NCBI RefSeq assembly: GCF_030378065.1
Contig: NZ_JAUCGJ010000001.1
Location: 62,001 to 126,000, forward strand
Direction of reading: 5' to 3'
DNA length: 64,000 nucleotides
Source: Candidatus Venteria ishoeyi
Lineage (GTDB): Bacteria > Pseudomonadota > Gammaproteobacteria > Beggiatoales > Beggiatoaceae
Under the pieces are notes generated by a model. It was given only the letters and a program-made list of their open reading frames with translations, was not told the DNA's origin and ran no database searches. The stretch's first letter is position 1; every line of letters begins with the position of its first letter. The position numbers were made by a program, and so were the translations under genes. Positions 1 through 64,000 of the stretch are shown here, in pieces.

Positions 1-1632
1 CGCCTGACCAATTTACTGCATTTAAGCGAGGTGCTGCAACAAGCTTCAACGCAGCCGCAGCGCGGTATGCATCAGCTTTATCAATGGCTGACACAACAAA
101 GCCAGCAACGCCCTGATGATGATGTCTATCAATTGCGGCTGGAAAGTGATGCGGCAGCAGTGAAGCTGGTGACAATTCATAAAAGTAAGGGGCTGGAATA
201 TCCTGTCGTATTTGTACCGTTTGCCTGGGATGGGCTGTTGCGGGCGGGTAAAGATGAAATCTGCGTGTTTCATGACAGAGATAATGCACAACGGATGCTG
301 GATTTAGGCTCGGAAGATTTGCAAGCACATCAAAATCAGGCCGAACATGAAGAACAGGCAGAAAATTTGCGCCTGCTTTATGTTGCCATCACCCGCGCCA
401 AGCACCATTGTTATCTGGTTTGGGGCGCGTTTAAGGATGCTCAGACCTCTGCTTTGGGACATTTGCTGCATGGCAGTGACGCTAATATTATTCAGACCCC
501 GGATACTGAGCTGCGCCAGGACTTAGACAGGTTGGCAGCAAATTCCCAAGGCTGTATTCAGGTAAACGATCTACCGCAAGCCAATGTCCAGGCAGCCAGT
601 TATTATCCGGTTAATTTAGAACAGCAGCCAGTACTGGAAGCACGCCCGTTTTCGGGGAAAATACCACTGCCCTGGTCATTTGCCAGTTTTACGGCCCTGG
701 TGGTAGCAGAAGGCCATACCCAGCAGAACAATGCCCAGGATAATAGTGAATATCAGGTTGATGAGCGCCTGCAACGCACCGGAGAAACAAGCAGCGGCAT
801 TGCCACAGGCGAAACAAAGCAGGTTGACGGTAGTCTCAGCCTTGTAGAAGAAACAGGATGTGCTAACAGCCCACATCCGGCTTTCTTATTTCCAGCAGGT
901 GCTAATGCCGGAAATTTTTTGCACGAACTGCTGGAGCACTTAAATTTTAACCGCTGGCAGGCAGATAATGACCCCGGTTTGTTTTTGCACCTACTACAAG
1001 CTTATGGCTTTGCTGAAGAACTGGAAGCCGCCTTATATCAGTGGCTTGATGCCATCTTAAATACACCACTGGAGCAAGCTGAAAACACAGCAGAAAACAG
1101 CGGGGAAACGCCATTAACATTAGCGCAATTAAATAACCAACAGCGTTTGAATGAATTGGAATTTTATTTTCCACTGGCAAAAATTAATACCCGGAGCTTA
1201 TATCATATCCTCCATCCTGTCTGGCAACAACACTGGTCAAAAACTTTTGCCATGCCGCCAGAATTTCCGCCGCTGGAAGGTTTTATGATGGGGTTTATTG
1301 ATCTGGTATTTGAGTGGCAGGGGCGGTTTTATCTGGTGGATTACAAATCCAACAGGCTGGGTGAAGATATTGCGGATTATCACCAGGATCGCTTACTTGC
1401 AGCCATGCAGGAAAAACATTATTTATTGCAATACCATATTTATACGGTTGCCCTGCACCGCTATCTGCAACAGCGTATTGCTGATTATCATTATGATACC
1501 CATTTTGGCGGGGTGTATTATCTATTCCTGCGCGGTATGCGACCTGATTTGGGCGCTGACTATGGCATATTTCAGGATCGCCCGGAGCTGGAGTTGATTG
1601 AGCAGTTAAGCGAATACTTTGCGCAAGAATGA
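1..1632 (+). CDS. recB: RecB, C-terminal part (exodeoxyribonuclease V beta subunit), 5' truncated by window edge
   Basis: The frame is open from base 1, so the gene begins upstream of the window. The helicase portion shows motif V (VTIHKSKGLEYPVVFVP) and motif VI (LRLLYVAITRAKHHCYLVW), typical of UvrD/RecB superfamily 1 helicases. The C-terminal nuclease domain carries the RecB-type core with the metal-binding Asp in GFIDLVF and the DYKSNRLG motif. In the RecBCD complex this subunit is the 3'-5' helicase and nuclease that resects double-strand breaks and degrades linear foreign DNA. A variable, Gln/Glu-rich linker of about 200 residues joins the two domains. No recD follows; the next gene, sucB, is unrelated, so recD must lie elsewhere. 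Confidence 0.93.
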   Translation, partial: RLTNLLHLSEVLQQASTQPQRGMHQLYQWLTQQSQQRPDDDVYQLRLESDAAAVKLVTIHKSKGLEYPVVFVPFAWDGLLRAGKDEICVFHDRDNAQRMLDLGSEDLQAHQNQAEHEEQAENLRLLYVAITRAKHHCYLVWGAFKDAQTSALGHLLHGSDANIIQTPDTELRQDLDRLAANSQGCIQVNDLPQANVQAASYYPVNLEQQPVLEARPFSGKIPLPWSFASFTALVVAEGHTQQNNAQDNSEYQVDERLQRTGETSSGIATGETKQVDGSLSLVEETGCANSPHPAFLFPAGANAGNFLHELLEHLNFNRWQADNDPGLFLHLLQAYGFAEELEAALYQWLDAILNTPLEQAENTAENSGETPLTLAQLNNQQRLNELEFYFPLAKINTRSLYHILHPVWQQHWSKTFAMPPEFPPLEGFMMGFIDLVFEWQGRFYLVDYKSNRLGEDIADYHQDRLLAAMQEKHYLLQYHIYTVALHRYLQQRIADYHYDTHFGGVYYLFLRGMRPDLGADYGIFQDRPELELIEQLSEYFAQE

Positions 1633-1748
1633 GAGGTAGGGTGGAATAGCACAGCATATTCCACCATTTCCCTTCGCTGCTGTTTTCCTGAGTTGACTTC
1701 CAGTATGATGTCAAAATCTATCGTATTTATGAGCAAAGGAGCAGGCAT

Positions 1749-3344
1749 ATGGTTCAGGTTAAAGTGCCACCATTAGCAGAGTCACTGACAGAAGCGGTGG
1801 TGATGGAATGGGTGAAGCAACCGGGAGACTGGGTCAAAGCCGATGAAAAACTGGTTGATCTGGAAACCGATAAAATTGTACTGGAAGTGGTAGCGCCACA
1901 AACCGGGCGTTTAAACAAAATCCTGAAACCTAAAGATACGGTGGTGGGTAGTGAAGAGGTGCTGGCAGAGATTATTGCCCAGGCACCGCCCACAGAGGCT
2001 GTGCCTGTTGATATGCCGGAAGCCACTGAAGTGGAACAAGACAAGACAACGGCTAAAGACACATCAGATACGACTGATAGCCCGGAAAAAATTGAAATTA
2101 AAGTCCCCGCGCTGGCTGAAAATATTACTCAGGCTGTTATGTTACCCTGGTATAAAAAACCAGGCAGTTGGGTGAAATCCGGCGATCATCTGGTGGAAAT
2201 TGAAACCGATGGCATGGTACTGGAAATTGTTGCACCTTATAACGGACAATTACGCAAAATTTATCAAACTGAAGGCGATGTTGTCAGTAGTCATGACGTG
2301 CTGGGAGATTTATTTGTTTCCAGTGAGGAAATGAGCAGTCGGGAAATTCCCATTCAAGTGCCTCCCATGCCAGAAATTCAGATTGATATCCCTGAAAATA
2401 TTGAAGTTAATCTTGCAATGGCCCCTAAAACCGGCCCTGCCGTGCGCCGCATGACCACTGAATTGGGTATTACGCCTGAACAAGTACCGCATCATGGGGA
2501 TCGGGTGCGGCGTGAGGACGTCTTAAATTATCAACAGCAACAAGAAAAGCAGACACCAGCACCTGTGACACCTGTAACACCGAAGCCAGCGCCGCAAACA
2601 ACCCATACAAAACCACGTATTCAAATTCCAGCTGATCCTTTTGGACGTGAGCAAGAACGAGTGCCGATGAATCGCCTGCGCAGTCGGGTTTCTGAGCGTT
2701 TGCTGGAAGCGCAACAAAATCATGCGATTTTGACCACGTTTAATGAAGTCAACATGCAACCGATCATGGACTTGCGTAAACAACACCAGCCAGCTTTTGA
2801 AAAAGCGTATAATGTGCGTCTGGGTTTTATGTCGTTTTTTGTCAAAGCTGCCATCGTCGCCTTGCAAAAATATCCCGTGCTCAATGCATCCAGCACTAAC
2901 GATGAAATTATTTATCACGGTTTTTATGATATCGGCATAGCCGTCAGTACCCAACGTGGTTTGGTAGTACCGGTATTACGTGATGCGGATCAGTTATCTT
3001 TTGCACAGATTGAAAAAAATATTCGCGCCTATGGGCAAAAAGCCAAAGAAAACCGTCTGAAAATGACCGATCTTGAAGGGGGGACTTTTTCTATTACCAA
3101 CGGCGGCATATTTGGCTCCATGCTCTCCACACCAATACTAAATCCCCCGCAAAGTGCAATTTTGGGTATGCATAATATTGTTGAACGTCCGGTGGCGGAA
3201 AATGGTGAAGTAGTCATTCGCCCGGTGATGTATATTGCGCTGTCTTACGATCATCGTATTATTGATGGGCGTGACGCAGTGCAAGGATTAGTGGCAATCA
3301 AACAATCACTGGAAGATCCGATGCGTTTGTTGTTGGAATTATAA
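1749..3344 (+). CDS. sucB: Dihydrolipoyl succinyltransferase (2-oxoglutarate dehydrogenase E2) with two lipoyl domains, one lacking lysine
   Basis: This is the E2 core of the 2-oxoglutarate dehydrogenase complex (TCA cycle), transferring succinyl groups from lipoamide to CoA. A first lipoyl domain (residues 1-75) has the lipoylation motif [10 protein letters not shown] second lipoyl-like domain (about 115-190) has ETDGMVLEI, with Gly where the lipoylated Lys should be. A short E3/E1-binding-like segment follows ([17 protein letters not shown]), then the acyltransferase core ending with the catalytic motif [15 protein letters not shown]. Most SucB proteins have one lipoyl domain and about 400 residues, so the 531 residues reflect the extra domain. 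A good ribosome site (AAAGGAG) lies upstream of the ATG. sucA is not adjacent. The symbol rests on the succinyltransferase-type core; another 2-oxoacid dehydrogenase E2 is less likely. Confidence 0.88.
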
Positions 3345-3358
3345 GCTGATGTTACGCA
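3345..3358 (+). repeat. Half-copy of dispersed repeat GCTGATGTTACGCA
   Basis: The 14-mer GCTGATGTTACGCA starts right after the sucB stop codon. It recurs at 3939-3952 and, as CTGATGTTACGCA, in the terminal inverted repeat of the element at 34575-34725. It marks the point where the reading frame of the downstream toxin-like gene is cut off, so a repeat insertion or deletion probably removed the toxin's 5' end. Confidence 0.6.
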
Positions 3359-3586
3359 GGTGATTTTTTATTCGAGTGTGTCCCACCTAACCTAAAAGAG
3401 CGTAAGCGTTTAATGGGTAAAATGCTCTATGAACAAGACAAAACTGTTCTACCCAAATATATTGCCATTATTCACAAAATTGACGAAATGGGAAATTATT
3501 GGGTATTGTTTGAGCGTGAAGATAGTTTAAAAATCATTGACATCATAGATGTGTTACATCGCAAACAAGCGTATTGCAGGAGGTAG
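3350..3586 (+). pseudogene. RelE/ParE-superfamily toxin, N-terminus missing
   Basis: An open frame without a normal start runs from the repeat boundary to TAG at 3584. Its end (IIDVLHRKQAY) resembles the C-terminus of RelE/ParE-type toxins, which often end in a DV-x-HR-x-x-Y pattern. The first internal ATG (3413) would give only 57 residues, too short for the fold. It sits 2 nt upstream of a Phd-like antitoxin ORF, as expected for a type II toxin-antitoxin pair. Family assignment is by pattern only. Confidence 0.45.
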
Positions 3587-3588
3587 CC

Positions 3589-3741
3589 ATGTTTGAAAAT
3601 ATACAAATTATTCGTGATCAAGGGAAAACAAAATTTGCCGTGATTGATTTTGAGGAGTTTGTGCATATTAAATCCTTGCTGTCTGACGAGGAAAAGCTTG
3701 AGGATTATCTGGATTATTTACATATCCAGAAGGTTAGATAA
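3589..3741 (+). CDS. Small Phd/YefM-like antitoxin
   Basis: This 50-residue ORF has a strong ribosome site (AGGAGG, 6 nt before the ATG) and follows the truncated toxin directly. Its pattern (MFENIQIIRDQGKTKFAVID, then an acidic tail with LLSDEEKLEDYLDYL) resembles short antitoxins of the Phd/RelB type, which bind operator DNA with the N-terminus and neutralise the toxin with the acidic helix. With the toxin broken, this looks like a surviving orphan antitoxin. It is short, and the family call is tentative. Confidence 0.5.
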   Translation: MFENIQIIRDQGKTKFAVIDFEEFVHIKSLLSDEEKLEDYLDYLHIQKVR

Positions 3742-3797
3742 ACGCTTGAGTCTTGCGGAAGTGCGGCAAGCTTGTACTGATGAAAAATGAGATAAAT

Positions 3798-3929
3798 AAC
3801 CTGAGTTTGACGTAAGCTTCTTTTTGCGCTTATAGCACAAAAAACTGCTTCCGTCTTACGCTAAATTTTTAATAGTATGTGCTAGAATTAAGTATTTTTG
3901 GAGAAAAAACCTTATATCAAACTCAGGTT
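3798..3929. repeat. Miniature inverted-repeat element, ends AACCTGAGTTTGA
   Basis: The 132-bp element is bounded by a perfect 13-bp terminal inverted repeat: AACCTGAGTTTGA on the left and its reverse complement on the right. It contains no ORF. Related ends with CCTGAGTT followed by (G/T)TAAG recur at 7180, 13424, 25293, 44166 and 44254, so this is a dispersed family (here called type B). Confidence 0.65.
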
Positions 3930-4039
3930 CAATAACTTGCTGATGTTACGCAAGGGCTTCATTAGTTTGTAAATTAAACTAAAACCGCTGCCATTCACAA
4001 CAGGCAGCATCCTACATTGTTATTATTAAGAGGATCACG

Positions 4040-7000
4040 ATGAAAAAATATTTATACTTTATGCTATTCAGTGGCTTATTATTATGCCGCAGTGGTTTTG
4101 CCGGCACGGGAAATGGCTATTACCACAAAGATAACAGTACCAATTTTGTACATTATGATGCGGTAGCATCTTATGCAATCAGCCCGGTTGTAATTGATGG
4201 CATCTTATCCACAGGAGAATGGAACACCGCATTAGCCCGGGATTTTTATAAATTTGATCGTGCTGATAACCGTATGCGTATATTGCATCAGTATGACGAT
4301 ACCTATTTGTATTTGTTAGTACAGGTGGATGATGACAAACTTTATGATGACAATCCGCAGGTATCAACAACGCGATCAGGCTCTGGTTTTATCAACTGGG
4401 ACACTGACAAGGATGATGGCCTTGAAATTTATATTGACGCCAATAACAGCCGTGACAGCATGGCTCAGGTCACTGATAAGGTACTGGCTTTTTCAATTTT
4501 AGGGCGGCATTTCCGTTACGATACAGGTGATGGTGCAGGTGAGACTGGTTTTTTTGCAGAAATTAGCCCGGTACCAACCCACAGTGCAGGTGTCACCCGA
4601 GGGCAGGCGGTAAGCAATGGTACAACCATGTCATTTGCTGTGGGTGTAAATGGTAGCGTTAATATTGACAGTGATACTGATCAGGGGTATGTGGCAGAAA
4701 TTGCCCTGCCTTGGAGCCATCTGGGCGCTTCACCTGTGCCGCTTTCTTTTGTTTCCAGCAATGTCATTGTTATCGAAAACGACCGTGCCAATGGTTTTGA
4801 AGTAGAGGAAAATAGCGTCCTGGATCAACCACAGGAGTTGGATCGGTTTTATAAATGGTTTAGTGATGGTTTGAATGGACCAAAAAATTATGCGCGGGTG
4901 TATTTATTACCGAAAACAGATATTACCGCACCGGGTGCAGTCACGGGTTTAAGCATCAGCCATACCCAGGCAATGTCGGCTTTATTATCATTTAATGCAA
5001 GCGGCGATGATGCTAACAGCGGTATGGCAGCCGCTTATGACATCCGTTACAGCAACAGCGCCATCAGTACTGAAGCTGATTGGGAAGCAGCCAGTGTGTA
5101 TCAAAACCGTTTTATACCACGCCTGGCAGGTAAGCCGGAACAACTACGCATACTCGGCCTGCAAGCTGCCACTAATTATTTTGTTGCCGTGCGCGCGGTG
5201 GATTACGCGGGCAATCGTGGCCCCATCGCCAGCACAGTGCTGACTACCCTGGCAGCACCAGCAGATTACGGCAAGGGGCATATTTATCCCGCTCCCGCAG
5301 GCAAGGCTTTTGTTTATGAAAATGGTGACTTATTCATGCCTTCACCACAGGCCATGGGTATCAGCTGGTATGGCCTGCGTGATTTATATACCCGCTCGCT
5401 GTGGTATGAAGTGGATAAAATACTGGTTAACTGGTCAGAAGTTCAGGAGGAATCCGGTAATGCACGTCAGTTAATTGCTGAACTTGCCAATAAAGATGTC
5501 AACCTGATACGCTTGTTTATTGAAGACTTGGCATTTGCTGATACAGCGAGTCATCCTGATGCGCTGCGTGCTTTACCCGGTGCTTCAGCCAGTAATGATG
5601 GCGTTGCCTGGTTAGAATTTCCAGCAACGGCAGCAGGCAGTAACTATATACCGGAAACCCTGCAATTTTTAGATGATTTTATGCGCCTGTGCGCAGAATA
5701 CGGTATTTATGTGGTAATTACCCCCTGGGATAATTATTTCTATCGTGAAGACCTATTTGCTGTACATCCTTATAATGTTGCCAATGGCGGTACACTTAAC
5801 ACCCGTGAAGCATTTATTACCGACACCGGTGAAACCCGCACTGCACAGAAGCAACGCTTAAATACCCTGTATAACATCGTATCCCAGCACCATAATTTCT
5901 TTGGTTGGGAAATGATGAATGAGTGGGATAATAAGACTTTTGCCGAGCGCGATGATACCAAACCTGAAATCTGGCAGGCTCAACGCATGGCCTGGATTCA
6001 GGATTTGCTGGCACATTTACGCATGATTGATAAAACCCATATGATCACCGTGTCTTCTGTAATTGAAGAGCCACAGTTTGGGTTACAGGATTTCCTGTTG
6101 CGCAGTGATTTATTTGATTTTGTCGCTATCCACAATTATGGTACCGCAATCAGTGATCCCCGCAAAGCCAATGACAGTGATATGACCATTCGCCCAGCAC
6201 TGGATGCCGCGCAGATGGTGCGTTATATGGTGGCTAACAGCCGTGATCACCGCCCGGTTTATGACCTGGAATCTGGCCCAATTGATGTGTTTAAGCTGGA
6301 TGCAAATGGTAAAGCGGTTTCCGGTTATCCTGCTGATTACAGTCAGGCCCAGGATGAAACCATATTACATCATATTCAACGCAGTTCTCTGGCAGCAGGA
6401 CTGGCGGGTATTTCTCTGCGCTGGCCCAGCAAGGTGCTGGAGCCTTTAGGTCCGCAGCTTACATCCAATATGCGCACTGATCAGCAGCAACTGAGCACTA
6501 TCCTGGAAAATACTCAGGTTAACTACAAAACCTTTGTACCATCACCTTGGGAAAAACAGGTTGCCAGTTCGGTATCCACACTGCAAATCACTGCCAGCAG
6601 CGATGGTCAGCAGGGCTTGGTGCATTTGTTACAAGATACCCGCAAAGCCCTTGCCAGTGTGCCAGAATCGGTGCTGACCTTAACCGGTATGAGTGATGGT
6701 ATTTATCGTGTTGCCAGTCATGACAACCTGGGCGGCGCAGCGCAAACGCAGGATGTTACAGCCAGTAATGGTACCTGGTCTGTGGCTTTGCCAGCTTTTA
6801 ATAATGACTTATTGGTCAGCTTTGCTTTGATACAAGCTGCTTACCAAGCTGCTACGCCAGTCTTTAATCAATCAGCTTATCAGATTGGTGATAACTTAAA
6901 AGTCACCCTGTCGCATAACCAGACGGGCAAAGATCGTTATGTGGCGATTCAGATTCCGGTCATTGATTTATTATTTATGCTGACAGGTAATAATCAGTTT

Positions 7001-7177
7001 GTCGCTTTTGATGGCAGTCTGCCTTTATGGCAAGGTCAGACGGATGTCATGGATCTGACTCTGACACCGGATTTGCCAAAAACGACTTATATGATTTATG
7101 TACTGGAAGCACCCAGTGGCAGCACGGATCCCTTAACTGAGGGGGAATTGACGTTTCAGTCATTTATGATTCAATAA
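4040..7177 (+). CDS. Secreted glycoside hydrolase (clan GH-A, GH5-like) with CBM9-like and fibronectin III domains
   Basis: A signal peptide (MKKYLYFMLFSGLLLC...) directs export. Residues about 45-285 resemble a CBM9-like carbohydrate-binding module (VVIDGILSTGEW, then DGLEIYIDANN). A fibronectin type III domain lies at about 294-405. A TIM-barrel cellulase-like domain covers about 430-800. The candidate acid/base Glu628 lies in WEMMNEWDN and the candidate nucleophile Glu744 in VYDLESG, the spacing seen in clan GH-A. The last 110 residues form a beta-rich domain that also ends the propeller protein at 22155-25286. The likely role is polysaccharide binding and hydrolysis outside the cell; the substrate cannot be told. 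Ribosome site AAGAGGA precedes the ATG. It stands alone, convergent with dnaE. Confidence 0.8.
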   Translation: MKKYLYFMLFSGLLLCRSGFAGTGNGYYHKDNSTNFVHYDAVASYAISPVVIDGILSTGEWNTALARDFYKFDRADNRMRILHQYDDTYLYLLVQVDDDKLYDDNPQVSTTRSGSGFINWDTDKDDGLEIYIDANNSRDSMAQVTDKVLAFSILGRHFRYDTGDGAGETGFFAEISPVPTHSAGVTRGQAVSNGTTMSFAVGVNGSVNIDSDTDQGYVAEIALPWSHLGASPVPLSFVSSNVIVIENDRANGFEVEENSVLDQPQELDRFYKWFSDGLNGPKNYARVYLLPKTDITAPGAVTGLSISHTQAMSALLSFNASGDDANSGMAAAYDIRYSNSAISTEADWEAASVYQNRFIPRLAGKPEQLRILGLQAATNYFVAVRAVDYAGNRGPIASTVLTTLAAPADYGKGHIYPAPAGKAFVYENGDLFMPSPQAMGISWYGLRDLYTRSLWYEVDKILVNWSEVQEESGNARQLIAELANKDVNLIRLFIEDLAFADTASHPDALRALPGASASNDGVAWLEFPATAAGSNYIPETLQFLDDFMRLCAEYGIYVVITPWDNYFYREDLFAVHPYNVANGGTLNTREAFITDTGETRTAQKQRLNTLYNIVSQHHNFFGWEMMNEWDNKTFAERDDTKPEIWQAQRMAWIQDLLAHLRMIDKTHMITVSSVIEEPQFGLQDFLLRSDLFDFVAIHNYGTAISDPRKANDSDMTIRPALDAAQMVRYMVANSRDHRPVYDLESGPIDVFKLDANGKAVSGYPADYSQAQDETILHHIQRSSLAAGLAGISLRWPSKVLEPLGPQLTSNMRTDQQQLSTILENTQVNYKTFVPSPWEKQVASSVSTLQITASSDGQQGLVHLLQDTRKALASVPESVLTLTGMSDGIYRVASHDNLGGAAQTQDVTASNGTWSVALPAFNNDLLVSFALIQAAYQAATPVFNQSAYQIGDNLKVTLSHNQTGKDRYVAIQIPVIDLLFMLTGNNQFVAFDGSLPLWQGQTDVMDLTLTPDLPKTTYMIYVLEAPSGSTDPLTEGELTFQSFMIQ

Positions 7178-7179
7178 GG

Positions 7180-7249
7180 AACCTGAGTTCGGTATAAGTT
7201 TTTTTCAGCGCCAAAGGTGCTGAAAAAAACTTACATCTCACGCCAGGTT
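7180..7249. repeat. Type B palindrome, probably acting as bidirectional terminator
   Basis: The ends AACCTGAGTT and CACGCCAGGTT enclose a stem of AAGTTTTTTTCAGC against GCTGAAAAAAACTT around a short loop. It lies between the convergent glycosidase and dnaE genes, where a strong hairpin could stop transcription from both sides. Confidence 0.6.
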
Positions 7250-7314
7250 ATTTATCAGCAGGGAATCAGGCTGGAATTACCTACGCTTTGGGTTTGCTTT
7301 GGGTTTACTAACGC

Positions 7315-10300
7315 TTAATATAATATTTCGACTTGTTCCTTACCCAGAAGATGAAATAACTGGTTTAGCAATTCCTGCTCAGGTTTAATATACCAGTCAG
7401 CACTGAATTTAAGTCGGGCCTGAATACCGTCTTCCCGGTAATATTGTAATGAGACGGGCATTTGACCGGGACGAAAGTGCTTGAGCGTTTCTTGTAATTG
7501 CGGCAATTGTCCGGCTTGGTTTTCATAGAGCTTTAATTGCAATCCGGTGGCGTTTTGTTCACGAATACCGGCAATGTCCCATAGGTTTTTAACCGTCATG
7601 CTCAGGCCGCCATTGTATTCATCTTCTGCAACTTCACCTTCAACAATTAAAATACTGTCTTTAATCAGTAAGGGCTGAGCACTGTCACAGAGCTCGGAAT
7701 ATAACTTGGCTTCCAGACGCGCACTGCCATCATCCAGGGTTAAGAAAGCCATTTTACCGCGACTGGTACTACGTTCGCGTTTTTCAATCAGCAATCCTGC
7801 GGTTTTCAGGGTGTTGCCACGCCCGGTAATAGACATCTTGCTAAGGCGGCGGCTGAAGTGTGCAAGTTCAGGTAAATATTGGTTAATGGGGTGGCCTGTG
7901 AGGTATAAACCCAGGGTGTCTTTTTCACCACGTAAGCGGATATCATCAGACCAGGGGGCGATGCCTTTTGCATAAGGCAGATGCTCGGCAATTTTTTCTG
8001 GCACGCTTGTCTGGGTTGCGCCAAACATACCAAATAAATCCTCCTGCCCGCTGTCAATAGTGGTTTTATGTTGTTCCGCCATTCTCAACGCCGTATCCAG
8101 CGAGGCCAGCAATACAGCGCGATCCTGTTGTTGATCCAATTTATCCAGCGCCCCGGCACGAATTAAACTTTCCAGCACCCGGCGATTACATTTTTTTAAA
8201 TCCACACGCCTGCAAAAATCAAATATATCCGTGTAATTACCCTGCGTCAGACGCTCCTGCACAATACCTTCCAGCGCAGCTTCTCCCGCACCTTTAATTG
8301 CGCCCAAACCATAAAAGACCACATCTGGCGCGGCATTAGAGACGCTGAACTTAAACTCGCTGCTGTTGACATGTGGTGGGTGTACTTCCAGCTTCATGGC
8401 TTTGCATTCTTCAATCAGCCCCACCACTTTGTCGGTATTATCCATATCTGAAGACAGCACTGCCGCCATGAATGCCGCAGGATGGTGCACTTTAAGCCAG
8501 GCAGTTTGGTAGGAGATTAAGGCATACGCCGCAGAGTGAGAATTAGAACAACACAGCCCCGAAGCCAGCAGAAAATTATGTTCAGGATGATCTACTTCAA
8601 GATCGTAACTTTGACGCCATCCCAGGAAAGTTGCTCGTACAGGCTGCCGTAACACCGTATCCCGTCCCAACTGCCATCGTTGATCAGGTCGAGCAGTTGG
8701 TTCAGTTCGGGATAAATAAGTGCGCCAGAGTTGCCTTTGAAACATGTCATCGAAAGACGGATTAAGCGCCAGGATCGATGCAGGATCTCTCGATCCAAGA
8801 GACGATCTCGCGCTTGTACTATTTGTAGTCGTTCTTCTGAATTGATGGGCAGAAAATGCCAGGGACCATCCACTTCGATGACTATTTTCTTCTGCCGATG
8901 TACAAAGTCGATTTGTTTGCGTTCTTGCTGACACTTCATTTGTGTATTGCGAAGAAAACCCAGTGGAATTAAGTGGGGTTCTAACCATATTTCCATTTTG
9001 GACAACTTCGGAGAACCATGCGCTTTGGCTTGAATTGCTTGAAATTCTTCTGGATGTGTGTCGCGCCATATTTTCAAGCGTTGCGCCCGTTCTTCCTGTA
9101 TCTCGGGACGTGCTGATGTTTGCTTCGCCGTCTGCGAATATTTCTCGCGCATTTCTGGTGTGTGTTCTAAATCCCTGCATGTCTGTGCACGAATTTCCTG
9201 GCGAATCTTTTGACATGCCTCGCACTGCTGAAAATGCGCGCTGGCTTTCTTGCGCGTTTTCATGACAAGGCCGCAATACATTGTCCGCGCTTTGCCTGCC
9301 GAAGGTCCCGAATGAATCATACTCATACAAACCGGACATTGTTTCTGATGTGCATGAATATCGCGCTTTCTGCGTTGCACCGCGCCACATTTCGCCACCC
9401 AGTGATATTTCTTTTTTGCATCCTCGCAGGCTTGACAGGTTTTCTGATGCGCTTTCATCGCCCGCTGTGTAGGCAGCACAGCCCCACACCTTGCTTCCCA
9501 TTTGTAAGATTTTCCACAGCGGCTGTTGTCCGTATTCGGTGAGCCATTTGTGGTCGAGGGTGCATTTTTCGATTGTTCCGTCATCAAATTCAATCTCCCA
9601 AAGTGGTGTCAGTCCGTGGTCATGTAAGGCGACAACCGTGCTATATACAGACTTGCCTGTTGAGCTACGACTCAGCACCTTGTCACCTGTTTTACAATCT
9701 TCTATTGACTTAATGCCATTCATTGTATAGACTTTTGTTTGAGGGTCAACCGATTTGTTGAAACCGTACCCAGCAAATTTTTCCATTAAGTCGAAAATAT
9801 AAGTTGCCTGGTCTGCATCGACATTTCTTTCCAGCGCGCCTTTCATAAAAATATCGCGTTGTTTTGCCATTTCTTCAGGCTTTTTCTTGCCCATGGCTCG
9901 GCGCAACATATCCGCGCCGCCCAGCGTGTAACTCGCCAGAATCTGCGCAATCTGCATCACTTGTTCCTGATACAGAATAACGCCGTAGGTGGGTTGTAAT
10001 ATGGGTTCTAAATCAGCATGGGGATATTCAATTTTTGCCCGCCCATGTTTACGATTGATGAAATCATCCACCATGCCCGATTGCAACGGGCCGGGGCGAT
10101 AGAGTGCGACTAATGCGATAATATCTTCAAAATTATCGGGTTTCAGGCGTTTAATCATCTCCTGCATGCCACGCGATTCCAACTGGAATACAGCAAGGGT
10201 TTGACCAGATTTGAGCAACTCAAAAGTAGGCCTATCATCCAGCGGAATACTCAGAATATTGAGCTTTTCAGCGCCTGGATCAGTGTCTTGCTGTGCATTT

Positions 10301-12027
10301 TTCTGATTCTCAAGTTTTCTGAGATTATCCAGCGCCCAGTCAATAATGGTCAGGGTACGCAAACCCAGAAAGTCAAATTTGACCAGGCCCACGGATTCCA
10401 CATCATTTTTATCAAACTGCGTGACGATGCTGGGTTCATGCTCTTCACAATACAGTGGCGAAAAATCAGTCAGTGCAGTCGGTGCGATGACCACGCCACC
10501 GGCATGTTTACCGGCATTACGGGTCAGTCCCTCCAGTTTCAGCGCCATGTCGATCAGGTCATGGACTTCTTCTTCATCATCATAACGACTTTGCAGTTGC
10601 TCTTCCTGTTCCAGAGCTTTGGTCAGGGTCATGCCGATTTCAAAAGGAATCAGCTTGGCAATCTGGTCAACGAAACCATAAGGGTGATTTAATACCCGCC
10701 CAACATCGCGCACCACTGCTTTTGCCGCCATCGAACCATAAGTGATAATTTGTGAGACTTTTTCACGTCCATAATGCTCGGCGACATAATTAATCACCTC
10801 ATCGCGCCCTTCCATGCAGAAATCCACGTCAAAATCGGGCATGGAAACACGTTCAGGATTAAGGAAGCGTTCAAATAGTAAATCATATTCCAGCGGATCA
10901 ATATCGGTAATGCCCAGGGCATAGGCCACCAGCGAGCCTGCACCAGAACCACGCCCAGGGCCAACGGGAATATCATGTTGTTTAGCCCACTGAATAAAGT
11001 CAGCAACAATCAGAAAGTAACCGGGGAAATCCATGCCGATGATGACATCCAGCTCAATTTTCAGGCGTTCTTCATATTCCTGGCGATGCGCCTCAGCGTC
11101 TTCGCCAAACAGGAAAACCAGACGTTGTTCCAATCCTTGCCGGGATTGCTCGCGTAAATAATCAGCAGTGCTTTGCTTGCCGGTTGGGAATTGGGGCAGG
11201 TAGTTTTTGCCCAAAGTCAGTTCAAGATTACAGCGTTGGGCAATCAGCAGGGTGTTGTCAATGGCTTCAGGTAAATCAGCAAATAATTCAACCATCTCCT
11301 GTGGACTGCGCAAGTATTGCTGTTCACTGTGACGCTGCACGCGGCGTTTATCATCCAGGGTAAAACCGTCATGAATACAGACCCGGACTTCATGGGCTTC
11401 AAAATCTGTTTTGTGCAGAAAATGTACATCGTTGACTGCAACCACAGGTACTTGATTTTCTAATGCCAGGTTAACCGCCTCATGCAGGTATTCTTCCTCT
11501 CCTGTGCGCCCGGTACGGGAAACTTGCAAATAAAACCGATCCGGGAACAGGTTTTGCCAGCTTTGTAATTGTTGACAGGCTCGATCCTTGTTGCCTGCAA
11601 GCAGGGCCAGACCCGGCTCGCCTAAGTGTCCACCGGATAGTGCGATAAGCCCGGCATTATCTGCTTGAATCCAGGATTTTTGCAGTGCGGGTATACCCAG
11701 TTTCTGGCCTTCAATATAACTTCTGGAGATGAGCCTTGACAGGCTGAGATAACCCTCATGATTTTGGCACAGCAAGACTAAACGACTGAGTTGATCCTGC
11801 TCGTCACGCAACCAGACATCGGCACCAGCGATTGGTTTGATACCCGCGCCTTGTGCTGCGCGATAGAATTTAACCAAGCCAAATAAGTTATTCTGGTCGG
11901 TAATGGCGCAGGCAGGCATAGCCATCTCCTGCACGGCTTTAACCAAGGGTTTAATGCGCAAAAGACCATCAACAACAGAGTATTCGCTATGAGTCAGCAA
12001 GTGTATAAAAGGTGTATTTTCAGACAT
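7315..12027 (-). CDS. dnaE: DNA polymerase III alpha subunit precursor with intein
   Basis: This is the replicative polymerase. After removing the intein it is 1166 residues, the normal DnaE length. An N-terminal PHP domain (HLLTHSEYSVVDGLLRIK) is followed by the polymerase core with PDFDVDFCMEGRDEV carrying catalytic aspartates, the DMLRRAMGKKK segment, the FAGYGFNKS / HSAAYALISYQTAW region interrupted by the intein, and a C-terminal OB fold. The ATG at 12027 (MSENTPFIHLL) is chosen because it matches the usual DnaE start; an in-frame TTG 30 nt upstream is unlikely. The intein (residues 759-1162) must splice out for activity because it splits a conserved polymerase motif. The gene is monocistronic and convergent with the glycosidase. 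Confidence 0.95.
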   Translation of the reverse strand: MSENTPFIHLLTHSEYSVVDGLLRIKPLVKAVQEMAMPACAITDQNNLFGLVKFYRAAQGAGIKPIAGADVWLRDEQDQLSRLVLLCQNHEGYLSLSRLISRSYIEGQKLGIPALQKSWIQADNAGLIALSGGHLGEPGLALLAGNKDRACQQLQSWQNLFPDRFYLQVSRTGRTGEEEYLHEAVNLALENQVPVVAVNDVHFLHKTDFEAHEVRVCIHDGFTLDDKRRVQRHSEQQYLRSPQEMVELFADLPEAIDNTLLIAQRCNLELTLGKNYLPQFPTGKQSTADYLREQSRQGLEQRLVFLFGEDAEAHRQEYEERLKIELDVIIGMDFPGYFLIVADFIQWAKQHDIPVGPGRGSGAGSLVAYALGITDIDPLEYDLLFERFLNPERVSMPDFDVDFCMEGRDEVINYVAEHYGREKVSQIITYGSMAAKAVVRDVGRVLNHPYGFVDQIAKLIPFEIGMTLTKALEQEEQLQSRYDDEEEVHDLIDMALKLEGLTRNAGKHAGGVVIAPTALTDFSPLYCEEHEPSIVTQFDKNDVESVGLVKFDFLGLRTLTIIDWALDNLRKLENQKNAQQDTDPGAEKLNILSIPLDDRPTFELLKSGQTLAVFQLESRGMQEMIKRLKPDNFEDIIALVALYRPGPLQSGMVDDFINRKHGRAKIEYPHADLEPILQPTYGVILYQEQVMQIAQILASYTLGGADMLRRAMGKKKPEEMAKQRDIFMKGALERNVDADQATYIFDLMEKFAGYGFNKSVDPQTKVYTMNGIKSIEDCKTGDKVLSRSSTGKSVYSTVVALHDHGLTPLWEIEFDDGTIEKCTLDHKWLTEYGQQPLWKILQMGSKVWGCAAYTAGDESASENLSSLRGCKKEISLGGEMWRGATQKARYSCTSETMSGLYEYDSFGTFGRQSADNVLRPCHENAQESQRAFSAVRGMSKDSPGNSCTDMQGFRTHTRNAREIFADGEANISTSRDTGRTGATLENMARHTSRRISSNSSQSAWFSEVVQNGNMVRTPLNSTGFSSQYTNEVSARTQTNRLCTSAEENSHRSGWSLAFSAHQFRRTTTNSTSARSSLGSRDPASILALNPSFDDMFQRQLWRTYLSRTEPTARPDQRWQLGRDTVLRQPVRATFLGWRQSYDLEVDHPEHNFLLASGLCCSNSHSAAYALISYQTAWLKVHHPAAFMAAVLSSDMDNTDKVVGLIEECKAMKLEVHPPHVNSSEFKFSVSNAAPDVVFYGLGAIKGAGEAALEGIVQERLTQGNYTDIFDFCRRVDLKKCNRRVLESLIRAGALDKLDQQQDRAVLLASLDTALRMAEQHKTTIDSGQEDLFGMFGATQTSVPEKIAEHLPYAKGIAPWSDDIRLRGEKDTLGLYLTGHPINQYLPELAHFSRRLSKMSITGRGNTLKTAGLLIEKRERSTSRGKMAFLTLDDGSARLEAKLYSELCDSAQPLLIKDSILIVEGEVAEDEYNGGLSMTVKNLWDIAGIREQNATGLQLKLYENQAGQLPQLQETLKHFRPGQMPVSLQYYREDGIQARLKFSADWYIKPEQELLNQLFHLLGKEQVEILY
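8542..9753 (-). other. DnaE intein (404 aa), Ser1...Asn, +1 Ser
   Basis: The host sequence GYGFNK...SHSAAY is interrupted. Block A begins SVDPQTKVYTMNGIKSIED with Ser as the first nucleophile. Block B is KCTLDHKWLTEYG with the T-x-x-H motif. Blocks F and G read SYDLEVDHPEHNFLL and GLCCSN, ending in Asn, and the +1 extein residue is Ser. The penultimate residue is Ser rather than the usual His. The site (FNK^SHS) is a few residues downstream of the known cyanobacterial split DnaE intein site (before CFN). Between the splicing blocks the dnaE frame shows no recognisable domain, only Ser/Thr/Arg-rich sequence, because that DNA encodes an endonuclease in another frame. Confidence 0.92.
8592..9584 (-). 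CDS. Out-of-frame Vsr/DUF559-like homing endonuclease nested in the intein
   Basis: This 330-residue ORF lies inside the dnaE intein, shifted by one base relative to dnaE. The ATG at 9584 is preceded by GGGAG about 10 nt upstream; a TTG at 9593 is the only longer start. Residues 20-150 hold three imperfect zinc-finger-like repeats (RCGAVLPTQRAMKAHQKTC, KCGAVQRRKRDIHAHQKQC, YCGLVMKTRKKASAHFQQC). The C-terminal part resembles very-short-patch-repair-like or DUF559 nucleases: MEIWLEPHLIPLGF, then QIDFVHRQKKIVIEVDGPWH and a conserved RDRLLDREILHRSWRLIRLS. Such nucleases are known from some inteins and introns (the EDxHD homing family). It probably cuts intein-less dnaE to spread the intein. Its ends overlap splicing blocks B and F in the other frame. 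Confidence 0.82.
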   Translation of the reverse strand: MTEQSKNAPSTTNGSPNTDNSRCGKSYKWEARCGAVLPTQRAMKAHQKTCQACEDAKKKYHWVAKCGAVQRRKRDIHAHQKQCPVCMSMIHSGPSAGKARTMYCGLVMKTRKKASAHFQQCEACQKIRQEIRAQTCRDLEHTPEMREKYSQTAKQTSARPEIQEERAQRLKIWRDTHPEEFQAIQAKAHGSPKLSKMEIWLEPHLIPLGFLRNTQMKCQQERKQIDFVHRQKKIVIEVDGPWHFLPINSEERLQIVQARDRLLDREILHRSWRLIRLSMTCFKGNSGALIYPELNQLLDLINDGSWDGIRCYGSLYEQLSWDGVKVTILK

Positions 12028-12110
12028 GAGTATTTTCAAGTAATAAGGAGCGCACAAATCAAAACAGCATTACGCAACAGCGCCTTTTTCCAAGCGCATT
12101 GAAAGGGTGC

Positions 12111-12129
12111 TAAGGAACGAGGATGAAAT
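12111..12129 (+). repeat. Solo end of type A MITE
   Basis: TAAGGAACGAGGATGAAAT matches the left end of the type A element at 13458-13617 (AGGAGTGAGGATGAAATAA) with a few changes, but no right end is visible nearby. It lies between divergently placed dnaE and the end of pyrD. Confidence 0.4.
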
Positions 12130-12193
12130 ATCAGTATTTTTAGTTACAGAAATTTTTTATTTTTAGAAAATTATTTTCTGAAAACCTATAGCT

Positions 12194-13207
12194 TTACAAG
12201 GATTTGATAATATCCTGTACCAACTTCGGCCCCTGATAAATCAAGCCGGTATAAATCTGCACCAGACTGGCACCAGCTTTGAGTTTATCTTGTGCCTGTT
12301 GCGCGTTCATAATGCCACCGACGGCAATAATCGGCAGCTTGCCATTGCTGGCTTGCGCTGCCGTTGCAAGCACATGGTTTGCTGCATTCAGCAGTGGTGT
12401 GCCGCTGAGTCCACCAGTCTCTTTGGCAGTGGCATATTTGTTCAGGCCAGGACGGCTGTTAGTGGTATTGGTGGCAATCAAGCCGTCGATTTCATGACTT
12501 AGCAGGGTTTGGGTGATGTCGATGACTTCTTCTTCAGCTAAATCCGGCGCAATTTTTAAGAATAAAGGTACATAGCGGCCTTGCTCCGCATTTAAGCTAT
12601 ATTGTGCATTTTTTAATTTTTCCAGCATTTCATTAAGTGCCTCGCCATGTTGTAGTTCTCGCAATCCCGGCGTGTTTGGCGATGAGATATTAATCGTGAC
12701 ATAATCGGCCCATTGATATGCGGCATATAAACCTTTTAGATAATCATCCACTGCATTTTCCAGTGGGGTATCAAAATTTTTACCCAGATTAATACCTAAA
12801 GGCACTTTAGTTTGACGCTGTTGCACCTGTTCCAGCAGATAATCCAGGCCTTTGTTATTAAAGCCCATGCGATTGATGATGGCTTGCACCTGGGGAATCC
12901 GAAATAAACGCGGGCGGGGATTGCCCGGTTGTGGTCTGGGGGTGATGGTACCAACTTCGATAAAACCAAAACCCAAAGCCGCCAGCACATCAATATACTC
13001 GGCATTTTTATCCAGGCCCGCCGCTAAACCCACTGGGTTTGGGAATTGTAAACCCGCGACTGAGACAGGTTTATCATAAACCGGGGCAGGTAACAGCAAA
13101 TGCAGCAGCCCCAGCTTTTCCAATAAAGACAGGCTGTTTAAGCTGGCAGCATGGGCGGTTTCTGGCGGCAATAAAAATAATAAATGACGCAATAAGGCAT
13201 AAGGCAT
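12194..13207 (-). CDS. pyrD: Dihydroorotate dehydrogenase (quinone), class 2
   Basis: The enzyme catalyses dihydroorotate to orotate in pyrimidine synthesis, passing electrons to the quinone pool at the inner membrane. The 337 residues are typical of class 2 enzymes. The N-terminus (MPYALLRHLLFLLPPETAHA) is the membrane-contacting helix. FMN and substrate motifs visible include NPVGLAAGLDKNAEYIDVL, FGFIEVGTITPRPQPGNPRPRLFR, the catalytic serine segment INISSPNTPGLR, GLIATNTT and IIAVGGIMNAQQA. The ATG start agrees with the family. Confidence 0.95.
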   Translation of the reverse strand: MPYALLRHLLFLLPPETAHAASLNSLSLLEKLGLLHLLLPAPVYDKPVSVAGLQFPNPVGLAAGLDKNAEYIDVLAALGFGFIEVGTITPRPQPGNPRPRLFRIPQVQAIINRMGFNNKGLDYLLEQVQQRQTKVPLGINLGKNFDTPLENAVDDYLKGLYAAYQWADYVTINISSPNTPGLRELQHGEALNEMLEKLKNAQYSLNAEQGRYVPLFLKIAPDLAEEEVIDITQTLLSHEIDGLIATNTTNSRPGLNKYATAKETGGLSGTPLLNAANHVLATAAQASNGKLPIIAVGGIMNAQQAQDKLKAGASLVQIYTGLIYQGPKLVQDIIKSL

Positions 13208-13228
13208 AGGAGAGGCTCTTTATAAAAA

Positions 13229-13426
13229 ATGGGTAAGTTAAGATTTAGACAGCTTCTGTTTATAATATTTTCTGTTGTAAACAGATATAGCTTTTACGTG
13301 GTATTGTGCGTAATACTTATTTATTTAACAATATCGGGCATTTTACGCGAGCAATGGCTTAAAGTAAAAATTGACGGACATGTTGCAGCCGTGCTGGAAG
13401 CCATTAAAAATCTGGAACATGTATAA
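13229..13426 (+). CDS. Possible small membrane protein
   Basis: A 65-residue ORF with a central hydrophobic segment (about residues 10-38, SFYVVLCVILIYLTISGIL) and a charged tail. It is divergent from pyrD with only 21 nt between the starts and ends at a type B repeat. A ribosome site is not clear. No family is recognised, and it may be a chance ORF; the single plausible transmembrane helix is its only support. Confidence 0.3.
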   Translation: MGKLRFRQLLFIIFSVVNRYSFYVVLCVILIYLTISGILREQWLKVKIDGHVAAVLEAIKNLEHV

Positions 13427-13457
13427 CCTGAGTTCAATATAAATTTAATCAACGCTA

Positions 13458-13617
13458 AGGAGTGAGGATGAAATAAATGCAGAAACTGGGCGCAGGATTT
13501 TTATTCATTTTCAAGGCGTGAAAACAGGCGCATAGCAAGCTATGTAACTGTTTTCACAACGCAGAAAATGGAGGGAAAGACCAGCCAAGTTGCTGAAGTT
13601 ATAAAATTCTCACTCCT
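13458..13617 (+). repeat. Type A palindromic MITE, copy 1
   Basis: This 160-bp element has terminal repeats AGGAGTGAG / CTCACTCCT. The interior folds on itself: CATTTTC, GTGAAAACAG and CATAGC on the left arm pair with GCTATG, CTGTTTTCAC and GAAAATG on the right, around a 2-nt loop. TAA flanks the element on both sides if the terminal AG is counted as target, giving a TWA-type 3-bp duplication. It is almost identical to copy 2 at 14702-14861, both in the same orientation around the GGDEF gene. Confidence 0.85.
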
Positions 13618-13722
13618 AAGATGCTGGAAACTGCTTCCATCTCATGCAATGATTAAATGATGGGTAAGGAATAGGGGGTAACATGATTGACTGGAAAAAC
13701 AATTTAACTCTGCGGTGTCAAT

Positions 13723-14682
13723 ATGCCCATTAAATTTTTAGCCAAAAACAAAGCGCTGCTGTCTAAAATTCACCTGTTTCGTTCCGTGGATTTAGAAAGT
13801 ATTGAAGTCTATCTGGAGGCCTGTATCGAAAAAAATATTGCTGCCAATGAGGTTCTATTGTCTCCTCAACAACAAAACCAACATATTTATATTTTATTGA
13901 GCGGCGTGTTACAGGTTCATCTGGACTCTTTGGATAATCCACCGCTAAATAAGATCGAAGAGGGGGAATGTGTCGGTGAAGTGTCGATTATCGACAGTCA
14001 GGAGCCTTCTGCATATGTTGTAGCCAAAACAGATGTAAAACTGTTGGTTTTATCACAAGCCACGATTTGGGCAATGGTAAATGTCTCACATATGGTGGCA
14101 AAAAACCTGTTATATATTTTGACAAAACGCTTACGTCATGGTCACAGTGTGATTGCTGATGGTGTTGAGTTGCAAAAACAATTACAGCATCATGCCGTTG
14201 TTGATGGTTTGACGGGGATTCATAACCGGCGTTGGTTCGATGAGACTATCAGCCGGAAAATTCAACATAGTCGCTTATCTGAGAAAGCGTTATGCCTGGT
14301 GTTAATTGATATTGATTATTTTAAATCTTTTAATGATAGCTTTGGTCATCTTGCCGGGGATCGTGTTATTTGTGCTGTTGCTGATGTATTACTGAACAAT
14401 ATGCGGGGGGATGATATGTTGGCGCGTTTTGGGGGGGATGAATTTATTGTTGCGCTGACAGATACTGAATTAGTGCAAGCTTTGCGTATCATTCAACGCA
14501 TAAAAAACCTTATCGGTCACTTATCGGTGTATGATGACAATCGTTTATTACCCGTAATCAACATCACGGCAGGCATTAGCAGACTAGAGGCAAAGGATAC
14601 TGCGGCATCTTTCTTTAAGCGTACAGATCAAGCGCTTTATGAGGCAAAAAATAAAGGCCGTGATTGCATTGTTGCAGTTTGA
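13723..14682 (+). CDS. Diguanylate cyclase with N-terminal cyclic-nucleotide-binding domain
   Basis: Residues about 10-140 form a CRP-like cNMP-binding beta roll (LLSGVLQVHL, EGECVGEVSIIDSQEPSAYV). Residues about 155-319 form a GGDEF domain (VDGLTGIHNRRWFDE, LIDIDYFKSFNDSFGHLAGD). The active-site loop RFGGDEFIV is intact, and an RGDD motif five residues before it fits the c-di-GMP inhibitory I-site. It has no membrane segment, so it is probably a soluble enzyme making c-di-GMP in response to a small ligand. The gene is monocistronic and enclosed between two direct MITE copies. Confidence 0.88.
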   Translation: MPIKFLAKNKALLSKIHLFRSVDLESIEVYLEACIEKNIAANEVLLSPQQQNQHIYILLSGVLQVHLDSLDNPPLNKIEEGECVGEVSIIDSQEPSAYVVAKTDVKLLVLSQATIWAMVNVSHMVAKNLLYILTKRLRHGHSVIADGVELQKQLQHHAVVDGLTGIHNRRWFDETISRKIQHSRLSEKALCLVLIDIDYFKSFNDSFGHLAGDRVICAVADVLLNNMRGDDMLARFGGDEFIVALTDTELVQALRIIQRIKNLIGHLSVYDDNRLLPVINITAGISRLEAKDTAASFFKRTDQALYEAKNKGRDCIVAV

Positions 14683-14701
14683 AGCCATATAACAATCGCT
14701 T

Positions 14702-14861
14702 AGGAGTGAGGATGAAATAAATGCAGAAACTGGGCGCAGGATTTTTATTCATTTTCAAGGCGTGAAAACAGGCGCATAGCAAGCTATGTAACTGTTTTCA
14801 CAACGCAGAAAATGGAGGAAAAGACCAGCCAGGTTGCTGAAGTTATAAAATTCTCACTCCT
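14702..14861 (+). repeat. Type A palindromic MITE, copy 2
   Basis: Same length and orientation as copy 1, differing at only about two positions (GAGGAAAAG for GAGGGAAAG and CAGGTTG for CAAGTTG). The flanks read TTA on both sides of GGAGTGAG...CTCACTCC, again a TWA target duplication. It ends about 45 nt before the lipA promoter. Confidence 0.85.
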
Positions 14862-14906
14862 TACTACACAGGCAGCAGAAAAAAATAGGCACAGAATAGT
14901 TTACAG

Positions 14907-14935
14907 TTCACGGATAATACTATGCTGGGTATAAT
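14907..14935 (+). promoter_or_regulatory. Sigma-70 promoter of lipA
   Basis: TTCACG (-35-like, 14907-14912) is separated by exactly 17 nt from a perfect TATAAT (14930-14935). The lipA ATG lies only 6 nt after the -10 box and lacks a visible ribosome site, so transcription would start at or very near the start codon (leaderless mRNA). Confidence 0.5.
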
Positions 14936-14941
14936 AACAGC

Positions 14942-15904
14942 ATGAATAAAGAAAAATCACTGACTTCCCCGCAGCCGGGACAGCATCAACGGGGTGCGGA
15001 AAAAACTGCACGCATTCCCGTTAAAATTCAACATGACGAAACGCCCTTATTGCGTAAACCTGCCTGGATACGCAGCAAAATTATCAATCCAGTCAAAATA
15101 GGCAAACTCAAAAACACTTTGCGCGAGAATCAATTATTTACCGTATGCGAAGAAGCCGCCTGCCCGAATCTGGGCGAGTGCTTTTCCAGCGGAACCGCCA
15201 CATTTATGATTCTGGGTGATATTTGCACCCGCCGCTGTCCATTTTGCGATGTTGCGCATGGTCGACCACAGCCAGTGGATGGCAGCGAAGCGCAAAAATT
15301 GGCGGCAACGGTTAAGGCCATGTCGTTAAATTATGTGGTCATAACTTCTGTTGATCGCGATGATTTGCGCGATGGCGGTGCCCAGCATTTTGTCGATTGT
15401 ATTTCAGCATTGCGCGAAGTGCTGCCGCAGTTGAAAATTGAAATTCTCACTCCCGATTTTCGTGGACGCATGAAAGTGGCGCTGGAGATTTTTAAACAAG
15501 CACCACCGAATGTATTTAATCATAATCTGGAAACTGTGCCGCGTTTGTATAAAGCCGTGCGTCCTGGTGCAGACTATTTGTGGTCGTTACAATTACTTCA
15601 GGCATTTAAGGCCTTGCACCCGCAAGTGCCGACTAAGTCCGGTTTAATGCTGGGCGTGGGGGAAACCCTGGAAGAAGTTGAAGCCGTGATGCGGGATTTG
15701 CGCGAACATGATTGTGAGATGCTGACCCTGGGGCAATATTTACAACCCACGCGTGGTCATTTACCCGTTAAACGTTATGTCACGCCTGCCGAGTTTGAGC
15801 AGTTAAAAACGATTGGCTTGGAAATGGGTTTTGCCCAGGTTGCCAGTGGGCCATTGGTACGCTCTTCATATCATGCGGATAAACAGGCAGCAGATTTGAC
15901 ATAA
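14942..15904 (+). CDS. lipA: Lipoyl synthase (radical SAM)
   Basis: Inserts two sulfurs into protein-bound octanoyl chains to make the lipoyl cofactor used by SucB. The auxiliary cluster motif C-x4-C-x5-C is visible in [12 protein letters not shown], and the radical SAM motif C-x3-C-x2-C in [34 protein letters not shown] and the C-terminal [13 protein letters not shown] are typical. At 320 residues the length is normal. The basic N-terminal tail of about 50 residues is variable in the family, so a later start cannot be excluded. lipB is at 35954-36589. Confidence 0.96.
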
Positions 15905-15980
15905 AAATTAACATTGAGATCTAACGCTGAAAAAGCATATCTACATTATTTTATACCGTCATCTGAGTTTGGCACATATC

Positions 15981-15989
15981 TGGTATACT
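15981..15989 (+). promoter_or_regulatory. Possible extended -10 promoter of the SLC13-type gene
   Basis: TGGTATACT fits an extended -10 element (TGnTATAAT-like) 63 nt before the start codon. No convincing -35 box is visible at the normal distance. Confidence 0.3.
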
Positions 15990-16051
15990 GCTCTCGGACA
16001 GCCTCCTAAGGTTTGCTTTCATAAAATTCTCATAAGGAAAAGTGTTCTTTC

Positions 16052-17896
16052 ATGGACAGTATCGTATTAAATATGGAAATGATCGTGGTCATGTCGATTC
16101 TGGCATTTACCATGTATCTGTTTATCTCTGAAGTTGTGCGCGTTGATGTCGCGGCAATTCTGGTGATGGTGTTACTGGGTGTAATCAGCTATGTCTGGCC
16201 CTGGATTGGTGATCCGGGGACGCAGATTCTGGATATTAAACACTTGTTTGACGGTTTTTCCAGTAATGCCGTGATTTCGATTATTGCGGTTATGATTATT
16301 GGCGCAGGTTTGGATAAAAGCGGCATTATGGGCCAGGTTGCCAATAAAATTATGTCCGTGGGTGGCACCACGGAAAAGCGCATTATCCCCCTGATTTCCA
16401 GTACTGTTGGTATTATTTCCAGTTTTATGCAAAATGTCGGTGCAGCGGCTTTGTTTCTGCCGGTAGTCAACCGGATTTCCAACACGACCGGTTTGCCGAT
16501 GTCACGTCTGCTGATGCCAATGGGTTTTTGTGCGATTCTTGGCGGCACCGTTACCATGATTGGCTCCAGCCCGTTGATTTTGCTTAATGACTTGTTGCCT
16601 GCGGATATGGAAGGTTTTAACCTGTTTGATGTCACGCCGGTTGGATTGGCACTGATTGCCACTGGCGTATTGTATTTTGTATTGCTGGGGCGTTATGTTC
16701 TGCCTGCCAGCAGTGAACAGGAAGACACCCTGGCAAAAACCATGTTGCATTTTAAGTCCACTTACGGACTGGAAGGACAGCGTATTGAGGTTGTGGTACC
16801 CAAAAACAGTCCGCTGGTGGGAAAAACAGTCAGTGACCTGGAAGCCCTGTCTAATTATGAAATTTTGATTCTTGCCAGCTTAAGCGGCAGTCATATGCGG
16901 GTGTCCCCGGCTAAAGATGTGAAAATACAGGCAGGTGATGCATTGGCTTTATTGGGAGAGCCTGCCACCATAGAAAGCTTTGGTCAAAATCAGCAATTGC
17001 ACATGCGCTCTGAGTTGGAAGTCTTCGCCGAATCACTGGGGCAAAATAAAGCAGGGATCAGTGAATTGGTGATTCCTCCCGGTTCACGCCTGAGCAATAA
17101 AAGTCTGATGGATCTGCAAATGCGTAAAACCTATGGCTTGAATGTGATGGCAGTATTTCGTGGCGAGCAAACCATTCGCCAGGGTTTTCGGGAGCTGGTA
17201 TTACATGCGGGTGACACGCTGGTGGTACACAGCCTCTGGGATGACTTAAGCGCACTGGAAAAAAACCGTGATTTTGCAATTATCACCGCCGATTATCCTC
17301 ATGAAGAGCTGCGTCCACACAAATTGAATTATGCTTTAGGCTTTTTCTTTGTCGCCATTGCGCTGGTATTGTTTACCGATATGCGTTTGTCGGTGGCCTT
17401 GCTGACGGGCGCGGTAGGCATGATACTCAGCGGCGTTTTGACCATTGATGAAGCCTATGAAGCGGTGAGTTGGAAAACTGTATTTTTGCTGGCGAGCCTG
17501 ATTCCGCTAGGCATGGCTGTTGAAATCACAGGCACCGCCGCCTGGATTGCGCAGGAAACCTTAAATATTTTAGGTGATGTACCGGCCTGGATGCTACAGG
17601 CAGCCATTGCGGTACTGGCAACCTTTTTTACTCTGGTGATGTCCAATGTGGGCGCAACCGTATTACTGGTACCACTGGCGGTGAATATCGCGCTGGGCGC
17701 TGGGGCAGACCCCAGAATATTTGCGCTGACAGTCGCCATTGCTACTTCTAACTCCTTTTTGATTCCCACCCACCAGGTTAATGCCTTGATTATGGGACCG
17801 GGCGGTTATCGGGTGAAAGACTTTATGCTGGCAGGCGGGGGCATGACCATTTTATTTTTGATTGTATCCATGATAATGATGAACCTTATTTTTTGA
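16052..17896 (+). CDS. SLC13/DASS-type anion:Na+ symporter with two TrkA-C domains
   Basis: The 614-residue protein has two membrane halves (about residues 5-215 and 420-614) rich in hydrophobic helices, separated by a cytoplasmic region. That region holds two RCK/TrkA-C domains (EVVVPKNSPLVGKTVSDL... and ELVIPPGSRLSNKSLMDL...). The conserved SLC13-type motifs MQNVGAAALFLPV and MSNVGATVLLVPLA sit in equivalent places in the two halves. Proteins of this architecture import sulfate, dicarboxylates or similar anions; substrate cannot be told from sequence. In a sulfur bacterium sulfate is a reasonable guess. A perfect terminator follows. Confidence 0.85.
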   Translation: MDSIVLNMEMIVVMSILAFTMYLFISEVVRVDVAAILVMVLLGVISYVWPWIGDPGTQILDIKHLFDGFSSNAVISIIAVMIIGAGLDKSGIMGQVANKIMSVGGTTEKRIIPLISSTVGIISSFMQNVGAAALFLPVVNRISNTTGLPMSRLLMPMGFCAILGGTVTMIGSSPLILLNDLLPADMEGFNLFDVTPVGLALIATGVLYFVLLGRYVLPASSEQEDTLAKTMLHFKSTYGLEGQRIEVVVPKNSPLVGKTVSDLEALSNYEILILASLSGSHMRVSPAKDVKIQAGDALALLGEPATIESFGQNQQLHMRSELEVFAESLGQNKAGISELVIPPGSRLSNKSLMDLQMRKTYGLNVMAVFRGEQTIRQGFRELVLHAGDTLVVHSLWDDLSALEKNRDFAIITADYPHEELRPHKLNYALGFFFVAIALVLFTDMRLSVALLTGAVGMILSGVLTIDEAYEAVSWKTVFLLASLIPLGMAVEITGTAAWIAQETLNILGDVPAWMLQAAIAVLATFFTLVMSNVGATVLLVPLAVNIALGAGADPRIFALTVAIATSNSFLIPTHQVNALIMGPGGYRVKDFMLAGGGMTILFLIVSMIMMNLIF

Positions 17897-17980
17897 ACCT
17901 GACGTGTTCAAAAAATAATACAGCACAGGTACGCTTTATCGAGATATGAATTCCTGTGAGTATTGAGAGAAAGGGGAAAA

Positions 17981-18009
17981 AGCGATGCTATACAGCATCG
18001 CTTTTTTTT
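17981..18009 (+). terminator. Rho-independent terminator
   Basis: A perfect 9-bp stem AGCGATGCT / AGCATCGCT with a 4-nt loop is followed by a run of eight T. It lies 85 nt after the transporter gene on the same strand and just before the convergent rhodanese gene. Confidence 0.9.
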
Positions 18010-18052
18010 GATAACTTGCTACGAATTCCCGCAGAGCGTGGGAATAAGGCGC

Positions 18053-18979
18053 TTAAGGCATTTTAACCGGATTGTTTTTACCCGCTTGCGTCCACTCATG
18101 CATAGAAGCATCATAAGAGGCCGCTTTATCATTACCTAACAATTGATTGAGTACAAACCAGTGACCGGTACTGTAATGTCCACTGTTACAATAGATGATA
18201 CTGGGTTTGCTGACATCAATACCTGCATCAGTAAACAAAGCTTTAAGTGCTTCGGGACTTTTATGGGTAATGACGCCGGTTTTTGTATCAGTTTGATACA
18301 AGTTCAGATGCGAAATATTGTGAGCCGTCGGAATATGGCCTTTGGCATAGACATAATCCTTTTGTTTTTCTCCCGTGAAATAAGGTGGGGTGCGGCCATC
18401 AATAATACTGTCTGAGCCTGTATCAACAGCTGACTTCACTTCTTGCTCAGTTGCCAAAATGTCTTCATTGGTTTTGCCGCTGACGCTGAAATTACCTTTG
18501 ACAACAGTAGGTGCCTCGGTGCTGAGTTCACGTTTTTCCACGGCCCACTTGTGTGTACCGCCCTCTAATAGCGCGACATTATTATAATCAAAGTATTGAA
18601 ATGTCCAGAACAAACGGGTGGCAAAGGTCAAATCTTTTGAAGCTTTGCCTTTAAAGCTGATGACCACAGTGCTGTCTTTATTAATCCCAGCCGCTTGCAT
18701 TTGTGCTTCAAATTCCGCTTTGCTCGGTACAATCTTAATTAAATCGTAACCATTTTGATGACGCTTGACCCGCACTTTTTTCCAGTTAATCAACACCGAC
18801 CCTGGGATATGTGCCGTATCATAACTTTTCAAATCCTTGCGTACATCCAACACACTCACCTGTTTGAGATTATCAGCAAGCCATGCCGTATCAACCAATG
18901 AACCAGGCACATCCAATGCCCAGGTGTTCAAACTGCTGGCGCTTAACACCGTTACACATAACAATTTGCGTACTAACAT
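18053..18979 (-). CDS. Periplasmic tandem-rhodanese sulfurtransferase
   Basis: A signal peptide (MLVRKLLCVTVLSASSLNTWA) precedes two rhodanese domains. The N-terminal domain (about 30-150) has no Cys in its active loop (VVISFKGKASKDL), as is usual for the inactive half. The C-terminal domain (about 170-305) has the catalytic loop IIYCNSGHYSTGHW. It would transfer sulfane sulfur, for example from thiosulfate, to an acceptor in the periplasm. This fits a sulfur-oxidising lifestyle. A ribosome site AGGAGGAT precedes the ATG. No sox or dsr gene is adjacent. Confidence 0.87.
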   Translation of the reverse strand: MLVRKLLCVTVLSASSLNTWALDVPGSLVDTAWLADNLKQVSVLDVRKDLKSYDTAHIPGSVLINWKKVRVKRHQNGYDLIKIVPSKAEFEAQMQAAGINKDSTVVISFKGKASKDLTFATRLFWTFQYFDYNNVALLEGGTHKWAVEKRELSTEAPTVVKGNFSVSGKTNEDILATEQEVKSAVDTGSDSIIDGRTPPYFTGEKQKDYVYAKGHIPTAHNISHLNLYQTDTKTGVITHKSPEALKALFTDAGIDVSKPSIIYCNSGHYSTGHWFVLNQLLGNDKAASYDASMHEWTQAGKNNPVKMP

Positions 18980-19068
18980 AACATCCTCCTGTTTTTTATT
19001 TAATTTTTATTGAGTATTGAATTGTACCTGAGAACAAAAACTCAAACTAATAAAAAATGGGATATTCA

Positions 19069-21648
19069 CTAAATGAGTGGCAGTACATTATTATCTGTAA
19101 TCAGTAGCGTTTGTATATCCAGCGTACCTGAAGAGATTGCTTCCAGACTGGTGTCTGTTACGGGCAGGAGTGCTTCACTATTGTCTGTCTCAATATTTGT
19201 TGGCTGAGGCTCGGGTGCCTGAAATTCCGGGTCTTCCTTGATGTCATCAGCTAATATGCTCGCTTCAGGTGTATCTAATAAGTCAGCAGGGTCTAAAATC
19301 TCACCATCTTGCACAAGGCTTGCAGGATCTTGAATTTCAGCTTGTTCAGCTTCTGCCGCTGTGGCAGTATCAGCGTTTAGCTCTACTCCATCCTCAGTTC
19401 CTGCAAGATTTGGGCTTGTATTTTCTGGTGTTGTTGTTTCCTCTATTTCGGTTTCTAAATCGGGTGCCTGTTCAGTTTCTACATTATCCTCTACATCTAC
19501 ATCGCTATTATCTTGCAATGTTGCATTGTCATTGAATTGCTCTGATTCTGGTAAATCTGGTGTGTCTTCAGTTGCTTCTTCAGTTGCTTCTTCAGTTGCT
19601 TCTTCCGTCGCTTCTTCCGTCGCTTCTTCCGTTGCTTCTTCCGTTGCTTCTTCCGTTGCTTCTTCCGTTGCTTCTTCCGTTGCTTCTTCCGTTGCTTCTT
19701 CCGTTGCTTCTTCCGTTGCTTCTTCCGTTGCTTCTTCCGTTGCTTCTTCCGTCGCTTCTTCCGTTACTTCATTAGTCACTTCATCAACTATTTCATCACT
19801 TGTTTCATTTTCATCGGCTGCAAGGTCAATTGCCGGATTATTTTCTACATCAGCTTCCAGTGCTTCATCTTCTGCCTGAACCTGGATGACAACATGCGCC
19901 TGTGACAGATTTTCGTGTTGATTTTCCAGTGTATAATCAAAGCCAGCTTCTCCCAGCCAGTTTTCATCCGGAGTAAATTGCACCAAAGATGCGCCTGTGT
20001 TTTCTGGTTCCAATAATGCAACCTCACCGTGTTGCGCATATCCAACCTGTGTAACCAGTGCCTGATCACCCGGTGTGATAGCATCATTTTCCAGCAAATC
20101 AGTCACCGGGATGGTGAGTATCTGTCCTGCTGTCACCATAAAAAAATCATTTCTGGCTTGTAATACCGGTTCAGAATGTAAAGCAGTATCATCCACAATA
20201 CTCTCCAAAGCCGGTGGTGATACAACTTCTGGCGGCTCAGCTTCAGCAATACCTTGTTCTGAAACCGGTGTTTGCAGTGTTGGTATCGCTTCTCCTGAAT
20301 TCAAATCTTCCGTAATGTGCTCTTCATATGTTGGGCTACCCGTAATTGAAGCCAGTGGCGGCGTTGTTGTATCTATTGCTGTTGATTCCGGGGAATCGGT
20401 TTCTGGAGATGTTAATGCAGGGCGAGCAGCCAGTTGTGGTGGTGCTGGTTTTGCGGGTGTTTCCTGCTGCGCCTGTGGTGTTTGCTTATCAGCTATTACC
20501 AGATTTGGGGTGCTGACCATACTACCGCCGCTGAAAACACTGGAATTGTTTGATACAGGGGGTGTAGCAGGGGTTTCCAATGTGGCTTGCGTGGATGTTG
20601 CAGATGCTGGAACAAGCGGTGTATTTACACCACTGATATCACTGTTTTGCACAACATCAATGGATTGAGTCACTATATCAACTTGCATCCCATCGGATTC
20701 AGCATAAACAACTTCTGTTGCTGGCTCAGGTGTTGGAGCAACAGATGTGTCAATCACTGTTTGCGTGGCAAGCAAGCTATTTTCCTGAGGAGGATAATTG
20801 TTAGTATCAACGACATAGGGTTGGCTGGCTTCAGGCGCATGGCTTATAAACGCTTCATTGTCACTGATATAAGCTGAAGATTGTGCCAGCATAGTGCTAT
20901 CCGGCGCTGCATTTAAAGGCTGTAGAGGCAATAACTGCTCACGAAACCCCGGTAAATCCATTAATGCGGTGCTGCTGATGCTGAGCGGTTCATTGGATAT
21001 GGGAATATGAATCGCATCGCCCATTTGCAAAGCAGACAAGGAATCACGATATTGTGTGGGTTGAATATCCAGTCTACCCGTCAGATAAACCACATTGGTC
21101 GAGCCATCGTTATCAATCCAGCCATCAACTTCAGCCCCCTGACTGCTTAATGTGGCTGCCGGAGTATGAATGGTGCTGCTATAACTGGAATCGGCCTGAA
21201 TCAAACGAAATAAACCACTTTCCACGCTGGCAACAAAAGTTTCCTGGTGCTCACTTTGTAAGGCATACAGTTCCAAAGTAATACGGGAATCGGGGCCAAG
21301 CTGAAACATGGTGCCGTCTTTTAACACCAGACTCAGATAGCAGCCTTTACTCGTAATAATGGTATCGTTTAGATAAACCGGGGAGCCTTGATGCAATTCG
21401 CGTAATAATTCACCATTTTGCGCCGTTGCTGTTGCACCCTTGATAAAGCCAACCGTACCAATTTGCTGCAAACTGATTTCATCCGCAACTGTGGGGGCGA
21501 TTTGCCAATCCTGATTGCCAGACTGGGCTTTCACTGTGCTGTTTTCAGCAAGCAAAATAGACGTTGATGCGACAAACATTGGAGCAATCCCATCTTCTTG
21601 TTGCACGGTGGTATCAACCTTCATATTAGAAAAAGTGAGCGCGCGCAT
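19069..21648 (-). CDS. FecR-domain protein with cadherin-like Ig domain and EEAT repeat tract
   Basis: An 859-residue, very acidic, Thr/Glu/Pro-rich protein. Residues about 60-225 form a FecR domain (GSPVYLNDTIITSKGCYLSL, MFQLGPDSRITLEL, AATLSSQGAEVDGW). After a long Pro/Thr-rich linker, about residues 500-595 look like a cadherin-like/Ig tandem-repeat domain (LEND...YAQHG...FTPDENWLGEAGFDYTL). About 16 EEAT tetrapeptide units follow, then an acidic tail. FecR plus such an Ig domain is typical of large exported adhesins, although a classical signal peptide is not visible. Secretion signal and partner are unknown. The abrupt end (NNVLPLI) may mean a shortened adhesin. Confidence 0.72.
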   Translation of the reverse strand: MRALTFSNMKVDTTVQQEDGIAPMFVASTSILLAENSTVKAQSGNQDWQIAPTVADEISLQQIGTVGFIKGATATAQNGELLRELHQGSPVYLNDTIITSKGCYLSLVLKDGTMFQLGPDSRITLELYALQSEHQETFVASVESGLFRLIQADSSYSSTIHTPAATLSSQGAEVDGWIDNDGSTNVVYLTGRLDIQPTQYRDSLSALQMGDAIHIPISNEPLSISSTALMDLPGFREQLLPLQPLNAAPDSTMLAQSSAYISDNEAFISHAPEASQPYVVDTNNYPPQENSLLATQTVIDTSVAPTPEPATEVVYAESDGMQVDIVTQSIDVVQNSDISGVNTPLVPASATSTQATLETPATPPVSNNSSVFSGGSMVSTPNLVIADKQTPQAQQETPAKPAPPQLAARPALTSPETDSPESTAIDTTTPPLASITGSPTYEEHITEDLNSGEAIPTLQTPVSEQGIAEAEPPEVVSPPALESIVDDTALHSEPVLQARNDFFMVTAGQILTIPVTDLLENDAITPGDQALVTQVGYAQHGEVALLEPENTGASLVQFTPDENWLGEAGFDYTLENQHENLSQAHVVIQVQAEDEALEADVENNPAIDLAADENETSDEIVDEVTNEVTEEATEEATEEATEEATEEATEEATEEATEEATEEATEEATEEATEEATEEATEEATEEATEEATEDTPDLPESEQFNDNATLQDNSDVDVEDNVETEQAPDLETEIEETTTPENTSPNLAGTEDGVELNADTATAAEAEQAEIQDPASLVQDGEILDPADLLDTPEASILADDIKEDPEFQAPEPQPTNIETDNSEALLPVTDTSLEAISSGTLDIQTLLITDNNVLPLI
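19567..19770 (-). repeat. 12-bp in-frame tandem repeat (EEAT units)
   Basis: About 16 copies of a 12-mer (plus-strand form TCCGTTGCTTCT, with TCAGTTGCTTCT and TCCGTCGCTTCT variants) encode Glu-Glu-Ala-Thr. The central copies are identical at the DNA level, indicating recent expansion. Because 12 is a multiple of three, copy changes alter protein length without frameshift. Confidence 0.95.
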
Positions 21649-21965
21649 AATATAACCTGAATATCGGTTTTATTGTTTTAAATAATTTTATAGTACAACA
21701 CTAGCAAATCAACTGCCTGTTCAGACTAATGGCATAAATCAAGAGATAATACCGGGGTTTTTTATTTATTCACTGAAATTACACACACCGGTTGTTATGA
21801 TTTTAAAGCTGACACCGCACCTGGACTGGCTAAAAACCAGTATGGAGAAAAAAATATTTTTTTTGCACCTCAAAGCACAAAAAAGAAGCTTTTGCGTAAC
21901 GCCACTTATTATTCATCAATCCTGCAAGGCCTTCTCTGTATTTAGCGTGTATATTTATAGTACTA

Positions 21966-22125
21966 AGGAACGAGAATTTTATAACTTCAGCAACTTGGCT
22001 GGTCTTTTTCTCCATTTTCTATGTTGTGAAAACAGTTACATAGCTTACTATGTGCCTGTTTTCACGCCTTGAAAATAAATAAAAATCCTGCGCCCAGTTT
22101 CTGCACTTATTTCATTCTCGCTCCT
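21966..22125 (-). repeat. Type A palindromic MITE, copy 3 (inverted)
   Basis: Reverse-oriented copy of the 160-bp element, with ends AGGAACGAG and CTCGCTCCT, the core CCATTTTC...GTGAAAACAG..., and CCAGTTTCTGC near the other end. It is more diverged than copies 1 and 2. The remaining 300 bases of this gap (21649-21965) are AT-rich with no supported gene. The copy ends 30 nt before the propeller protein start, so it may lie in its leader. Confidence 0.8.
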
Positions 22126-22154
22126 TAACTAGCATTATGCAAAGGAGATGTATT

Positions 22155-25100
22155 ATGAATATTTATGGGAACGCCTACACAAATAGCCTTGTCGGTGTGT
22201 TGTTCTTATTCATCAGCAGTCTGTTTTCCTCTGGTTTTGCAGCAATTTCTGGTGGTGATTCACAGTGGAATGTACCCTCTAATTTACGCTGGGGACGTGT
22301 CAACAGCTTACTGGAAAATGAAACCGGTTTATGGGTAGGCACATCTAGTGGATTGGAGCAGCATGATATACAAAGTGGCAAGCTGGTGCGAGTGTGGACC
22401 GATCTGGACGACCTGCCTGGTAATGGTCGTGGGGTTGACTTTTTATTATCCGGCATGGGGGGTTCAATCTGGATAGGCATACGTAATTACGGCGTAGCGC
22501 AACGCAGTGCAGAAGGTGAATGGCGCACTTTTACCGACTTACCCAATGCTGATATCAATACCCTGCTCAGCGATCAACAAGGTGGTGTCTGGGTCGGTAC
22601 TGAGCGTGGTTTGTTGCATATTGATAATACCAGCACAGTACACAGCTATGATTTCGATAACAGCCAGTTGCCTGGTTTATGGATTAGCGCCTTATATATG
22701 GATGTGCAGGGTAATTTATGGGTAGGCACTTTGAGTGGCCTAGCCAGACGCAATATTGATGATTCCTGGTTGGTCTTCACTACAGAAAATTCCCTGTTAC
22801 CCGATAATAATATTTCTGCACTGGCACCTGATGGTCAGGGTGGTATGTGGATTGGTGCTATCTGGGGCGGTCTGACCCATTTTGCCGCAGACGGTTTGCT
22901 CGATCTGATTAATACCTCCAATTCGCCTCTACCTTCTAATTGGATTAAACAATTATTACTCGATGGCAATGGTGATTTATGGGTCTCTTCCAAAAACTAC
23001 GTGGCTTATCATCCCGCAGCAGGTGGCTGGCTGATTTTTGATCCTGAAGCCGCCGGTTTAATGCGCAACCTGCCACCAGTTTTCTATCAGGGGCAAAGTG
23101 GCCTTTGGGTGGGTTCTGACCCCACCTTATTGCGTCTGCAAGGTGTTGATTTACAGGTATACAACCCCGAACCTGAAGCAAGTCTCAGCAGCGGAACCAC
23201 CAGTGCCGCAGAAGAAAACGCCATCCGCAGGCGTCTGTTTGCACCTGATGCACAAGGTGGACGCTGGTTTGTTGATGGCAGCGAACTGGTATACCAGAAT
23301 CATCAGGGTCAGAATATTGTGCGCCTGGATGATGAAAACTCAGAATTACCTGGTTACATCCGAAAATTAATTTCTGATCGTCAAAATGGCTTATGGGTAG
23401 TCAGTTACAGCAGCGATCAGGGGGGGCTGGTATTCAGTCATCGCAGCTTAAATCCAGCAGATAATCAATGGGAACATTTTACCCTGGATAGTTTTTCTGG
23501 TGGTTTGTTGTCCAGTGTCAATGATGTAGTGGCCTCACCTGAAGGTGGCTTGTGGCTCACGGCCAGTACCGGTGAGGTTTTTGCCATGCTGGCTTACCTC
23601 ACCCCGGATAGACATTGGGAAGTGTCTTCTTTAGGCGAAGATAACGGTTGGCCGTTTAATTATGTACGGGAAATTCTGGTGGATGATCTGGGTAATATTT
23701 GGCTGGCTGGTTATCGTTATTTATTACAACGTCCCGCCAGCACGCTACCCGTGCGCCGCATAGACAGCCGCTGGCAACAGATTAATATGGCAGATTTAGG
23801 GCTGGGTAATACGGTTAACAGTATGCTGGCTGATGGTGAAGGTGGACTCTGGTTAGCCACCAGCGATGGGCTGGCGCACCGTGATACGCAAAATACCTGG
23901 CGCAGTTTTGATGATGTGAATGCCGGTCTGCCCAGTAACTATATTGATGGCTTGCAAACAGGCGATGCTGGCGACTTATGGGTAAATACGCCTAATGGTT
24001 TAGCCTACATCGATAGCATTGCTCACCACCAAACCGGTGGTAGCTGGAAAACCATTGATACAGAAAATTCTAACTTGCCTACGAATAATGTCTTCAGTAT
24101 GTACAACGATGGTGACGGTGGTTTGTGGCTGGACACGGATCTGGGTTTTGGTCACTTAAGTTTTAATTTTGATCTGGATGATGAGATCAGTGGCAAACGC
24201 GCAGCCATTATTATTCACGCACGTCCACAAAGCAACAGCGATAAACAACATATTATCCGGGATCGGATTAGTGGTGCGGTATATGACGGTTTAAGCGAGC
24301 GTTATTATAAAAATGACGACATTTATTTTCTGTCCTACAAACCGGATATGGATGTTAATGGTGACTTGCAAACTGATAAACTGGCAGTTGATGCCCCCGT
24401 GACCTATTTTGAAAGTGGCACGATACCACCGCGTGACTTGACCCTGGCTGATATTAGCGCAGTTTTTAACTGGGCCATACAGCAAGGTAGTTTAGGGCAG
24501 GCACTGATTATCAGTATTATTGCCGATGCGGATGAGACTGGCGCACTATTATTAAACCCGGATACCGGGCAAAGCTTAAGTGTGAGTGACCTGGCTGCAC
24601 TGTTGGATGATTATCAGCAAAATACTGATAATACCGTGATTCTGTTGCTTGAATCTTCTCATGGCGGCGCTTTACTGGAAACCCTTGCCGGTGACAAGCG
24701 TATATTGCTCACCAGTACCAGCGCGGAACAAACCGTACAATATCAGGATGTACTGGGTAGTGACAGTTTTCTTTGGAAATATTTCCGTCGTCTGCGCAGT
24801 GGCATGAATCTGGAAGCGGCATTTCACCGGGTGGAAACCGAATTGCTGGACTCAGGTAGTGAACAAAGCCCACAACTGGAAGACAGCGGTGATGGCATTG
24901 CCAATGGTGACCGGGATGGCAGAATGGCGCAACAATATTGCTTAAATGGCTGTTTTGCACCACGCGCTAACCAGCAAACTTATCAAAATGGCGATATGCT
25001 GCGTTTAACAGTGCCCAATTTACCACGCAACAAACTCAGTTATGTTGGGCTGGCATTACCTGATGGGCAAGGTAGCCTACTGTTTGTGGATAAAAACCAG

Positions 25101-25286
25101 CCTGTGTCCATAGAAGAGGGTTTCCAGGCATGGCGTGGCAGCGATATGATGCTGGAAATGGAGGTCATACCTGAACTGCAACGTGGCGAGTACATTATTT
25201 TCCTGATTCGCACACCTAAGGGTATCAACCCGATGGAACAAGTTGAATTATGGGAAACCAGTCAGGAAAGCATAACGATAGAGTAA
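22155..25286 (+). CDS. Exported two-component-regulator-type beta-propeller with degenerate C13-like peptidase domain
   Basis: The ATG at 22155 has AAGGAG 7 nt upstream; an ATG 18 nt earlier is less likely. A signal peptide (about 1-32) precedes about 640 residues of Reg_prop-type propeller repeats, with repeated GGVWVGTERGL-like blocks (GGLWLATSDGLAHRD, GDLWVNTPNGLAYID). Residues about 675-930 look like a legumain/caspase-like domain (AAIIIHA, SDLAALLDDYQ, KRILLTSTSAEQTVQY, SFLWKYFRRLRSG), but the expected catalytic GHG and C-x-SGG positions read IADADETG and ESSHGG (833-838). The last 100 residues match the C-terminal domain of the glycosidase at 4040. The likely role is extracellular binding or surface display, not proteolysis. 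Confidence 0.75.
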   Translation: MNIYGNAYTNSLVGVLFLFISSLFSSGFAAISGGDSQWNVPSNLRWGRVNSLLENETGLWVGTSSGLEQHDIQSGKLVRVWTDLDDLPGNGRGVDFLLSGMGGSIWIGIRNYGVAQRSAEGEWRTFTDLPNADINTLLSDQQGGVWVGTERGLLHIDNTSTVHSYDFDNSQLPGLWISALYMDVQGNLWVGTLSGLARRNIDDSWLVFTTENSLLPDNNISALAPDGQGGMWIGAIWGGLTHFAADGLLDLINTSNSPLPSNWIKQLLLDGNGDLWVSSKNYVAYHPAAGGWLIFDPEAAGLMRNLPPVFYQGQSGLWVGSDPTLLRLQGVDLQVYNPEPEASLSSGTTSAAEENAIRRRLFAPDAQGGRWFVDGSELVYQNHQGQNIVRLDDENSELPGYIRKLISDRQNGLWVVSYSSDQGGLVFSHRSLNPADNQWEHFTLDSFSGGLLSSVNDVVASPEGGLWLTASTGEVFAMLAYLTPDRHWEVSSLGEDNGWPFNYVREILVDDLGNIWLAGYRYLLQRPASTLPVRRIDSRWQQINMADLGLGNTVNSMLADGEGGLWLATSDGLAHRDTQNTWRSFDDVNAGLPSNYIDGLQTGDAGDLWVNTPNGLAYIDSIAHHQTGGSWKTIDTENSNLPTNNVFSMYNDGDGGLWLDTDLGFGHLSFNFDLDDEISGKRAAIIIHARPQSNSDKQHIIRDRISGAVYDGLSERYYKNDDIYFLSYKPDMDVNGDLQTDKLAVDAPVTYFESGTIPPRDLTLADISAVFNWAIQQGSLGQALIISIIADADETGALLLNPDTGQSLSVSDLAALLDDYQQNTDNTVILLLESSHGGALLETLAGDKRILLTSTSAEQTVQYQDVLGSDSFLWKYFRRLRSGMNLEAAFHRVETELLDSGSEQSPQLEDSGDGIANGDRDGRMAQQYCLNGCFAPRANQQTYQNGDMLRLTVPNLPRNKLSYVGLALPDGQGSLLFVDKNQPVSIEEGFQAWRGSDMMLEMEVIPELQRGEYIIFLIRTPKGINPMEQVELWETSQESITIE

Positions 25287-25372
25287 TGCTCATTAACCTG
25301 AGTTAATATGAGATGTAAGCGGCTTTCAGAAGCAAAGCGGATGAATAAAGCTGGCATCAAATTCTGATTACC

Positions 25373-26680
25373 CTATAAACGCTGGCTGCGTTTGATTTCC
25401 AGATAATGGTTAATCAACGCCGCTGGCAGTTGCTCAGGTAAGACATCAATTGATAAGGCTCCTTGCGCATTTAATGCTTGATGTGCTTGTCTGCGGCGTA
25501 ACAGATACTCTTCCAGGGCGGCGTATCTTAATGCGCTCTGAAATGAGCTAATTGGCTTCTCCTGCGTAGCTTCCAAAATCTGTTCCCTTAAACTGGCAAT
25601 CAGAACCACATGTTTCTTACGCAATAAGCCTAATGCTGTTAATAAAGTGGGATTGTCTTCATCGCGTAAATTGGTCAGTATAATCACCAGAGCACGTTTT
25701 TTTTGGCGTTGTAGCAAAGATTGCGCAGCTTGCAGGTAATCACCACTGTTGGTACTGGGTTGCAAATCATAAAGCTGATTTAACAAATGATTAATCGTGT
25801 CTTGTCCAGGGCGTGGTGGCAACCAGCGCGTGGCACCGCTAAAGGTCAGTAAACCGGGCGCATCACCTTGGCGCAATGCGGCATAGGCGACCAATAATAA
25901 GGCATTTAAACAATGATCAAAATGCGACAAGTGATCATCTTTAGCGCGCATACGCTGGCTGCAATCCAATAAAAAAACAACTTGTTGCTCGCGCTCGTCG
26001 GTATATTCACGGGAAATCAGTTTACGTTGCCGGACGCTGGTTTTCCAGTCAATTTGGCGCATACTGTCGCCTTCCCGGTATTCCCGCATCTGATGGAATT
26101 CCATGCCTTCACCACGGCGTTGCTGTTTGCGGATGCCCAATTGCCCGAGACGATTTTCCATCGCCAGTTTCATATACTTACGAATCGCCGCAAAATTGGG
26201 ATAAATGCGTACAGTTTGTGGCAGATGCTGGTAACGCCGTTGTGACCATAAGCGCCAGGGAGAATATAAACGCAGATGTATACCAGGAAATAACATGTTG
26301 CCACGTAGCTGTGGTTGAAATAAATACTGAATCTGAAGTTTTTTAGTGGCGGGCAAAAAAACCTGATAAGGCTGATCTTGAACCACAGCAGGTGTGGGGT
26401 AATCGTCAAAAATTTCCAGTTTCAGGGGGGGAATTGTGGATATGCTGAGTTTAACCGGACTCCAGATACCTAAGGGGAGTGAATGCGCAAGCTTACGTTC
26501 TAGCGTGGGCGTGGGTAAGCGATACAGAGAAATCCAATCTAACAGTGCTAAAAATATAATAAACAGGCCAAACACCTGCCACAATATCTGCATTACGGGA
26601 GAAAATAAGCTGCCAACTGCCAGTAACAAACAAAATCCTGATAAATGCAGCAGCAAGCGAGCGGGCTGGACAGTTAGCAT
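25373..26680 (-). CDS. DUF58 domain membrane protein
   Basis: The 435-residue protein has two N-terminal membrane helices (about 8-50) followed by a soluble region with the DUF58 signature REYREGDSMRQIDWKTSVR and a von Willebrand-A-like segment VVFLLDCSQRM. DUF58 proteins usually sit beside MoxR-type AAA ATPases and transglutaminase-like genes in chaperone or envelope-assembly clusters. Here neither partner is adjacent, so this copy is isolated. Function is unknown. Confidence 0.85.
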   Translation of the reverse strand: MLTVQPARLLLHLSGFCLLLAVGSLFSPVMQILWQVFGLFIIFLALLDWISLYRLPTPTLERKLAHSLPLGIWSPVKLSISTIPPLKLEIFDDYPTPAVVQDQPYQVFLPATKKLQIQYLFQPQLRGNMLFPGIHLRLYSPWRLWSQRRYQHLPQTVRIYPNFAAIRKYMKLAMENRLGQLGIRKQQRRGEGMEFHQMREYREGDSMRQIDWKTSVRQRKLISREYTDEREQQVVFLLDCSQRMRAKDDHLSHFDHCLNALLLVAYAALRQGDAPGLLTFSGATRWLPPRPGQDTINHLLNQLYDLQPSTNSGDYLQAAQSLLQRQKKRALVIILTNLRDEDNPTLLTALGLLRKKHVVLIASLREQILEATQEKPISSFQSALRYAALEEYLLRRRQAHQALNAQGALSIDVLPEQLPAALINHYLEIKRSQRL

Positions 26681-26716
26681 AAGCGCCTATGGAAATGAGG
26701 ATTTTATCCCCGTTCC

Positions 26717-27394
26717 TTATCTACGCCTGCGCTTGCGTGTTGAACGGCGTTTTTTAGTTCTGCGCTTTTTTGAGCTACGTTTAGTACGCTTACGCTTAGT
26801 GCGTTTGGAGCGCTTAGTGCGCTTACTTTTTCTGCTTTTTTTACTCTTCCGGCTTTTTCTGCTCTTCCGACTCTTTCTACTCTTCCGGCTCTTTCTGCTT
26901 TTTTTCTTTTTCGTGCTGGTTTTGCCTTTATAACCTTTAGCGCCATTGAAGTTAGCGGCTGCTTTTTTTGTACTTTTATTCATTTTTACGCCACGCAGGT
27001 TAGCGCGACGAAAATCTGCACCATTCAGATTTGCGCTATTTAAGTTGGCACCACGTAAATTACAGCTACGCAAACGGGCACGACGTAAATTCGCACCACG
27101 CAAATTTGCGCCACGTAAATTACTACTGCTAAGATCAGCCCCACTGAGGTTGGCACCACTTAAATTTGCTGCACGTAAGTTGACGCCACGTAATTTTGCG
27201 CCAGAAAGATTAGCGCCATTTAAACGTGCCCTGGATAAATTAATACCGCGCAAATTAGCCCCGGTTAAATTACACTTAGGGCATTTTTTGGTTTTTTTCA
27301 GTTTTGCTACATCTTTTGCATTTGCCGCCCAGGAAACCGGAGCTTGCATAAGCAGCAAAAAAGAGATAATAAATAAGCAAGCGAATTTTTTCAT
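26717..27394 (-). CDS. Exported pentapeptide-repeat protein with Lys/Ser/Arg-rich tail
   Basis: The start is taken at the ATG giving [19 protein letters not shown], a signal peptide cleaved near SWAA; an upstream ATG in frame would bury it. A CPKC motif precedes about 20 A(N/R)L-x-x pentapeptides (residues about 40-150), expected to form a right-handed square beta helix. The tail of about 70 residues is almost only Lys, Arg and Ser, with [14 protein letters not shown] repeats and a TKRKRT stretch. The tail resembles histone-like nucleic-acid or polyanion binding segments. Function unknown; exported placement suggests binding of extracellular polyanion, DNA or cell wall. Confidence 0.78.
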
Positions 27395-27596
27395 GTTGTA
27401 AATCTTCGATTTATTTGTGACGAGGTTAGGCGAAGCCATAAAAAAACTCAAGCTTAAATTTAATCTGGAAATGATGACAAGTTTTGAAACTTTGTCGCTT
27501 AGATGACAAAATAACAGATGTCATGATTATAAAAGTCAATAATTTCATTAAGTTATATTTTTAGTAGCCAAAGTTAGTCGCTAAAGTTGAAAAATT

Positions 27597-29495
27597 ATGA
27601 AACATTTTACCGAATTTTACCGCCATTTATCGATTCGTAGACGCTTTCTACTGATTATTTTTCTATTTTTATTTATTAGCATTACCTTATATGTCTTCAG
27701 CCTGCAATTAGCCGGGCACTGGAGTCTGAGTTTATCCTGGTTTATTGTGTTATTAACCGTATTGCTATTACCGCTAAGCCTGTTACTCAGTCAATGGCTG
27801 GTAGCGCCATTACGTGATTTAATTTATCAGTTTTCCTTATACTTAACTGAGCATGACAATAGTTTGGAAAACAAAGTGCTATTATCAAACTTTGAAATCA
27901 ACAGTGTTCAGGATGAGATAAAACCCTTATCTCAATTATTTTACCATCTAGTCACCCACAGCAAACAACAACAACAAGACATCCAACAATTGCAAAAAAA
28001 TCAACATTGGCTTGAGCAACACTTGAAACGACTAGAAGTGCTGAGCCAGGTATTGGATGAATCTCCAACATCATTGATTGATTATATCAGTGAAATTCAG
28101 CAAATCAGCCAGGTACGTTATAGTTTATTTGCCGAGCGGGATACGGATAATCGTTTTCACACCCGCGTTGTGTTTGATAGTGGGTATTTACAAGATAATT
28201 TTACCTGCCATTTATCCTGGGCAGAATTTGAAATCCCTTTATGGTCGAATAAAAATCAGGGATGCCAGTTTGTACCGGGGCATCACTTTCCTGATAGCGT
28301 AAAGCAACTGGTTGACTGGCCAATTAACAGCGGCTGTTTAATTACATTACACCCGATACAAAATGAAATGGATGGCATAATGCTGTTACTGCATGATAAA
28401 ACGTTGCCACTCTCATCAACCCAGGTTTTATTTGTTAATTTATACCTTGGGCGTTTATTACAATACCAAATATATCAAAAACAGCAGAAAAAATTAAAAA
28501 ATATCCCGCAAAAGTTATCTGAAGAAGAAAAAATGGCAATATTTGCATCTGATGCCGAATCTTTCACAGTTGTCGCTCCTATATCAAGTATCGAAGCACC
28601 CAAGGATATACCAAGTACACATAAAAATACGATTGCACTGCGTGTTTTAGTGGCAGAAGACAGTATTATTAACCAAGCGGTCATTCAAAAAATGTTAAAA
28701 CATTTGGGGCATAATGTTGATGTGGCGGAAAATGGCCTAGTTGTCTTAGATAAACTACAAAAACAAGACTATGATTTAATTTTGATGGATTGTCAAATGC
28801 CGGAATTAGATGGTTATGCAACCACCCGTAAAATCCGACATCTGGAAAAACAGCAGCAATCCCTGCGTATGCCGATTATTGCGTTGACAGCCCATGCTTT
28901 AGATGAGCATCGTACTAAAAGCCATATGGCAGGTATGGATCAACATTTAAGTAAACCTATTAATTTATGGCAATTATTTCAACTCTTAGAAAAATGGGGA
29001 AAATATATCGTTGATATGAGAGCAAGGCATACACAGCAGTTAACCGATAGCGTTAGTGAGCAAGATGAAGATATTTTTCAAAGGACAACGCAGACACATA
29101 GTGTTATACCACCAGAAATAACGACGACAAAGAATCATAGCATTCAAAATCCACCAAGTTTAAATAAAACAACCTTAAATAATCTCAGTATATTAATGGG
29201 TAAAACCCAACTACAAAAAATTATTCAGCAGTTTTTGGATTACGCACAAGTACAATATGCGACATTACAAGAAGCCTATCAAATGCAAAATATGGATTTA
29301 TTACAGCATAAAGCGCATCAGTTTAAGGGGGAGGCATATCAGATCGGCGCGGAAGTTTTAGGTGATTTATGTAAATCACTGGAAAAATCATCGCATTCAG
29401 GTAACATGGCAGATATTAAAAAATATTTAGATTGTATCAAAATTGAGTTACAACATGTGATGACTATATTGACGACCGAGTTTTTATCCGCATGA
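27597..29495 (+). CDS. Membrane-anchored REC-HPt phosphorelay protein without kinase domain
   Basis: Two transmembrane helices lie at about 15-37 and 41-64. A coiled-coil-like Gln-rich linker and a variable region of about 200 residues follow. A receiver domain (about 345-465) has the phospho-acceptor segment LILMDCQMPELDGYATT and the LTAH and SKPI motifs. An Hpt domain (about 535-632) has the phospho-His motif AHQFKGEAYQIGA. No HisKA or HATPase_c domain is present, so phosphate must come from another kinase. The stop overlaps the next gene's start (ATGA), indicating an operon and a shared pathway with the REC-GGDEF-EAL protein. Confidence 0.82.
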   Translation: MKHFTEFYRHLSIRRRFLLIIFLFLFISITLYVFSLQLAGHWSLSLSWFIVLLTVLLLPLSLLLSQWLVAPLRDLIYQFSLYLTEHDNSLENKVLLSNFEINSVQDEIKPLSQLFYHLVTHSKQQQQDIQQLQKNQHWLEQHLKRLEVLSQVLDESPTSLIDYISEIQQISQVRYSLFAERDTDNRFHTRVVFDSGYLQDNFTCHLSWAEFEIPLWSNKNQGCQFVPGHHFPDSVKQLVDWPINSGCLITLHPIQNEMDGIMLLLHDKTLPLSSTQVLFVNLYLGRLLQYQIYQKQQKKLKNIPQKLSEEEKMAIFASDAESFTVVAPISSIEAPKDIPSTHKNTIALRVLVAEDSIINQAVIQKMLKHLGHNVDVAENGLVVLDKLQKQDYDLILMDCQMPELDGYATTRKIRHLEKQQQSLRMPIIALTAHALDEHRTKSHMAGMDQHLSKPINLWQLFQLLEKWGKYIVDMRARHTQQLTDSVSEQDEDIFQRTTQTHSVIPPEITTTKNHSIQNPPSLNKTTLNNLSILMGKTQLQKIIQQFLDYAQVQYATLQEAYQMQNMDLLQHKAHQFKGEAYQIGAEVLGDLCKSLEKSSHSGNMADIKKYLDCIKIELQHVMTILTTEFLSA

Positions 29496-31645
29496 ACAAA
29501 CCCAGCTCAACACCTCATTCTGAACCACCGGTTCTCCAAACAACAATGCTGCCGCATCATTCTCAGGAAAGCAGCTTAAGCAGTACGATGCACGCACCTA
29601 GCCGTATATTGGTGGCAGAAGACTCCCCTGTATTGCTGGCAATTATGCTTAATACCCTGGCTACGGCTTATGGTTATCAAGTGGAAACTGCTGAGAATGG
29701 TCAGCAGGCACTTGAATTGTTTATGCTCAATCCAGCCGATATGATTTTGATGGATGCAGATATGCCTGTTTTAGATGGTATTTCTGCTTGTGCCCAGATT
29801 CGTCAATTAGCAGAAGGACGTACTGTGCCGATCATGATCGTAACTGGTTATGGCGAGCGTGATTGGGTTGATCGCGCGTATCAGGCTGGTGCAACAGATT
29901 ACGTGATGAAACCCATTAACTGGGATGTGTTGCGTAATCGTATTGAATATATGCTCAAAGTGAAGCAGGCAGAAGAAGCTTTGCTGGCAGAGAAAGAAAA
30001 AGCCCAGGTAACACTGGCCTCAATTGGTGATGGGGTGATTACCACGGATGCCTGGCAACGGGTGGAATATCTCAATCCCGTTGCCAGTCAGTTAACGGGT
30101 TGGAGTAATAAGGAAGCAATAGGCAAAAATTTATCCGTAGTTTTTAATATCATTGATGAAGACAGTAAAGAGACGGTCTATATTCCATTACCTGATGAAT
30201 TATATTTACCCAAAGTGCAAGACAAACACCCACAAATTATTTTGTGTAATGAGCCTCAAACCAAACATTTTTCAGTTGAAAACACGGCAGCACCGATACA
30301 GGATCATAAGAATCGGATTATTGGTATGGTACTGGTTTTTCATGATGTCACTGCCAGCCGACAAATGGCAAGGGATATTGAATATCAGGCCAGCCATGAT
30401 CCATTGACAGGGTTGATTAACCGCCGTGAATTTGAGCGTCGTCTGAACCTGATGACCCAGAGCGTGCTGGAAAAGGAAACCGAACACACCTTGCTCTATA
30501 TGGACTTGGATCGCTTTAAGGTGGTCAATGATACTTGCACACATGCCGCAGGTGATGAATTATTACGCCAGGTCAGTAAAGTTATTAAAAAACAGATTCG
30601 CTACCACGATACTGCGGCGCGCTTAGGTGGGGATGAATTCGGTTTTTTGTTGGAACACTGTACTTTGGATAATGCCCTGCCGATTGCTGAAAAGTTATGT
30701 CAGGCCATACAGGAAATCCGTTTTCCCTGGGATAGACATGTTTTTACCATTGGTGCCAGCATTGGCGCGGTATCGGTTAATTTTCAACATGCCAACATGA
30801 ACCGCCTGCTGAACATGGCCGATGAAGCCTGCGTAACCGCAAAAGATCAAGGGCGTAATCAGGTTTATGTTTATCAGGAAAAAACTAAAACGCAACCGGG
30901 CAGTGGGCAGTGGTTTCTACGTTTACAGGAAAGTCTGGAGCAGGATAATTTCTGTTTATTTCAGCAGGCTATTTTACCTTTGAATAAAAAAGACCAGGGT
31001 TTGCATTATGAAGTTTTATTGCGTATGCAAGATGAAGCCGGACAGTTAATTTTACCGGGATCTTTTTTTTCCGCAGCTGATCGCTATAACCTGATGCCCA
31101 AACTGGATCGTTGGGTTATTCGTTATTTATGCCGGTGGTTACATCATCACCCTGAACATTTGCAAAAGCTCAACCTGGTATCCATTAATATTTCTGACCG
31201 CTCTCTGTCCGACGAAGATTTTGCTGAGTTTGTACTGGAACAATTAAGCCGTTGGAATATTCCTGCGCAACGACTTTGTTTTGAGTTTACAGAACTCGCC
31301 GCTTCCACGCATTTACTGAATACTCAACATTTGCTGACTGAATTACACCAGGCAGGATGTTATTTTGCACTGGATAATTTTGGTATTGGTATTTCCTCAT
31401 TTAATACACTTAAAAACCTGCCCGTTGATTTTATTAAAATCCAGGGCAGTTTAATTCAACAAGTCATGGATAATCCATTAAACCGCAGTATTGTGCAATC
31501 AATTACGCATATTGCGCAAATTTTAGAAATGTACACGGTTGCTGAGTTTGTGGAAAATGATCCTGAAATGCTGAAAACTTTGCAGGAAATTGGTATAGAT
31601 TATGTTCAAGGTTTTGCTTTAGCGGAACCCGAACCTTTAAAATAA
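29492..31645 (+). CDS. REC-PAS-GGDEF-EAL response regulator (EAL probably inactive)
   Basis: Residues about 40-155 are a receiver domain (ILMDADMPVLDGISA; VMKPINWD). A PAS domain follows (about 165-290, IGDGVITTDAWQRVEYLNPVA). The GGDEF domain (about 305-465) has LDRFKVVNDTCTHAAGDEL and an intact RLGGDEFGF loop; RYHD five residues before it fits an I-site. The EAL domain (about 480-717) is degenerate: EVL replaces EAL, DNFG replaces DDFG, and KIQGSLI replaces KIDGSFI, losing metal ligands. The protein is therefore likely a phosphorylation-controlled diguanylate cyclase with a sensory EAL remnant. It overlaps the preceding REC-HPt gene by 4 nt. Confidence 0.88.
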   Translation: MNKPSSTPHSEPPVLQTTMLPHHSQESSLSSTMHAPSRILVAEDSPVLLAIMLNTLATAYGYQVETAENGQQALELFMLNPADMILMDADMPVLDGISACAQIRQLAEGRTVPIMIVTGYGERDWVDRAYQAGATDYVMKPINWDVLRNRIEYMLKVKQAEEALLAEKEKAQVTLASIGDGVITTDAWQRVEYLNPVASQLTGWSNKEAIGKNLSVVFNIIDEDSKETVYIPLPDELYLPKVQDKHPQIILCNEPQTKHFSVENTAAPIQDHKNRIIGMVLVFHDVTASRQMARDIEYQASHDPLTGLINRREFERRLNLMTQSVLEKETEHTLLYMDLDRFKVVNDTCTHAAGDELLRQVSKVIKKQIRYHDTAARLGGDEFGFLLEHCTLDNALPIAEKLCQAIQEIRFPWDRHVFTIGASIGAVSVNFQHANMNRLLNMADEACVTAKDQGRNQVYVYQEKTKTQPGSGQWFLRLQESLEQDNFCLFQQAILPLNKKDQGLHYEVLLRMQDEAGQLILPGSFFSAADRYNLMPKLDRWVIRYLCRWLHHHPEHLQKLNLVSINISDRSLSDEDFAEFVLEQLSRWNIPAQRLCFEFTELAASTHLLNTQHLLTELHQAGCYFALDNFGIGISSFNTLKNLPVDFIKIQGSLIQQVMDNPLNRSIVQSITHIAQILEMYTVAEFVENDPEMLKTLQEIGIDYVQGFALAEPEPLK

Positions 31646-31681
31646 CCCGGATTATTTTATTGGGCAGACTCTTTAACAAAC

Positions 31682-32479
31682 TTATCCATTTTTAACCGGA
31701 AAGTCTTGAGCTTTTACCGCTTGCACATAGGCCTTAAAGGCATCAGCAATACATGCTTGTCCCAGCATGAAATTTTTGGCAAAAGCCGGGATCTTACCGG
31801 GGGTTAAGCCTAGCATGTCATAACTTACCAGCACCTGACCATCGCAAGCATAACCTGCACCAATGCCAATAACCGGAACTGAAAGGTGTTGCGCGATATA
31901 CTTACCCACTGTTTCCGGCACGCATTCCAATACCAGCAGACGAATACCTGCCTGTACCAGCTCTGTTGCCTGAGCGTATAACTGATTTGCGGCTTGCTCG
32001 GTTTTTCCCTGTTGTCGATACCCCCCCAGTTGATGGACAAACTGTGGCGTTAAACCCAGATGACCACAAACGGGAATACCGCGTTGTGTCAGTTGGGTAA
32101 CACTATCAAGCACCCAAGCCGCGCCTCCTTCCAGTTTCACCATGTGGATGCCAGTTTGCATCAAAGCACTGGCATTTGCCATTGCCTGTTCTGCTGTGGC
32201 ATAGCTCATAAATGGCATATCTGCAATAATAAAATTCTGTGGTGCGCCGCGCCTGACTGCGCGACAATGATAAACCATCTCCTCTAAGGTGACGGCTAAG
32301 GTACTGTCCTGCCCCTGCACCACCATGCCCAGAGAATCACCTACCAGCAGGCAGTCCATGCCGGCAGCGACAGCCTGTGCTGCAAAACTGGCATCATAAG
32401 CGGTTACGCAGGCAATTTTTTTTCCATCATTTTTCATCTGCTGTAGTTGCAAGATGGTTTGTGGTGCAGTGCTTTTCAT
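31682..32479 (-). CDS. panB: Ketopantoate hydroxymethyltransferase
   Basis: Transfers a hydroxymethyl group from methylene-tetrahydrofolate to 2-oxoisovalerate in pantothenate (CoA) synthesis. Family motifs are visible: KIACVTAYDASFAAQAVAAG, LLVGDSLGMVVQG, MVKLEGGAAW, GHLGLTPQFVHQLGG and the catalytic Glu region LVLECVPETVGK, then VIGIGAGYACDGQVLVSYD. At 265 residues the length is normal. panC does not follow in this window. The 167 bases upstream of it hold no other gene. Confidence 0.95.
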   Translation of the reverse strand: MKSTAPQTILQLQQMKNDGKKIACVTAYDASFAAQAVAAGMDCLLVGDSLGMVVQGQDSTLAVTLEEMVYHCRAVRRGAPQNFIIADMPFMSYATAEQAMANASALMQTGIHMVKLEGGAAWVLDSVTQLTQRGIPVCGHLGLTPQFVHQLGGYRQQGKTEQAANQLYAQATELVQAGIRLLVLECVPETVGKYIAQHLSVPVIGIGAGYACDGQVLVSYDMLGLTPGKIPAFAKNFMLGQACIADAFKAYVQAVKAQDFPVKNG

Positions 32480-32646
32480 TGAGAACCTCTAATAACATCG
32501 CAAATTACTGGCAGTCAAAAGTTGCAGAGCAAGGCACGAGTAGCGCAGCTTTTGGCTGTCTGAGTGCATTTGCCTTGTTATGTTTAATGATTGGTTTTGG
32601 GTGTTGCGACTTCATTTTCTATAATAATTTCTGCTATATATTTGCC

Positions 32647-33060
32647 TCAATGAAATTGCGCTAAGACATTTTGCTTTATTTGAGTGGACGATGTTCTTGG
32701 ATTATAACGAACTTGAATAATTTTTTTCCCCTCAGCTTTTAAGTAAGATTCAACATCGATATTATATTGTTTATCCCCCCAATCTTCTCCAATTACAAAA
32801 ATATCGACATTTAATTCCTTGCAAGCAGATATATATTCAAGTTCATAGTAGGGGCGTACAATATCTACACAGCGTAAAGCCTTCAGCATTTCCTCTCGTT
32901 GTTCAAGGGGAATAACAGGTATATTGGGCTTGTAGGAATTCACTACACTATCTGAGGCAACGCCAACCACCACGACATTACCTAAAGTTCTACAGTATTC
33001 TAGTAATGCAAGATGACCTACATGTAACAAATCAAATGTACCTACCGTATATATAATCAT
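32647..33060 (-). CDS. TagD-like glycerol-3-phosphate/alkyl-phosphate cytidylyltransferase
   Basis: The start is set at MIIYTVGTFDLLHVGH, because the nucleotidyltransferase fold begins there; an ATG 24 nt upstream is unlikely. HVGH is the HxGH nucleotide-binding motif, and PRTSSTQIK corresponds to the RTxGISTT-type motif. At 137 residues the protein is the length of TagD-type CTP:phosphate cytidylyltransferases. It is downstream of and co-directional with the CDP-alcohol transferase, spaced 64 nt apart in the opposite gene order. The pair may activate a polyol or amino-alcohol phosphate and attach it to lipid; the substrate is unknown. Confidence 0.78.
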   Translation of the reverse strand: MIIYTVGTFDLLHVGHLALLEYCRTLGNVVVVGVASDSVVNSYKPNIPVIPLEQREEMLKALRCVDIVRPYYELEYISACKELNVDIFVIGEDWGDKQYNIDVESYLKAEGKKIIQVRYNPRTSSTQIKQNVLAQFH

Positions 33061-33124
33061 TGTGTTATTTGTCCCCTGTATCAAAGTAATTTTTATTAAT
33101 ATGCTGTACCAATCTCGTTACTTT

Positions 33125-33778
33125 CTATAGAAGTTTCCAGCCATAGATAGCAGTCATTCCAAGTGTATAAATAGCAAGAATATAAACATTGACTGGATTT
33201 CCAGAAAGTTTTGGTGTTTTGATTTGCGACACATTCAAAGCAGCAAGACCAAGACCACTAGCGTACAAAATAACAGTAAAAATTCCCCCACTAAAAATAC
33301 CTTCAAATAAAAAAATGAAAACGAGTATTATATTATTGTTATCAAGAGCCATCCCAGTGTATTTCGTCCCACCAGCAAGGCCGAAGGTACTGAAATAACT
33401 CAACCGTATCGCACTAGCGGCAATCATTAAAAAAGCACCAACTAAAAATACAGGCTCAAATTTTCCATAGCTCAGCAGAAGAATGGACGGTGCAACACCA
33501 TAACTGACAATATCTATTAAAACATCAAGTTGTCCACCAAAAGCCCGGTCGTTACCGGTCCGACCTTTCATTCTTCGTGCGATGAGACCATCCGCCCAGT
33601 CAAATGCAACAGCCCAGATCATGCCAATCATTGCTGCGTAATAAACACCTAGGATACTGAAGTAAATAGCCAAAACTGTACAAGCCAATCCTGCAAGTGA
33701 ACACAAGTTTGGCAGATCTTTTACAAAGGAAAGAATGGTAGGCTGTAACGCTTGAGGCTCTACATTATCTGTGGTCAT
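33125..33778 (-). CDS. CDP-alcohol phosphatidyltransferase (PssA-like)
   Basis: This integral membrane enzyme has about six hydrophobic helices. The CDP-alcohol phosphotransferase signature D-G-x2-A-R-x8-G-x3-D-x3-D is seen as DGLIARRMKGRTGNDRAFGG followed by QLDVLID. The helices after it (YFSTFGLAGGTKYTGMALD) resemble the phosphatidylserine synthase subgroup, which makes phosphatidylserine from CDP-diacylglycerol and serine. The neighbouring cytidylyltransferase leaves open a different head group. It is transcribed toward that gene. Confidence 0.8.
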   Translation of the reverse strand: MTTDNVEPQALQPTILSFVKDLPNLCSLAGLACTVLAIYFSILGVYYAAMIGMIWAVAFDWADGLIARRMKGRTGNDRAFGGQLDVLIDIVSYGVAPSILLLSYGKFEPVFLVGAFLMIAASAIRLSYFSTFGLAGGTKYTGMALDNNNIILVFIFLFEGIFSGGIFTVILYASGLGLAALNVSQIKTPKLSGNPVNVYILAIYTLGMTAIYGWKLL

Positions 33779-33872
33779 GGTATTCCTAACAGTAATAATT
33801 CAATTTTATGATAAATTTAGCGGTATAACTAAAATATCTATAGTTTTTACTTATATACATGGCTGTATACCA

Positions 33873-34529
33873 TTATATACGCACTAAAATATCATCTAAG
33901 CGATGTCGTGACTTAGGAAGTTTTGAATTATAGTCCTCTTGAGGATGATGATAGCCAATAGCCAAAGCGACATCACACTGATAACCATCAAGCTCCTTTT
34001 TGAATGCTTCGTTTACTAAATCAGTATCAATGCCTTCCATAGGCGTGGAATCTATTTTGAGACGCGCTAAGGTATGTAGTGTATTTCCAAGGGCAATATA
34101 GGTTTGTGCTTTTGTCCAACCACTTGTATTTCCAGTTTCATCGGTATTTAGCTCGGCAAACATAAAGACACCAAAGGCACGCTCTCGATCTTCTGGTTTG
34201 GTTCGTTTGTCCTCGATGCCTTTATCCACCACTTTGGCAAAATCATCACGGGTGTAACATGGGTTGTGAGCAAAAAGAATAATTTGTGAGCTGTCAAAAA
34301 CATGAGGCTGATTATATTGATGTTTTTGAGCAAATGTTTTACTCATGCGCTCTTTTGCTTCAGCACTTTCAATGACCACAAACCTCCATGGTTGAGAATT
34401 AATAGATGATGCAGAGAGGCGCATTGCTTCAAAGAGCACATCAAGATCTTCTTGAGGAATCTTTTTGCTGGCATCATATTTTTTGGTGGCATGTCTCCAA
34501 AGGAGTGTTTCAATAATTGGATGAACCAT
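33873..34529 (-). CDS. Nitroreductase-family NAD(P)H:FMN oxidoreductase (NfsB-like)
   Basis: The 218-residue protein has the FMN-binding N-terminal pattern RHATKKYD and RLSASSINSQPWRFVVIES, and a C-terminal LAIGYHHPQEDY...SRHRLDDIL segment, as in NfsB-type nitroreductases and dihydropteridine reductases. These enzymes reduce nitro compounds, quinones or flavins with NAD(P)H. The gene stands alone between the phospholipid pair and a MITE. Physiological substrate unknown. Confidence 0.87.
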   Translation of the reverse strand: MVHPIIETLLWRHATKKYDASKKIPQEDLDVLFEAMRLSASSINSQPWRFVVIESAEAKERMSKTFAQKHQYNQPHVFDSSQIILFAHNPCYTRDDFAKVVDKGIEDKRTKPEDRERAFGVFMFAELNTDETGNTSGWTKAQTYIALGNTLHTLARLKIDSTPMEGIDTDLVNEAFKKELDGYQCDVALAIGYHHPQEDYNSKLPKSRHRLDDILVRI

Positions 34530-34574
34530 AGATATTCCTGAAAGTTAATTTGATATTGTTCATTTTTTACACAT

Positions 34575-34725
34575 AACTGATGTTACGCAGTGGCTTCTTT
34601 TTTGAGCTAAATTGATTTATTTGTCAAAAAAACCACCACTGTGCAACGCTTTTTGATCTTTGGGAAGCAAAAAATTGCCTTAGATCAAATAACAAGCACA
34701 ATATGATGCCTGCGTAACTTCAGTT
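34575..34725. repeat. Miniature inverted-repeat element, ends AACTGATGTTACGCAG
   Basis: The 151-bp element has terminal repeats AACTGATGTTACGCAG and, at the other end reverse-complemented, AACTGAAGTTACGCAGG. Internal repeats (GGCTTCTTTTTT, GGTGGTTTTTTTGAC) add structure. It holds no ORF. Half-copies lie at 3345 and 3939 (type C family). Confidence 0.65.
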
Positions 34726-34770
34726 ATCAAGGAACATGCACGAAATGAGCAAGTTGTTTTATGTGCGTTT

Positions 34771-35931
34771 CTAAATACCAGCAGCCTGTTTCAAAGCCTC
34801 AGCCTTATCCGTTTTTTCCCAACTGAAACTTTCTTCAGTGCGTCCAAAATGCCCATAACTTGCGGTAGGTAAATATACCGGACGTAATAAATCAAGCATG
34901 GCAATCAAACCACCGGGGCGCAAATCAAAATGTTCGCGTACCAATTCAGTCAGGCGGGCTTCATCAATCTTTCCCGTACCAAAGGTTTCCACGCGAATGG
35001 AAGTCGGCTCGGCAACACCAATCGCGTAAGACACCTGAATTTCACAGCGATCTGCCAAACCTGCGGCAACAATATTTTTAGCTGCATAACGGCAGGCATA
35101 AGCCGCTGAGCGATCCACTTTTGAAGGGTCTTTACCAGAAAACGCACCACCACCGTGGCGCGCCATGCCGCCATAAGTATCAACAATAATTTTACGCCCG
35201 GTCAGACCACAATCCCCCACTGGGCCACCAATCACAAAACGCCCGGTTGGATTAATATGATACTGGGTATCGGCATGTAACCATTCTGCGGGTAAGACAT
35301 GTTTAATAATCTCTTCCATGACCGCTTCATGTAAGGCGCTGTTTTCAATCTCAGGATTGTGTTGCGTAGAGAGTACCACCGCATCAACGGCAACAGGTTT
35401 GTCATTTTCATAACGCATCGTCACCTGACTTTTAGCATCAGGGCGCAACCAGGGCAGAGTACCATTTTTACGCAATTGCGCTTGACGTTGTACCAGACGT
35501 TGTGCGTAAGTAATGGGCGCAGGCATCAGCACTTCAGTTTCATTGGTGGCATAGCCAAACATCAAACCCTGGTCACCAGCCCCTTGCTCATGCTCTTCTG
35601 ATTCATCCACACCGATTGCAATATCCACAGATTGTTTACCAATACCGGATAAAACAGCGCAGGATTCCCAGTCAAAACCCATTTCAGAACTGTTATAACC
35701 AATTTCCTTAACGGTTTGACGCACCACTTCTTCAATATCAACAATTGCGTTACTGCGAATTTCTCCCGCAACCATAACCATGCCGGTTTTTACCAGGGTT
35801 TCACACGCTACGCGGGAGTTTTTATCCTGTTCCAGCATGGCATCAACAATGGCATCAGAAATTTGATCCGCAACCTTGTCAGGATGACCTTCGGAAACAG
35901 ATTCAGAGGTAAACAACACACTTTCAGACAT
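34771..35931 (-). CDS. metK: S-adenosylmethionine synthetase
   Basis: Makes SAM from methionine and ATP. Hallmarks are [19 protein letters not shown] near the N-terminus, the [12 protein letters not shown] loop, the phosphate-binding [20 protein letters not shown] and the C-terminal [16 protein letters not shown]. At 386 residues the length is standard. It follows lipB on the same strand by 22 nt, probably as one transcript. SAM feeds both LipA in this window and the many methyltransferases. Confidence 0.97.
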
Positions 35932-35953
35932 TCTATTTTCTCTTGTTTAAGTT

Positions 35954-36589
35954 TTAGGGTAATGGGCGCTGATAAAGTTGCACATATAAACATGCCAGTA
36001 ATTGCTGACGCACTTGCGCCATATCAATAGCAACACCCTCTTCAGATAAACTGGTCACAGCCAGTCCCGGATAACCACAAGGATTAATCCCCTGAAAAGG
36101 CGATAAATCCATGTTAACGTTTAAACTCAGACCATGATAACAGCATCCACGTCTGACTTTCAGCCCCAGCGCAGCAATTTTATGTTCATTAACATACACG
36201 CCAGGCGCTTTTTCCCGTCGCTTGGCGATAATACCCAAGGATTTTAAAAACTGGATAACGGTTTCTTCAATCAAATACACCAGTTGCCGTATCGATATAT
36301 GATGACGTTTAAGATCAAGCAAGAGATAAATTACTAATTGTCCTGGCCCATGATAAGTCACCTGCCCACCTCTATCGACTTTCACAACGGGGATATTTCC
36401 CGCTTGCAGGATGTGTTCTGGTTTTCCAGCCAGACCTAAGGTATATACCGGTTGATGCTCCAATAACCAAATTTGATCCGGGGTACTGCTGGTTCTGCGT
36501 TCAGTAATCTGTTGCATTGCCTGCCAAACAGGAAGATAAGGAACCAATCCTGGATATTTTACAACTAATGGTGCGGGATTTTTATTCAT
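35954..36589 (-). CDS. lipB: Octanoyl-[acyl-carrier-protein]:protein octanoyltransferase
   Basis: Transfers octanoate from ACP to lipoyl domains, the substrate for LipA. Family motifs are TYHGPGQLVIYLLLDLKR, the lysine segment HKIAALGLKVRRGCCYHGLSLN and the catalytic cysteine in INPCGYPGL. Length is 211 residues, normal. It is upstream of metK in the same direction; the rsmE gene lies further upstream behind a repeat-containing 165-nt gap. Confidence 0.95.
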   Translation of the reverse strand: MNKNPAPLVVKYPGLVPYLPVWQAMQQITERRTSSTPDQIWLLEHQPVYTLGLAGKPEHILQAGNIPVVKVDRGGQVTYHGPGQLVIYLLLDLKRHHISIRQLVYLIEETVIQFLKSLGIIAKRREKAPGVYVNEHKIAALGLKVRRGCCYHGLSLNVNMDLSPFQGINPCGYPGLAVTSLSEEGVAIDMAQVRQQLLACLYVQLYQRPLP

Positions 36590-36754
36590 ATCAGAAGCGA
36601 TGCAAAATTTACAGATACTTTATACTTGCTTTAAGTTACAAAATTGTTTTTTGTTAAAAGCCGAGTTCTTGGTAGTGCATGTTGGGTTTCAGTATTTTTA
36701 GATAAAAAATTATCTCAAACTCACGTTAGTTTGTATTACGCAAGATTTTATCTA

Positions 36755-37510
36755 TCAGCCCCAATCTCCCCAGCGTGATTGACAGACAGCCAGCATACTC
36801 AGGGCGGCTGTTTCAGTGCGTAAAATACGTTTACCTAAATGCACCCCTGTATATCCTGCGGCTTCAATGGCAGCAATTTCTATATCAGAAAAGCCCCCTT
36901 CCGGGCCAATTAATAGCACAATATGCTGAATATGCGCTGGCAATGCGGATAAGGTGATATTGGCAGTTGGTGATAACACAATTTTTGTTCCCAACTGCTC
37001 ACTTTGCGCTGTAAGATAATGGCTTAAATCCTGCGCCGGGTGTAATACTGGTAAACGATTTCTACCGCATTGTTCACACGCACTGGTAATAATTTTCTGC
37101 CAATGCTGCTGACGTTTTTCCAGATATTTTGTATCTGTGCGCTGACTACGCTGCGCCTTTAATGGCACAATATATTGCACGCCCAGCTCTGTGGCTTTCT
37201 GCATCACCACATCCATATGCTCAGAACGCCCAATACCCTGCACCAGGGTGATTTGCAGGGGGGATTCTCGTTCCAATGCAGAAAAACCCAATATTTCCAA
37301 ACTCAGGTTTTTTTTGGTTTGCGCGACAATGCGTGTCCGGTATTCGCCACCTAAACCATTAAATAAAATCACTTCATCATCACAGGCCAAGCGCAAAACC
37401 CGCCCCAGATAATGCGCAGCTTCATCTTTTAATGACAAGGTAGCCCCAAGCTGCAAGGTGCTGTCAACATACAAGCGGCTCACCCGTTTATGGTTTTTTT
37501 TTGATTTCAT
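36755..37510 (-). CDS. rsmE: 16S rRNA (uracil1498-N3)-methyltransferase
   Basis: SPOUT-fold methyltransferase acting on 16S rRNA U1498. The N-terminal PUA-like domain (HYLGRVLRLACDDEVILFNG) precedes the catalytic domain with LVQGIGRSEHMDVVMQKATELGV, and the trefoil-knot SAM site LLIGPEGGFSDIE and LGKRILRTETAALSML. The 251-residue length is typical. It is co-directional with ilvA upstream, with a hairpin between them. Confidence 0.94.
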   Translation of the reverse strand: MKSKKNHKRVSRLYVDSTLQLGATLSLKDEAAHYLGRVLRLACDDEVILFNGLGGEYRTRIVAQTKKNLSLEILGFSALERESPLQITLVQGIGRSEHMDVVMQKATELGVQYIVPLKAQRSQRTDTKYLEKRQQHWQKIITSACEQCGRNRLPVLHPAQDLSHYLTAQSEQLGTKIVLSPTANITLSALPAHIQHIVLLIGPEGGFSDIEIAAIEAAGYTGVHLGKRILRTETAALSMLAVCQSRWGDWG

Positions 37511-37541
37511 GCCAAATAATATGTAGCAGATTTAAGATAAG

Positions 37542-37570
37542 GGATAACACTCCTTTGAGGGGTGTTATCC
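37542..37570 (-). terminator. Hairpin terminator after ilvA
   Basis: GGATAACAC(T)CC pairs with (G)GGGTGTTATCC around a short loop, immediately after the ilvA stop. A nearly identical hairpin occurs at 46405-46434 after degQ, so it may be a dispersed terminator-like repeat. A T-run is weak. Confidence 0.6.
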
Positions 37571-37574
37571 CTCC

Positions 37575-39086
37575 CTAATTCAGAAACAAACGATAAGCGA
37601 TATTGTCATCTTCTGTCCAATAATTGTACTTAAGATGATCCAGACGCTGATGCAGGATTTCAATTTCGCTATCAGCAACCTGTATACCCATAAGTACCCG
37701 ACCATAAGCCGCGCCATGATTGCGATAATGAAACAGACTGATATTCCATTCCTTACCGAGTTCGGTCAAAAAATGCAATAAAGCACCGGGGCGCTCAGGA
37801 AATTCCAAACGATAAACCCGTTCATTTAAGACGCAGGAAGAATGACCGCCAACCATGTGCCGCACATGGGTTTTGGCGATTTCATTATCACTGAGATCAC
37901 AGACTGGATATTCACGTTCTTGTAATTTTTCCAGTAATTTTTGTTTTTCATCCGGGCCGTCCATACGCACGCCAACAAAAATCTGTGCATCTTTATGATG
38001 GGCATAACGATAATTAAACTCAGTTAAAGTATGCAGACCCAGGGTATGACAAAAGGTGCGGAAACTACCGGGGGTTTCAGGAATGGTAACCGCCATCAAG
38101 GCTTCGCGCTGCTCACTGACTTCCGTGCGCTCAGCAATGTGTTGCAGACGCTCAAAGTTCATGTTTGCGCCGCTGGCGATGCTAACCAAAGTCTGCCCCG
38201 TGACCCCGGTACGATTGACATAATTTTTAAGACCCGCCAAGGCCAATGCACCGGCAGGTTCCATCGTCACCCGCGTTGCTTCAAAAATGTCTTTGATTGC
38301 CGCGCAGATTTCATCGGTATTGACCAGAATCATTTCATCAACATATTCTTTTGCCAGTTCAAAAGGTGCTTGCCCCACCTGCTTAACCGCAACACCATCG
38401 GCAAAAATACCCACTTGATCCAAAACCACACGTTCATCGGCTTGCAGTGCAGCATATAAACAACCGGCATCATCGGGTTCCACGCCAATAATACGCACTT
38501 CCGGGCGCACATATTTGACATAAGCAGCAATACCCGCAATCAAACCGCCCCCCCCTACAGGGACAAAAATGGCATCCAGCGCACCACTGTGTTGATGCAG
38601 GATTTCCATGCCCACCGTACCCTGTCCAGCAATCACATCAGGATCATCATAAGGATGGATATAACTCAGGCCGCGCTCTTGCGCGAGTTTTTTAGCATGT
38701 ATGCCTGCATCATCATAAGAACTCCCGTGTAAAATAATTTCAGCGCCCCAGTTGCGTACCGCATCCACTTTAATTTCCGGGGTGGTTTTCGGCATCACGA
38801 TCAATGCCTGAGCGCCTAAAGCACTGGCTGACAAGGCCACGCCTTGCGCATGATTCCCCGCCGAAGCCGCAATCACGCCCCGCGCCAGGGCTTCACGGGA
38901 AAGATTTGCCATTTTGTTATAAGCACCGCGAATCTTAAAGGAAAACACCTGCTGGGTATCTTCACGCTTCAAATACACCTGATTATTCAGACGCTCTGAC
39001 AGCACTTTTGCAAAATCAAGATGGGTTTCTTCCGCCACATCATAGACTTTAGCTTGCAGGATTTTTTTTACATAGGAAGTGAGCAT
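37575..39086 (-). CDS. ilvA: Biosynthetic threonine ammonia-lyase
   Basis: PLP enzyme converting threonine to 2-oxobutanoate for isoleucine synthesis. The PLP lysine region is visible in FSFKIRGAYNKMANL, the glycine loop in VPVGGGGLIAGIA and the SAGNHAQGVALSA motif. The C-terminal 170 residues form two ACT-like regulatory domains (PETPGSFRTFCHTLG and FPERPGALLHFLTELG), the allosteric isoleucine/valine site. At 503 residues it is the long, feedback-inhibited form. Five GTAAACC repeats sit just upstream of the start codon. Confidence 0.96.
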   Translation of the reverse strand: MLTSYVKKILQAKVYDVAEETHLDFAKVLSERLNNQVYLKREDTQQVFSFKIRGAYNKMANLSREALARGVIAASAGNHAQGVALSASALGAQALIVMPKTTPEIKVDAVRNWGAEIILHGSSYDDAGIHAKKLAQERGLSYIHPYDDPDVIAGQGTVGMEILHQHSGALDAIFVPVGGGGLIAGIAAYVKYVRPEVRIIGVEPDDAGCLYAALQADERVVLDQVGIFADGVAVKQVGQAPFELAKEYVDEMILVNTDEICAAIKDIFEATRVTMEPAGALALAGLKNYVNRTGVTGQTLVSIASGANMNFERLQHIAERTEVSEQREALMAVTIPETPGSFRTFCHTLGLHTLTEFNYRYAHHKDAQIFVGVRMDGPDEKQKLLEKLQEREYPVCDLSDNEIAKTHVRHMVGGHSSCVLNERVYRLEFPERPGALLHFLTELGKEWNISLFHYRNHGAAYGRVLMGIQVADSEIEILHQRLDHLKYNYWTEDDNIAYRLFLN

Positions 39087-39091
39087 GATAT

Positions 39092-39126
39092 GGTTTACGG
39101 TTTACGGTTTACGGTTTACGGTTTAC
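39092..39126. repeat. 7-bp tandem repeat GGTTTAC x5, at the ilvA start
   Basis: Five perfect copies of GGTTTAC occupy the position where the ilvA ribosome-binding site would be expected (the ilvA ATG is at 39086 on the minus strand). No AGGAG-like sequence is visible there. Confidence 0.95.
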
Positions 39127-39614
39127 GTTGGCAGAATAAAAGCTATTTCTAGGTTTGACAACACAGGCAAACACCGCTGTATCCCTGAGAAACGGTCCGA
39201 GAATACAAGGCCTACTGCGGAAAAACCGGATTTTCCCTGCCAACGAAGATATTGGGAAAGAGGGTAAGCAGACAGCAATAAGTATCCCAACATTCATTCT
39301 CTTCATGTACTTCATGGTAAAAATGTTAAAAAACTTATGCCCAGGTACTTAAAAAGAGATCCAAGGTTACCAGCATATTTGGGATAAGTCGATATGCTTT
39401 GCATATTTCCGGGGGAGGGTTGTGACGTAAATCTCGGGAATCGTCTTCATGAGCGGGTAGCGAGCAATCGTAGTAGGAATACGGCACTGCTACGTCTCCA
39501 GATTTCATCAGTATTTATGTTGCGCCCTTTCAGGGCTTGATTGAAACCAAACATTAAACCCAGGGTTTCACCCTGGGCTGGTATGCAGCGCCCTTTCAGG
39601 GCTGAAAATGCACA
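39127..39614. other. Gene-free repeat-rich stretch
   Basis: No supported gene. It holds a 34-bp dispersed repeat (39154-39187, shared with 41728-41761), two direct copies of GCGCCCTTTCAGGGCT (39521 and 39588), the palindrome CCCAGGGTTTCACCCTGGG, and a CGTAG...CTACG inverted repeat around 39469-39495. The composition suggests an old landing site for mobile elements. Confidence 0.6.
39154..39187 (+). repeat. Dispersed 34-bp repeat, copy 1
   Basis: TTTGACAACACAGGCAAACA followed by CCGCTGTATCCCTG is matched at 41728-41761 with three differences. The second copy forms the 3' end of the SDR gene at 41714. Confidence 0.8.
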
Positions 39615-39648
39615 ATAAAAAAATCCGCTTTAAGGCGGATTTTTTTAT
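39615..39648 (+). terminator. Rho-independent terminator, copy 1
   Basis: AATCCGC(T) pairs with GCGGATT, with an A-run before and a T-run after. It precedes the Rpn-type gene; a near-identical one follows that gene at 40914-40948. Confidence 0.8.
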
Positions 39649-39726
39649 TCATGGTAAGATTCTCCGTTAAATTAACGAAGATATTGTCCGCATTCACTGT
39701 TTTTCATAAAGCTGGAGCCGCTTGTC

Positions 39727-40593
39727 ATGTCAAGAAAACTCATCAGTTTTGACTGGGCTATTAAAAAAATTCTCAGAAGCAAAGCCAACTTCGGCATACT
39801 CGAAGGCTTTTTAAGTGAACTGCTGTTTACTGACATCCACATCCTGGAGGTGCTGGAAAGTGAAGCGAATCAGGATACCGGTTTTGATAAATACAACCGC
39901 GTGGACATTAAGGTCAAAGACAGCAGCGAACAAATCCTGATTATTGAAATCCAGTATTCGCGGGAGTTGGACTATCTGCAAAGAATTCTATTCGCTACTT
40001 CCAAAACCATCAGTGAGCATCTGGCGGAAGGCGCGGCTTACGCCGATGTCAGCAAGGTGATTTCGGTGAATATCCTGTATTTTGATTTCGGCAAGGGCGA
40101 TGATTACATCTATCACGGCACCACCCGTTTTACCGGCCTGCACAACCACAGCGTTCTGGAACTCAGCGAAGAACAAAAAAGGCTTTATAAAGCGGAAAAA
40201 ATTGCCGATATTTATCCGGAATACTATTTGATTGAAGTTCGCAACTTCGATGACATCGCCAGAGACAGCCTGGATGAGTGGATTTATTTTCTTAAAAACG
40301 AGCAAATCAAGGAAGGATTTAGCGCCAAAGGGCTGAAACAGGCGCAGGAAACCCTGGACGTACTGAAAATGAGTCAACAGGAGCGCCTGGCCTATGCGCA
40401 CCATCAAGAGCAACTGCATTATGAAGCCAGCATGTATGAGTCCACTTATGTGCTTGGAGAAATGAAAGGCATGGAAAAAGGTATAGAGCAGGGTATTATT
40501 ATAACTGCTAAAAATATGAAACAAGCCGGGATTCCCGTTACCACCATTAGCAAAGTGACCGGTTTATCAGCCGCGCAAATAGCAACGCTGTGA
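39727..40593 (+). CDS. Rpn/PD-(D/E)XK nuclease family protein
   Basis: The 288-residue protein matches the PD-(D/E)XK 'transposase-like' family (Rpn/recombination-promoting nuclease). The start FDWAIKKILRSKANFGILEG precedes the nuclease core VDIKVKDSSEQILIIEIQYS, which contains Asp and Glu-x-Gln catalytic positions. The C-terminal part (DSLDEWIYFLKNEQIKEGF, then GMEKGIEQGIIITAKNMKQ) is the usual helical tail. Such proteins are multicopy in many sulfur bacteria and cyanobacteria; roles in DNA recombination or phage defence are suggested elsewhere. Near-identical terminators flank the gene. Confidence 0.85.
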   Translation: MSRKLISFDWAIKKILRSKANFGILEGFLSELLFTDIHILEVLESEANQDTGFDKYNRVDIKVKDSSEQILIIEIQYSRELDYLQRILFATSKTISEHLAEGAAYADVSKVISVNILYFDFGKGDDYIYHGTTRFTGLHNHSVLELSEEQKRLYKAEKIADIYPEYYLIEVRNFDDIARDSLDEWIYFLKNEQIKEGFSAKGLKQAQETLDVLKMSQQERLAYAHHQEQLHYEASMYESTYVLGEMKGMEKGIEQGIIITAKNMKQAGIPVTTISKVTGLSAAQIATL

Positions 40594-40913
40594 TTGCTGA
40601 CGCGGCAAAAATATCCACCACAAGCCCCGGAAGCAAGCCCGTATTTTCAGGGAAAATAGTTGTTAAAATTTTACTCAAACACGATTTAATTGGGAAATAA
40701 TGAAAAAAGCCTTAAAAATCAAGGCGGAGACTAACTTTTTTGCACTGTTTTGGTGCGGCAAAAAAGCCTTGCAATTGACTGAAAATACTATTAAATTTAA
40801 AAACACTTAGGGTTGACAGCTACCCAGCCAATAAAGGCGATTGGAACCCGTAGAGACTTAGCAGTGCTATGTCTCTACTACGGTAGCTAAACCCGGCAAT
40901 GAAGATAATCAAA
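40594..40913. other. Gene-free stretch with hairpin
   Basis: No supported gene. A 36-codon ATG ORF at about 40700 lacks any recognisable feature. A hairpin at 40850-40878 (GTAGAGACTTAGCA / TGCTATGTCTCTAC) resembles a palindrome family also hinted at near 39469. Confidence 0.5.
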
Positions 40914-40948
40914 ATTAAAAAAATCCGCCCTAAAGCGGATTTTTTTAT
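40914..40948. terminator. Rho-independent terminator, copy 2 (bidirectional)
   Basis: AAATCCGC and GCGGATTT pair, with A-run and T-run on each side. It is nearly the same as the terminator at 39615-39648 and could end transcription from the Rpn gene and from the broken genes on the minus strand. Confidence 0.8.
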
Positions 40949-40966
40949 GGGTATTTAAAATTTTGC

Positions 40967-41380
40967 CTAAAGCAAAATTTTATGGATTTTTTTATTTTTC
41001 TCTTTCTGCTTTTTAGCTTTGCTTGACCATTTACCGATGCTTTGGTAAAAATCCCTGAGCCGGGCGTTGTCCGGCGTTTCGCTGCCGAGTTTGTTATACC
41101 AGTCGGCGGCTTTGGCTTCGGCTTGGGCGGGATTGCCGTTCAAGTCCTGGTAGAGCGCCTTTTCCAGCGGGGTGTCCAGTTGTTCCAGCGCAGTCTCAAA
41201 CTGTATCTGTTTTGCCTGTGCGGCGGCTTTTTGCGCCAGCGCCGGTAAGCCAGCCTGGAACGCGCCGGGCTGAGATGAAATAAATTCATTAATTCACGTA
41301 AAGCGCCTTTGCTCATGCCTTCTTTGCTCAGTGCATGACGTAGTTCACCAAGCTTGGATAAGGTGGCTTGACCTGGAGGT
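40967..41380 (-). pseudogene. Frameshifted unknown gene (C-terminal part)
   Basis: On the minus strand, one frame encodes ATLSKLGELRHALSKEGMSK, GALRELMNLF, then coding-like sequence continues in another frame from about 41275 (FQAGLPALAQKAAAQAKQIQ...) to a TAG at 40967, ending in a Lys-rich tail (KWSSKAKKQKEKNKKIHK). Both pieces look like real protein sequence, so one indel has broken a gene. No family is recognised. It lies directly downstream of the Cas6-like fragment. Confidence 0.45.
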
Positions 41381-41387
41381 TTAAAGT

Positions 41388-41618
41388 TCCCGGTAAAAAG
41401 GGATAGGTATCGGCGTAGCAGCAGGCGGACTTGAACAAGGCGTAACCAAAAGCACCGGCAAGCATGGTGCCGGGCGTACTGCCAGCATGTGGCGGTAGAT
41501 AAAATGGCTGTTCGGCCCGGCATTGCAAAAGCAGTTGTTGTACGGGCAGAGTAAAGGGATGGTTTTGCGGATCGTATGCCATTGCAGATGGGTTTATTGA
41601 AGAATCGGGCAGGTTCAT
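41388..41618 (-). pseudogene. Cas6-like RAMP protein, N-terminal fragment
   Basis: The fragment contains LLLQCRAEQPFYLPPHAGST, PGTMLAGAFGYALFKSACCY. This resembles the N-terminal region of COG5551-type Cas6 proteins (LPPFAGSTLRGAFGHAL-like, with a following Cys). Cas6 cleaves CRISPR precursor RNA. Only about 75 residues remain before the frame turns to unrelated sequence, and no array or other cas gene is near, so this is a relic. Assignment rests on pattern only. Confidence 0.45.
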
Positions 41619-41713
41619 TGATGTTATCCAAAAAGGAAGGAGGTAGATATTCCCTCCCCCCTCAATCCTCTCCTGCAAGGAGGGGAGGGCAAAAGCCTGC
41701 GTTTATGGGCTAC

Positions 41714-42487
41714 TCACGCTGTTTTATTTTGACAACACAGGCAAACACCGCTATGCCCCTGGCTGTCCGGCCCCATTAAATACAGATAATGCTTCATTAC
41801 ATCTTCAGGCCTGGCAAGTGCTTGTGGATTTTCACCTGGATAGGCGCTTTCCCGCATCCGGGTACGCACCGGGCCGGGATCGATGCAGTTGATACGCAGG
41901 TTTTGTTGATGCTCTTCTTCATCCGCCAGAATTTCCATCATGCCTTCCAGCCCATGATTGGCAACCCCATAAGCGCCCCAATAAGCACGGCCTTTGCGCC
42001 CGACATCGGCACTGGTAAAAATCAGCGTAGCGTCGGCTGATTTTCTTAGCAGCGGCAAACAAGCCTGGGTCATCATAAAAGGTGCATTGACATTGACATG
42101 CAATACCTTGTGCCAGAGTTCTATATCATAAAGCTCAATCGGTGTCAGTGTGCCAAGGATGGCGGCGTTATGCAGCAAGCCATCAAGCTTGCCAAAGGTT
42201 TCATTCAGGCGTTCCCCCAGTTCTTCATAATCCTTGGGGCTTGCACCCTCCAGATTCAGGGGATAAATTGCCGGTTGCGCACCGCCATCAGCTTCAATTT
42301 CATCATAAACCTGCTCAAGCTTTGCCACGGTGCGGCCCAGCAATATCACAGTTGCACCGTGCGCGGCAAAGGTTTTGGCAGCAACACGACCAATGCCGGA
42401 ACCGGCACCTGTCACCAGGATGGTACGATCTTTTAATATATCGGTGGCGGGCGTATAGTCTTCAGGCAATTGAATTTCAGTAGTCAT
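41714..42487 (-). CDS. Short-chain dehydrogenase/reductase (YciK-like)
   Basis: The Rossmann glycine motif is [24 protein letters not shown] corresponds to LHNAAILG; the catalytic Ser/Tyr/Lys region reads [20 protein letters not shown], with Tyr present but Asn in place of the usual Lys (YGVAN, as in YciK). At 257 residues it is the YciK length. The last 15 residues ([15 protein letters not shown]) are encoded by a dispersed repeat instead of the family C-terminus. The start overlaps nadB's end by 11 nt, indicating translational coupling. Substrate unknown. Confidence 0.85.
41728..41762 (+). repeat. Dispersed 34-bp repeat, copy 2
   Basis: Matches 39154-39187 with three differences. It has been read through as the C-terminal codons of the SDR gene on the minus strand. 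Confidence 0.8.
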
Positions 42488-44117
42488 AATAGTGATGTTG
42501 TCCAGATTCAGGAATTAGAACGGTGTTATGCGCCAGTGGCGCGGGTTCCGGGTAATCCAGGGTATAGTGCAGACCCCGGCTTTCAGTGCGTTGCAATGCT
42601 GAGCGAATAATCAGATCAGCCACCAGCACCAGATTACGCAGTTCAATCAGGTCATTACTAACCCGGAAGTTACGATAATATTCATTAATTTCATTATGTA
42701 ATAAGTCAATACGCCGTTGCGCGCGTTGCAGGCGTTTGGTGGTACGCACAATACCCACATAATCCCACATAAAGCGACGCAGTTCTTCCCAGTTGTGAGA
42801 AACCACCACTTCTTCATCGGAATCGGTGACGCGGCTTTCATCCCAGGGTACTTGCCAGCCAACAGCGGGGCTGTCGGGTAACAGTGATTGAATTTTTCCG
42901 GCAGCAGCGTGAGCAAATACCAGACACTCCAGCAAAGAATTACTGGCCATGCGGTTAGCGCCATGTAAACCGGTGAAAGACACTTCCCCCACTGCAAACA
43001 GGTTATGAATATCAGTTTGCCCATTACGATCAATGACAATCCCGCCACAGGTATAATGCGCGGCAGGCACCACCGGAATAGGCTGAGTGGTCATGTCATA
43101 ACCATATTCCAGGCAACGGGCGTAAATATTTGGAAAATGACGGGTGATAAAATCAGCCGGACGGTGGCTGATGTCAAGAAAGACATAATCACTGCCCAGA
43201 CGTTTCATTTCATGATCAATCGCGCGCGCAACAATATCACGCGGTGCCAGCTCGCCGCGAGGGTCAAAGTCTGACATAAATTGACTGCCATCAGGTAATA
43301 ACAATTTACCGCCTTCACCCCGCACCGCTTCAGAAATTAAAAAGGATTTAGCGGCAGGATGATACAGGCAAGTGGGATGGAACTGGATAAACTCCATATT
43401 GGCAATCCGGCAGCCTGCGCGCCAGGCCATCGCGATACCATCGCCGGTGGCTTCATCGGGATTGCTGGTATATAAATACACCTTACCGGCACCACCGCTG
43501 GCTAAGACCACAAAACGGGCGGCAAAGGTTTTCACATGATCAGCATCCCGATCCAGTACATAAGCCCCTTCACAGCGGCGCTGCCCCGGTCCTTGTTTAT
43601 TATGCACAATCAGATCAATAACCAGGTGACGCTCAAATACATCAATATTATTATTTTCTAAAACCTGTTCAGTCAGACTGTCAGCCAAGGCTGCGCCAGT
43701 GGCATCTTCCGCGTGAATCACGCGGCGGTGGCTGTGTCCGCCTTCGCGTGTCAGGTGGTACTCAGACTCACCGGAATCTGAACGGTTGTCATTGCGCGTA
43801 AATTCCATGCCTTGCTGTATCAGCCATTGAATACGCTCAGCACCTTGGGAAACCGTATAGTGCACAATATCGGGGTCACACAAACCTGCACCGGCATTAA
43901 GCGTGTCATCAACATGTGATTGAATTGAATCATTGGCATTGAGCACTGCGGAAATGCCGCCCTGAGCATACTGGGTAGAACCTGAGTGCAAGGTACATTT
44001 GGATAATAAAGCCACCCGTGCCTGTGGTGCCAACTCCAAGGCCAGACTTAAACCGGCAGCGCCGCTGCCGATAATCAGGACATCGTATTCATATTGATTT
44101 GCGTGTTGATTAGGCAT
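42477..44117 (-). CDS. nadB: L-aspartate oxidase
   Basis: FAD enzyme oxidising aspartate to iminoaspartate, the first step of NAD synthesis. The dinucleotide-binding motif [20 protein letters not shown] starts the protein. [34 protein letters not shown] and the catalytic region [13 protein letters not shown] are family hallmarks, as is [20 protein letters not shown] near the FAD site. At 546 residues the length is normal. Its 3' end overlaps the SDR gene start. It is divergent from rseC across a 250-bp gap with two type B palindromes. Confidence 0.96.
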
Positions 44118-44165
44118 TACAGATTATTCATAAAGGCAGGGTGAGTTATGGCTGCATGGTATCAT

Positions 44166-44325
44166 TTATCTGAGTTCGGTGTAAGCTTCTTTCAGCGCTA
44201 AAGGCGCTGAAAACTGGTTTCACCTTACGTTGGTTCATTAGGTAATACCTTGAGTTTGGTGTAAGCTTTTTTTAGTGCTAAAAGTGCTGAATACCACTTC
44301 CATCTCATGCTGATTTATGAACTTG
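44166..44325. repeat. Two adjacent type B palindromes in the nadB-rseC gap
   Basis: The first (44166-44236) has CTGAGTTCGGTGTAAGCTTC, an inner stem TTTCAGCGC / GCGCTGAAA and CACCTTACGTTGG. The second (44252-44325) has CTTGAGTTTGGTGTAAGC and a weaker stem with AGTGCT / AGTGCT. Both belong to the type B family of 3798 and 7180. They separate divergent genes and may contain their promoters. Confidence 0.55.
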
Positions 44326-44387
44326 GATTGAGTCCATAATTACGATAAAAAAACCAGTCATAGATCTTAATGCGCAAGGGATCGTTT

Positions 44388-44849
44388 ATGTTAACCGCAG
44401 AAGGCACTGTCGTTGCCAGTCGTGAAGAAGACGGAGAAAACTGGATTTGGGTGGAAACCCGCAACGCCGGGGGCTGTAATGCCTGCGGTGCGGGTGATGG
44501 CTGCGGTACAGGGGCTATGACCCGTTATTTCAGCGCCCGTCAGAGCAACTTAAAATTACCCAATTCTCAAGCCGCTGAAGTTGGCGACCAGGTACTGATT
44601 GGCCTGCCGGAACAAGCGATATTACAAGCTTCCAGTTATTTATATCTGTATCCTTTACTCTTTTTATTCCTCGGCCTGCTCGCTTATGAAGGACTGGCCT
44701 ACTGGCTGGAATGGTCAGTACAGGATGGCTGGGCGTTGTTGGCTGGTTTTTGTGGTTTGGCAGTGGGTTTACAGTACATGCGCCGCAAAACAAATAAACG
44801 CAATATTCATTCATATCAACCCAGATTATTATCGATTTTACAAAAATAG
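44388..44849 (+). CDS. rseC: RseC/MucC-family membrane protein (SoxR-reducing/sigma-E system)
   Basis: The start at 44388 is chosen over an ATG 18 nt upstream because AAGGGA sits 6 nt before it. The N-terminal half has a Cys-rich loop (GGCNACGAGDGCGTG). Two hydrophobic helices (about residues 85-107 and 115-132) follow, then a Lys/Arg-rich tail. RseC proteins act with the Rsx complex to keep SoxR reduced and lie in rpoE operons of proteobacteria. Here it is 42 nt upstream of degQ but rpoE and rseAB are absent. Length about 153 residues fits. Confidence 0.87.
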   Translation: MLTAEGTVVASREEDGENWIWVETRNAGGCNACGAGDGCGTGAMTRYFSARQSNLKLPNSQAAEVGDQVLIGLPEQAILQASSYLYLYPLLFLFLGLLAYEGLAYWLEWSVQDGWALLAGFCGLAVGLQYMRRKTNKRNIHSYQPRLLSILQK

Positions 44850-44891
44850 CCGTACATCTGTTAATCACTTTATACGACATAGGGAGATACC

Positions 44892-46358
44892 GTGTTGAAA
44901 TATCACAACTTAAAAACTTTTTATATCCCGTGGGCACTGTTGTGCGCATTTTTATTCAGCAGTCTGCACACGCAAGCTGCGGGATTGCCAGATTTCACCA
45001 AAATGGTGGAACAATATGGCCCGGCGGTGGTCAATATCAGCAGCAGCAACAACCACAAATCCAAAGACAGCAAACGCAGTCGGGAAATCCCCAATATTCC
45101 AGAAGACAGTCCCTTATATGACTTTCTGCGTAAATTTCTGGAAGAAGAGGAACGCAGTGGCGGTGATGAAGACAGCCTGCCCCACCGCTTTTTGCGCTCG
45201 CAGGGTTCCGGTTTTATTATCTCCCCGGACGGTTATGTCGTTACCAATGAGCATGTAATCCACGATGCCGATGATATTATCGTGCGCCTGACTGATCGCC
45301 GTGAACTCACTGCAAAAGTCATTGGTACTGATAAACGCAGTGATTTGGCCCTGTTGAAAATTGATGATAATGATGAAAACAAAGATTTACCTTTTGTTAA
45401 AATCGGCTCTTCTGACAAGCTGAAAGTTGGGGAATGGGTATTGGCCATTGGTTCACCCTTTGGTTTTGAAAATACCGTCACTGCCGGTATCGTCAGTGCA
45501 AAAGGTCGCAGCCTGCCGGAAGGCAACAGCAATTACATCCCGTTTATCCAGACTGATGTGGCGATTAACCCCGGTAACTCCGGCGGCCCCTTGTTTAATC
45601 TCAATGGTGAGGTGGTTGGCATTAACGCCCAGATTTATAGTAAAAGTGGTGGATTCATGGGGGTTTCTTTCACCATTCCCATTGATATCGCAATGAGTAT
45701 CATTAACCAGATTAAAGATAAAGGCTCAGTTTCCCGTGGCTGGCTGGGTGTTTTAATCCAGGATGTGAACAGCGATTTGGCAAAATCCTTCCATATGGAT
45801 AAACCCAAAGGCGCGCTGGTGGTGGAAATTTTTGATGGCCCGGCAAAATTGGCAGGCTTGAAAGTACGTGATGTCATTATTGCCTTCGACGGTCATAAAA
45901 TCACCCGCTCTTCGGAACTGCCCCCCATTGTCGGTTCGGTGCCTGCCGGTGCAACGGTGGACGCGCTGATCATTCGTGCGGGTAAAGAAATACCGATTAA
46001 AGTCACCGTAGGCGAATTACCCGCAGAAGAAGACATGGGTCGGGTTACTGGTAAAGCCGATGCCGTGGAAAAAACCGCACGTTTAGGCGTTGCTGTAACC
46101 GATTTGGATGAGGATATGCGCAAAGCCTTGAAAGTTGAAAAAGGCGGTGTGCTGGTGAAAAAAGTTAAATCTGATGCAGCTAAAGAAGCAGGGGTTCGCA
46201 AAGGTGATGTTATTCTCATGCTGGGCAGTCAGGAAATTGCCGATGTCAAAAGTTTTGAAGCGATTGCCGATACATTAAAAGCCGGAGAATTTGTCTCTAT
46301 TTTGATTAATCGTAAAGGCTCCCCGACTTTCCTGGCGATGGAAGTGCCTGAAAAATAG
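44892..46358 (+). CDS. degQ: Periplasmic DegP/DegQ (MucD)-type serine endoprotease
   Basis: The gene starts with GTG (AGGGAG 7 nt upstream). A signal peptide ends near THTQA. The trypsin-like domain has the catalytic His in VVTNEHVIHDADD, Asp in KRSDLALLKID and Ser in INPGNSGGPLFN. Two PDZ domains follow (about 285-375, GWLGVLIQDVNSD; and about 395-480, ARLGVAVTDLDED). It degrades misfolded envelope proteins. The arrangement after rseC matches the mucC-mucD order of the sigma-E operon. A hairpin terminator follows. Confidence 0.95.
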   Translation: MLKYHNLKTFYIPWALLCAFLFSSLHTQAAGLPDFTKMVEQYGPAVVNISSSNNHKSKDSKRSREIPNIPEDSPLYDFLRKFLEEEERSGGDEDSLPHRFLRSQGSGFIISPDGYVVTNEHVIHDADDIIVRLTDRRELTAKVIGTDKRSDLALLKIDDNDENKDLPFVKIGSSDKLKVGEWVLAIGSPFGFENTVTAGIVSAKGRSLPEGNSNYIPFIQTDVAINPGNSGGPLFNLNGEVVGINAQIYSKSGGFMGVSFTIPIDIAMSIINQIKDKGSVSRGWLGVLIQDVNSDLAKSFHMDKPKGALVVEIFDGPAKLAGLKVRDVIIAFDGHKITRSSELPPIVGSVPAGATVDALIIRAGKEIPIKVTVGELPAEEDMGRVTGKADAVEKTARLGVAVTDLDEDMRKALKVEKGGVLVKKVKSDAAKEAGVRKGDVILMLGSQEIADVKSFEAIADTLKAGEFVSILINRKGSPTFLAMEVPEK

Positions 46359-46404
46359 TGGAAATGTGCTGGTGCAGCTTGCAAACCTGTATCAGCCCAT
46401 TTAC

Positions 46405-46434
46405 GGATAACACCCCTTCAAAGGGGTGTTATCC
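46405..46434 (+). terminator. Hairpin terminator after degQ
   Basis: GGATAACACCCC pairs perfectly with GGGGTGTTATCC around a short loop, 46 nt after the degQ stop. It is nearly the same as the hairpin at 37542-37570 after ilvA. No strong T-run follows. Confidence 0.65.
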
Positions 46435-46503
46435 GTTGGCTTCTTGGAAAATTAATTATCTGAAATACTATAGATAAAAAACTTATATCGAGTCCAGGTT
46501 AAT

Positions 46504-46743
46504 ATGCTGAATCTCACGCTTTACACCCGCCTTGACTGCCATCTCTGCGAAGACATGCAGCAAGCTTTGATGCCCTTGCAGACTGAATATGGCTTCAGTC
46601 TGCATATTGTTGATATTGATGCAGATGACCACCTGCGCGTGCTGTATAACGAACGGATTCCATTGTTAATGGCAGGCGAACAGGAAATATGTAGTTATGT
46701 ATTAAATGAAACAATGCTGCGGGAATTTTTTAAGCAGACATGA
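46504..46743 (+). CDS. Glutaredoxin-like (DUF836-type) protein
   Basis: A 79-residue thioredoxin-fold protein with the active-site motif LYTRLDCHLCEDM (CHLC) and the cis-proline region ERIPLLM. DUF836/YruB-like proteins have this size. It likely acts as a small thiol-disulfide reductase or metal carrier. A repeat end lies directly upstream, and no strong ribosome site is visible. Confidence 0.82.
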   Translation: MLNLTLYTRLDCHLCEDMQQALMPLQTEYGFSLHIVDIDADDHLRVLYNERIPLLMAGEQEICSYVLNETMLREFFKQT

Positions 46744-46788
46744 GATGTTTCCGACCTGCTTGAAATATTCCAGTCGCGGTTATGGAAC

Positions 46789-46899
46789 AGGAATGAAATA
46801 AAAGCCGCAACTGGACTTGTCTTTTTATCCATTTAAAGTTACCAGCACTGTTTCAGTCTTAATGACCTGATGAGTGAGAAGTTATAAAATTCTCACTCC
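46789..46899 (+). repeat. Degenerate type A MITE
   Basis: GGAATGAAATAAA at the left and TTATAAAATTCTCACTCCT at the right match the ends of the type A element, but the central palindrome is lost. It is followed immediately by an orphan gene fragment. Confidence 0.6.
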
Positions 46900-46901
46900 T
46901 G

Positions 46902-47305
46902 ATGCCTTTCGCCATCCACAACCCCGGCCTGCTGCTCATCACCGAAGAACTGCAACAACATCCCCAATATCAAAACCTGGAACAATACCCCATATTTCAA
47001 AAATACTGCGTTCCCTTTGACCTGCGCAGCATCAGCAAAATCTGTTTCAAATTGTCAGACAGCAGTCGGCAATTTATCAGTTTTCACTACATGCACAGTC
47101 AGGCAAGACACGACTGATATCAACAAATCAGCACACCCAATCCGCTTGAACCCAGCCATAAACTGGAAAAATTCAAGGTCTCAACAGCTACATCAAATAC
47201 ATCTGTCAGCATAACGCCGATTTGTTTGGCGAATATCACGGCAGTGGCAAGCGCCACTATGCGTTTCTGGTGGATATTGCGTTTTCCCGGAAAAATTTTT
47301 GGTAA
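46902..47305 (+). pseudogene. Broken unknown gene before the DGR
   Basis: An ATG ORF of 71 codons (NPGLLLITEELQQHPQYQNL...) ends in TGA; coding-like sequence resumes in another frame and ends at about 47305 (LFGEYHGSGKRHYAFLVDIA, FSRKNFW). No family is recognised. The gap 46744-47393 holds only this relic and the degenerate MITE. Confidence 0.4.
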
Positions 47306-47393
47306 AAACCTGATGTTTGGGGTTTTTGTATGGATACAGCTATGGTAGTTTGAAGATGAATAATTTATTGAAAATATAATCAGGAGTCACCGC

Positions 47394-50300
47394 ATGAAAA
47401 AATTATATTTAATATTCGGATATATCTTAATCCTGTGCTATCCCATAGCACATGCTCAAATACTAGAATTTCCCACTTCTCAAGTCGGAATGAATTACGA
47501 TAATTACGGTTTTTTATGGCTGGAAGATGGCGAGGATTTACCAGGCATTCCAAGTGAAGATAAAAGCCAATATATACAGGAGTTAATGAACTGGGCAGCT
47601 TATTGGGATTTACCAATTCATCAGGTATATGCTTCCGGCCTTATTAACCTACCTGTTGATAGCATCATTGATGTGGACAAGCTCAATGGTATCGAAGAAT
47701 ATTACGACATCAACACACCGCTTTGGAAATTGATGCGTGATGTGCTATTTCTGGAAAGTATGCAAGATAGCATCGTCAAGTGGGAAAGCGAGTATATTAT
47801 AGGTGTGAGTGCTAATGGAAAAGAAGGAAAGTTTAAGGAAGCTCTTTACCTTGCAACAATCATTATGGAGCGCTATCAAAACTATATTGGTGATGAAGAG
47901 CGAAATGTATTGCTCAGTGTTCTGCTTGGCATAGGTGAACAAGGTGAGCATAGTTGGGGTAACCTTTTATTGGCTGATCATACAGCAGAAGCACTGACCA
48001 AAGATAAGGTCTTGGAGTATTTAGCAGAAGGTCGCCTGACTTTTTTTGATGAAAAAGACAACTTGGCTATTATTGATGGCAAAAAACTGTTAGCAAGCAT
48101 TGGTATATCTTATTATGCTAAATCTGCCAAATCAGAAACTGATAAAAAAGTTGTTGCCTTATTTGAAGCAGGGCAAACTATCTGGGGTGCCACTCAAGGG
48201 GGCATGGGGCTGATTGCTGCGCCAGGTTTACTGGTGTATCAAGGTCTTACATATGTTATTGATGGTATAAAGGCAGAAACATTAGGTGCGCATTTACTCA
48301 ATTATTATCGTTTAGCAACAGAACACACATCGCTTCTGAAAAATTATGCAGACAGTGGAAATACCGCTTCATGTGGAGATTTGAACAACTCCATGTTTGA
48401 CGCCACTAACAAAATCCTTTGCTTTGGTTATAACCGCGCTGGTGGTTATAATGATTACTTCCGTAGCACTTCTCACACTAATGACTCAACATTAAATGAA
48501 TTAGCTTATTTAAGAGAATGTACTTTCCTTAATGATGAAGAAAAGAGAAACTGTAGCGTTGATCTAAATCCTACAGGTTCACAAATCACCAAAATCCAAA
48601 AAATGTATGCCTGGGCAAATCTCTTTGCCAGCATAAAAGCCTTGAATATCCTACAGATTAAAAGAGATATTGCCGCCCATGCACATCTTAAAATGTTAAT
48701 TGCAGGGGATTTTAATCTGGATATGAACTGCGATGTCAGTAATGATGGTTATGCACCTGCCACAATAACTTGCGATGCAACACAAGCGCTTCCCAATGAG
48801 GTTTCAATTAAAGAGTATCACTATGAATTCCCAGGTGATAGCACACCTGTTGCTATTGGTGTAACCGCTCCAGGAATAAGGCAAGCTAATTTTCCGGCTG
48901 CGGGGGTTTATGATATTTCTTTGACTATTAAAACAACGGAACAAGACTATACCATTAACAAAAGAATCACCATCAAAAAACCCCCGGTTCAGGCTGCCAC
49001 AACACCGCCGGAGCCACCAAAAATCAAACTGGAAATCGAGGGTGAAAAAGCCAAATTATCCTGGCTGGATATTTTTGATGCTGAAAACTACACCTTGTTT
49101 TATGCGCCATACTCCAATCCGGTCACGCAGGAAACCCTGGATAATATTCAAAGCATTCCCGTAGGCCAGCAAAACTTTTTCTCGGTCGCCTTTGATAGAG
49201 GTGTCAGTCTTTATCTTGCGGTGCAAGCCAATAACCAGATGGGTACAGGTAATTTCTCCAATGTCGAGGCACTGGTGATTCCCGATCCAGTCACCGTACC
49301 GCCACAAGCACCTGAATTTAGAGAAACCAAACAACGGATTAACCGTATTCTGATGAAATGGAATGCGGTTGATAAAGCTGAAAGCTATACACTCTATGTG
49401 CAGGAAGACGGGCAGGCGGAACAAGTTTTGGCATCGGGTTTAAGCAATACCTATTATATTCACGGCAATGTAAAAAATGGTGTTACTTATCGTTATCGCC
49501 TGACGGCGCAGGATATAAATGGTTTAAGCAGTGCTTATTCCGTACCAGTATCTGAAACTTTTAACAATGCAGGAGAAGAACCAACGCTTGCTCCAGCTTT
49601 ATCTGCACCGGATAATCTGACAGCCACCCCCGGCGATGCTGAAATCACCCTCAGTTGGGATGCGGTCAGTGGCGCGGCGGCTTATCGGATAACGCATAAA
49701 ACTGGCACTGGAAAATTTGGCACTACGGTAGCCTCCGTGCCGGGAACCAGCCACACCCTGACCGGGCTAACCAATGGCGGCAGTTATGTGTATAAAGTCG
49801 CGGCACTAGATGCCGATGGCAACAGCGGCGACTATTCCGCCGAAGTCAGCGCCAGTCCGCAAGCCGCTACGCCGCCACCGGTTATCGGCGGCACCGGCAA
49901 GCTCAACGACACCGGCATCACCTGGGGTGGTGAGTATTCCAGAGGCAACAACGATACTTGCACCGGAGAAACCATCAGCCAGCAGGACTGCTCACAGGGG
50001 CGGGATGTCAGCCATAACGATGACAGCGATGGCAATGCAGGCTTCAGCTTTGCCAAAGTATCGGGCGGGCAATGTGTGCAGGATAACGTCACTGGCTTGA
50101 TGTGGGAAGTCAAACAAGGCGGCAATGGCACTAAAGGCGATGAAGGACTGCATGATGCCGATGATGAGTACAACTGGTACAACACCGACTCCAGCAGCAA
50201 CGGTGGCGCGGACGGCTATGCCGATGATGACGGTGACATTTGTCATGGCTACCAGTCCGGCAGCACCGGCACATATTGCAACACCCAGGCGTATGTGGCG

Positions 50301-50567
50301 CGGGTCAATACTGAAGGCTGGTGTGGTTATACCGACTGGCGTATGCCCACACGAGAAGAATTACGCTCGATTGTCGATTATGGGACTTATAATCCGGCGA
50401 TAGACACCCGTTACTTCCCCAATACACAATCCGATTGGTACTGGTCGGGCTCGCCCTATGCCGCCGTTTCAAACGACGCCTGGCACGTGGACTTCAACTA
50501 TGGGCACTACGGCAGCTACTACCGTAGCTACGGCCAGCACGTTCGCCTGGTGCGCGACGGACAGTGA
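47394..50567 (+). CDS. DGR target protein 1: exported PKD/FN3 protein with variable DUF1566 C-terminus
   Basis: Starts MKKLYLIFGYILILCYPIAHA, a signal peptide; AGGAG lies 7 nt before the ATG. The first 430 residues are unassigned, largely helical. Residues about 438-525 resemble a PKD domain. Three fibronectin III domains follow (about 535-630, 640-725, 737-825). About 890-1057 is a DUF1566 (Lcl-type) domain with VTGLMWEVKQG, NTEGWCGYTDWRMPTREELR and WYWSGSPYA. The last 41 residues are the VR, which ends HVRLVRDGQ. DUF1566 is related to the C-type-lectin-like folds that DGRs diversify. The likely role is surface display of a mutable ligand-binding site. Confidence 0.9.
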   Translation: MKKLYLIFGYILILCYPIAHAQILEFPTSQVGMNYDNYGFLWLEDGEDLPGIPSEDKSQYIQELMNWAAYWDLPIHQVYASGLINLPVDSIIDVDKLNGIEEYYDINTPLWKLMRDVLFLESMQDSIVKWESEYIIGVSANGKEGKFKEALYLATIIMERYQNYIGDEERNVLLSVLLGIGEQGEHSWGNLLLADHTAEALTKDKVLEYLAEGRLTFFDEKDNLAIIDGKKLLASIGISYYAKSAKSETDKKVVALFEAGQTIWGATQGGMGLIAAPGLLVYQGLTYVIDGIKAETLGAHLLNYYRLATEHTSLLKNYADSGNTASCGDLNNSMFDATNKILCFGYNRAGGYNDYFRSTSHTNDSTLNELAYLRECTFLNDEEKRNCSVDLNPTGSQITKIQKMYAWANLFASIKALNILQIKRDIAAHAHLKMLIAGDFNLDMNCDVSNDGYAPATITCDATQALPNEVSIKEYHYEFPGDSTPVAIGVTAPGIRQANFPAAGVYDISLTIKTTEQDYTINKRITIKKPPVQAATTPPEPPKIKLEIEGEKAKLSWLDIFDAENYTLFYAPYSNPVTQETLDNIQSIPVGQQNFFSVAFDRGVSLYLAVQANNQMGTGNFSNVEALVIPDPVTVPPQAPEFRETKQRINRILMKWNAVDKAESYTLYVQEDGQAEQVLASGLSNTYYIHGNVKNGVTYRYRLTAQDINGLSSAYSVPVSETFNNAGEEPTLAPALSAPDNLTATPGDAEITLSWDAVSGAAAYRITHKTGTGKFGTTVASVPGTSHTLTGLTNGGSYVYKVAALDADGNSGDYSAEVSASPQAATPPPVIGGTGKLNDTGITWGGEYSRGNNDTCTGETISQQDCSQGRDVSHNDDSDGNAGFSFAKVSGGQCVQDNVTGLMWEVKQGGNGTKGDEGLHDADDEYNWYNTDSSSNGGADGYADDDGDICHGYQSGSTGTYCNTQAYVARVNTEGWCGYTDWRMPTREELRSIVDYGTYNPAIDTRYFPNTQSDWYWSGSPYAAVSNDAWHVDFNYGHYGSYYRSYGQHVRLVRDGQ
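50442..50564 (+). repeat. DGR variable repeat VR1
   Basis: 41 codons align without gaps to the TR (51255-51377). My count gives about 20 substitutions at template adenines and one at a non-adenine (GAC to TAC). The template AAC codons appear here as TAC, GGC, AGC, CAC and GAC. The 3' end CTGGTGCGCGACGGA matches the TR exactly; then VR1 reads CAGTGA where TR reads AAGTGG, like the IMH/IMH* difference of known DGRs. Confidence 0.95.
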
Positions 50568-50583
50568 CCTTTGCTTTTTGCCT

Positions 50584-50620
50584 GCCCGGTTAAAACTGTG
50601 CACGAAAGTTTTTGCTGGGC
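50584..50620 (+). promoter_or_regulatory. Hairpin downstream of VR1
   Basis: GCCCGGTTAAAAC pairs with GTTTTTGCTGGGC around an 11-nt loop, 17 nt after the stop codon. The same hairpin lies after VR2. In the Bordetella phage DGR a hairpin just downstream of the IMH is needed for retrohoming. Confidence 0.7.
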
Positions 50621-50733
50621 ACGGAGCTAATCAGAATGCTGTCCGGGAACGCAAGACCTACTCTATTCTTCGGACAGCCCCGAGCCTTATCCCCGCTTGC
50701 GGGGATCGCGACATTTTTTGGAAATCTACCGCT

Positions 50734-51108
50734 ATGTATCAGAAAACCAGCCCGATATTACGTGATGCCAACCGCCTGCTAGTTGAAATGGAACAAGTAG
50801 TACGCCATTTTCCGCGTTATCACAAATACACTCTGGGTAGTGAGTTACGCAGTCAGGTATTCAAAATCAACCAGCTCATTGCACGCGCCTGGCAATATAA
50901 ACAACAAACAAACTATTACCTCAAACGGATCATTCGCAGTATAGATGACTTAAAAATCCAGTTACAACTGGCAAAAGAATTACAAGTATTTCGTAATTTT
51001 GCAGAATTTCAACGCCTGGCTGAATTAACAATCAGCCTGGGCAAACAGAGTGGGGGCTGGTTGCGGCGCCTAGCCAAGCGACAGCCAGAAGCAGAGCAAG
51101 GCGGATAA
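50734..51108 (+). CDS. avd: Avd-like four-helix-bundle DGR accessory protein
   Basis: A 124-residue, basic, all-helical protein lies between VR1 and TR, the standard place for the accessory variability determinant. Its sequence (LLVEMEQVVRHFPRYHKYTL, GSELRSQVFKINQLIARAW, a Gln/Arg-rich third helix) fits the four-helix-bundle (23S rRNA-IVP/Avd) family, including the FPRYHKYTLG motif. Avd forms a barrel-like pentamer binding RT and template RNA. The ATG at 50734 is chosen because the longer open frame upstream (to 50458) runs through VR1 in a different frame. Confidence 0.88.
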   Translation: MYQKTSPILRDANRLLVEMEQVVRHFPRYHKYTLGSELRSQVFKINQLIARAWQYKQQTNYYLKRIIRSIDDLKIQLQLAKELQVFRNFAEFQRLAELTISLGKQSGGWLRRLAKRQPEAEQGG

Positions 51109-51254
51109 GCAATCGCTTCTCTGTTTTGCTTTATTGCGCGTGCTGATGTCACTGTGCGCGGGTGAGACCCGGCTATGCGCCGGGTATGAAAAAAAGCCCA
51201 GGCTACCGTCAGGATGCCAAAGGCTTGAGGAACTTCACCCGCTAAGGAATTGTC

Positions 51255-51377
51255 TGGTCAGGCTCGCCCTATGCCGCCAATTCAAACAACGCCTGGAACG
51301 TGAACTTCAACAATGGAAACGACAACAACAACAACCGTAACAACAACCAACACGTTCGCCTGGTGCGCGACGGAAAG
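51255..51377 (+). repeat. DGR template repeat TR
   Basis: 123 nt that, in the target frame, contain 13 AAC and 2 AAT codons out of 41 and end HVRLVRDGK. The adenine-rich AAY pattern is the hallmark of DGR templates: adenine mutagenesis at the first two positions reaches many amino acids but no stop codon. It lies between avd and RT and differs from both VRs almost only at adenines. It is non-coding in its own frame context; the RT ORF overlaps it in another frame. Confidence 0.95.
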
Positions 51378-52890
51378 TGGCAACGCATCGGTATTCAACT
51401 TCGCTGACTTGTACGCGGCTTATCTGCAATGCAGACGACGCAAACGCGGCACGTCAGATTGTCAGCATTATGAACAACGCTGGCTGGACAATTTGTTTGA
51501 TACCTTATTTCGCTTACAGCAGCAAAGCTACCAGCCCACCACGACTCATTGCTTTGTCGCAGTCAAGCCTAAAGCACGGGAAATTCATGCCGCAAACTTC
51601 GCCGACCGCGTGGTGCATCACTGGCTGGTACCACGTCTGGCGGCTTTGTATGAGCCAATTTTTATTCATGATTTATATTCCAATCGTGAAGGCAAAGGCA
51701 CCCATGCAGCAGTAAAGCAGTTGCAACATTTTATGCGTAGTAAAAATCTCTCAGGATTAAATAGACCTTACTTCCTGCAACTGGACATTCATAACTTTTT
51801 TAACAGCATTGATCGCCCAATTCTCTTTAAGCAGTTACAAAAACGCCTGGGTAAAGCGATTAAACAAGGCAAGACAGGGCAGCAGGAAGCCCAAGCCCTG
51901 CGCTGGCTTTGCCACGTATTGCTAAAACACGACCTCAGTGCCGATGTACAATATATTGGCAAAGCCAAAAGTTTCAGCCAGGTGCCACCGCATAAACGCT
52001 TTGGCGCCTTAGGTGCAGACAAGGGCTTGCCAATAGGCAATCTCACCAGCCAGTTTTTTGCCAATGTCTATCTCAATGAACTGGATCAATTCATCAAACA
52101 TCAGCTTAAATGCCGCCATTATTTGCGCTATGTCGATGACTTTATCCTGCTGCACCAGGAACCAGCGCAACTGCGCCGCTGGCAACAACAAATCAGTGTG
52201 TTTTTGCAACAAAACCTGTTATTGCAATTAAAACCGGGAACCCGGTTGGCACCCGTTGCCGATGGCGCAGACTTTCTTGGTTATATCGTCCGCCCACATT
52301 ACCGTTTGGTGCGCCGCCGCGTGGTGGGCAATTTATATGAAAAACTCCATACCTGGCAAAAGCACTTTATTTCCGGTTCTCTTGTCACTGGTTGGCGCAT
52401 CAAGCTCTATCAGCAAGCCCGGGAACAATTACGCACCACTTTAAGCAGTTATCTGGGGCATTTTCAGCATGCCCATCATTACCGCCTGGTGCAGCGTATT
52501 TTTACCCGTTTTGCATGGCTCTCCTTGCTATTTCAGGCACCAGAACTACCTTTGCACCCATTGTGGCAACCGCAAACGGTCAGTAGCTATCGTAGTCAGA
52601 TTGCTTATTTTCGCCGTTTATTTCCAAAGGCTTGCTTGCATACGCAGCGTGGACGTGAATGTGATTTTGTCCTGCCAGGCATAAGCCTGCCAATCAGTCA
52701 TACCGCATTTAACCTGCTCAAGACACTGGACTGTCTGCCAAAACAAGCAGCAAACCCACAAAATCTGTCAAGGCTTGCGGTAAGTAAGCTTGTTATCAGG
52801 GAAGCCGGTTTTCTTAAGGGCGGACTCAAACGCCGCCTTATTACCCAAATCCACACTTTTCCAGGAGTACCCTTATGTTATCACGTCTAA
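51313..52890 (+). CDS. DGR reverse transcriptase
   Basis: The catalytic motifs are YFLQLDIHNFFNSIDR (motif A), GLPIGNLTSQFFANVYLNEL (with the IGNLTSQ block characteristic of DGR/group II-type RTs), HYLRYVDDFILL (YVDD active site) and ADFLGYIVRPHYRL. It copies TR RNA with frequent misincorporation at adenines. The first in-frame start is an ATG at 51313 inside the TR; before it is an in-frame TGA. The conserved RT sequence begins near FNFADLYAAYLQCRRRKRGT (51395), so a TTG at about 51409 could be the true start. The last 16 nt overlap target gene 2. Confidence 0.95.
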   Translation: METTTTTTVTTTNTFAWCATESGNASVFNFADLYAAYLQCRRRKRGTSDCQHYEQRWLDNLFDTLFRLQQQSYQPTTTHCFVAVKPKAREIHAANFADRVVHHWLVPRLAALYEPIFIHDLYSNREGKGTHAAVKQLQHFMRSKNLSGLNRPYFLQLDIHNFFNSIDRPILFKQLQKRLGKAIKQGKTGQQEAQALRWLCHVLLKHDLSADVQYIGKAKSFSQVPPHKRFGALGADKGLPIGNLTSQFFANVYLNELDQFIKHQLKCRHYLRYVDDFILLHQEPAQLRRWQQQISVFLQQNLLLQLKPGTRLAPVADGADFLGYIVRPHYRLVRRRVVGNLYEKLHTWQKHFISGSLVTGWRIKLYQQAREQLRTTLSSYLGHFQHAHHYRLVQRIFTRFAWLSLLFQAPELPLHPLWQPQTVSSYRSQIAYFRRLFPKACLHTQRGRECDFVLPGISLPISHTAFNLLKTLDCLPKQAANPQNLSRLAVSKLVIREAGFLKGGLKRRLITQIHTFPGVPLCYHV

Positions 52891-53366
52891 TATTTGTAGC
52901 TTGCGGGCTTGTTTTTACTTGCAACCTGTCCGCCCAAACCTGCAACCCCGACATCCAGGCAAGTACCCCCGATGCGCGTTTTACCCACAATGGGGATGGT
53001 ACAGTCACTGACCAGCAAACCGGCTTAATCTGGAAGCGTTGCCTGGAAGGGCAAAGCGGCGCGGATTGCATGACAGGTACGCCAGAAAGCTTTACCTGGC
53101 AACAGGCTTTACAACGCGGGGCATCACAAAGCCCCTGGCGTTTACCCAATATCAAGGAACTGGCTTCTATTGTTGAACTGCATTGTTATGATCCGGCAAT
53201 TAATTTAACGATGTTTCCTAATGACCCTGGTGGTTATGTCTGGTCAGGCTCGCCCTATGCCGCCCATGCGAACCTCGCCTGGTACGTGGACTTCGACAGT
53301 GGGCACGCCAGCGGCTACTACCGTGGCTACAGCCGGCACGTTCGCCTGGTGCGCGACGGACAGTGA
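52875..53366 (+). CDS. DGR target protein 2: small exported DUF1566 protein with VR2
   Basis: A 163-residue protein with a signal peptide (MLSRLIFVACGLVFTCNLSA) and a single DUF1566 domain: VTDQQTGLIWKRCLEGQSG, TWQQALQRG, WRLPNIKELASIVE, YVWSGSPYA. The last 41 residues are VR2. The start overlaps the RT stop by 16 nt, suggesting co-transcription and translational coupling. Unlike target 1 it has no extra domains, so it presents the diversified domain alone in the periplasm or outside. Confidence 0.9.
   Translation: MLSRLIFVACGLVFTCNLSAQTCNPDIQASTPDARFTHNGDGTVTDQQTGLIWKRCLEGQSGADCMTGTPESFTWQQALQRGASQSPWRLPNIKELASIVELHCYDPAINLTMFPNDPGGYVWSGSPYAAHANLAWYVDFDSGHASGYYRGYSRHVRLVRDGQ
53241..53363 (+). 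repeat. DGR variable repeat VR2
   Basis: Ungapped 41-codon match to the TR. My count gives about 23 changes at template adenines and one elsewhere (TCA to GCG includes T to G). Codons such as AAC to CTC and CAA to CGG show multiple adenine changes in one codon. The 3' CTGGTGCGCGACGGACAGTGA is identical to VR1. Confidence 0.95.
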
Positions 53367-53383
53367 CCTTTGGTTTTTGCCTA

Positions 53384-53418
53384 CCCGGTTAAAACCATGC
53401 ACGAAAGTTTTCGCCGGG
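53384..53418 (+). promoter_or_regulatory. Hairpin downstream of VR2
   Basis: CCCGGTTAAAAC pairs with GTTTTCGCCGGG (10 of 12 pairs) around an 11-nt loop, 17 nt after the VR2 stop. It matches the hairpin after VR1. The region of similarity between the two sites extends about 60 nt past the VR stop codons. Confidence 0.7.
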
Positions 53419-53506
53419 CACGGAGCCAAGCCCGGTAGGAAAAATTGAAGACAAAAATTGAAAGCCAAAAATTGAAGACAGCCATTAAAATGTAACCGTT
53501 TACCCT

Positions 53507-53532
53507 CATTACCAAGCTCCAGCTTGGTAATG
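53507..53532. repeat. Palindrome CATTACCAAGCT
   Basis: CATTACCAAGCT, a 2-nt spacer and AGCTTGGTAATG form a perfect inverted repeat. It lies in a 380-bp gap (53367-53749) with the VR2 hairpin and one gene fragment, and looks like a dispersed repeat. Confidence 0.5.
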
Positions 53533-53572
53533 CCTACCTTGCAAGCTCCACTTGCCGTGTTAAACTTCTAAA

Positions 53573-53677
53573 ATGGCTCGAAGCAATTATCAAATCCTCA
53601 ATGAAGCATTCCCTTATTTCCATACTGCAAGCGTTATAGCCTGGTTGCTTGTTTTCGCCCGTAGAGCTTGGGAATGA
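53573..53677 (+). pseudogene. Short gene remnant
   Basis: A 34-codon ATG ORF (ARSNYQILNEAFPYFHTASV) whose start recalls the N-terminus of transposase-type proteins of repetitive elements, cut off by TGA. Evidence is weak. Confidence 0.25.
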
Positions 53678-53749
53678 GGGGACTGTTATGCACTCTGCCA
53701 AACTAAACAAAGGTCATCCAACATGAAGCTTTAATCAAGGAGAAATGGA

Positions 53750-54031
53750 ATGCCTATTTCAATCAATAAACCATTAGCAAAAAATGTTAAATTTGATACT
53801 GATATGATGTGGCTTGAGCTGGTTGATGGTCGAAAATTAGGGGTGCTGCTGGCTTATTTTCCACGTTTACTCAATGCGCAACTGGAGCAGTGTCAACACT
53901 ATGAAATCAGTGGCGGCGGTAGCGGTTTGCATTGGGATGAACTTGATGAGGATATTAGTGTTGAATACCTGTTAATGGGCATTGGAGACAGAACACAATC
54001 TTACCCACCTTCAAAAAATTTAGCCGCATAG
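53750..54031 (+). CDS. DUF2442 protein
   Basis: The 93-residue protein shows the DUF2442 pattern: VKFDTDMMWLELVDGRKLGV, LAYFPRLLNA and LHWDELDEDISVEYLLMG. DUF2442 proteins are often the second member of toxin-antitoxin-like pairs with DUF4160, and the partner is missing here. AAGGAG lies about 7 nt upstream of the ATG. The role is presumed antitoxin-like. Confidence 0.82.
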   Translation: MPISINKPLAKNVKFDTDMMWLELVDGRKLGVLLAYFPRLLNAQLEQCQHYEISGGGSGLHWDELDEDISVEYLLMGIGDRTQSYPPSKNLAA

Positions 54032-54142
54032 CGTGACAGCGTGGATAAATTCGTAAGGCGAGTAACTCGTAAGGCGGATAAGCGATAGCGTCATCCGCCA
54101 TTTTGATACTTTATTTGGTGTATAACACTATCACTCTAATAT

Positions 54143-54430
54143 TCATCTCGCCAAAGCTTTTAATACTGCTTGTGGCTCTCGATCCACAACATTAAGCAAT
54201 ACCAATGCTGGACCATGAGGTACACGATCACCCCGCTCCCAATGTCTTAATGTACTTACACTAATACCAAATGCAGATGCAAATTCTGTTTGACTCATAT
54301 CCATTTTGGTACGAATATTTTTTACATCAACAGAGGAAAATTCATGGACAATAGCTTTGGTATGTTTTCCTTTTGAATAATCAACAGCTTCTTCAAGCCC
54401 CTGTTTAATGCTTTTAAAAAAATCAGTCAT
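54143..54430 (-). CDS. HigA-like helix-turn-helix antitoxin
   Basis: The XRE-type HTH is plain: NIRTKMDMSQTEFASAFGIS, VSTLRHWERGDRVPHGPA. The preceding segment and the C-terminus (LLNVVDREPQAVLKAL) fit the MqsA/HigA group of antitoxins. The start at 54430 (MTDFFKSIKQG) is used instead of an ATG 12 nt upstream. It overlaps the toxin's end by 8 nt, giving the toxin-first order of higBA. It should repress its own operon. Confidence 0.82.
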   Translation of the reverse strand: MTDFFKSIKQGLEEAVDYSKGKHTKAIVHEFSSVDVKNIRTKMDMSQTEFASAFGISVSTLRHWERGDRVPHGPALVLLNVVDREPQAVLKALAR

Positions 54431-54833
54431 TAGATACACCATAGTTCTTTAGTAAAAGTTGTGTGAATCTAGCAAACTCATTCCGTTCTGATTTAGATAA
54501 ATTTGCCTTTTCACTTTTGCCAAATAGTGAAAGCAGAAATAACGGCATGGTTTCATTGTGATAATAGTAAACCACTCTAACTCCGCCGCTTTTTCCCTTA
54601 TTTCCAGATGCCCACCGAAATTTTCTAATACCTCCCGTACCTTGCATAATTACACCAGATTGTGGATGTGCTGCTAAGCAGGAAGATTTTGGTAATCGAC
54701 TCTGTTGCCATAGGTTCTGGGTCTTCCCTCTATGCAGGTCAGGGTTTGCAACCCCAACCTTTACATTTTGGAAAACCCAGCATTCTGAACTCCTCTTCCA
54801 AATTCCTCCCACTACACCCCCAACACCCCACAT
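54423..54833 (-). CDS. HigB/RelE-like toxin, N-terminus uncertain
   Basis: The C-terminal 75 residues match HigB-2-type RelE toxins: AAHPQSGVIMQGTGGIRKFR, GNKGKSGGVRVVYYY and FLLSLFGKSEKANLSKSE. The first 45 residues (MWGVGGVVGGIWKR...) do not look like the usual toxin start, so the real N-terminus is replaced, mis-set or lost; the gene may be a pseudogene. These toxins cut mRNA on the ribosome. It is immediately upstream of its HTH antitoxin. Confidence 0.6.
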   Translation of the reverse strand: MWGVGGVVGGIWKRSSECWVFQNVKVGVANPDLHRGKTQNLWQQSRLPKSSCLAAHPQSGVIMQGTGGIRKFRWASGNKGKSGGVRVVYYYHNETMPLFLLSLFGKSEKANLSKSERNEFARFTQLLLKNYGVSND

Positions 54834-54879
54834 CAGCTACATTGCCATAATGTCCCCACCCAAGTCAGGTAGCCAGGTA

Positions 54880-55215
54880 GGGTGCGCATAATGCCGCCGC
54901 TGAACTTTGTTTTGGCAAAAAATTAAAACGGCATTTTGCGCACGCAGGTAATGACCATAACTTTCCGCGTTCGCGCCGCGTAAAACTTGCGGCGCAAACC
55001 CTACTGTGCGGGGAAAATTGAAGACCGGGAAAATTGAAGCCCGGTAGGGTGGGCGAATTCCGTCCAATGAATTTTGCTGTGGCACTGAAACATCACGGAA
55101 TTTGCCCACCATTCCCAATTGGCAATAAATAGTGGGCAAAATGCCGATAAACACTGTACCAGAACCAAACATCGTGGCGGCATTTCGCCCACCCTGCGCG
55201 GGATATTGCAATGGC
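54880..55215. repeat. Gene-free stretch with two REP-like palindromes
   Basis: No supported gene. GTAGGGTGCGCATAATGCCG with its later complement CGGCATTTTGCGCAC, and GGTAGGGTGGGCGAATTCCG with CGGAATTTGCCCACC and CGGCATTTCGCCCACC, form nested inverted repeats typical of dispersed REP-like elements. It separates the toxin-antitoxin pair from the methyltransferase. Confidence 0.6.
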
Positions 55216-55250
55216 AAATGATTGGATTTATCGGACTTTGCATCGGTATC

Positions 55251-56840
55251 TCAAGTCAGTAATAAAGCGTTCTTAGCCAGTGCTTTAAGTGCGCTATCCA
55301 AAACCTGATGCAACGCTTCCCGGGTCAATGTTGTTTTATCCACATTGGGCGGTGGTGTGATTCTCCCTTCTGCAATCCATTGTTGCAACTGTTCAACCAA
55401 TTGCTCCCGATTATGATCTCCATCCAGTTCCAGCATAATATGCGCAAGTATGGGGTTGTTGAGACGTATGGTTTCATTTTTCAGATTAAACAAGGCCATT
55501 TTGCCTTGTTGCAACTGCAAACGCGCCAAGGGGCTGGCTAAGGGGCTGTCACCCGGTTCCAGCGTATAAACAGGCGGCGTGATGCTGCTTTCAATCGCGC
55601 TGCTGCTGGCATAACGCGCAAGAATAGTTGCCAGTTCTTCTCGCTCATTCCCTGTTGGCTGATAAGCCTGTTCTACCAATAGCTTGCTGGCTTGTTGAAA
55701 AATGTCTGCAAAACTTAACATGGCGGGGTATTGTTGATATAGAATCAGCAACGCTGCTTTACCAATGGGGCGTTCTTCCGTAATCAGGATACGGCGGTCT
55801 TCAAATTTTAGCGCACCGATTTCCACCAATGATGGCATGGACTCGGTTTCCGGTTTCAATGAGGCGCTGAAATAAAACGGTTCCATCACCGCAACGCCAC
55901 GCTGTTGCGTTTCATCCGAGCTTGCCTGGTGGCGTAACAATGTCTGGCGGAACTGGCGATTTTCCAGAAAATCCAGATATTGTTCCTTATGTAAGGTATC
56001 CAGCTCGCCCAGGGTTTCCAGCACCCGTACTGACTTAAACTCGCGGAACATGTTGATTAAACTGGCATCACCGGCATAGGCCAGATTAACACCGTGCGCC
56101 TTATCCATAAACTCATGAAAATACAGCGGCTGATTACAGTCTTCCAGAAACTCATGGAACAGATAATCGGCATCCATTTCCGAAAAATATTCACTTTCAT
56201 TTTTCAGATACTGGTAATAAACCTGATCATTACCCAGATCCGACAGGTCATCACGACTCATTTCCGTCATATGACTTTTCAGAAAATCCATCCAGGCACG
56301 CATTTGCGCAATCCGGGTATCCATGTCATCAAATTGCTGAGTGTGATACAACAGCATGTCACGGATAGTGCTGCGCATGTTCCAGCCGGGGCGGGTGTTA
56401 TAACTGATATAGGCCACACCTTCAGGGGTTAATTGTTTAGCGCAGAGTTTAAGGATATGTTGTTGAATAGCTTCCGGTACCCAGGAAAAAACGCCATGTA
56501 CAATAATATAATCAAACATGCCGATTTCTGGCCCCAACTCCAGAATATCGGCATGGCGTAATTCAATATTTTCCAGTTGCAGCGTTTGAATTTGCTGTTG
56601 TCCTGCTTCGATTTGACGCGCTGAATAATCAATGCCCAAACAAAAGCTCTCTGGCAAGGTGACGGCAATGGATAACAGGTTAGAACCATCAGCGCAGCCT
56701 AATTCCAGAATGCGGCTGCCGCTGACATCAGGCGATGATAAACCTAATAAACTGACAACGCTTGCCAGGCGCGCAGGATGCGTTGTCGGTTGTGGTAAAC
56801 AGGTATAAGGCAGGTCATCATAGCTATTGACAGTGGGCAT
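55251..56840 (-). CDS. Class I SAM methyltransferase with regulatory domain (PKMT-like)
   Basis: The N-terminal third is a class I methyltransferase fold with SAM motif RILELGCADGSNLLSIA, CLGIDYSARQIEAGQQQI and FDYIIVHGVFSWVP. The middle part is the methyltransferase regulatory domain, and the last 140 residues contain a winged-helix-like segment (DGDHNREQLVEQLQQWIAEG). This architecture matches bacterial PKMT proteins (rickettsial protein-lysine methyltransferases). Its target in this organism is unknown. At 529 residues it is a typical length. It is co-directional with serS upstream by 37 nt. Confidence 0.83.
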   Translation of the reverse strand: MPTVNSYDDLPYTCLPQPTTHPARLASVVSLLGLSSPDVSGSRILELGCADGSNLLSIAVTLPESFCLGIDYSARQIEAGQQQIQTLQLENIELRHADILELGPEIGMFDYIIVHGVFSWVPEAIQQHILKLCAKQLTPEGVAYISYNTRPGWNMRSTIRDMLLYHTQQFDDMDTRIAQMRAWMDFLKSHMTEMSRDDLSDLGNDQVYYQYLKNESEYFSEMDADYLFHEFLEDCNQPLYFHEFMDKAHGVNLAYAGDASLINMFREFKSVRVLETLGELDTLHKEQYLDFLENRQFRQTLLRHQASSDETQQRGVAVMEPFYFSASLKPETESMPSLVEIGALKFEDRRILITEERPIGKAALLILYQQYPAMLSFADIFQQASKLLVEQAYQPTGNEREELATILARYASSSAIESSITPPVYTLEPGDSPLASPLARLQLQQGKMALFNLKNETIRLNNPILAHIMLELDGDHNREQLVEQLQQWIAEGRITPPPNVDKTTLTREALHQVLDSALKALAKNALLLT

Positions 56841-56877
56841 AACAGATCTCTTTGGCGTAAATCAACTCAAGTTAGAA

Positions 56878-58152
<1,275 letters not shown>

Positions 58153-58270
58153 TTATTTCTCAATTTCGGTCAGGGGCGTATTATTCAAATCGTCCCTACA
58201 GGGCTTAATCATTGCTATTTTGATACCCAGAGCAACGCTTCACTGACATTATGCTGGCACAAAAGTTTAA

Positions 58271-58300
58271 AGGAGGCCAAGCCAAGGCTTGGCCTCCTTT
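58271..58300 (-). terminator. Terminator after dapD
   Basis: A perfect 13-bp stem AGGAGGCCAAGCC / GGCTTGGCCTCCT with a 2-nt loop. It lies downstream of dapD on the minus strand and upstream of serS, with A/T runs on both sides. Confidence 0.85.
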
Positions 58301-58357
58301 TCAAAGCAACGGCTGTTTCGGGAATGCCCCGGTAGAACCTTCCCAAAGCAGTCAGGA

Positions 58358-59179
58358 CTAAATGTTACGCAGTAATTCGTTAATACCGACCTTACCCAAC
58401 GTTTTAGCATCGACCTGTTTCACAATCACTGCACAATACAGGCTGTATTTACCATCTTTGGAAGGCAGGTTACCGGAAACCACCACTGAACCCGGTGGCA
58501 CATAACCATAACTCACTTCGCCGGTTTCACGATTATAAATTTTGGTACTCTGACCAATATATACGCCCATGGAAATCACAGAGCCTTTACCAACAATCAC
58601 GCCTTCAACCACTTCCGAGCGCGCGCCGACAAAACAATCATCTTCAATAATGGTGGGTGCGGCCTGCAAAGGCTCTAACACGCCACCAATACCAACGCCA
58701 CCGGATAAATGTACGTTTTTACCAATTTGCGCGCAGGAGCCGACAGTTGCCCAGGTATCCACCATAGTGCCGCTATCCACATAAGCGCCAATATTGACAT
58801 AAGAAGGCATTAATACCACACCCGGTGCGATATAAGCACCCCGGCGCACGTTTGCAGGCGGTACCACGCGCACCCCGGCATCTTTGAATTGCTGGCTGTT
58901 CATGTCAGCAAATTTGGGTTGCACCTTGTCGTAATAGTTGGTGTAACCATCACGCATCACCTGATTTTCTTCCAGACGGAAGGACAATAACACGGCTTTT
59001 TTCAGCCATTCATTAACCACCCATTGCTCGCCTTGTTTTTCTGCGACCCGTTGCTCGCCACTGTCAATTAAAGCCAGCGCTTCATTCACGGCAGCGCGAA
59101 CATTGGCATCGGCATTGACCGGGGTGATGTCAGCACGGTTTTCAAAAGCGGTTTCAATGGTTTGTTTGAGGTTTTCCAT
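58358..59179 (-). CDS. dapD: Tetrahydrodipicolinate N-succinyltransferase
   Basis: Succinylates tetrahydrodipicolinate in lysine and diaminopimelate (cell wall) synthesis. The left-handed beta-helix hexapeptides are clear ([39 protein letters not shown]), with [19 protein letters not shown] and the CoA-binding region [20 protein letters not shown]. At 273 residues the length is normal. It is followed by a terminator. Confidence 0.97.
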
Positions 59180-59218
59180 GTAGGTTTCCTGATTTAAAGC
59201 GAATGAAAAGTTGATAAG

Positions 59219-59881
59219 CTATTGAAATATCTGTACAAGCCAGTTTTCTAAATTTTTATAGTATTCGATATCTTCATCCAAAAGATTTTCTTTAATAGCC
59301 CAATAAAGCCCATGTCCAGGCTGTTTTTGCCAAGCCAACCATGTTGCTATTTTAGCTTTGGTTTTTAAGTGTGGTTTGAATTTTGGACTACTTAGAGAAG
59401 CTACGGCTTGACTGGCTTTTTCAAATAATTCAGATTCATCATTTTTAATGCAGGGTTTTATCCAATCTTCCAGCATACCTTCATTTTCATTGTCCGGCAT
59501 AACCCATAAGCCAAAATCTGAAAACCCATCAGAATGCTTGAAATATAGACCCTTTTTCCTATCATCTTGCCTAAGTTCAAAATCAAAGGGTTTTACAATT
59601 TTTGAAACCCTTTCAATCGTTCTTTGTAAGCCTAAGCCATTACACTCGACATAATCAGCATCTATAACAACAGCAATATGGGTGAGTTGTCCGTCAGCAA
59701 GTTGAGGTAGCAAGATTTCTAAACGTTGAAACACTCCCTCTTTAGAATTACGTCCACCACCTACATCCTTAGGCGGTGCAACTTGTACACTATTATCTAA
59801 TGATAGTTTTTTACAAATTTTCTCAAAAAAACTTTTATCTGAATCACCTTCAACTAATAATATTTTTTGGGAAGTAGGCAT
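59219..59881 (-). CDS. DUF3226/TOPRIM-like protein
   Basis: The 220-residue protein begins with the TOPRIM-like glutamate motif KILLVEGDSDKSFFEKICKK and has VVIDADYVECNG as the DxD-type motif, both characteristic of DUF3226. The C-terminus has the pattern KTKAKIATWLAWQKQPGHGL. TOPRIM folds coordinate metal and usually cleave or handle nucleic acid. It overlaps the upstream ATPase gene by one base (TGATG), so the two are translationally coupled. Together they resemble ATPase+TOPRIM defence modules. Confidence 0.82.
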   Translation of the reverse strand: MPTSQKILLVEGDSDKSFFEKICKKLSLDNSVQVAPPKDVGGGRNSKEGVFQRLEILLPQLADGQLTHIAVVIDADYVECNGLGLQRTIERVSKIVKPFDFELRQDDRKKGLYFKHSDGFSDFGLWVMPDNENEGMLEDWIKPCIKNDESELFEKASQAVASLSSPKFKPHLKTKAKIATWLAWQKQPGHGLYWAIKENLLDEDIEYYKNLENWLVQIFQ

Positions 59882-61023
59882 CAGCGTACTTCGACATCGG
59901 ATTGGGTAATATTATAAAGCTGTTCTTCATCAAAAACAGTGGCAATTACCTTGCCTTTATCACTATTACGGGCACTTTTACCTACCCTAAACAAGATGCC
60001 ATCAATATCTTTTTTGTTTACCGCAACTTTTGAAAAGCTCTCAATACAATCCCAGCTATGGGTTGTTGTAAAAATTTGTATATCCAGTTCTATGGATAAC
60101 TCAAATAATAAGTGCCAGACTTTTTCCTGTACGCTGTAATGCAAGCCATTTTCAAACTCATCAATAAGTAAAAAACCACCCTTGGCAGGAAATATTTTTA
60201 AGACTAATTGTAAGATTCGCAACATGCCATCACCTAAACTATTCAGTGGCACTGGGCGAGATAAGCCCGATAGTTTAACTTTAGGCAAACGCCGTCTTTG
60301 TTTAGCCTGAGAAGGGTTATCAACAAAAATTAGGTTTTCAAATTCCGGCAAGATAATCTGTAAAGATTTTTTTACAATGGCTTCTGCTTCAGTTAATCCA
60401 ATTGTATCCCATTCTTTGGCTAAATCATCCATAGGAATAAGCTGAGTTGGAATAAAGCTACAGGGTGTTATCATCTTTGATTCAGTATTAAGTTGCTTAG
60501 TACTAGGGGCTACATTATTGAAATCAATAAGAGATACTTTTTTCCCTTTAGTGATTAACAATCCATCACCTAATACTACTTCATTCTCCTGTAATTTATT
60601 TGGAAAGATAGGTATACGGCGCTTTATAGTACTTTTTTCATTTAACTCATCTATTATATCAAAATCTTTTTCAATAAAAAAAATATGAGTAATACCTAAA
60701 GATTTTTCTGAATTTTCTAAATCAGCTATTAAAATATTATTGTCTTCATCAAAAAACTTTCTTCCTGTAAATAAATCCTCAAATGGTAATGTCGTATCAA
60801 ATTGCCCTTGTGCTTGATAAGTTGAAAGGCCGGTTTCATCATGTCCTAATGCAATTTCTTCCAGCAAGACTCTGTTAGCGTTAGCGGCATAAATTCTTAA
60901 GGCCTCAAGTACAGAGCTTTTTCCAGAATTATTTTTACCAACAATTAAGTTGACCCGCCCCAGCTTATCAATCTGAAAGTCTTCTAAGGATCTGAAATTT
61001 TTAATTTTTAATGAGGAAAGCAT
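59881..61023 (-). CDS. AAA15/OLD-type ATPase
   Basis: The 380-residue ATPase starts MLSSLKIKNFRSLEDFQIDK and has the Walker A GKNNSGKSSVLEALR, an ABC-like signature region (LNSLGDGMLRILQLVL), Walker B with catalytic Glu in FLLIDEFENGLHYS, and the switch region FTTTHSWDCIESF. This is the SMC/ABC-like AAA family found in OLD, PARIS-type and related defence systems. It has no TOPRIM domain of its own; that function is supplied by the overlapping downstream gene. Confidence 0.87.
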   Translation of the reverse strand: MLSSLKIKNFRSLEDFQIDKLGRVNLIVGKNNSGKSSVLEALRIYAANANRVLLEEIALGHDETGLSTYQAQGQFDTTLPFEDLFTGRKFFDEDNNILIADLENSEKSLGITHIFFIEKDFDIIDELNEKSTIKRRIPIFPNKLQENEVVLGDGLLITKGKKVSLIDFNNVAPSTKQLNTESKMITPCSFIPTQLIPMDDLAKEWDTIGLTEAEAIVKKSLQIILPEFENLIFVDNPSQAKQRRRLPKVKLSGLSRPVPLNSLGDGMLRILQLVLKIFPAKGGFLLIDEFENGLHYSVQEKVWHLLFELSIELDIQIFTTTHSWDCIESFSKVAVNKKDIDGILFRVGKSARNSDKGKVIATVFDEEQLYNITQSDVEVR

Positions 61024-61105
61024 GTTTACGCGGTAATCCTGTCAGCATAAATAAAGGCAATTATAACTGAAAATGTCATTATGGCGATCTTACACCTTGA
61101 ATAAA

Positions 61106-61171
61106 TCAATATCCCATAGCTTGGAACTGTGCATATAAATCATCGGGTAAATAAATCTGCGTTCTATGCAT
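61106..61171 (-). pseudogene. Truncated ribbon-helix-helix antitoxin
   Basis: MHRTQIYLPDDLYAQFQAMG then Tyr and a stop: the start of a CopG/RHH-type antitoxin, cut after 21 residues. An inverted repeat suitable as its operator lies just upstream. Confidence 0.5.
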
Positions 61172-61181
61172 AAGCGCCTCT

Positions 61182-61212
61182 ATGATGTATGTTCTGACAC
61201 ATTATACATCAT
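61182..61212 (-). promoter_or_regulatory. Probable antitoxin operator palindrome
   Basis: ATGATGTAT and ATACATCAT are perfect 9-bp arms separated by 13 nt. The minus strand reads TATAAT inside this region (61202-61207), so the operator overlaps a -10 box just before the truncated RHH gene. Confidence 0.5.
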
Positions 61213-61252
61213 GAAACTTTAATGATTCCCCCCATTCACGTATAATCCAACA

Positions 61253-62512
61253 ATGATGTTTAAGCCCTTACCCTTTTATATCGGCCTGCGCTATACCCGC
61301 GCCAAGCGCCGTAATCATTTTATTTCTTTTATCTCCCTGACTTCCATGTTCGGCATTGCGCTGGGCGTGACTGCGTTAATTACGGTATTGTCAGTAATGA
61401 ACGGCTTTGAAAAAGAGCTGCGCGAGCGCATGTTGGGCATGGCCCCGCATGTCATGGTATTTGCCGCAGGTGATCGGGGCATGGCTGATTGGGAAGTGAT
61501 GGCAAAATTGGTGCGCGATACACCGACGCAAGTCACCGGTATTGCGCCTTATGTGCAGGGACAGGCGATGCTGACCCATCGTAAGCGTATTAAAGGCACC
61601 TTGTTTCAGGGTATAGACCCGGCGATTGAGTCGGAAGTCTCCCAGGTGGGCGATAACATGAAACAAGGCAGTTTACAGGATTTACAGCCGGGAAAATTTA
61701 ATGTCTTGCTGGGTCAGGAACTGGCGATGGCGATGGGCGTCATGGTTGGCGATAAGGTCACTGTGGTGGTGCCGCAGGCCAATATCACGCCGGTTGGCGT
61801 GTTGCCACGCATGAAACGCATGACCGTTGCCGGTATTTTTGAAGTCGGTATGCATGAATTTGACAGTTCCCTGGTATTGATGAATATTGCCGATGCTGCG
61901 CGTTTATTGCGTATGCCTAAAGCACATGTACATGGTATCAATATTAAAATTACCCAGATGTTTGATGCGCCCAAAGTCAGTCGCGCTTTGGTGGATGAGC
62001 TACCAATTGGTTATTACATTCAGGATTGGACTTATCGTCATGCCAATTTTTTCCGGGCGATAAAAATGGAAAAAACTGTGATGTTTGTGATTTTAAGTCT
62101 GATTGTTGGCGTAGCAGCATTTAATATTATCTCGACCCTGGTGATGGTGGTAACGGATAAAGAAGCCGATATTGCAATTTTGCGCACCTTAGGTGCAACG
62201 CCGAATACGATTATGGCGATTTTTATGGTGCAGGGTTCCTTGATTGGGGTATTTGGTACCTTGCTGGGACTTGTCGGTGGCGTCAGTCTGGCACTGAATG
62301 TGGAAACCATTATTCCCAGTATCGAACAAGCATTTAATGTACAGTTTTTGGATTCCTCGGTGTATTACATCAGTGATTTACCCTCGGAACTAAACTGGGA
62401 TGATGTGCGTAATATTGGCATTTTATCCTTACTGTTAAGCCTGCTGGCAACACTGTATCCTGCACGCCGTGCGGCAAAAACCCAACCTGCTGAGGCGCTG
62501 CGTTATGAATGA
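61253..62512 (+). CDS. lolC: Lipoprotein-releasing ABC transporter permease LolC/LolE
   Basis: A FtsX-like permease of 419 residues: first membrane helix in the [20 protein letters not shown] region, large periplasmic domain (about 50-265), and three C-terminal helices ([40 protein letters not shown], and [17 protein letters not shown] before the last). It extracts lipoproteins from the inner membrane for LolA. One permease only is present; LolC and LolE cannot be told apart by sequence alone. Its stop overlaps the lolD start. Confidence 0.9.
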
Positions 62513-63206
62513 GTTGGTGCTGGAAGCAAAAAACCTGAAAAAAACTTTTCATGATGCCGACTTATCGGTTGATGTTTTAACAAATGTTGACTTAAAAGTG
62601 GGCAAAGGTGAACAGATTGCCATTGTCGGTAGTTCTGGCTCTGGTAAAAGTACCTTATTACATTTGTTAGGTGGCCTGGATGATCCCAGCGCGGGTGAAG
62701 TGCTTGCCGGGGGTAAAAGCCTGTTTGACATGAATGCCGCCAAACGCGGTATCTGGCGTAATAAAACCCTGGGCTTTGTGTATCAGTTTCATCACCTGTT
62801 ACCGGAATTTACGGCACTGGAAAATGTAGCCATGCCCTTGTTGATTCGTGGTTTAAGCGTGGCAGACGCGCAGGAGCAGGCAGCGGATATGTTGGATAGA
62901 GTGGGATTAAAACAACGCCTGAAACATAAACCCGGTGAGCTTTCCGGCGGCGAGCGCCAGCGCGCAGCCGTTGCCAGAGCCTTAGTCACCAAACCTCAGT
63001 GTCTGCTTGCCGATGAACCGACTGGCAATCTGGATCAGCACACCGCGCAACATGTTTATGAAACCATGCTGGCCTTAAATACAGAAATTCAAACCAGTCT
63101 GGTCATTGTCACCCATGATATTCATCTGGCGCAGAAAATGGACAGAAGTTTTACCCTGAATAATGGGCAGCTTGAGGCGATTGATACAATGGTTAATGAT
63201 AAATAA
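62505..63206 (+). CDS. lolD: Lipoprotein-releasing system ATPase LolD
   Basis: ABC ATPase of 233 residues with Walker [20 protein letters not shown]-loop region [20 protein letters not shown], signature [16 protein letters not shown] and Walker [13 protein letters not shown]. The ATG at 62505 ([11 protein letters not shown]) overlaps lolC by 8 nt and fits the family; an upstream in-frame ATG lies inside lolC. It powers lipoprotein release by LolC/E. Confidence 0.93.
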
Positions 63207-63335
63207 TGGTTAAATTTAGAAAAATTATTGATTTTGTTATTTTCTAACAGCCTCCTAGAAGTATTCATAATTTATTCAGTGCTACTGCAAATAAAAATAG
63301 TATTTTTATTGCAGCGAGTTAAATCCAAATAAACC

Positions 63336-64000
63336 ATGCGCACCTGGTCTATTTATCATCCTATCGGTATTTCCCTGATTGCCCTGGCCTGTGTGGTGTT
63401 AGGTGCTGTCACCCTGCCCCGCCTGGGGCTGGATTTACTCCCGCATATTATTTACCCGGAAGTGCGGGTGCGGGTGCTGGATTCCGGCGTGCCTGCGGTG
63501 ATTATGGAAGAACAGATCACGCGCCAGCTTGAAGAGCAACTGGCAATTACTGAAGGTCTGGTTCATATTCAATCACGTACTTCTCAGGGGCGCAGTGCCG
63601 TAGATTTATCCTTTCCTTATGGCTGGGATATTGATAAGGCCTTGGCAGATGCCAGTATTCGTCTGGATCGGGCGAAACGCTTTTTACCCGATACCATTTC
63701 CCCACCCGTTATTTACAAACGTGATCCCTCACAATTACCCGTTGCCGAACTGGTGCTGAGTTCCAACTTACGGGGTGCTGTAGCGTTGCGGGATTGGGCG
63801 GATAATCAATTTGCGCGCTGGTTGTTAAACCTGCCCGGCGTGGCGGCGGTTGAGACCGGTGGCGGTTTGCGCCGGGAAATTCAGGTGATACCGGATTTAT
63901 CGCGTTTGCAGGCGCTGGGGCTGAGCATTGCTGATGTGCTGGACAGTTTGCAATCAGAAAACCTGGAAGCACCATTAGGACGTTTACACACACCGGGGCA
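63336..64000 (+). CDS. RND-family efflux transporter, N-terminal part (3' truncated by window edge)
   Basis: The ORF starts MRTWSIYHPIGISLIALACV and is open to the window end. The first transmembrane helix (about 8-28) is followed by LLPHIIYPEVRVRVLDSGVP, MEEQITRQLEEQLA, and the periplasmic pore-domain start (GLVHIQSRTSQGRSAVDLSF; DASIRLDRAKRFLP), as in AcrB/CusA-type and HAE1-type pumps. Only 221 codons are seen, so substrate class is unknown. No membrane-fusion protein gene precedes it; lolD ends 129 nt upstream. Confidence 0.9.
   Translation, partial: MRTWSIYHPIGISLIALACVVLGAVTLPRLGLDLLPHIIYPEVRVRVLDSGVPAVIMEEQITRQLEEQLAITEGLVHIQSRTSQGRSAVDLSFPYGWDIDKALADASIRLDRAKRFLPDTISPPVIYKRDPSQLPVAELVLSSNLRGAVALRDWADNQFARWLLNLPGVAAVETGGGLRREIQVIPDLSRLQALGLSIADVLDSLQSENLEAPLGRLHTPG

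Follow-up and report, generated by a model that had tools for sequence, protein, structure and literature searches.

How a diversity-generating retroelement (DGR) finds its targets, acts in trans and escapes mismatch repair is unsettled. The locus described here, from Candidatus Venteria ishoeyi, bears on these questions. The window analysed is a stretch of 64,000 nt (assembly GCF_030378065.1, contig NZ_JAUCGJ010000001.1, positions 62,001–126,000, forward strand), and all coordinates below are positions within it.

Organization of the locus

A sequence-only reading of this DNA had placed a first variable repeat (VR1), avd, the template repeat (TR), a reverse transcriptase (RT) gene and a second variable repeat (VR2) in the block 47394–53420, and we found all five there, in the order VR1, avd, TR, RT, VR2 on the + strand. 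The block is a complete DGR, with the following features.

47394..50567, + strand: target gene 1, which ends in VR1 (ORF; Pfam Lcl_C 2.7e-33, fn3 1.3e-11)
50443..50565, + strand: VR1 (21 differences from TR, 20 at TR adenines)
50565..50581, + strand: T-rich box 3' of VR1, TGACCTTTGCTTTTTGC (the same after VR1, VR3 and VR4; a motif of the lineage)
50734..51108, + strand: avd, accessory variability determinant, 124 aa (PHROG Avd 3.1e-16)
51256..51378, + strand: TR, template repeat with 42 adenines and the 3' end GGAAAGTG (IMH*)
51313..52890, + strand: reverse transcriptase (RVT_1 9.9e-16; 8ub7 E 1.6e-63, Z 32.1)
52561..52866, + strand: MutS-domain-I-like RT tail (approximately residues 391–492 of the 499-aa model)
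52875..53366, + strand: target gene 2, 163 aa, which ends in VR2 (Lcl_C 1.1e-30)
53242..53364, + strand: VR2 (24 differences from TR, 23 at TR adenines)
53364..53380, + strand: T-rich box 3' of VR2, TGACCTTTGGTTTTTGC (one change relative to the box after VR1, VR3 and VR4)

The best match of the RT is 8ub7, which is listed as a DGR RT and which we take to be the RT of Bordetella phage BPP-1, both by profile (E 1.6e-63) and, for the RT core, by fold (Z 32.1 over 317 residues); the match to the PHROG 1423 RT is 8.5e-98, and the top NCBIfam model, a group II intron maturase, stays below its cut-off. At the place of QGxxxSP, the RT motif used for comparison, this protein has IGNLTSQ. The avd gene that the sequence-only reading had named is borne out by the PHROG profile (3.1e-16), with NCBIfam DivGenRetAVD (4.9e-11) and Pfam bAvd (2.4e-7) both below their cut-offs. 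Its identification of the element as a DGR is upheld by this closeness to a solved DGR RT, the presence of Avd and the adenine-specific variation described below. In an RT tree built with no non-DGR RTs as outgroup, 82 of 85 loci were placed; those left out were L059 and L066, with broken RT frames, and L103.

Variation at template adenines

TR, VR1 and VR2 form a gapless alignment of 123 nt (41 codons), just as had been read from the letters, and the earlier count of roughly 45 differences with two at a non-adenine proved exact: VR1 has one non-adenine difference (51321) besides its 20 at adenines, VR2 one (51282) besides its 23. Two further VRs lie elsewhere in the genome. VR3 differs from TR at 18 positions and VR4 at 28, every one of them an adenine, and both are identical to TR at all 81 non-adenine positions. 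Adenines make up 42 of the 123 nt of TR, and they account for 89 of the 91 differences when the four VRs are pooled (binomial p 5e-39). At TR adenine 51375 each of the four VRs has C, which distinguishes the IMH, GGACAGTG, found at the 3' end of each VR, from the IMH* of TR; with this position excluded, 85 of 87 differences fall on adenines (p 9e-38). A search of the whole assembly with a 29-nt pattern taken from the 3' ends of the VRs, allowing up to 3 mismatches, returned the four VRs exactly, TR with one mismatch, and no other site. The VR frame contains 15 AAY codons and a single codon that could become a stop upon mutation, located in the IMH, and the computed upper bound is 10^21.9 protein variants per VR.

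The four tips could in principle be ordinary duplicates shaped by gene conversion and selection with no reverse transcription. VR1 and VR2 do have 3' flanks that are alike for approximately 60 nt past the stop codons, which indicates that duplication took part in making the targets; as an explanation of the tips themselves, however, it has a negligible probability in view of the concentration of differences at TR adenines and the RT and Avd genes next door.

Target proteins

Four Lcl_C proteins in this genome share the one template, two at the locus and two on other contigs. Pfam finds Lcl_C (PF07603) in all four, and all four have signal-peptide-like starts by inspection. Target 1 is a protein of 1057 aa with an fn3 domain and a C-terminal Lcl_C (DUF1566) domain ending in VR1; the start of target gene 2 overlaps the end of the RT gene by 16 nt. 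VR4, on contig C5, forms the end of a 371-aa Lcl_C protein, and VR3, on contig C40, the end of a caspase-Lcl_C protein, in which Peptidase_C14 (PF00656) is detected at 3.7e-27 (96 bits against a cut-off of 21.4) in addition to Lcl_C. The hallmark of caspases is a His-Cys dyad, and both motifs are in place in the VR3 protein (GHG at 109, DAC at 164); its score with NCBIfam caspase_w_EACC1 is 63.6 bits, below the cut-off of 140. We also considered other Lcl_C genes of this genome as hidden VRs and rejected them: a faint match on contig C36 (9 adenine and 10 non-adenine differences) is a homologue or remnant, and the Lcl_C loci on C42, on C40 near 38 kb, and on C4, C10 and C102 show no match to TR. 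Since a lectin fold of DUF1566 is reported in the available part of PMC6642488 and the starts are signal-peptide-like, the most likely role of the variable tips is to bind extracytoplasmic ligands.

The sequence-only reading had described a complete DGR with two secreted DUF1566 targets. The completeness of the locus, the domain and the export-like starts (by inspection) all stand, but the targets number four. Its opinion that two targets on one template are uncommon is not borne out: besides the four here, two flanking targets accompany 9 of the 13 RTs of this RT's clade, and the available part of a DGR survey (PMC6642488) counts multiple VRs in 271 of 948 DGRs; of these 271, 216 have a single TR and 235 have more than one target gene. 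That reading did not mention that there are targets on other contigs and that one of them is a caspase, nor the MutS-like domain of the RT, the overlap of TR with the RT gene, or the T-rich box 3' of the VRs.

Among eight related genomes surveyed for remote VRs, these are clear in two (Thiorhodospira and G150) and possible in a third (Methylovulum, whose genome was examined in part), and were not found in the fetched Lcl_C stretches of the other five (Aeromonas, the L047 genome, Marinomonas, SI34 (G403) and Geobacter); the genomes of L042, L048, L052, L059 and L066 lay outside this survey, and one scan covered 10 kb of the longer loci. In G150, 13 VR-like sites match one template, with a 14th match of 37 nt left out; Thiorhodospira has nine sites, including a match of 36 nt and another site with 7 non-adenine differences.

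Start of the RT and activity of the element

The RT frame is open from 51304 over 528 codons, so that TR overlaps the 5' end of RT. The choice of start codons is limited to ATG at 51313, inside TR, or TTG at 51409; in the relatives L044, L047, L051 and L059 there is a start just 3' of TR. RNA structure is stronger at the RT 5' end than across the remaining RT gene (mean z -1.60 vs -0.58, p 0.017; 9 of 13 loci), while the RT 5' RNA of the element studied here is not unusually stable (z -0.16 and -0.43 in two computations).

Judged from the intact frames and from two VRs without any non-adenine difference, the element is likely to be active or recently active, and it is probably still working. 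The restricted start, together with the start right after TR in several relatives, would also suit a fossil, that is a DGR active until recently and now dead, for example because its RT lost a usable start codon. We regard this as very unlikely, given the open RT frame, the likewise open frames of avd and the four targets, and the absence of any non-adenine change from VR3 and VR4.

The C-terminal extension of the RT

The RT C-terminus carries a domain of approximately 110 aa that resembles MutS domain I. In the VIA-align comparison every one of rows 1–33 is a MutS, MSH or mismatch repair protein (Z 5.4 to 3.2) and the next row has Z 2.3; the best match spans 85 residues with an rmsd of 5.4, a Z of 5.4 counts as middling under the caution that the tool itself gives, and the 33 rows come from a few proteins with many entries. 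Profile comparisons with MutS domain I gave E-values of 1.9e-5 (collinear) and 0.0019, and in one of them a probability of 14.5%. MutS_I (PF01624) was matched by one of ten tail members (E 0.0082 and 0.0057, below the Pfam gathering score), two other Pfam names appeared each in single members (0.072 and 0.078, approximately tenfold weaker than 0.0082), and the tail of the element itself had no Pfam match. Foldseek gave a best E of 0.84, and a PDB sequence search nothing beyond two matches attributable to chance (E 0.74 and 1.2). Stand-alone MutS_I genes above the Pfam cut-off adjoin related RTs in L202 and L105, and, at E up to 0.01, profiles of the tail found no copies of it outside RT frames in the scanned loci. 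Of 128 loci, 80 were kept, and 12 of these have tailed RTs, which is the unbiased frequency; the total of 17 tailed loci includes four (L178, L201–L203) that came from a search with the tail itself.

A lineage-specific alpha/beta domain resembling MutS domain I by chance might be expected to miss the Pfam cut-off, to give such a Foldseek value and profile probability, and to attract two other Pfam names. We nevertheless find a chance resemblance clearly unlikely, considering the unbroken run of 33 mismatch repair rows, the collinear profile match, the MutS_I genes beside related RTs, and the naming of MSL (MutS domain I, PF01624) as a DGR accessory in the available part of PMC10053308. The GDFYE segment of MutS faces a stretch of the RT tails that has no F-x-E and mostly reads GRxxx. 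Phe-x-Glu is the mismatch motif of MutS; with it absent, sensing of mismatches is the less likely role, and the tail most probably acts as a module that docks nucleic acid or protein at the cDNA/target duplex. A survey by Wu (2018) is said to name the MSL accessory of DGRs. In a literature search that worked from partial texts and outside of which the key DGR survey lay, no published report of an RT-MutS fusion was found, and "domains fused to RT" are mentioned in general terms in the available part of PMC10053308. The MSL domain that the tail resembles is known; less ordinary is that a domain resembling it is fused to the RT here.

Sequences 3' of the variable repeats

The T-rich box listed above follows all four VRs, with one change after VR2, and the 3' flank of this element's TR lacks it. 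In the lineage it follows 35 of 45 VRs. The motif was defined post hoc after data inspection, and the count made with it covered 42 of the 45 listed VRs, from 14 elements in 13 genomes (L044 and L045 belong to the same genome). Not counted were Marinomonas VR2 and a pair of internal Thiorhodospira VRs, all without the box; among the counted ones Geobacter, the remaining Marinomonas VR and L052 have no motif match. Of three newly found tailed RTs, one (L202) has a TR/VR pair, and by inspection its first 24 nt do not contain the strict motif. In G150 the box also follows VRs inside coding sequence, where the encoded residues differ. For 38 VRs at more distant RTs there is a mild enrichment of TTTG (55% vs 40% of control windows, p 0.011), and in viral contigs TTTG follows 11 of 27 VRs vs 13 of 491 control windows (27 distinct flanks of 30 rows; the flanks had been seen beforehand, the TTTG and the 24-nt span fixed earlier). 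We dropped a strict link between box and MutS-like tail because these viral-contig DGRs show TTTG with 0 of 19 matching the tail profile (several of them are truncated within the RT). A literature search over partial texts found no description of a T-rich box after VRs.

Hairpin folding 3' of VR1–VR4 gave z of -1.80, -1.76, -4.86 and +0.84; across 42 flanks of the lineage the mean z is -0.63, with strong folding in some of them only, and a hairpin or cruciform was dropped as the common target signal.

There is a substantial chance, though somewhat below even, that the box is an inherited 3' flank or a terminator remnant rather than a target-site element: terminator-like hairpins follow several VRs, and some VRs have no box, including the internal Thiorhodospira VRs, which are still changed specifically at adenines. 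Against a mere remnant speak the box after in-coding VRs of G150 despite differing residues, the excess of TTTG in the viral contigs, and the TR flank without a box.

Proposed mechanism and its implications

We estimate a probability of roughly 0.88 that this DGR works in cis and in trans, one TR feeding four Lcl_C proteins in the following way. TR would be transcribed, and the 5' part of the RT gene would act as a 3' RNA spacer. By analogy with the BPP-1 system, RT and Avd would reverse-transcribe TR into cDNA and insert bases at random wherever the template has an adenine; the outcome is visible in the VRs. The cDNA could then replace the VR at any site with a GGACAGTG-type end, probably assisted by the T-rich box just 3' of it, and TR would be spared by carrying GGAAAGTG and no box. 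One template is thus seen at the ends of four Lcl_C proteins, two beside the element, and the caspase-Lcl_C and the 371-aa protein elsewhere.

A bolder proposal, which we put forward as doubtful, is that a captured MutS domain I is part of the retrohoming machine and holds the mismatched cDNA/VR heteroduplex, as a shield from host mismatch repair or a licence for strand replacement, while IMH and T-rich box mark any chromosomal site, so that one element would diversify dispersed exported receptors and a caspase in trans. Since the lineage offers a MutS-like RT domain, 13 VR-like sites per template in one genome and a short candidate box, the questions of targeting, action in trans and repair become testable with single mutations. 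A caspase whose tip is hypervariable is relevant to the view that sensors in cell-death or defence systems are diversified by DGRs.

Comparison with known systems

The DGR of Bordetella phage BPP-1 has the order mtd-avd-TR-brt. Our element shares with it the RT core fold (Z 32.1), Avd, the position of TR between avd and RT, VR changes that are specific to adenines and the IMH/IMH* pair, and differs in its four targets (two of them remote), the MutS-like RT tail, a TR that overlaps the RT frame, and VRs that are followed by a T-rich box and by no uniform hairpin (z +0.84 for VR4).

Multi-target, remote-target and TR/RT-overlap DGRs are already published. Loci organised like Thiohalocapsa DGR 8 are described as having one short and one long target (PMC10907252, available part), and our element resembles the clade 5 DGRs of multicellular bacteria treated there (Thiohalocapsa PB-PSB1) in short and long targets, trans targets and association with caspase-like effectors; unlike in PB-PSB1, the caspase domain is here inside the target protein, behind a signal-peptide-like start. 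According to the available text of PMC7517822, cyanobacterial DGRs likewise have remote variable proteins (76 in that set) and orthocaspase domains preceding a variable lectin domain; most of their targets are predicted to be cytosolic, whereas the Lcl_C targets here all look exported by inspection. With DiGReF structural group 3 (PMC3521204, available part) our element shares the overlap of TR with the 5' end of the RT frame; there is no difference in principle, and the start codon may here lie inside TR. Finally, like the MSL-bearing DGRs in the available part of PMC10053308, this lineage ties a MutS-domain-I-like module to a DGR RT, with stand-alone copies in L202 and L105, but in our element the module is strongly diverged, fused to the RT at its C-terminal end, and found alongside avd.

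Template and target genes

The window lies at positions 62001-126000 of contig C27 in a 4.4-Mb genome of 115 contigs (completeness 98.8%). The gene neighbours described in the sequence-only reading of its diversity-generating retroelement (DGR), i.e. an Lcl_C (DUF1566) target with fn3, avd, the reverse transcriptase (RT) and a second Lcl_C target, were confirmed, and its difference counts proved correct: the template repeat (TR, 51256-51378) and the variable repeats VR1 (50443-50565) and VR2 (53242-53364) form a gap-free alignment of 123 nt (41 codons), VR1 differing from TR at 21 positions (20 at A) and VR2 at 24 (23 at A). With TR as a DNA query against the genome, we found two additional VRs, VR3 on contig C40 and VR4 on contig C5, whose 18 and 28 differences all fall on TR adenines, so that each agrees with TR at all 81 non-adenine positions. 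Pooled over the four VRs, 89/91 differences are at A (p 5e-39; 59 A>G, 16 A>T, 14 A>C); position 51375, which distinguishes IMH from IMH* (the 3' ends of VRs and TR), contributes four of the 91, and excluding it leaves 85/87. A 29-nt VR-end pattern, searched in the assembly at up to 3 mismatches, matched the four VRs (0 mismatches), TR (1 mismatch) and no other site.

VR3 closes a protein of 480 aa that combines Peptidase_C14 (3.7e-27) with Lcl_C and has GHG and DAC motifs and a signal-peptide-like start, and VR4 closes a 371-aa Lcl_C protein; by inspection, signal-peptide-like N-termini are found in all four targets. About 60 nt past the stop codons (50568-50630 and 53367-53429) are common to VR1 and VR2, a trace of a duplication joining targets 1 and 2; downstream, VR3 and VR4 have only a T-rich box in common.

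Nine rows of a 13-row RT clade that includes this element have VRs flanking the RT on both sides. Eight related genomes were searched for remote VRs via their Lcl_C genes. In Thiorhodospira five of the nine stretches fetched contain VR-like sites, nine in all, spread over a 2.9-Mb contig and one other; genome G150 has 13 over six contigs, many in tandem Lcl_C pairs, and some of these, with as many as 10 non-A differences, are probably decaying. For Methylovulum a single site turned up on a different contig and may be its missing neighbour; in the remaining five genomes this search gave no VR outside the DGR contig.

As separate observations, our genome encodes two ~600-aa proteins with tandem Lcl_C (C42:17646-18461 and C40:37855-38661) that do not match TR, unlike the tandem targets of G150, which match the TR of that genome. 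It also contains three more reverse transcriptases (C86:85041-85655, C45:3-473 and C10:59081-59719), one in a 996-aa frame. Two intergenic 68-nt direct repeats, 75% alike and 80 nt apart start to start, lie at 44171-44318 of the window.

RT core and 5' end

A search with the RT profile gave the DGR RT 8ub7, that of BPP-1, as the first match (1.6e-63). The AlphaFold model (mean pLDDT 87.6) superimposes on 8ub7 over 317 residues (Z 32.1, rmsd 1.9; Foldseek 7.1e-24). The best NCBIfam model is a group II intron maturase, under the cut-off, and PADLOC assigned generic and DRT-type RT models.

The RT frame is open from 51304, within TR, and the possible starts ahead of the core are ATG 51313 (in TR) and TTG 51409; several relatives have a possible start directly after TR. 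An overlap of this kind between TR and the beginning of the RT has precedent in DiGReF group 3 (PMC3521204). The RNA folding z of the first 150 nt 3' of TR is negative in 13/13 loci, and in 9 of these the mean is -1.60 at the RT 5' end vs -0.58 in 27 windows of the remaining RT gene (p 0.017), a modest effect that fits a structured spacer inside the RT gene; the window's own values are near zero (-0.16 and -0.43).

In two relatives an insertion of ~1 kb separates TR from RT (Methylovulum L043, 1209-2236; Methylomonas L042, 1956-3036), with an IS200-like Y1 transposase ORF (6.5e-8 in L043; 0.0021, under the cut-off, in L042); in addition, a near-copy of the RT 5' end, 182 nt long, is present in L043. 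At locus L066 (2044-4061) an Lcl_C coding sequence lies immediately 5' of an RT with a broken frame, the TR/VR scan yielded no pair, and the locus is probably a degenerate element.

MutS-like tail of the RT

Past the core, the RT continues for ~115 residues, four of which (Q, G, G and R) are invariant, and closes with a stretch resembling GYLKGGLKRR. Pfam MutS_I matched 1/10 tail members (0.0082) and 1/10 of a second, overlapping set (0.0057). The tail modelled by itself (mean pLDDT 72.8) gave weak Foldseek matches, the best being MutS (E 0.84); in a second structure comparison rows 1-33 were all MutS, MSH or "mismatch repair protein" (Z 5.4-3.2; next row 2.3), many entries of few proteins, at Z values (<8) which the tool cautions may reflect just a common arrangement. 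The matched region of E. coli MutS is residues 4-118. Against a MutS domain I profile drawn from 12 genomes, the tail profile scored a probability of 14.5% (E 0.0019), or 77.7% (E 1.9e-5) with a different alignment that takes in more distant tails. Because these matches are weak and the Phe-x-Glu motif is missing from the tail, we regard it as MutS-domain-I-like rather than as a member.

The tail is present in 17/85 RT loci (four fetched via the tail itself) and in 12/80 of the retained set. On a tree of 82 RTs its distribution requires two changes, compared with a shuffled mean of 14.0; these could be a single gain plus a loss in Geobacter L050, a member of the 13-row clade whose other 12 RTs are tailed (support 100/100). 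It is rare in sampled genomes: counting our own, 5/369 in the class at E 0.01 (two, ours and G150, below 1e-20), 4/398 in the phylum and 2/42 in the family. Two loci of related RTs have an adjoining stand-alone MutS domain I gene, over the Pfam cut-off and without Phe-x-Glu:

L202, 6264-6656, minus strand, stand-alone MutS domain I gene
L105, 3551-4015, plus strand, stand-alone MutS domain I gene

L202 has a tailed RT as well; L105 shows no TR/VR pair within the stretch scanned.

T-rich box downstream of the VRs

TGACCTTTGCTTTTTGC directly follows all four VRs of our genome, with one change after VR2, and is absent after TR. The motif T[TG]G, 1-5 nt, TTTG within the first 24 nt, defined on the same VRs that were counted, follows 35/42 VRs (35/45 with three omitted VRs) in 11/14 elements from 13 genomes, against 15/1050 background downstream windows and 9% of shuffles. 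G150 keeps the box after VRs lying inside coding sequence. Around viral-contig VRs, TTTG occurs in 11/27 flanks vs 13/491 control windows (p 1.4e-9) and the strict motif in 3/27 vs 3/491 (p 0.002); these contigs have no match to the tail profile. Among more distant RTs (38 VRs) the signal is weak (p 0.011). Since two internal Thiorhodospira VRs without the box still show A-specific differences, and viral contigs with no match to the tail profile carry TTTG, the box is likely a target-side element that is not indispensable, and on these sequence comparisons it is not tied to the MutS-like tail.

Comparison with known elements

Neither an RT-MutS fusion nor a box after VRs turned up in the literature searched, whose coverage did not extend to Wu 2018. 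Other features have published counterparts in the parts of the sources consulted: MSL (MutS-domain-I) accessories of DGRs (PMC10053308), multiple VRs in 271/948 DGRs and DUF1566 targets (PMC6642488), targets in trans (PMC10907252), and remote and orthocaspase targets (PMC7517822).
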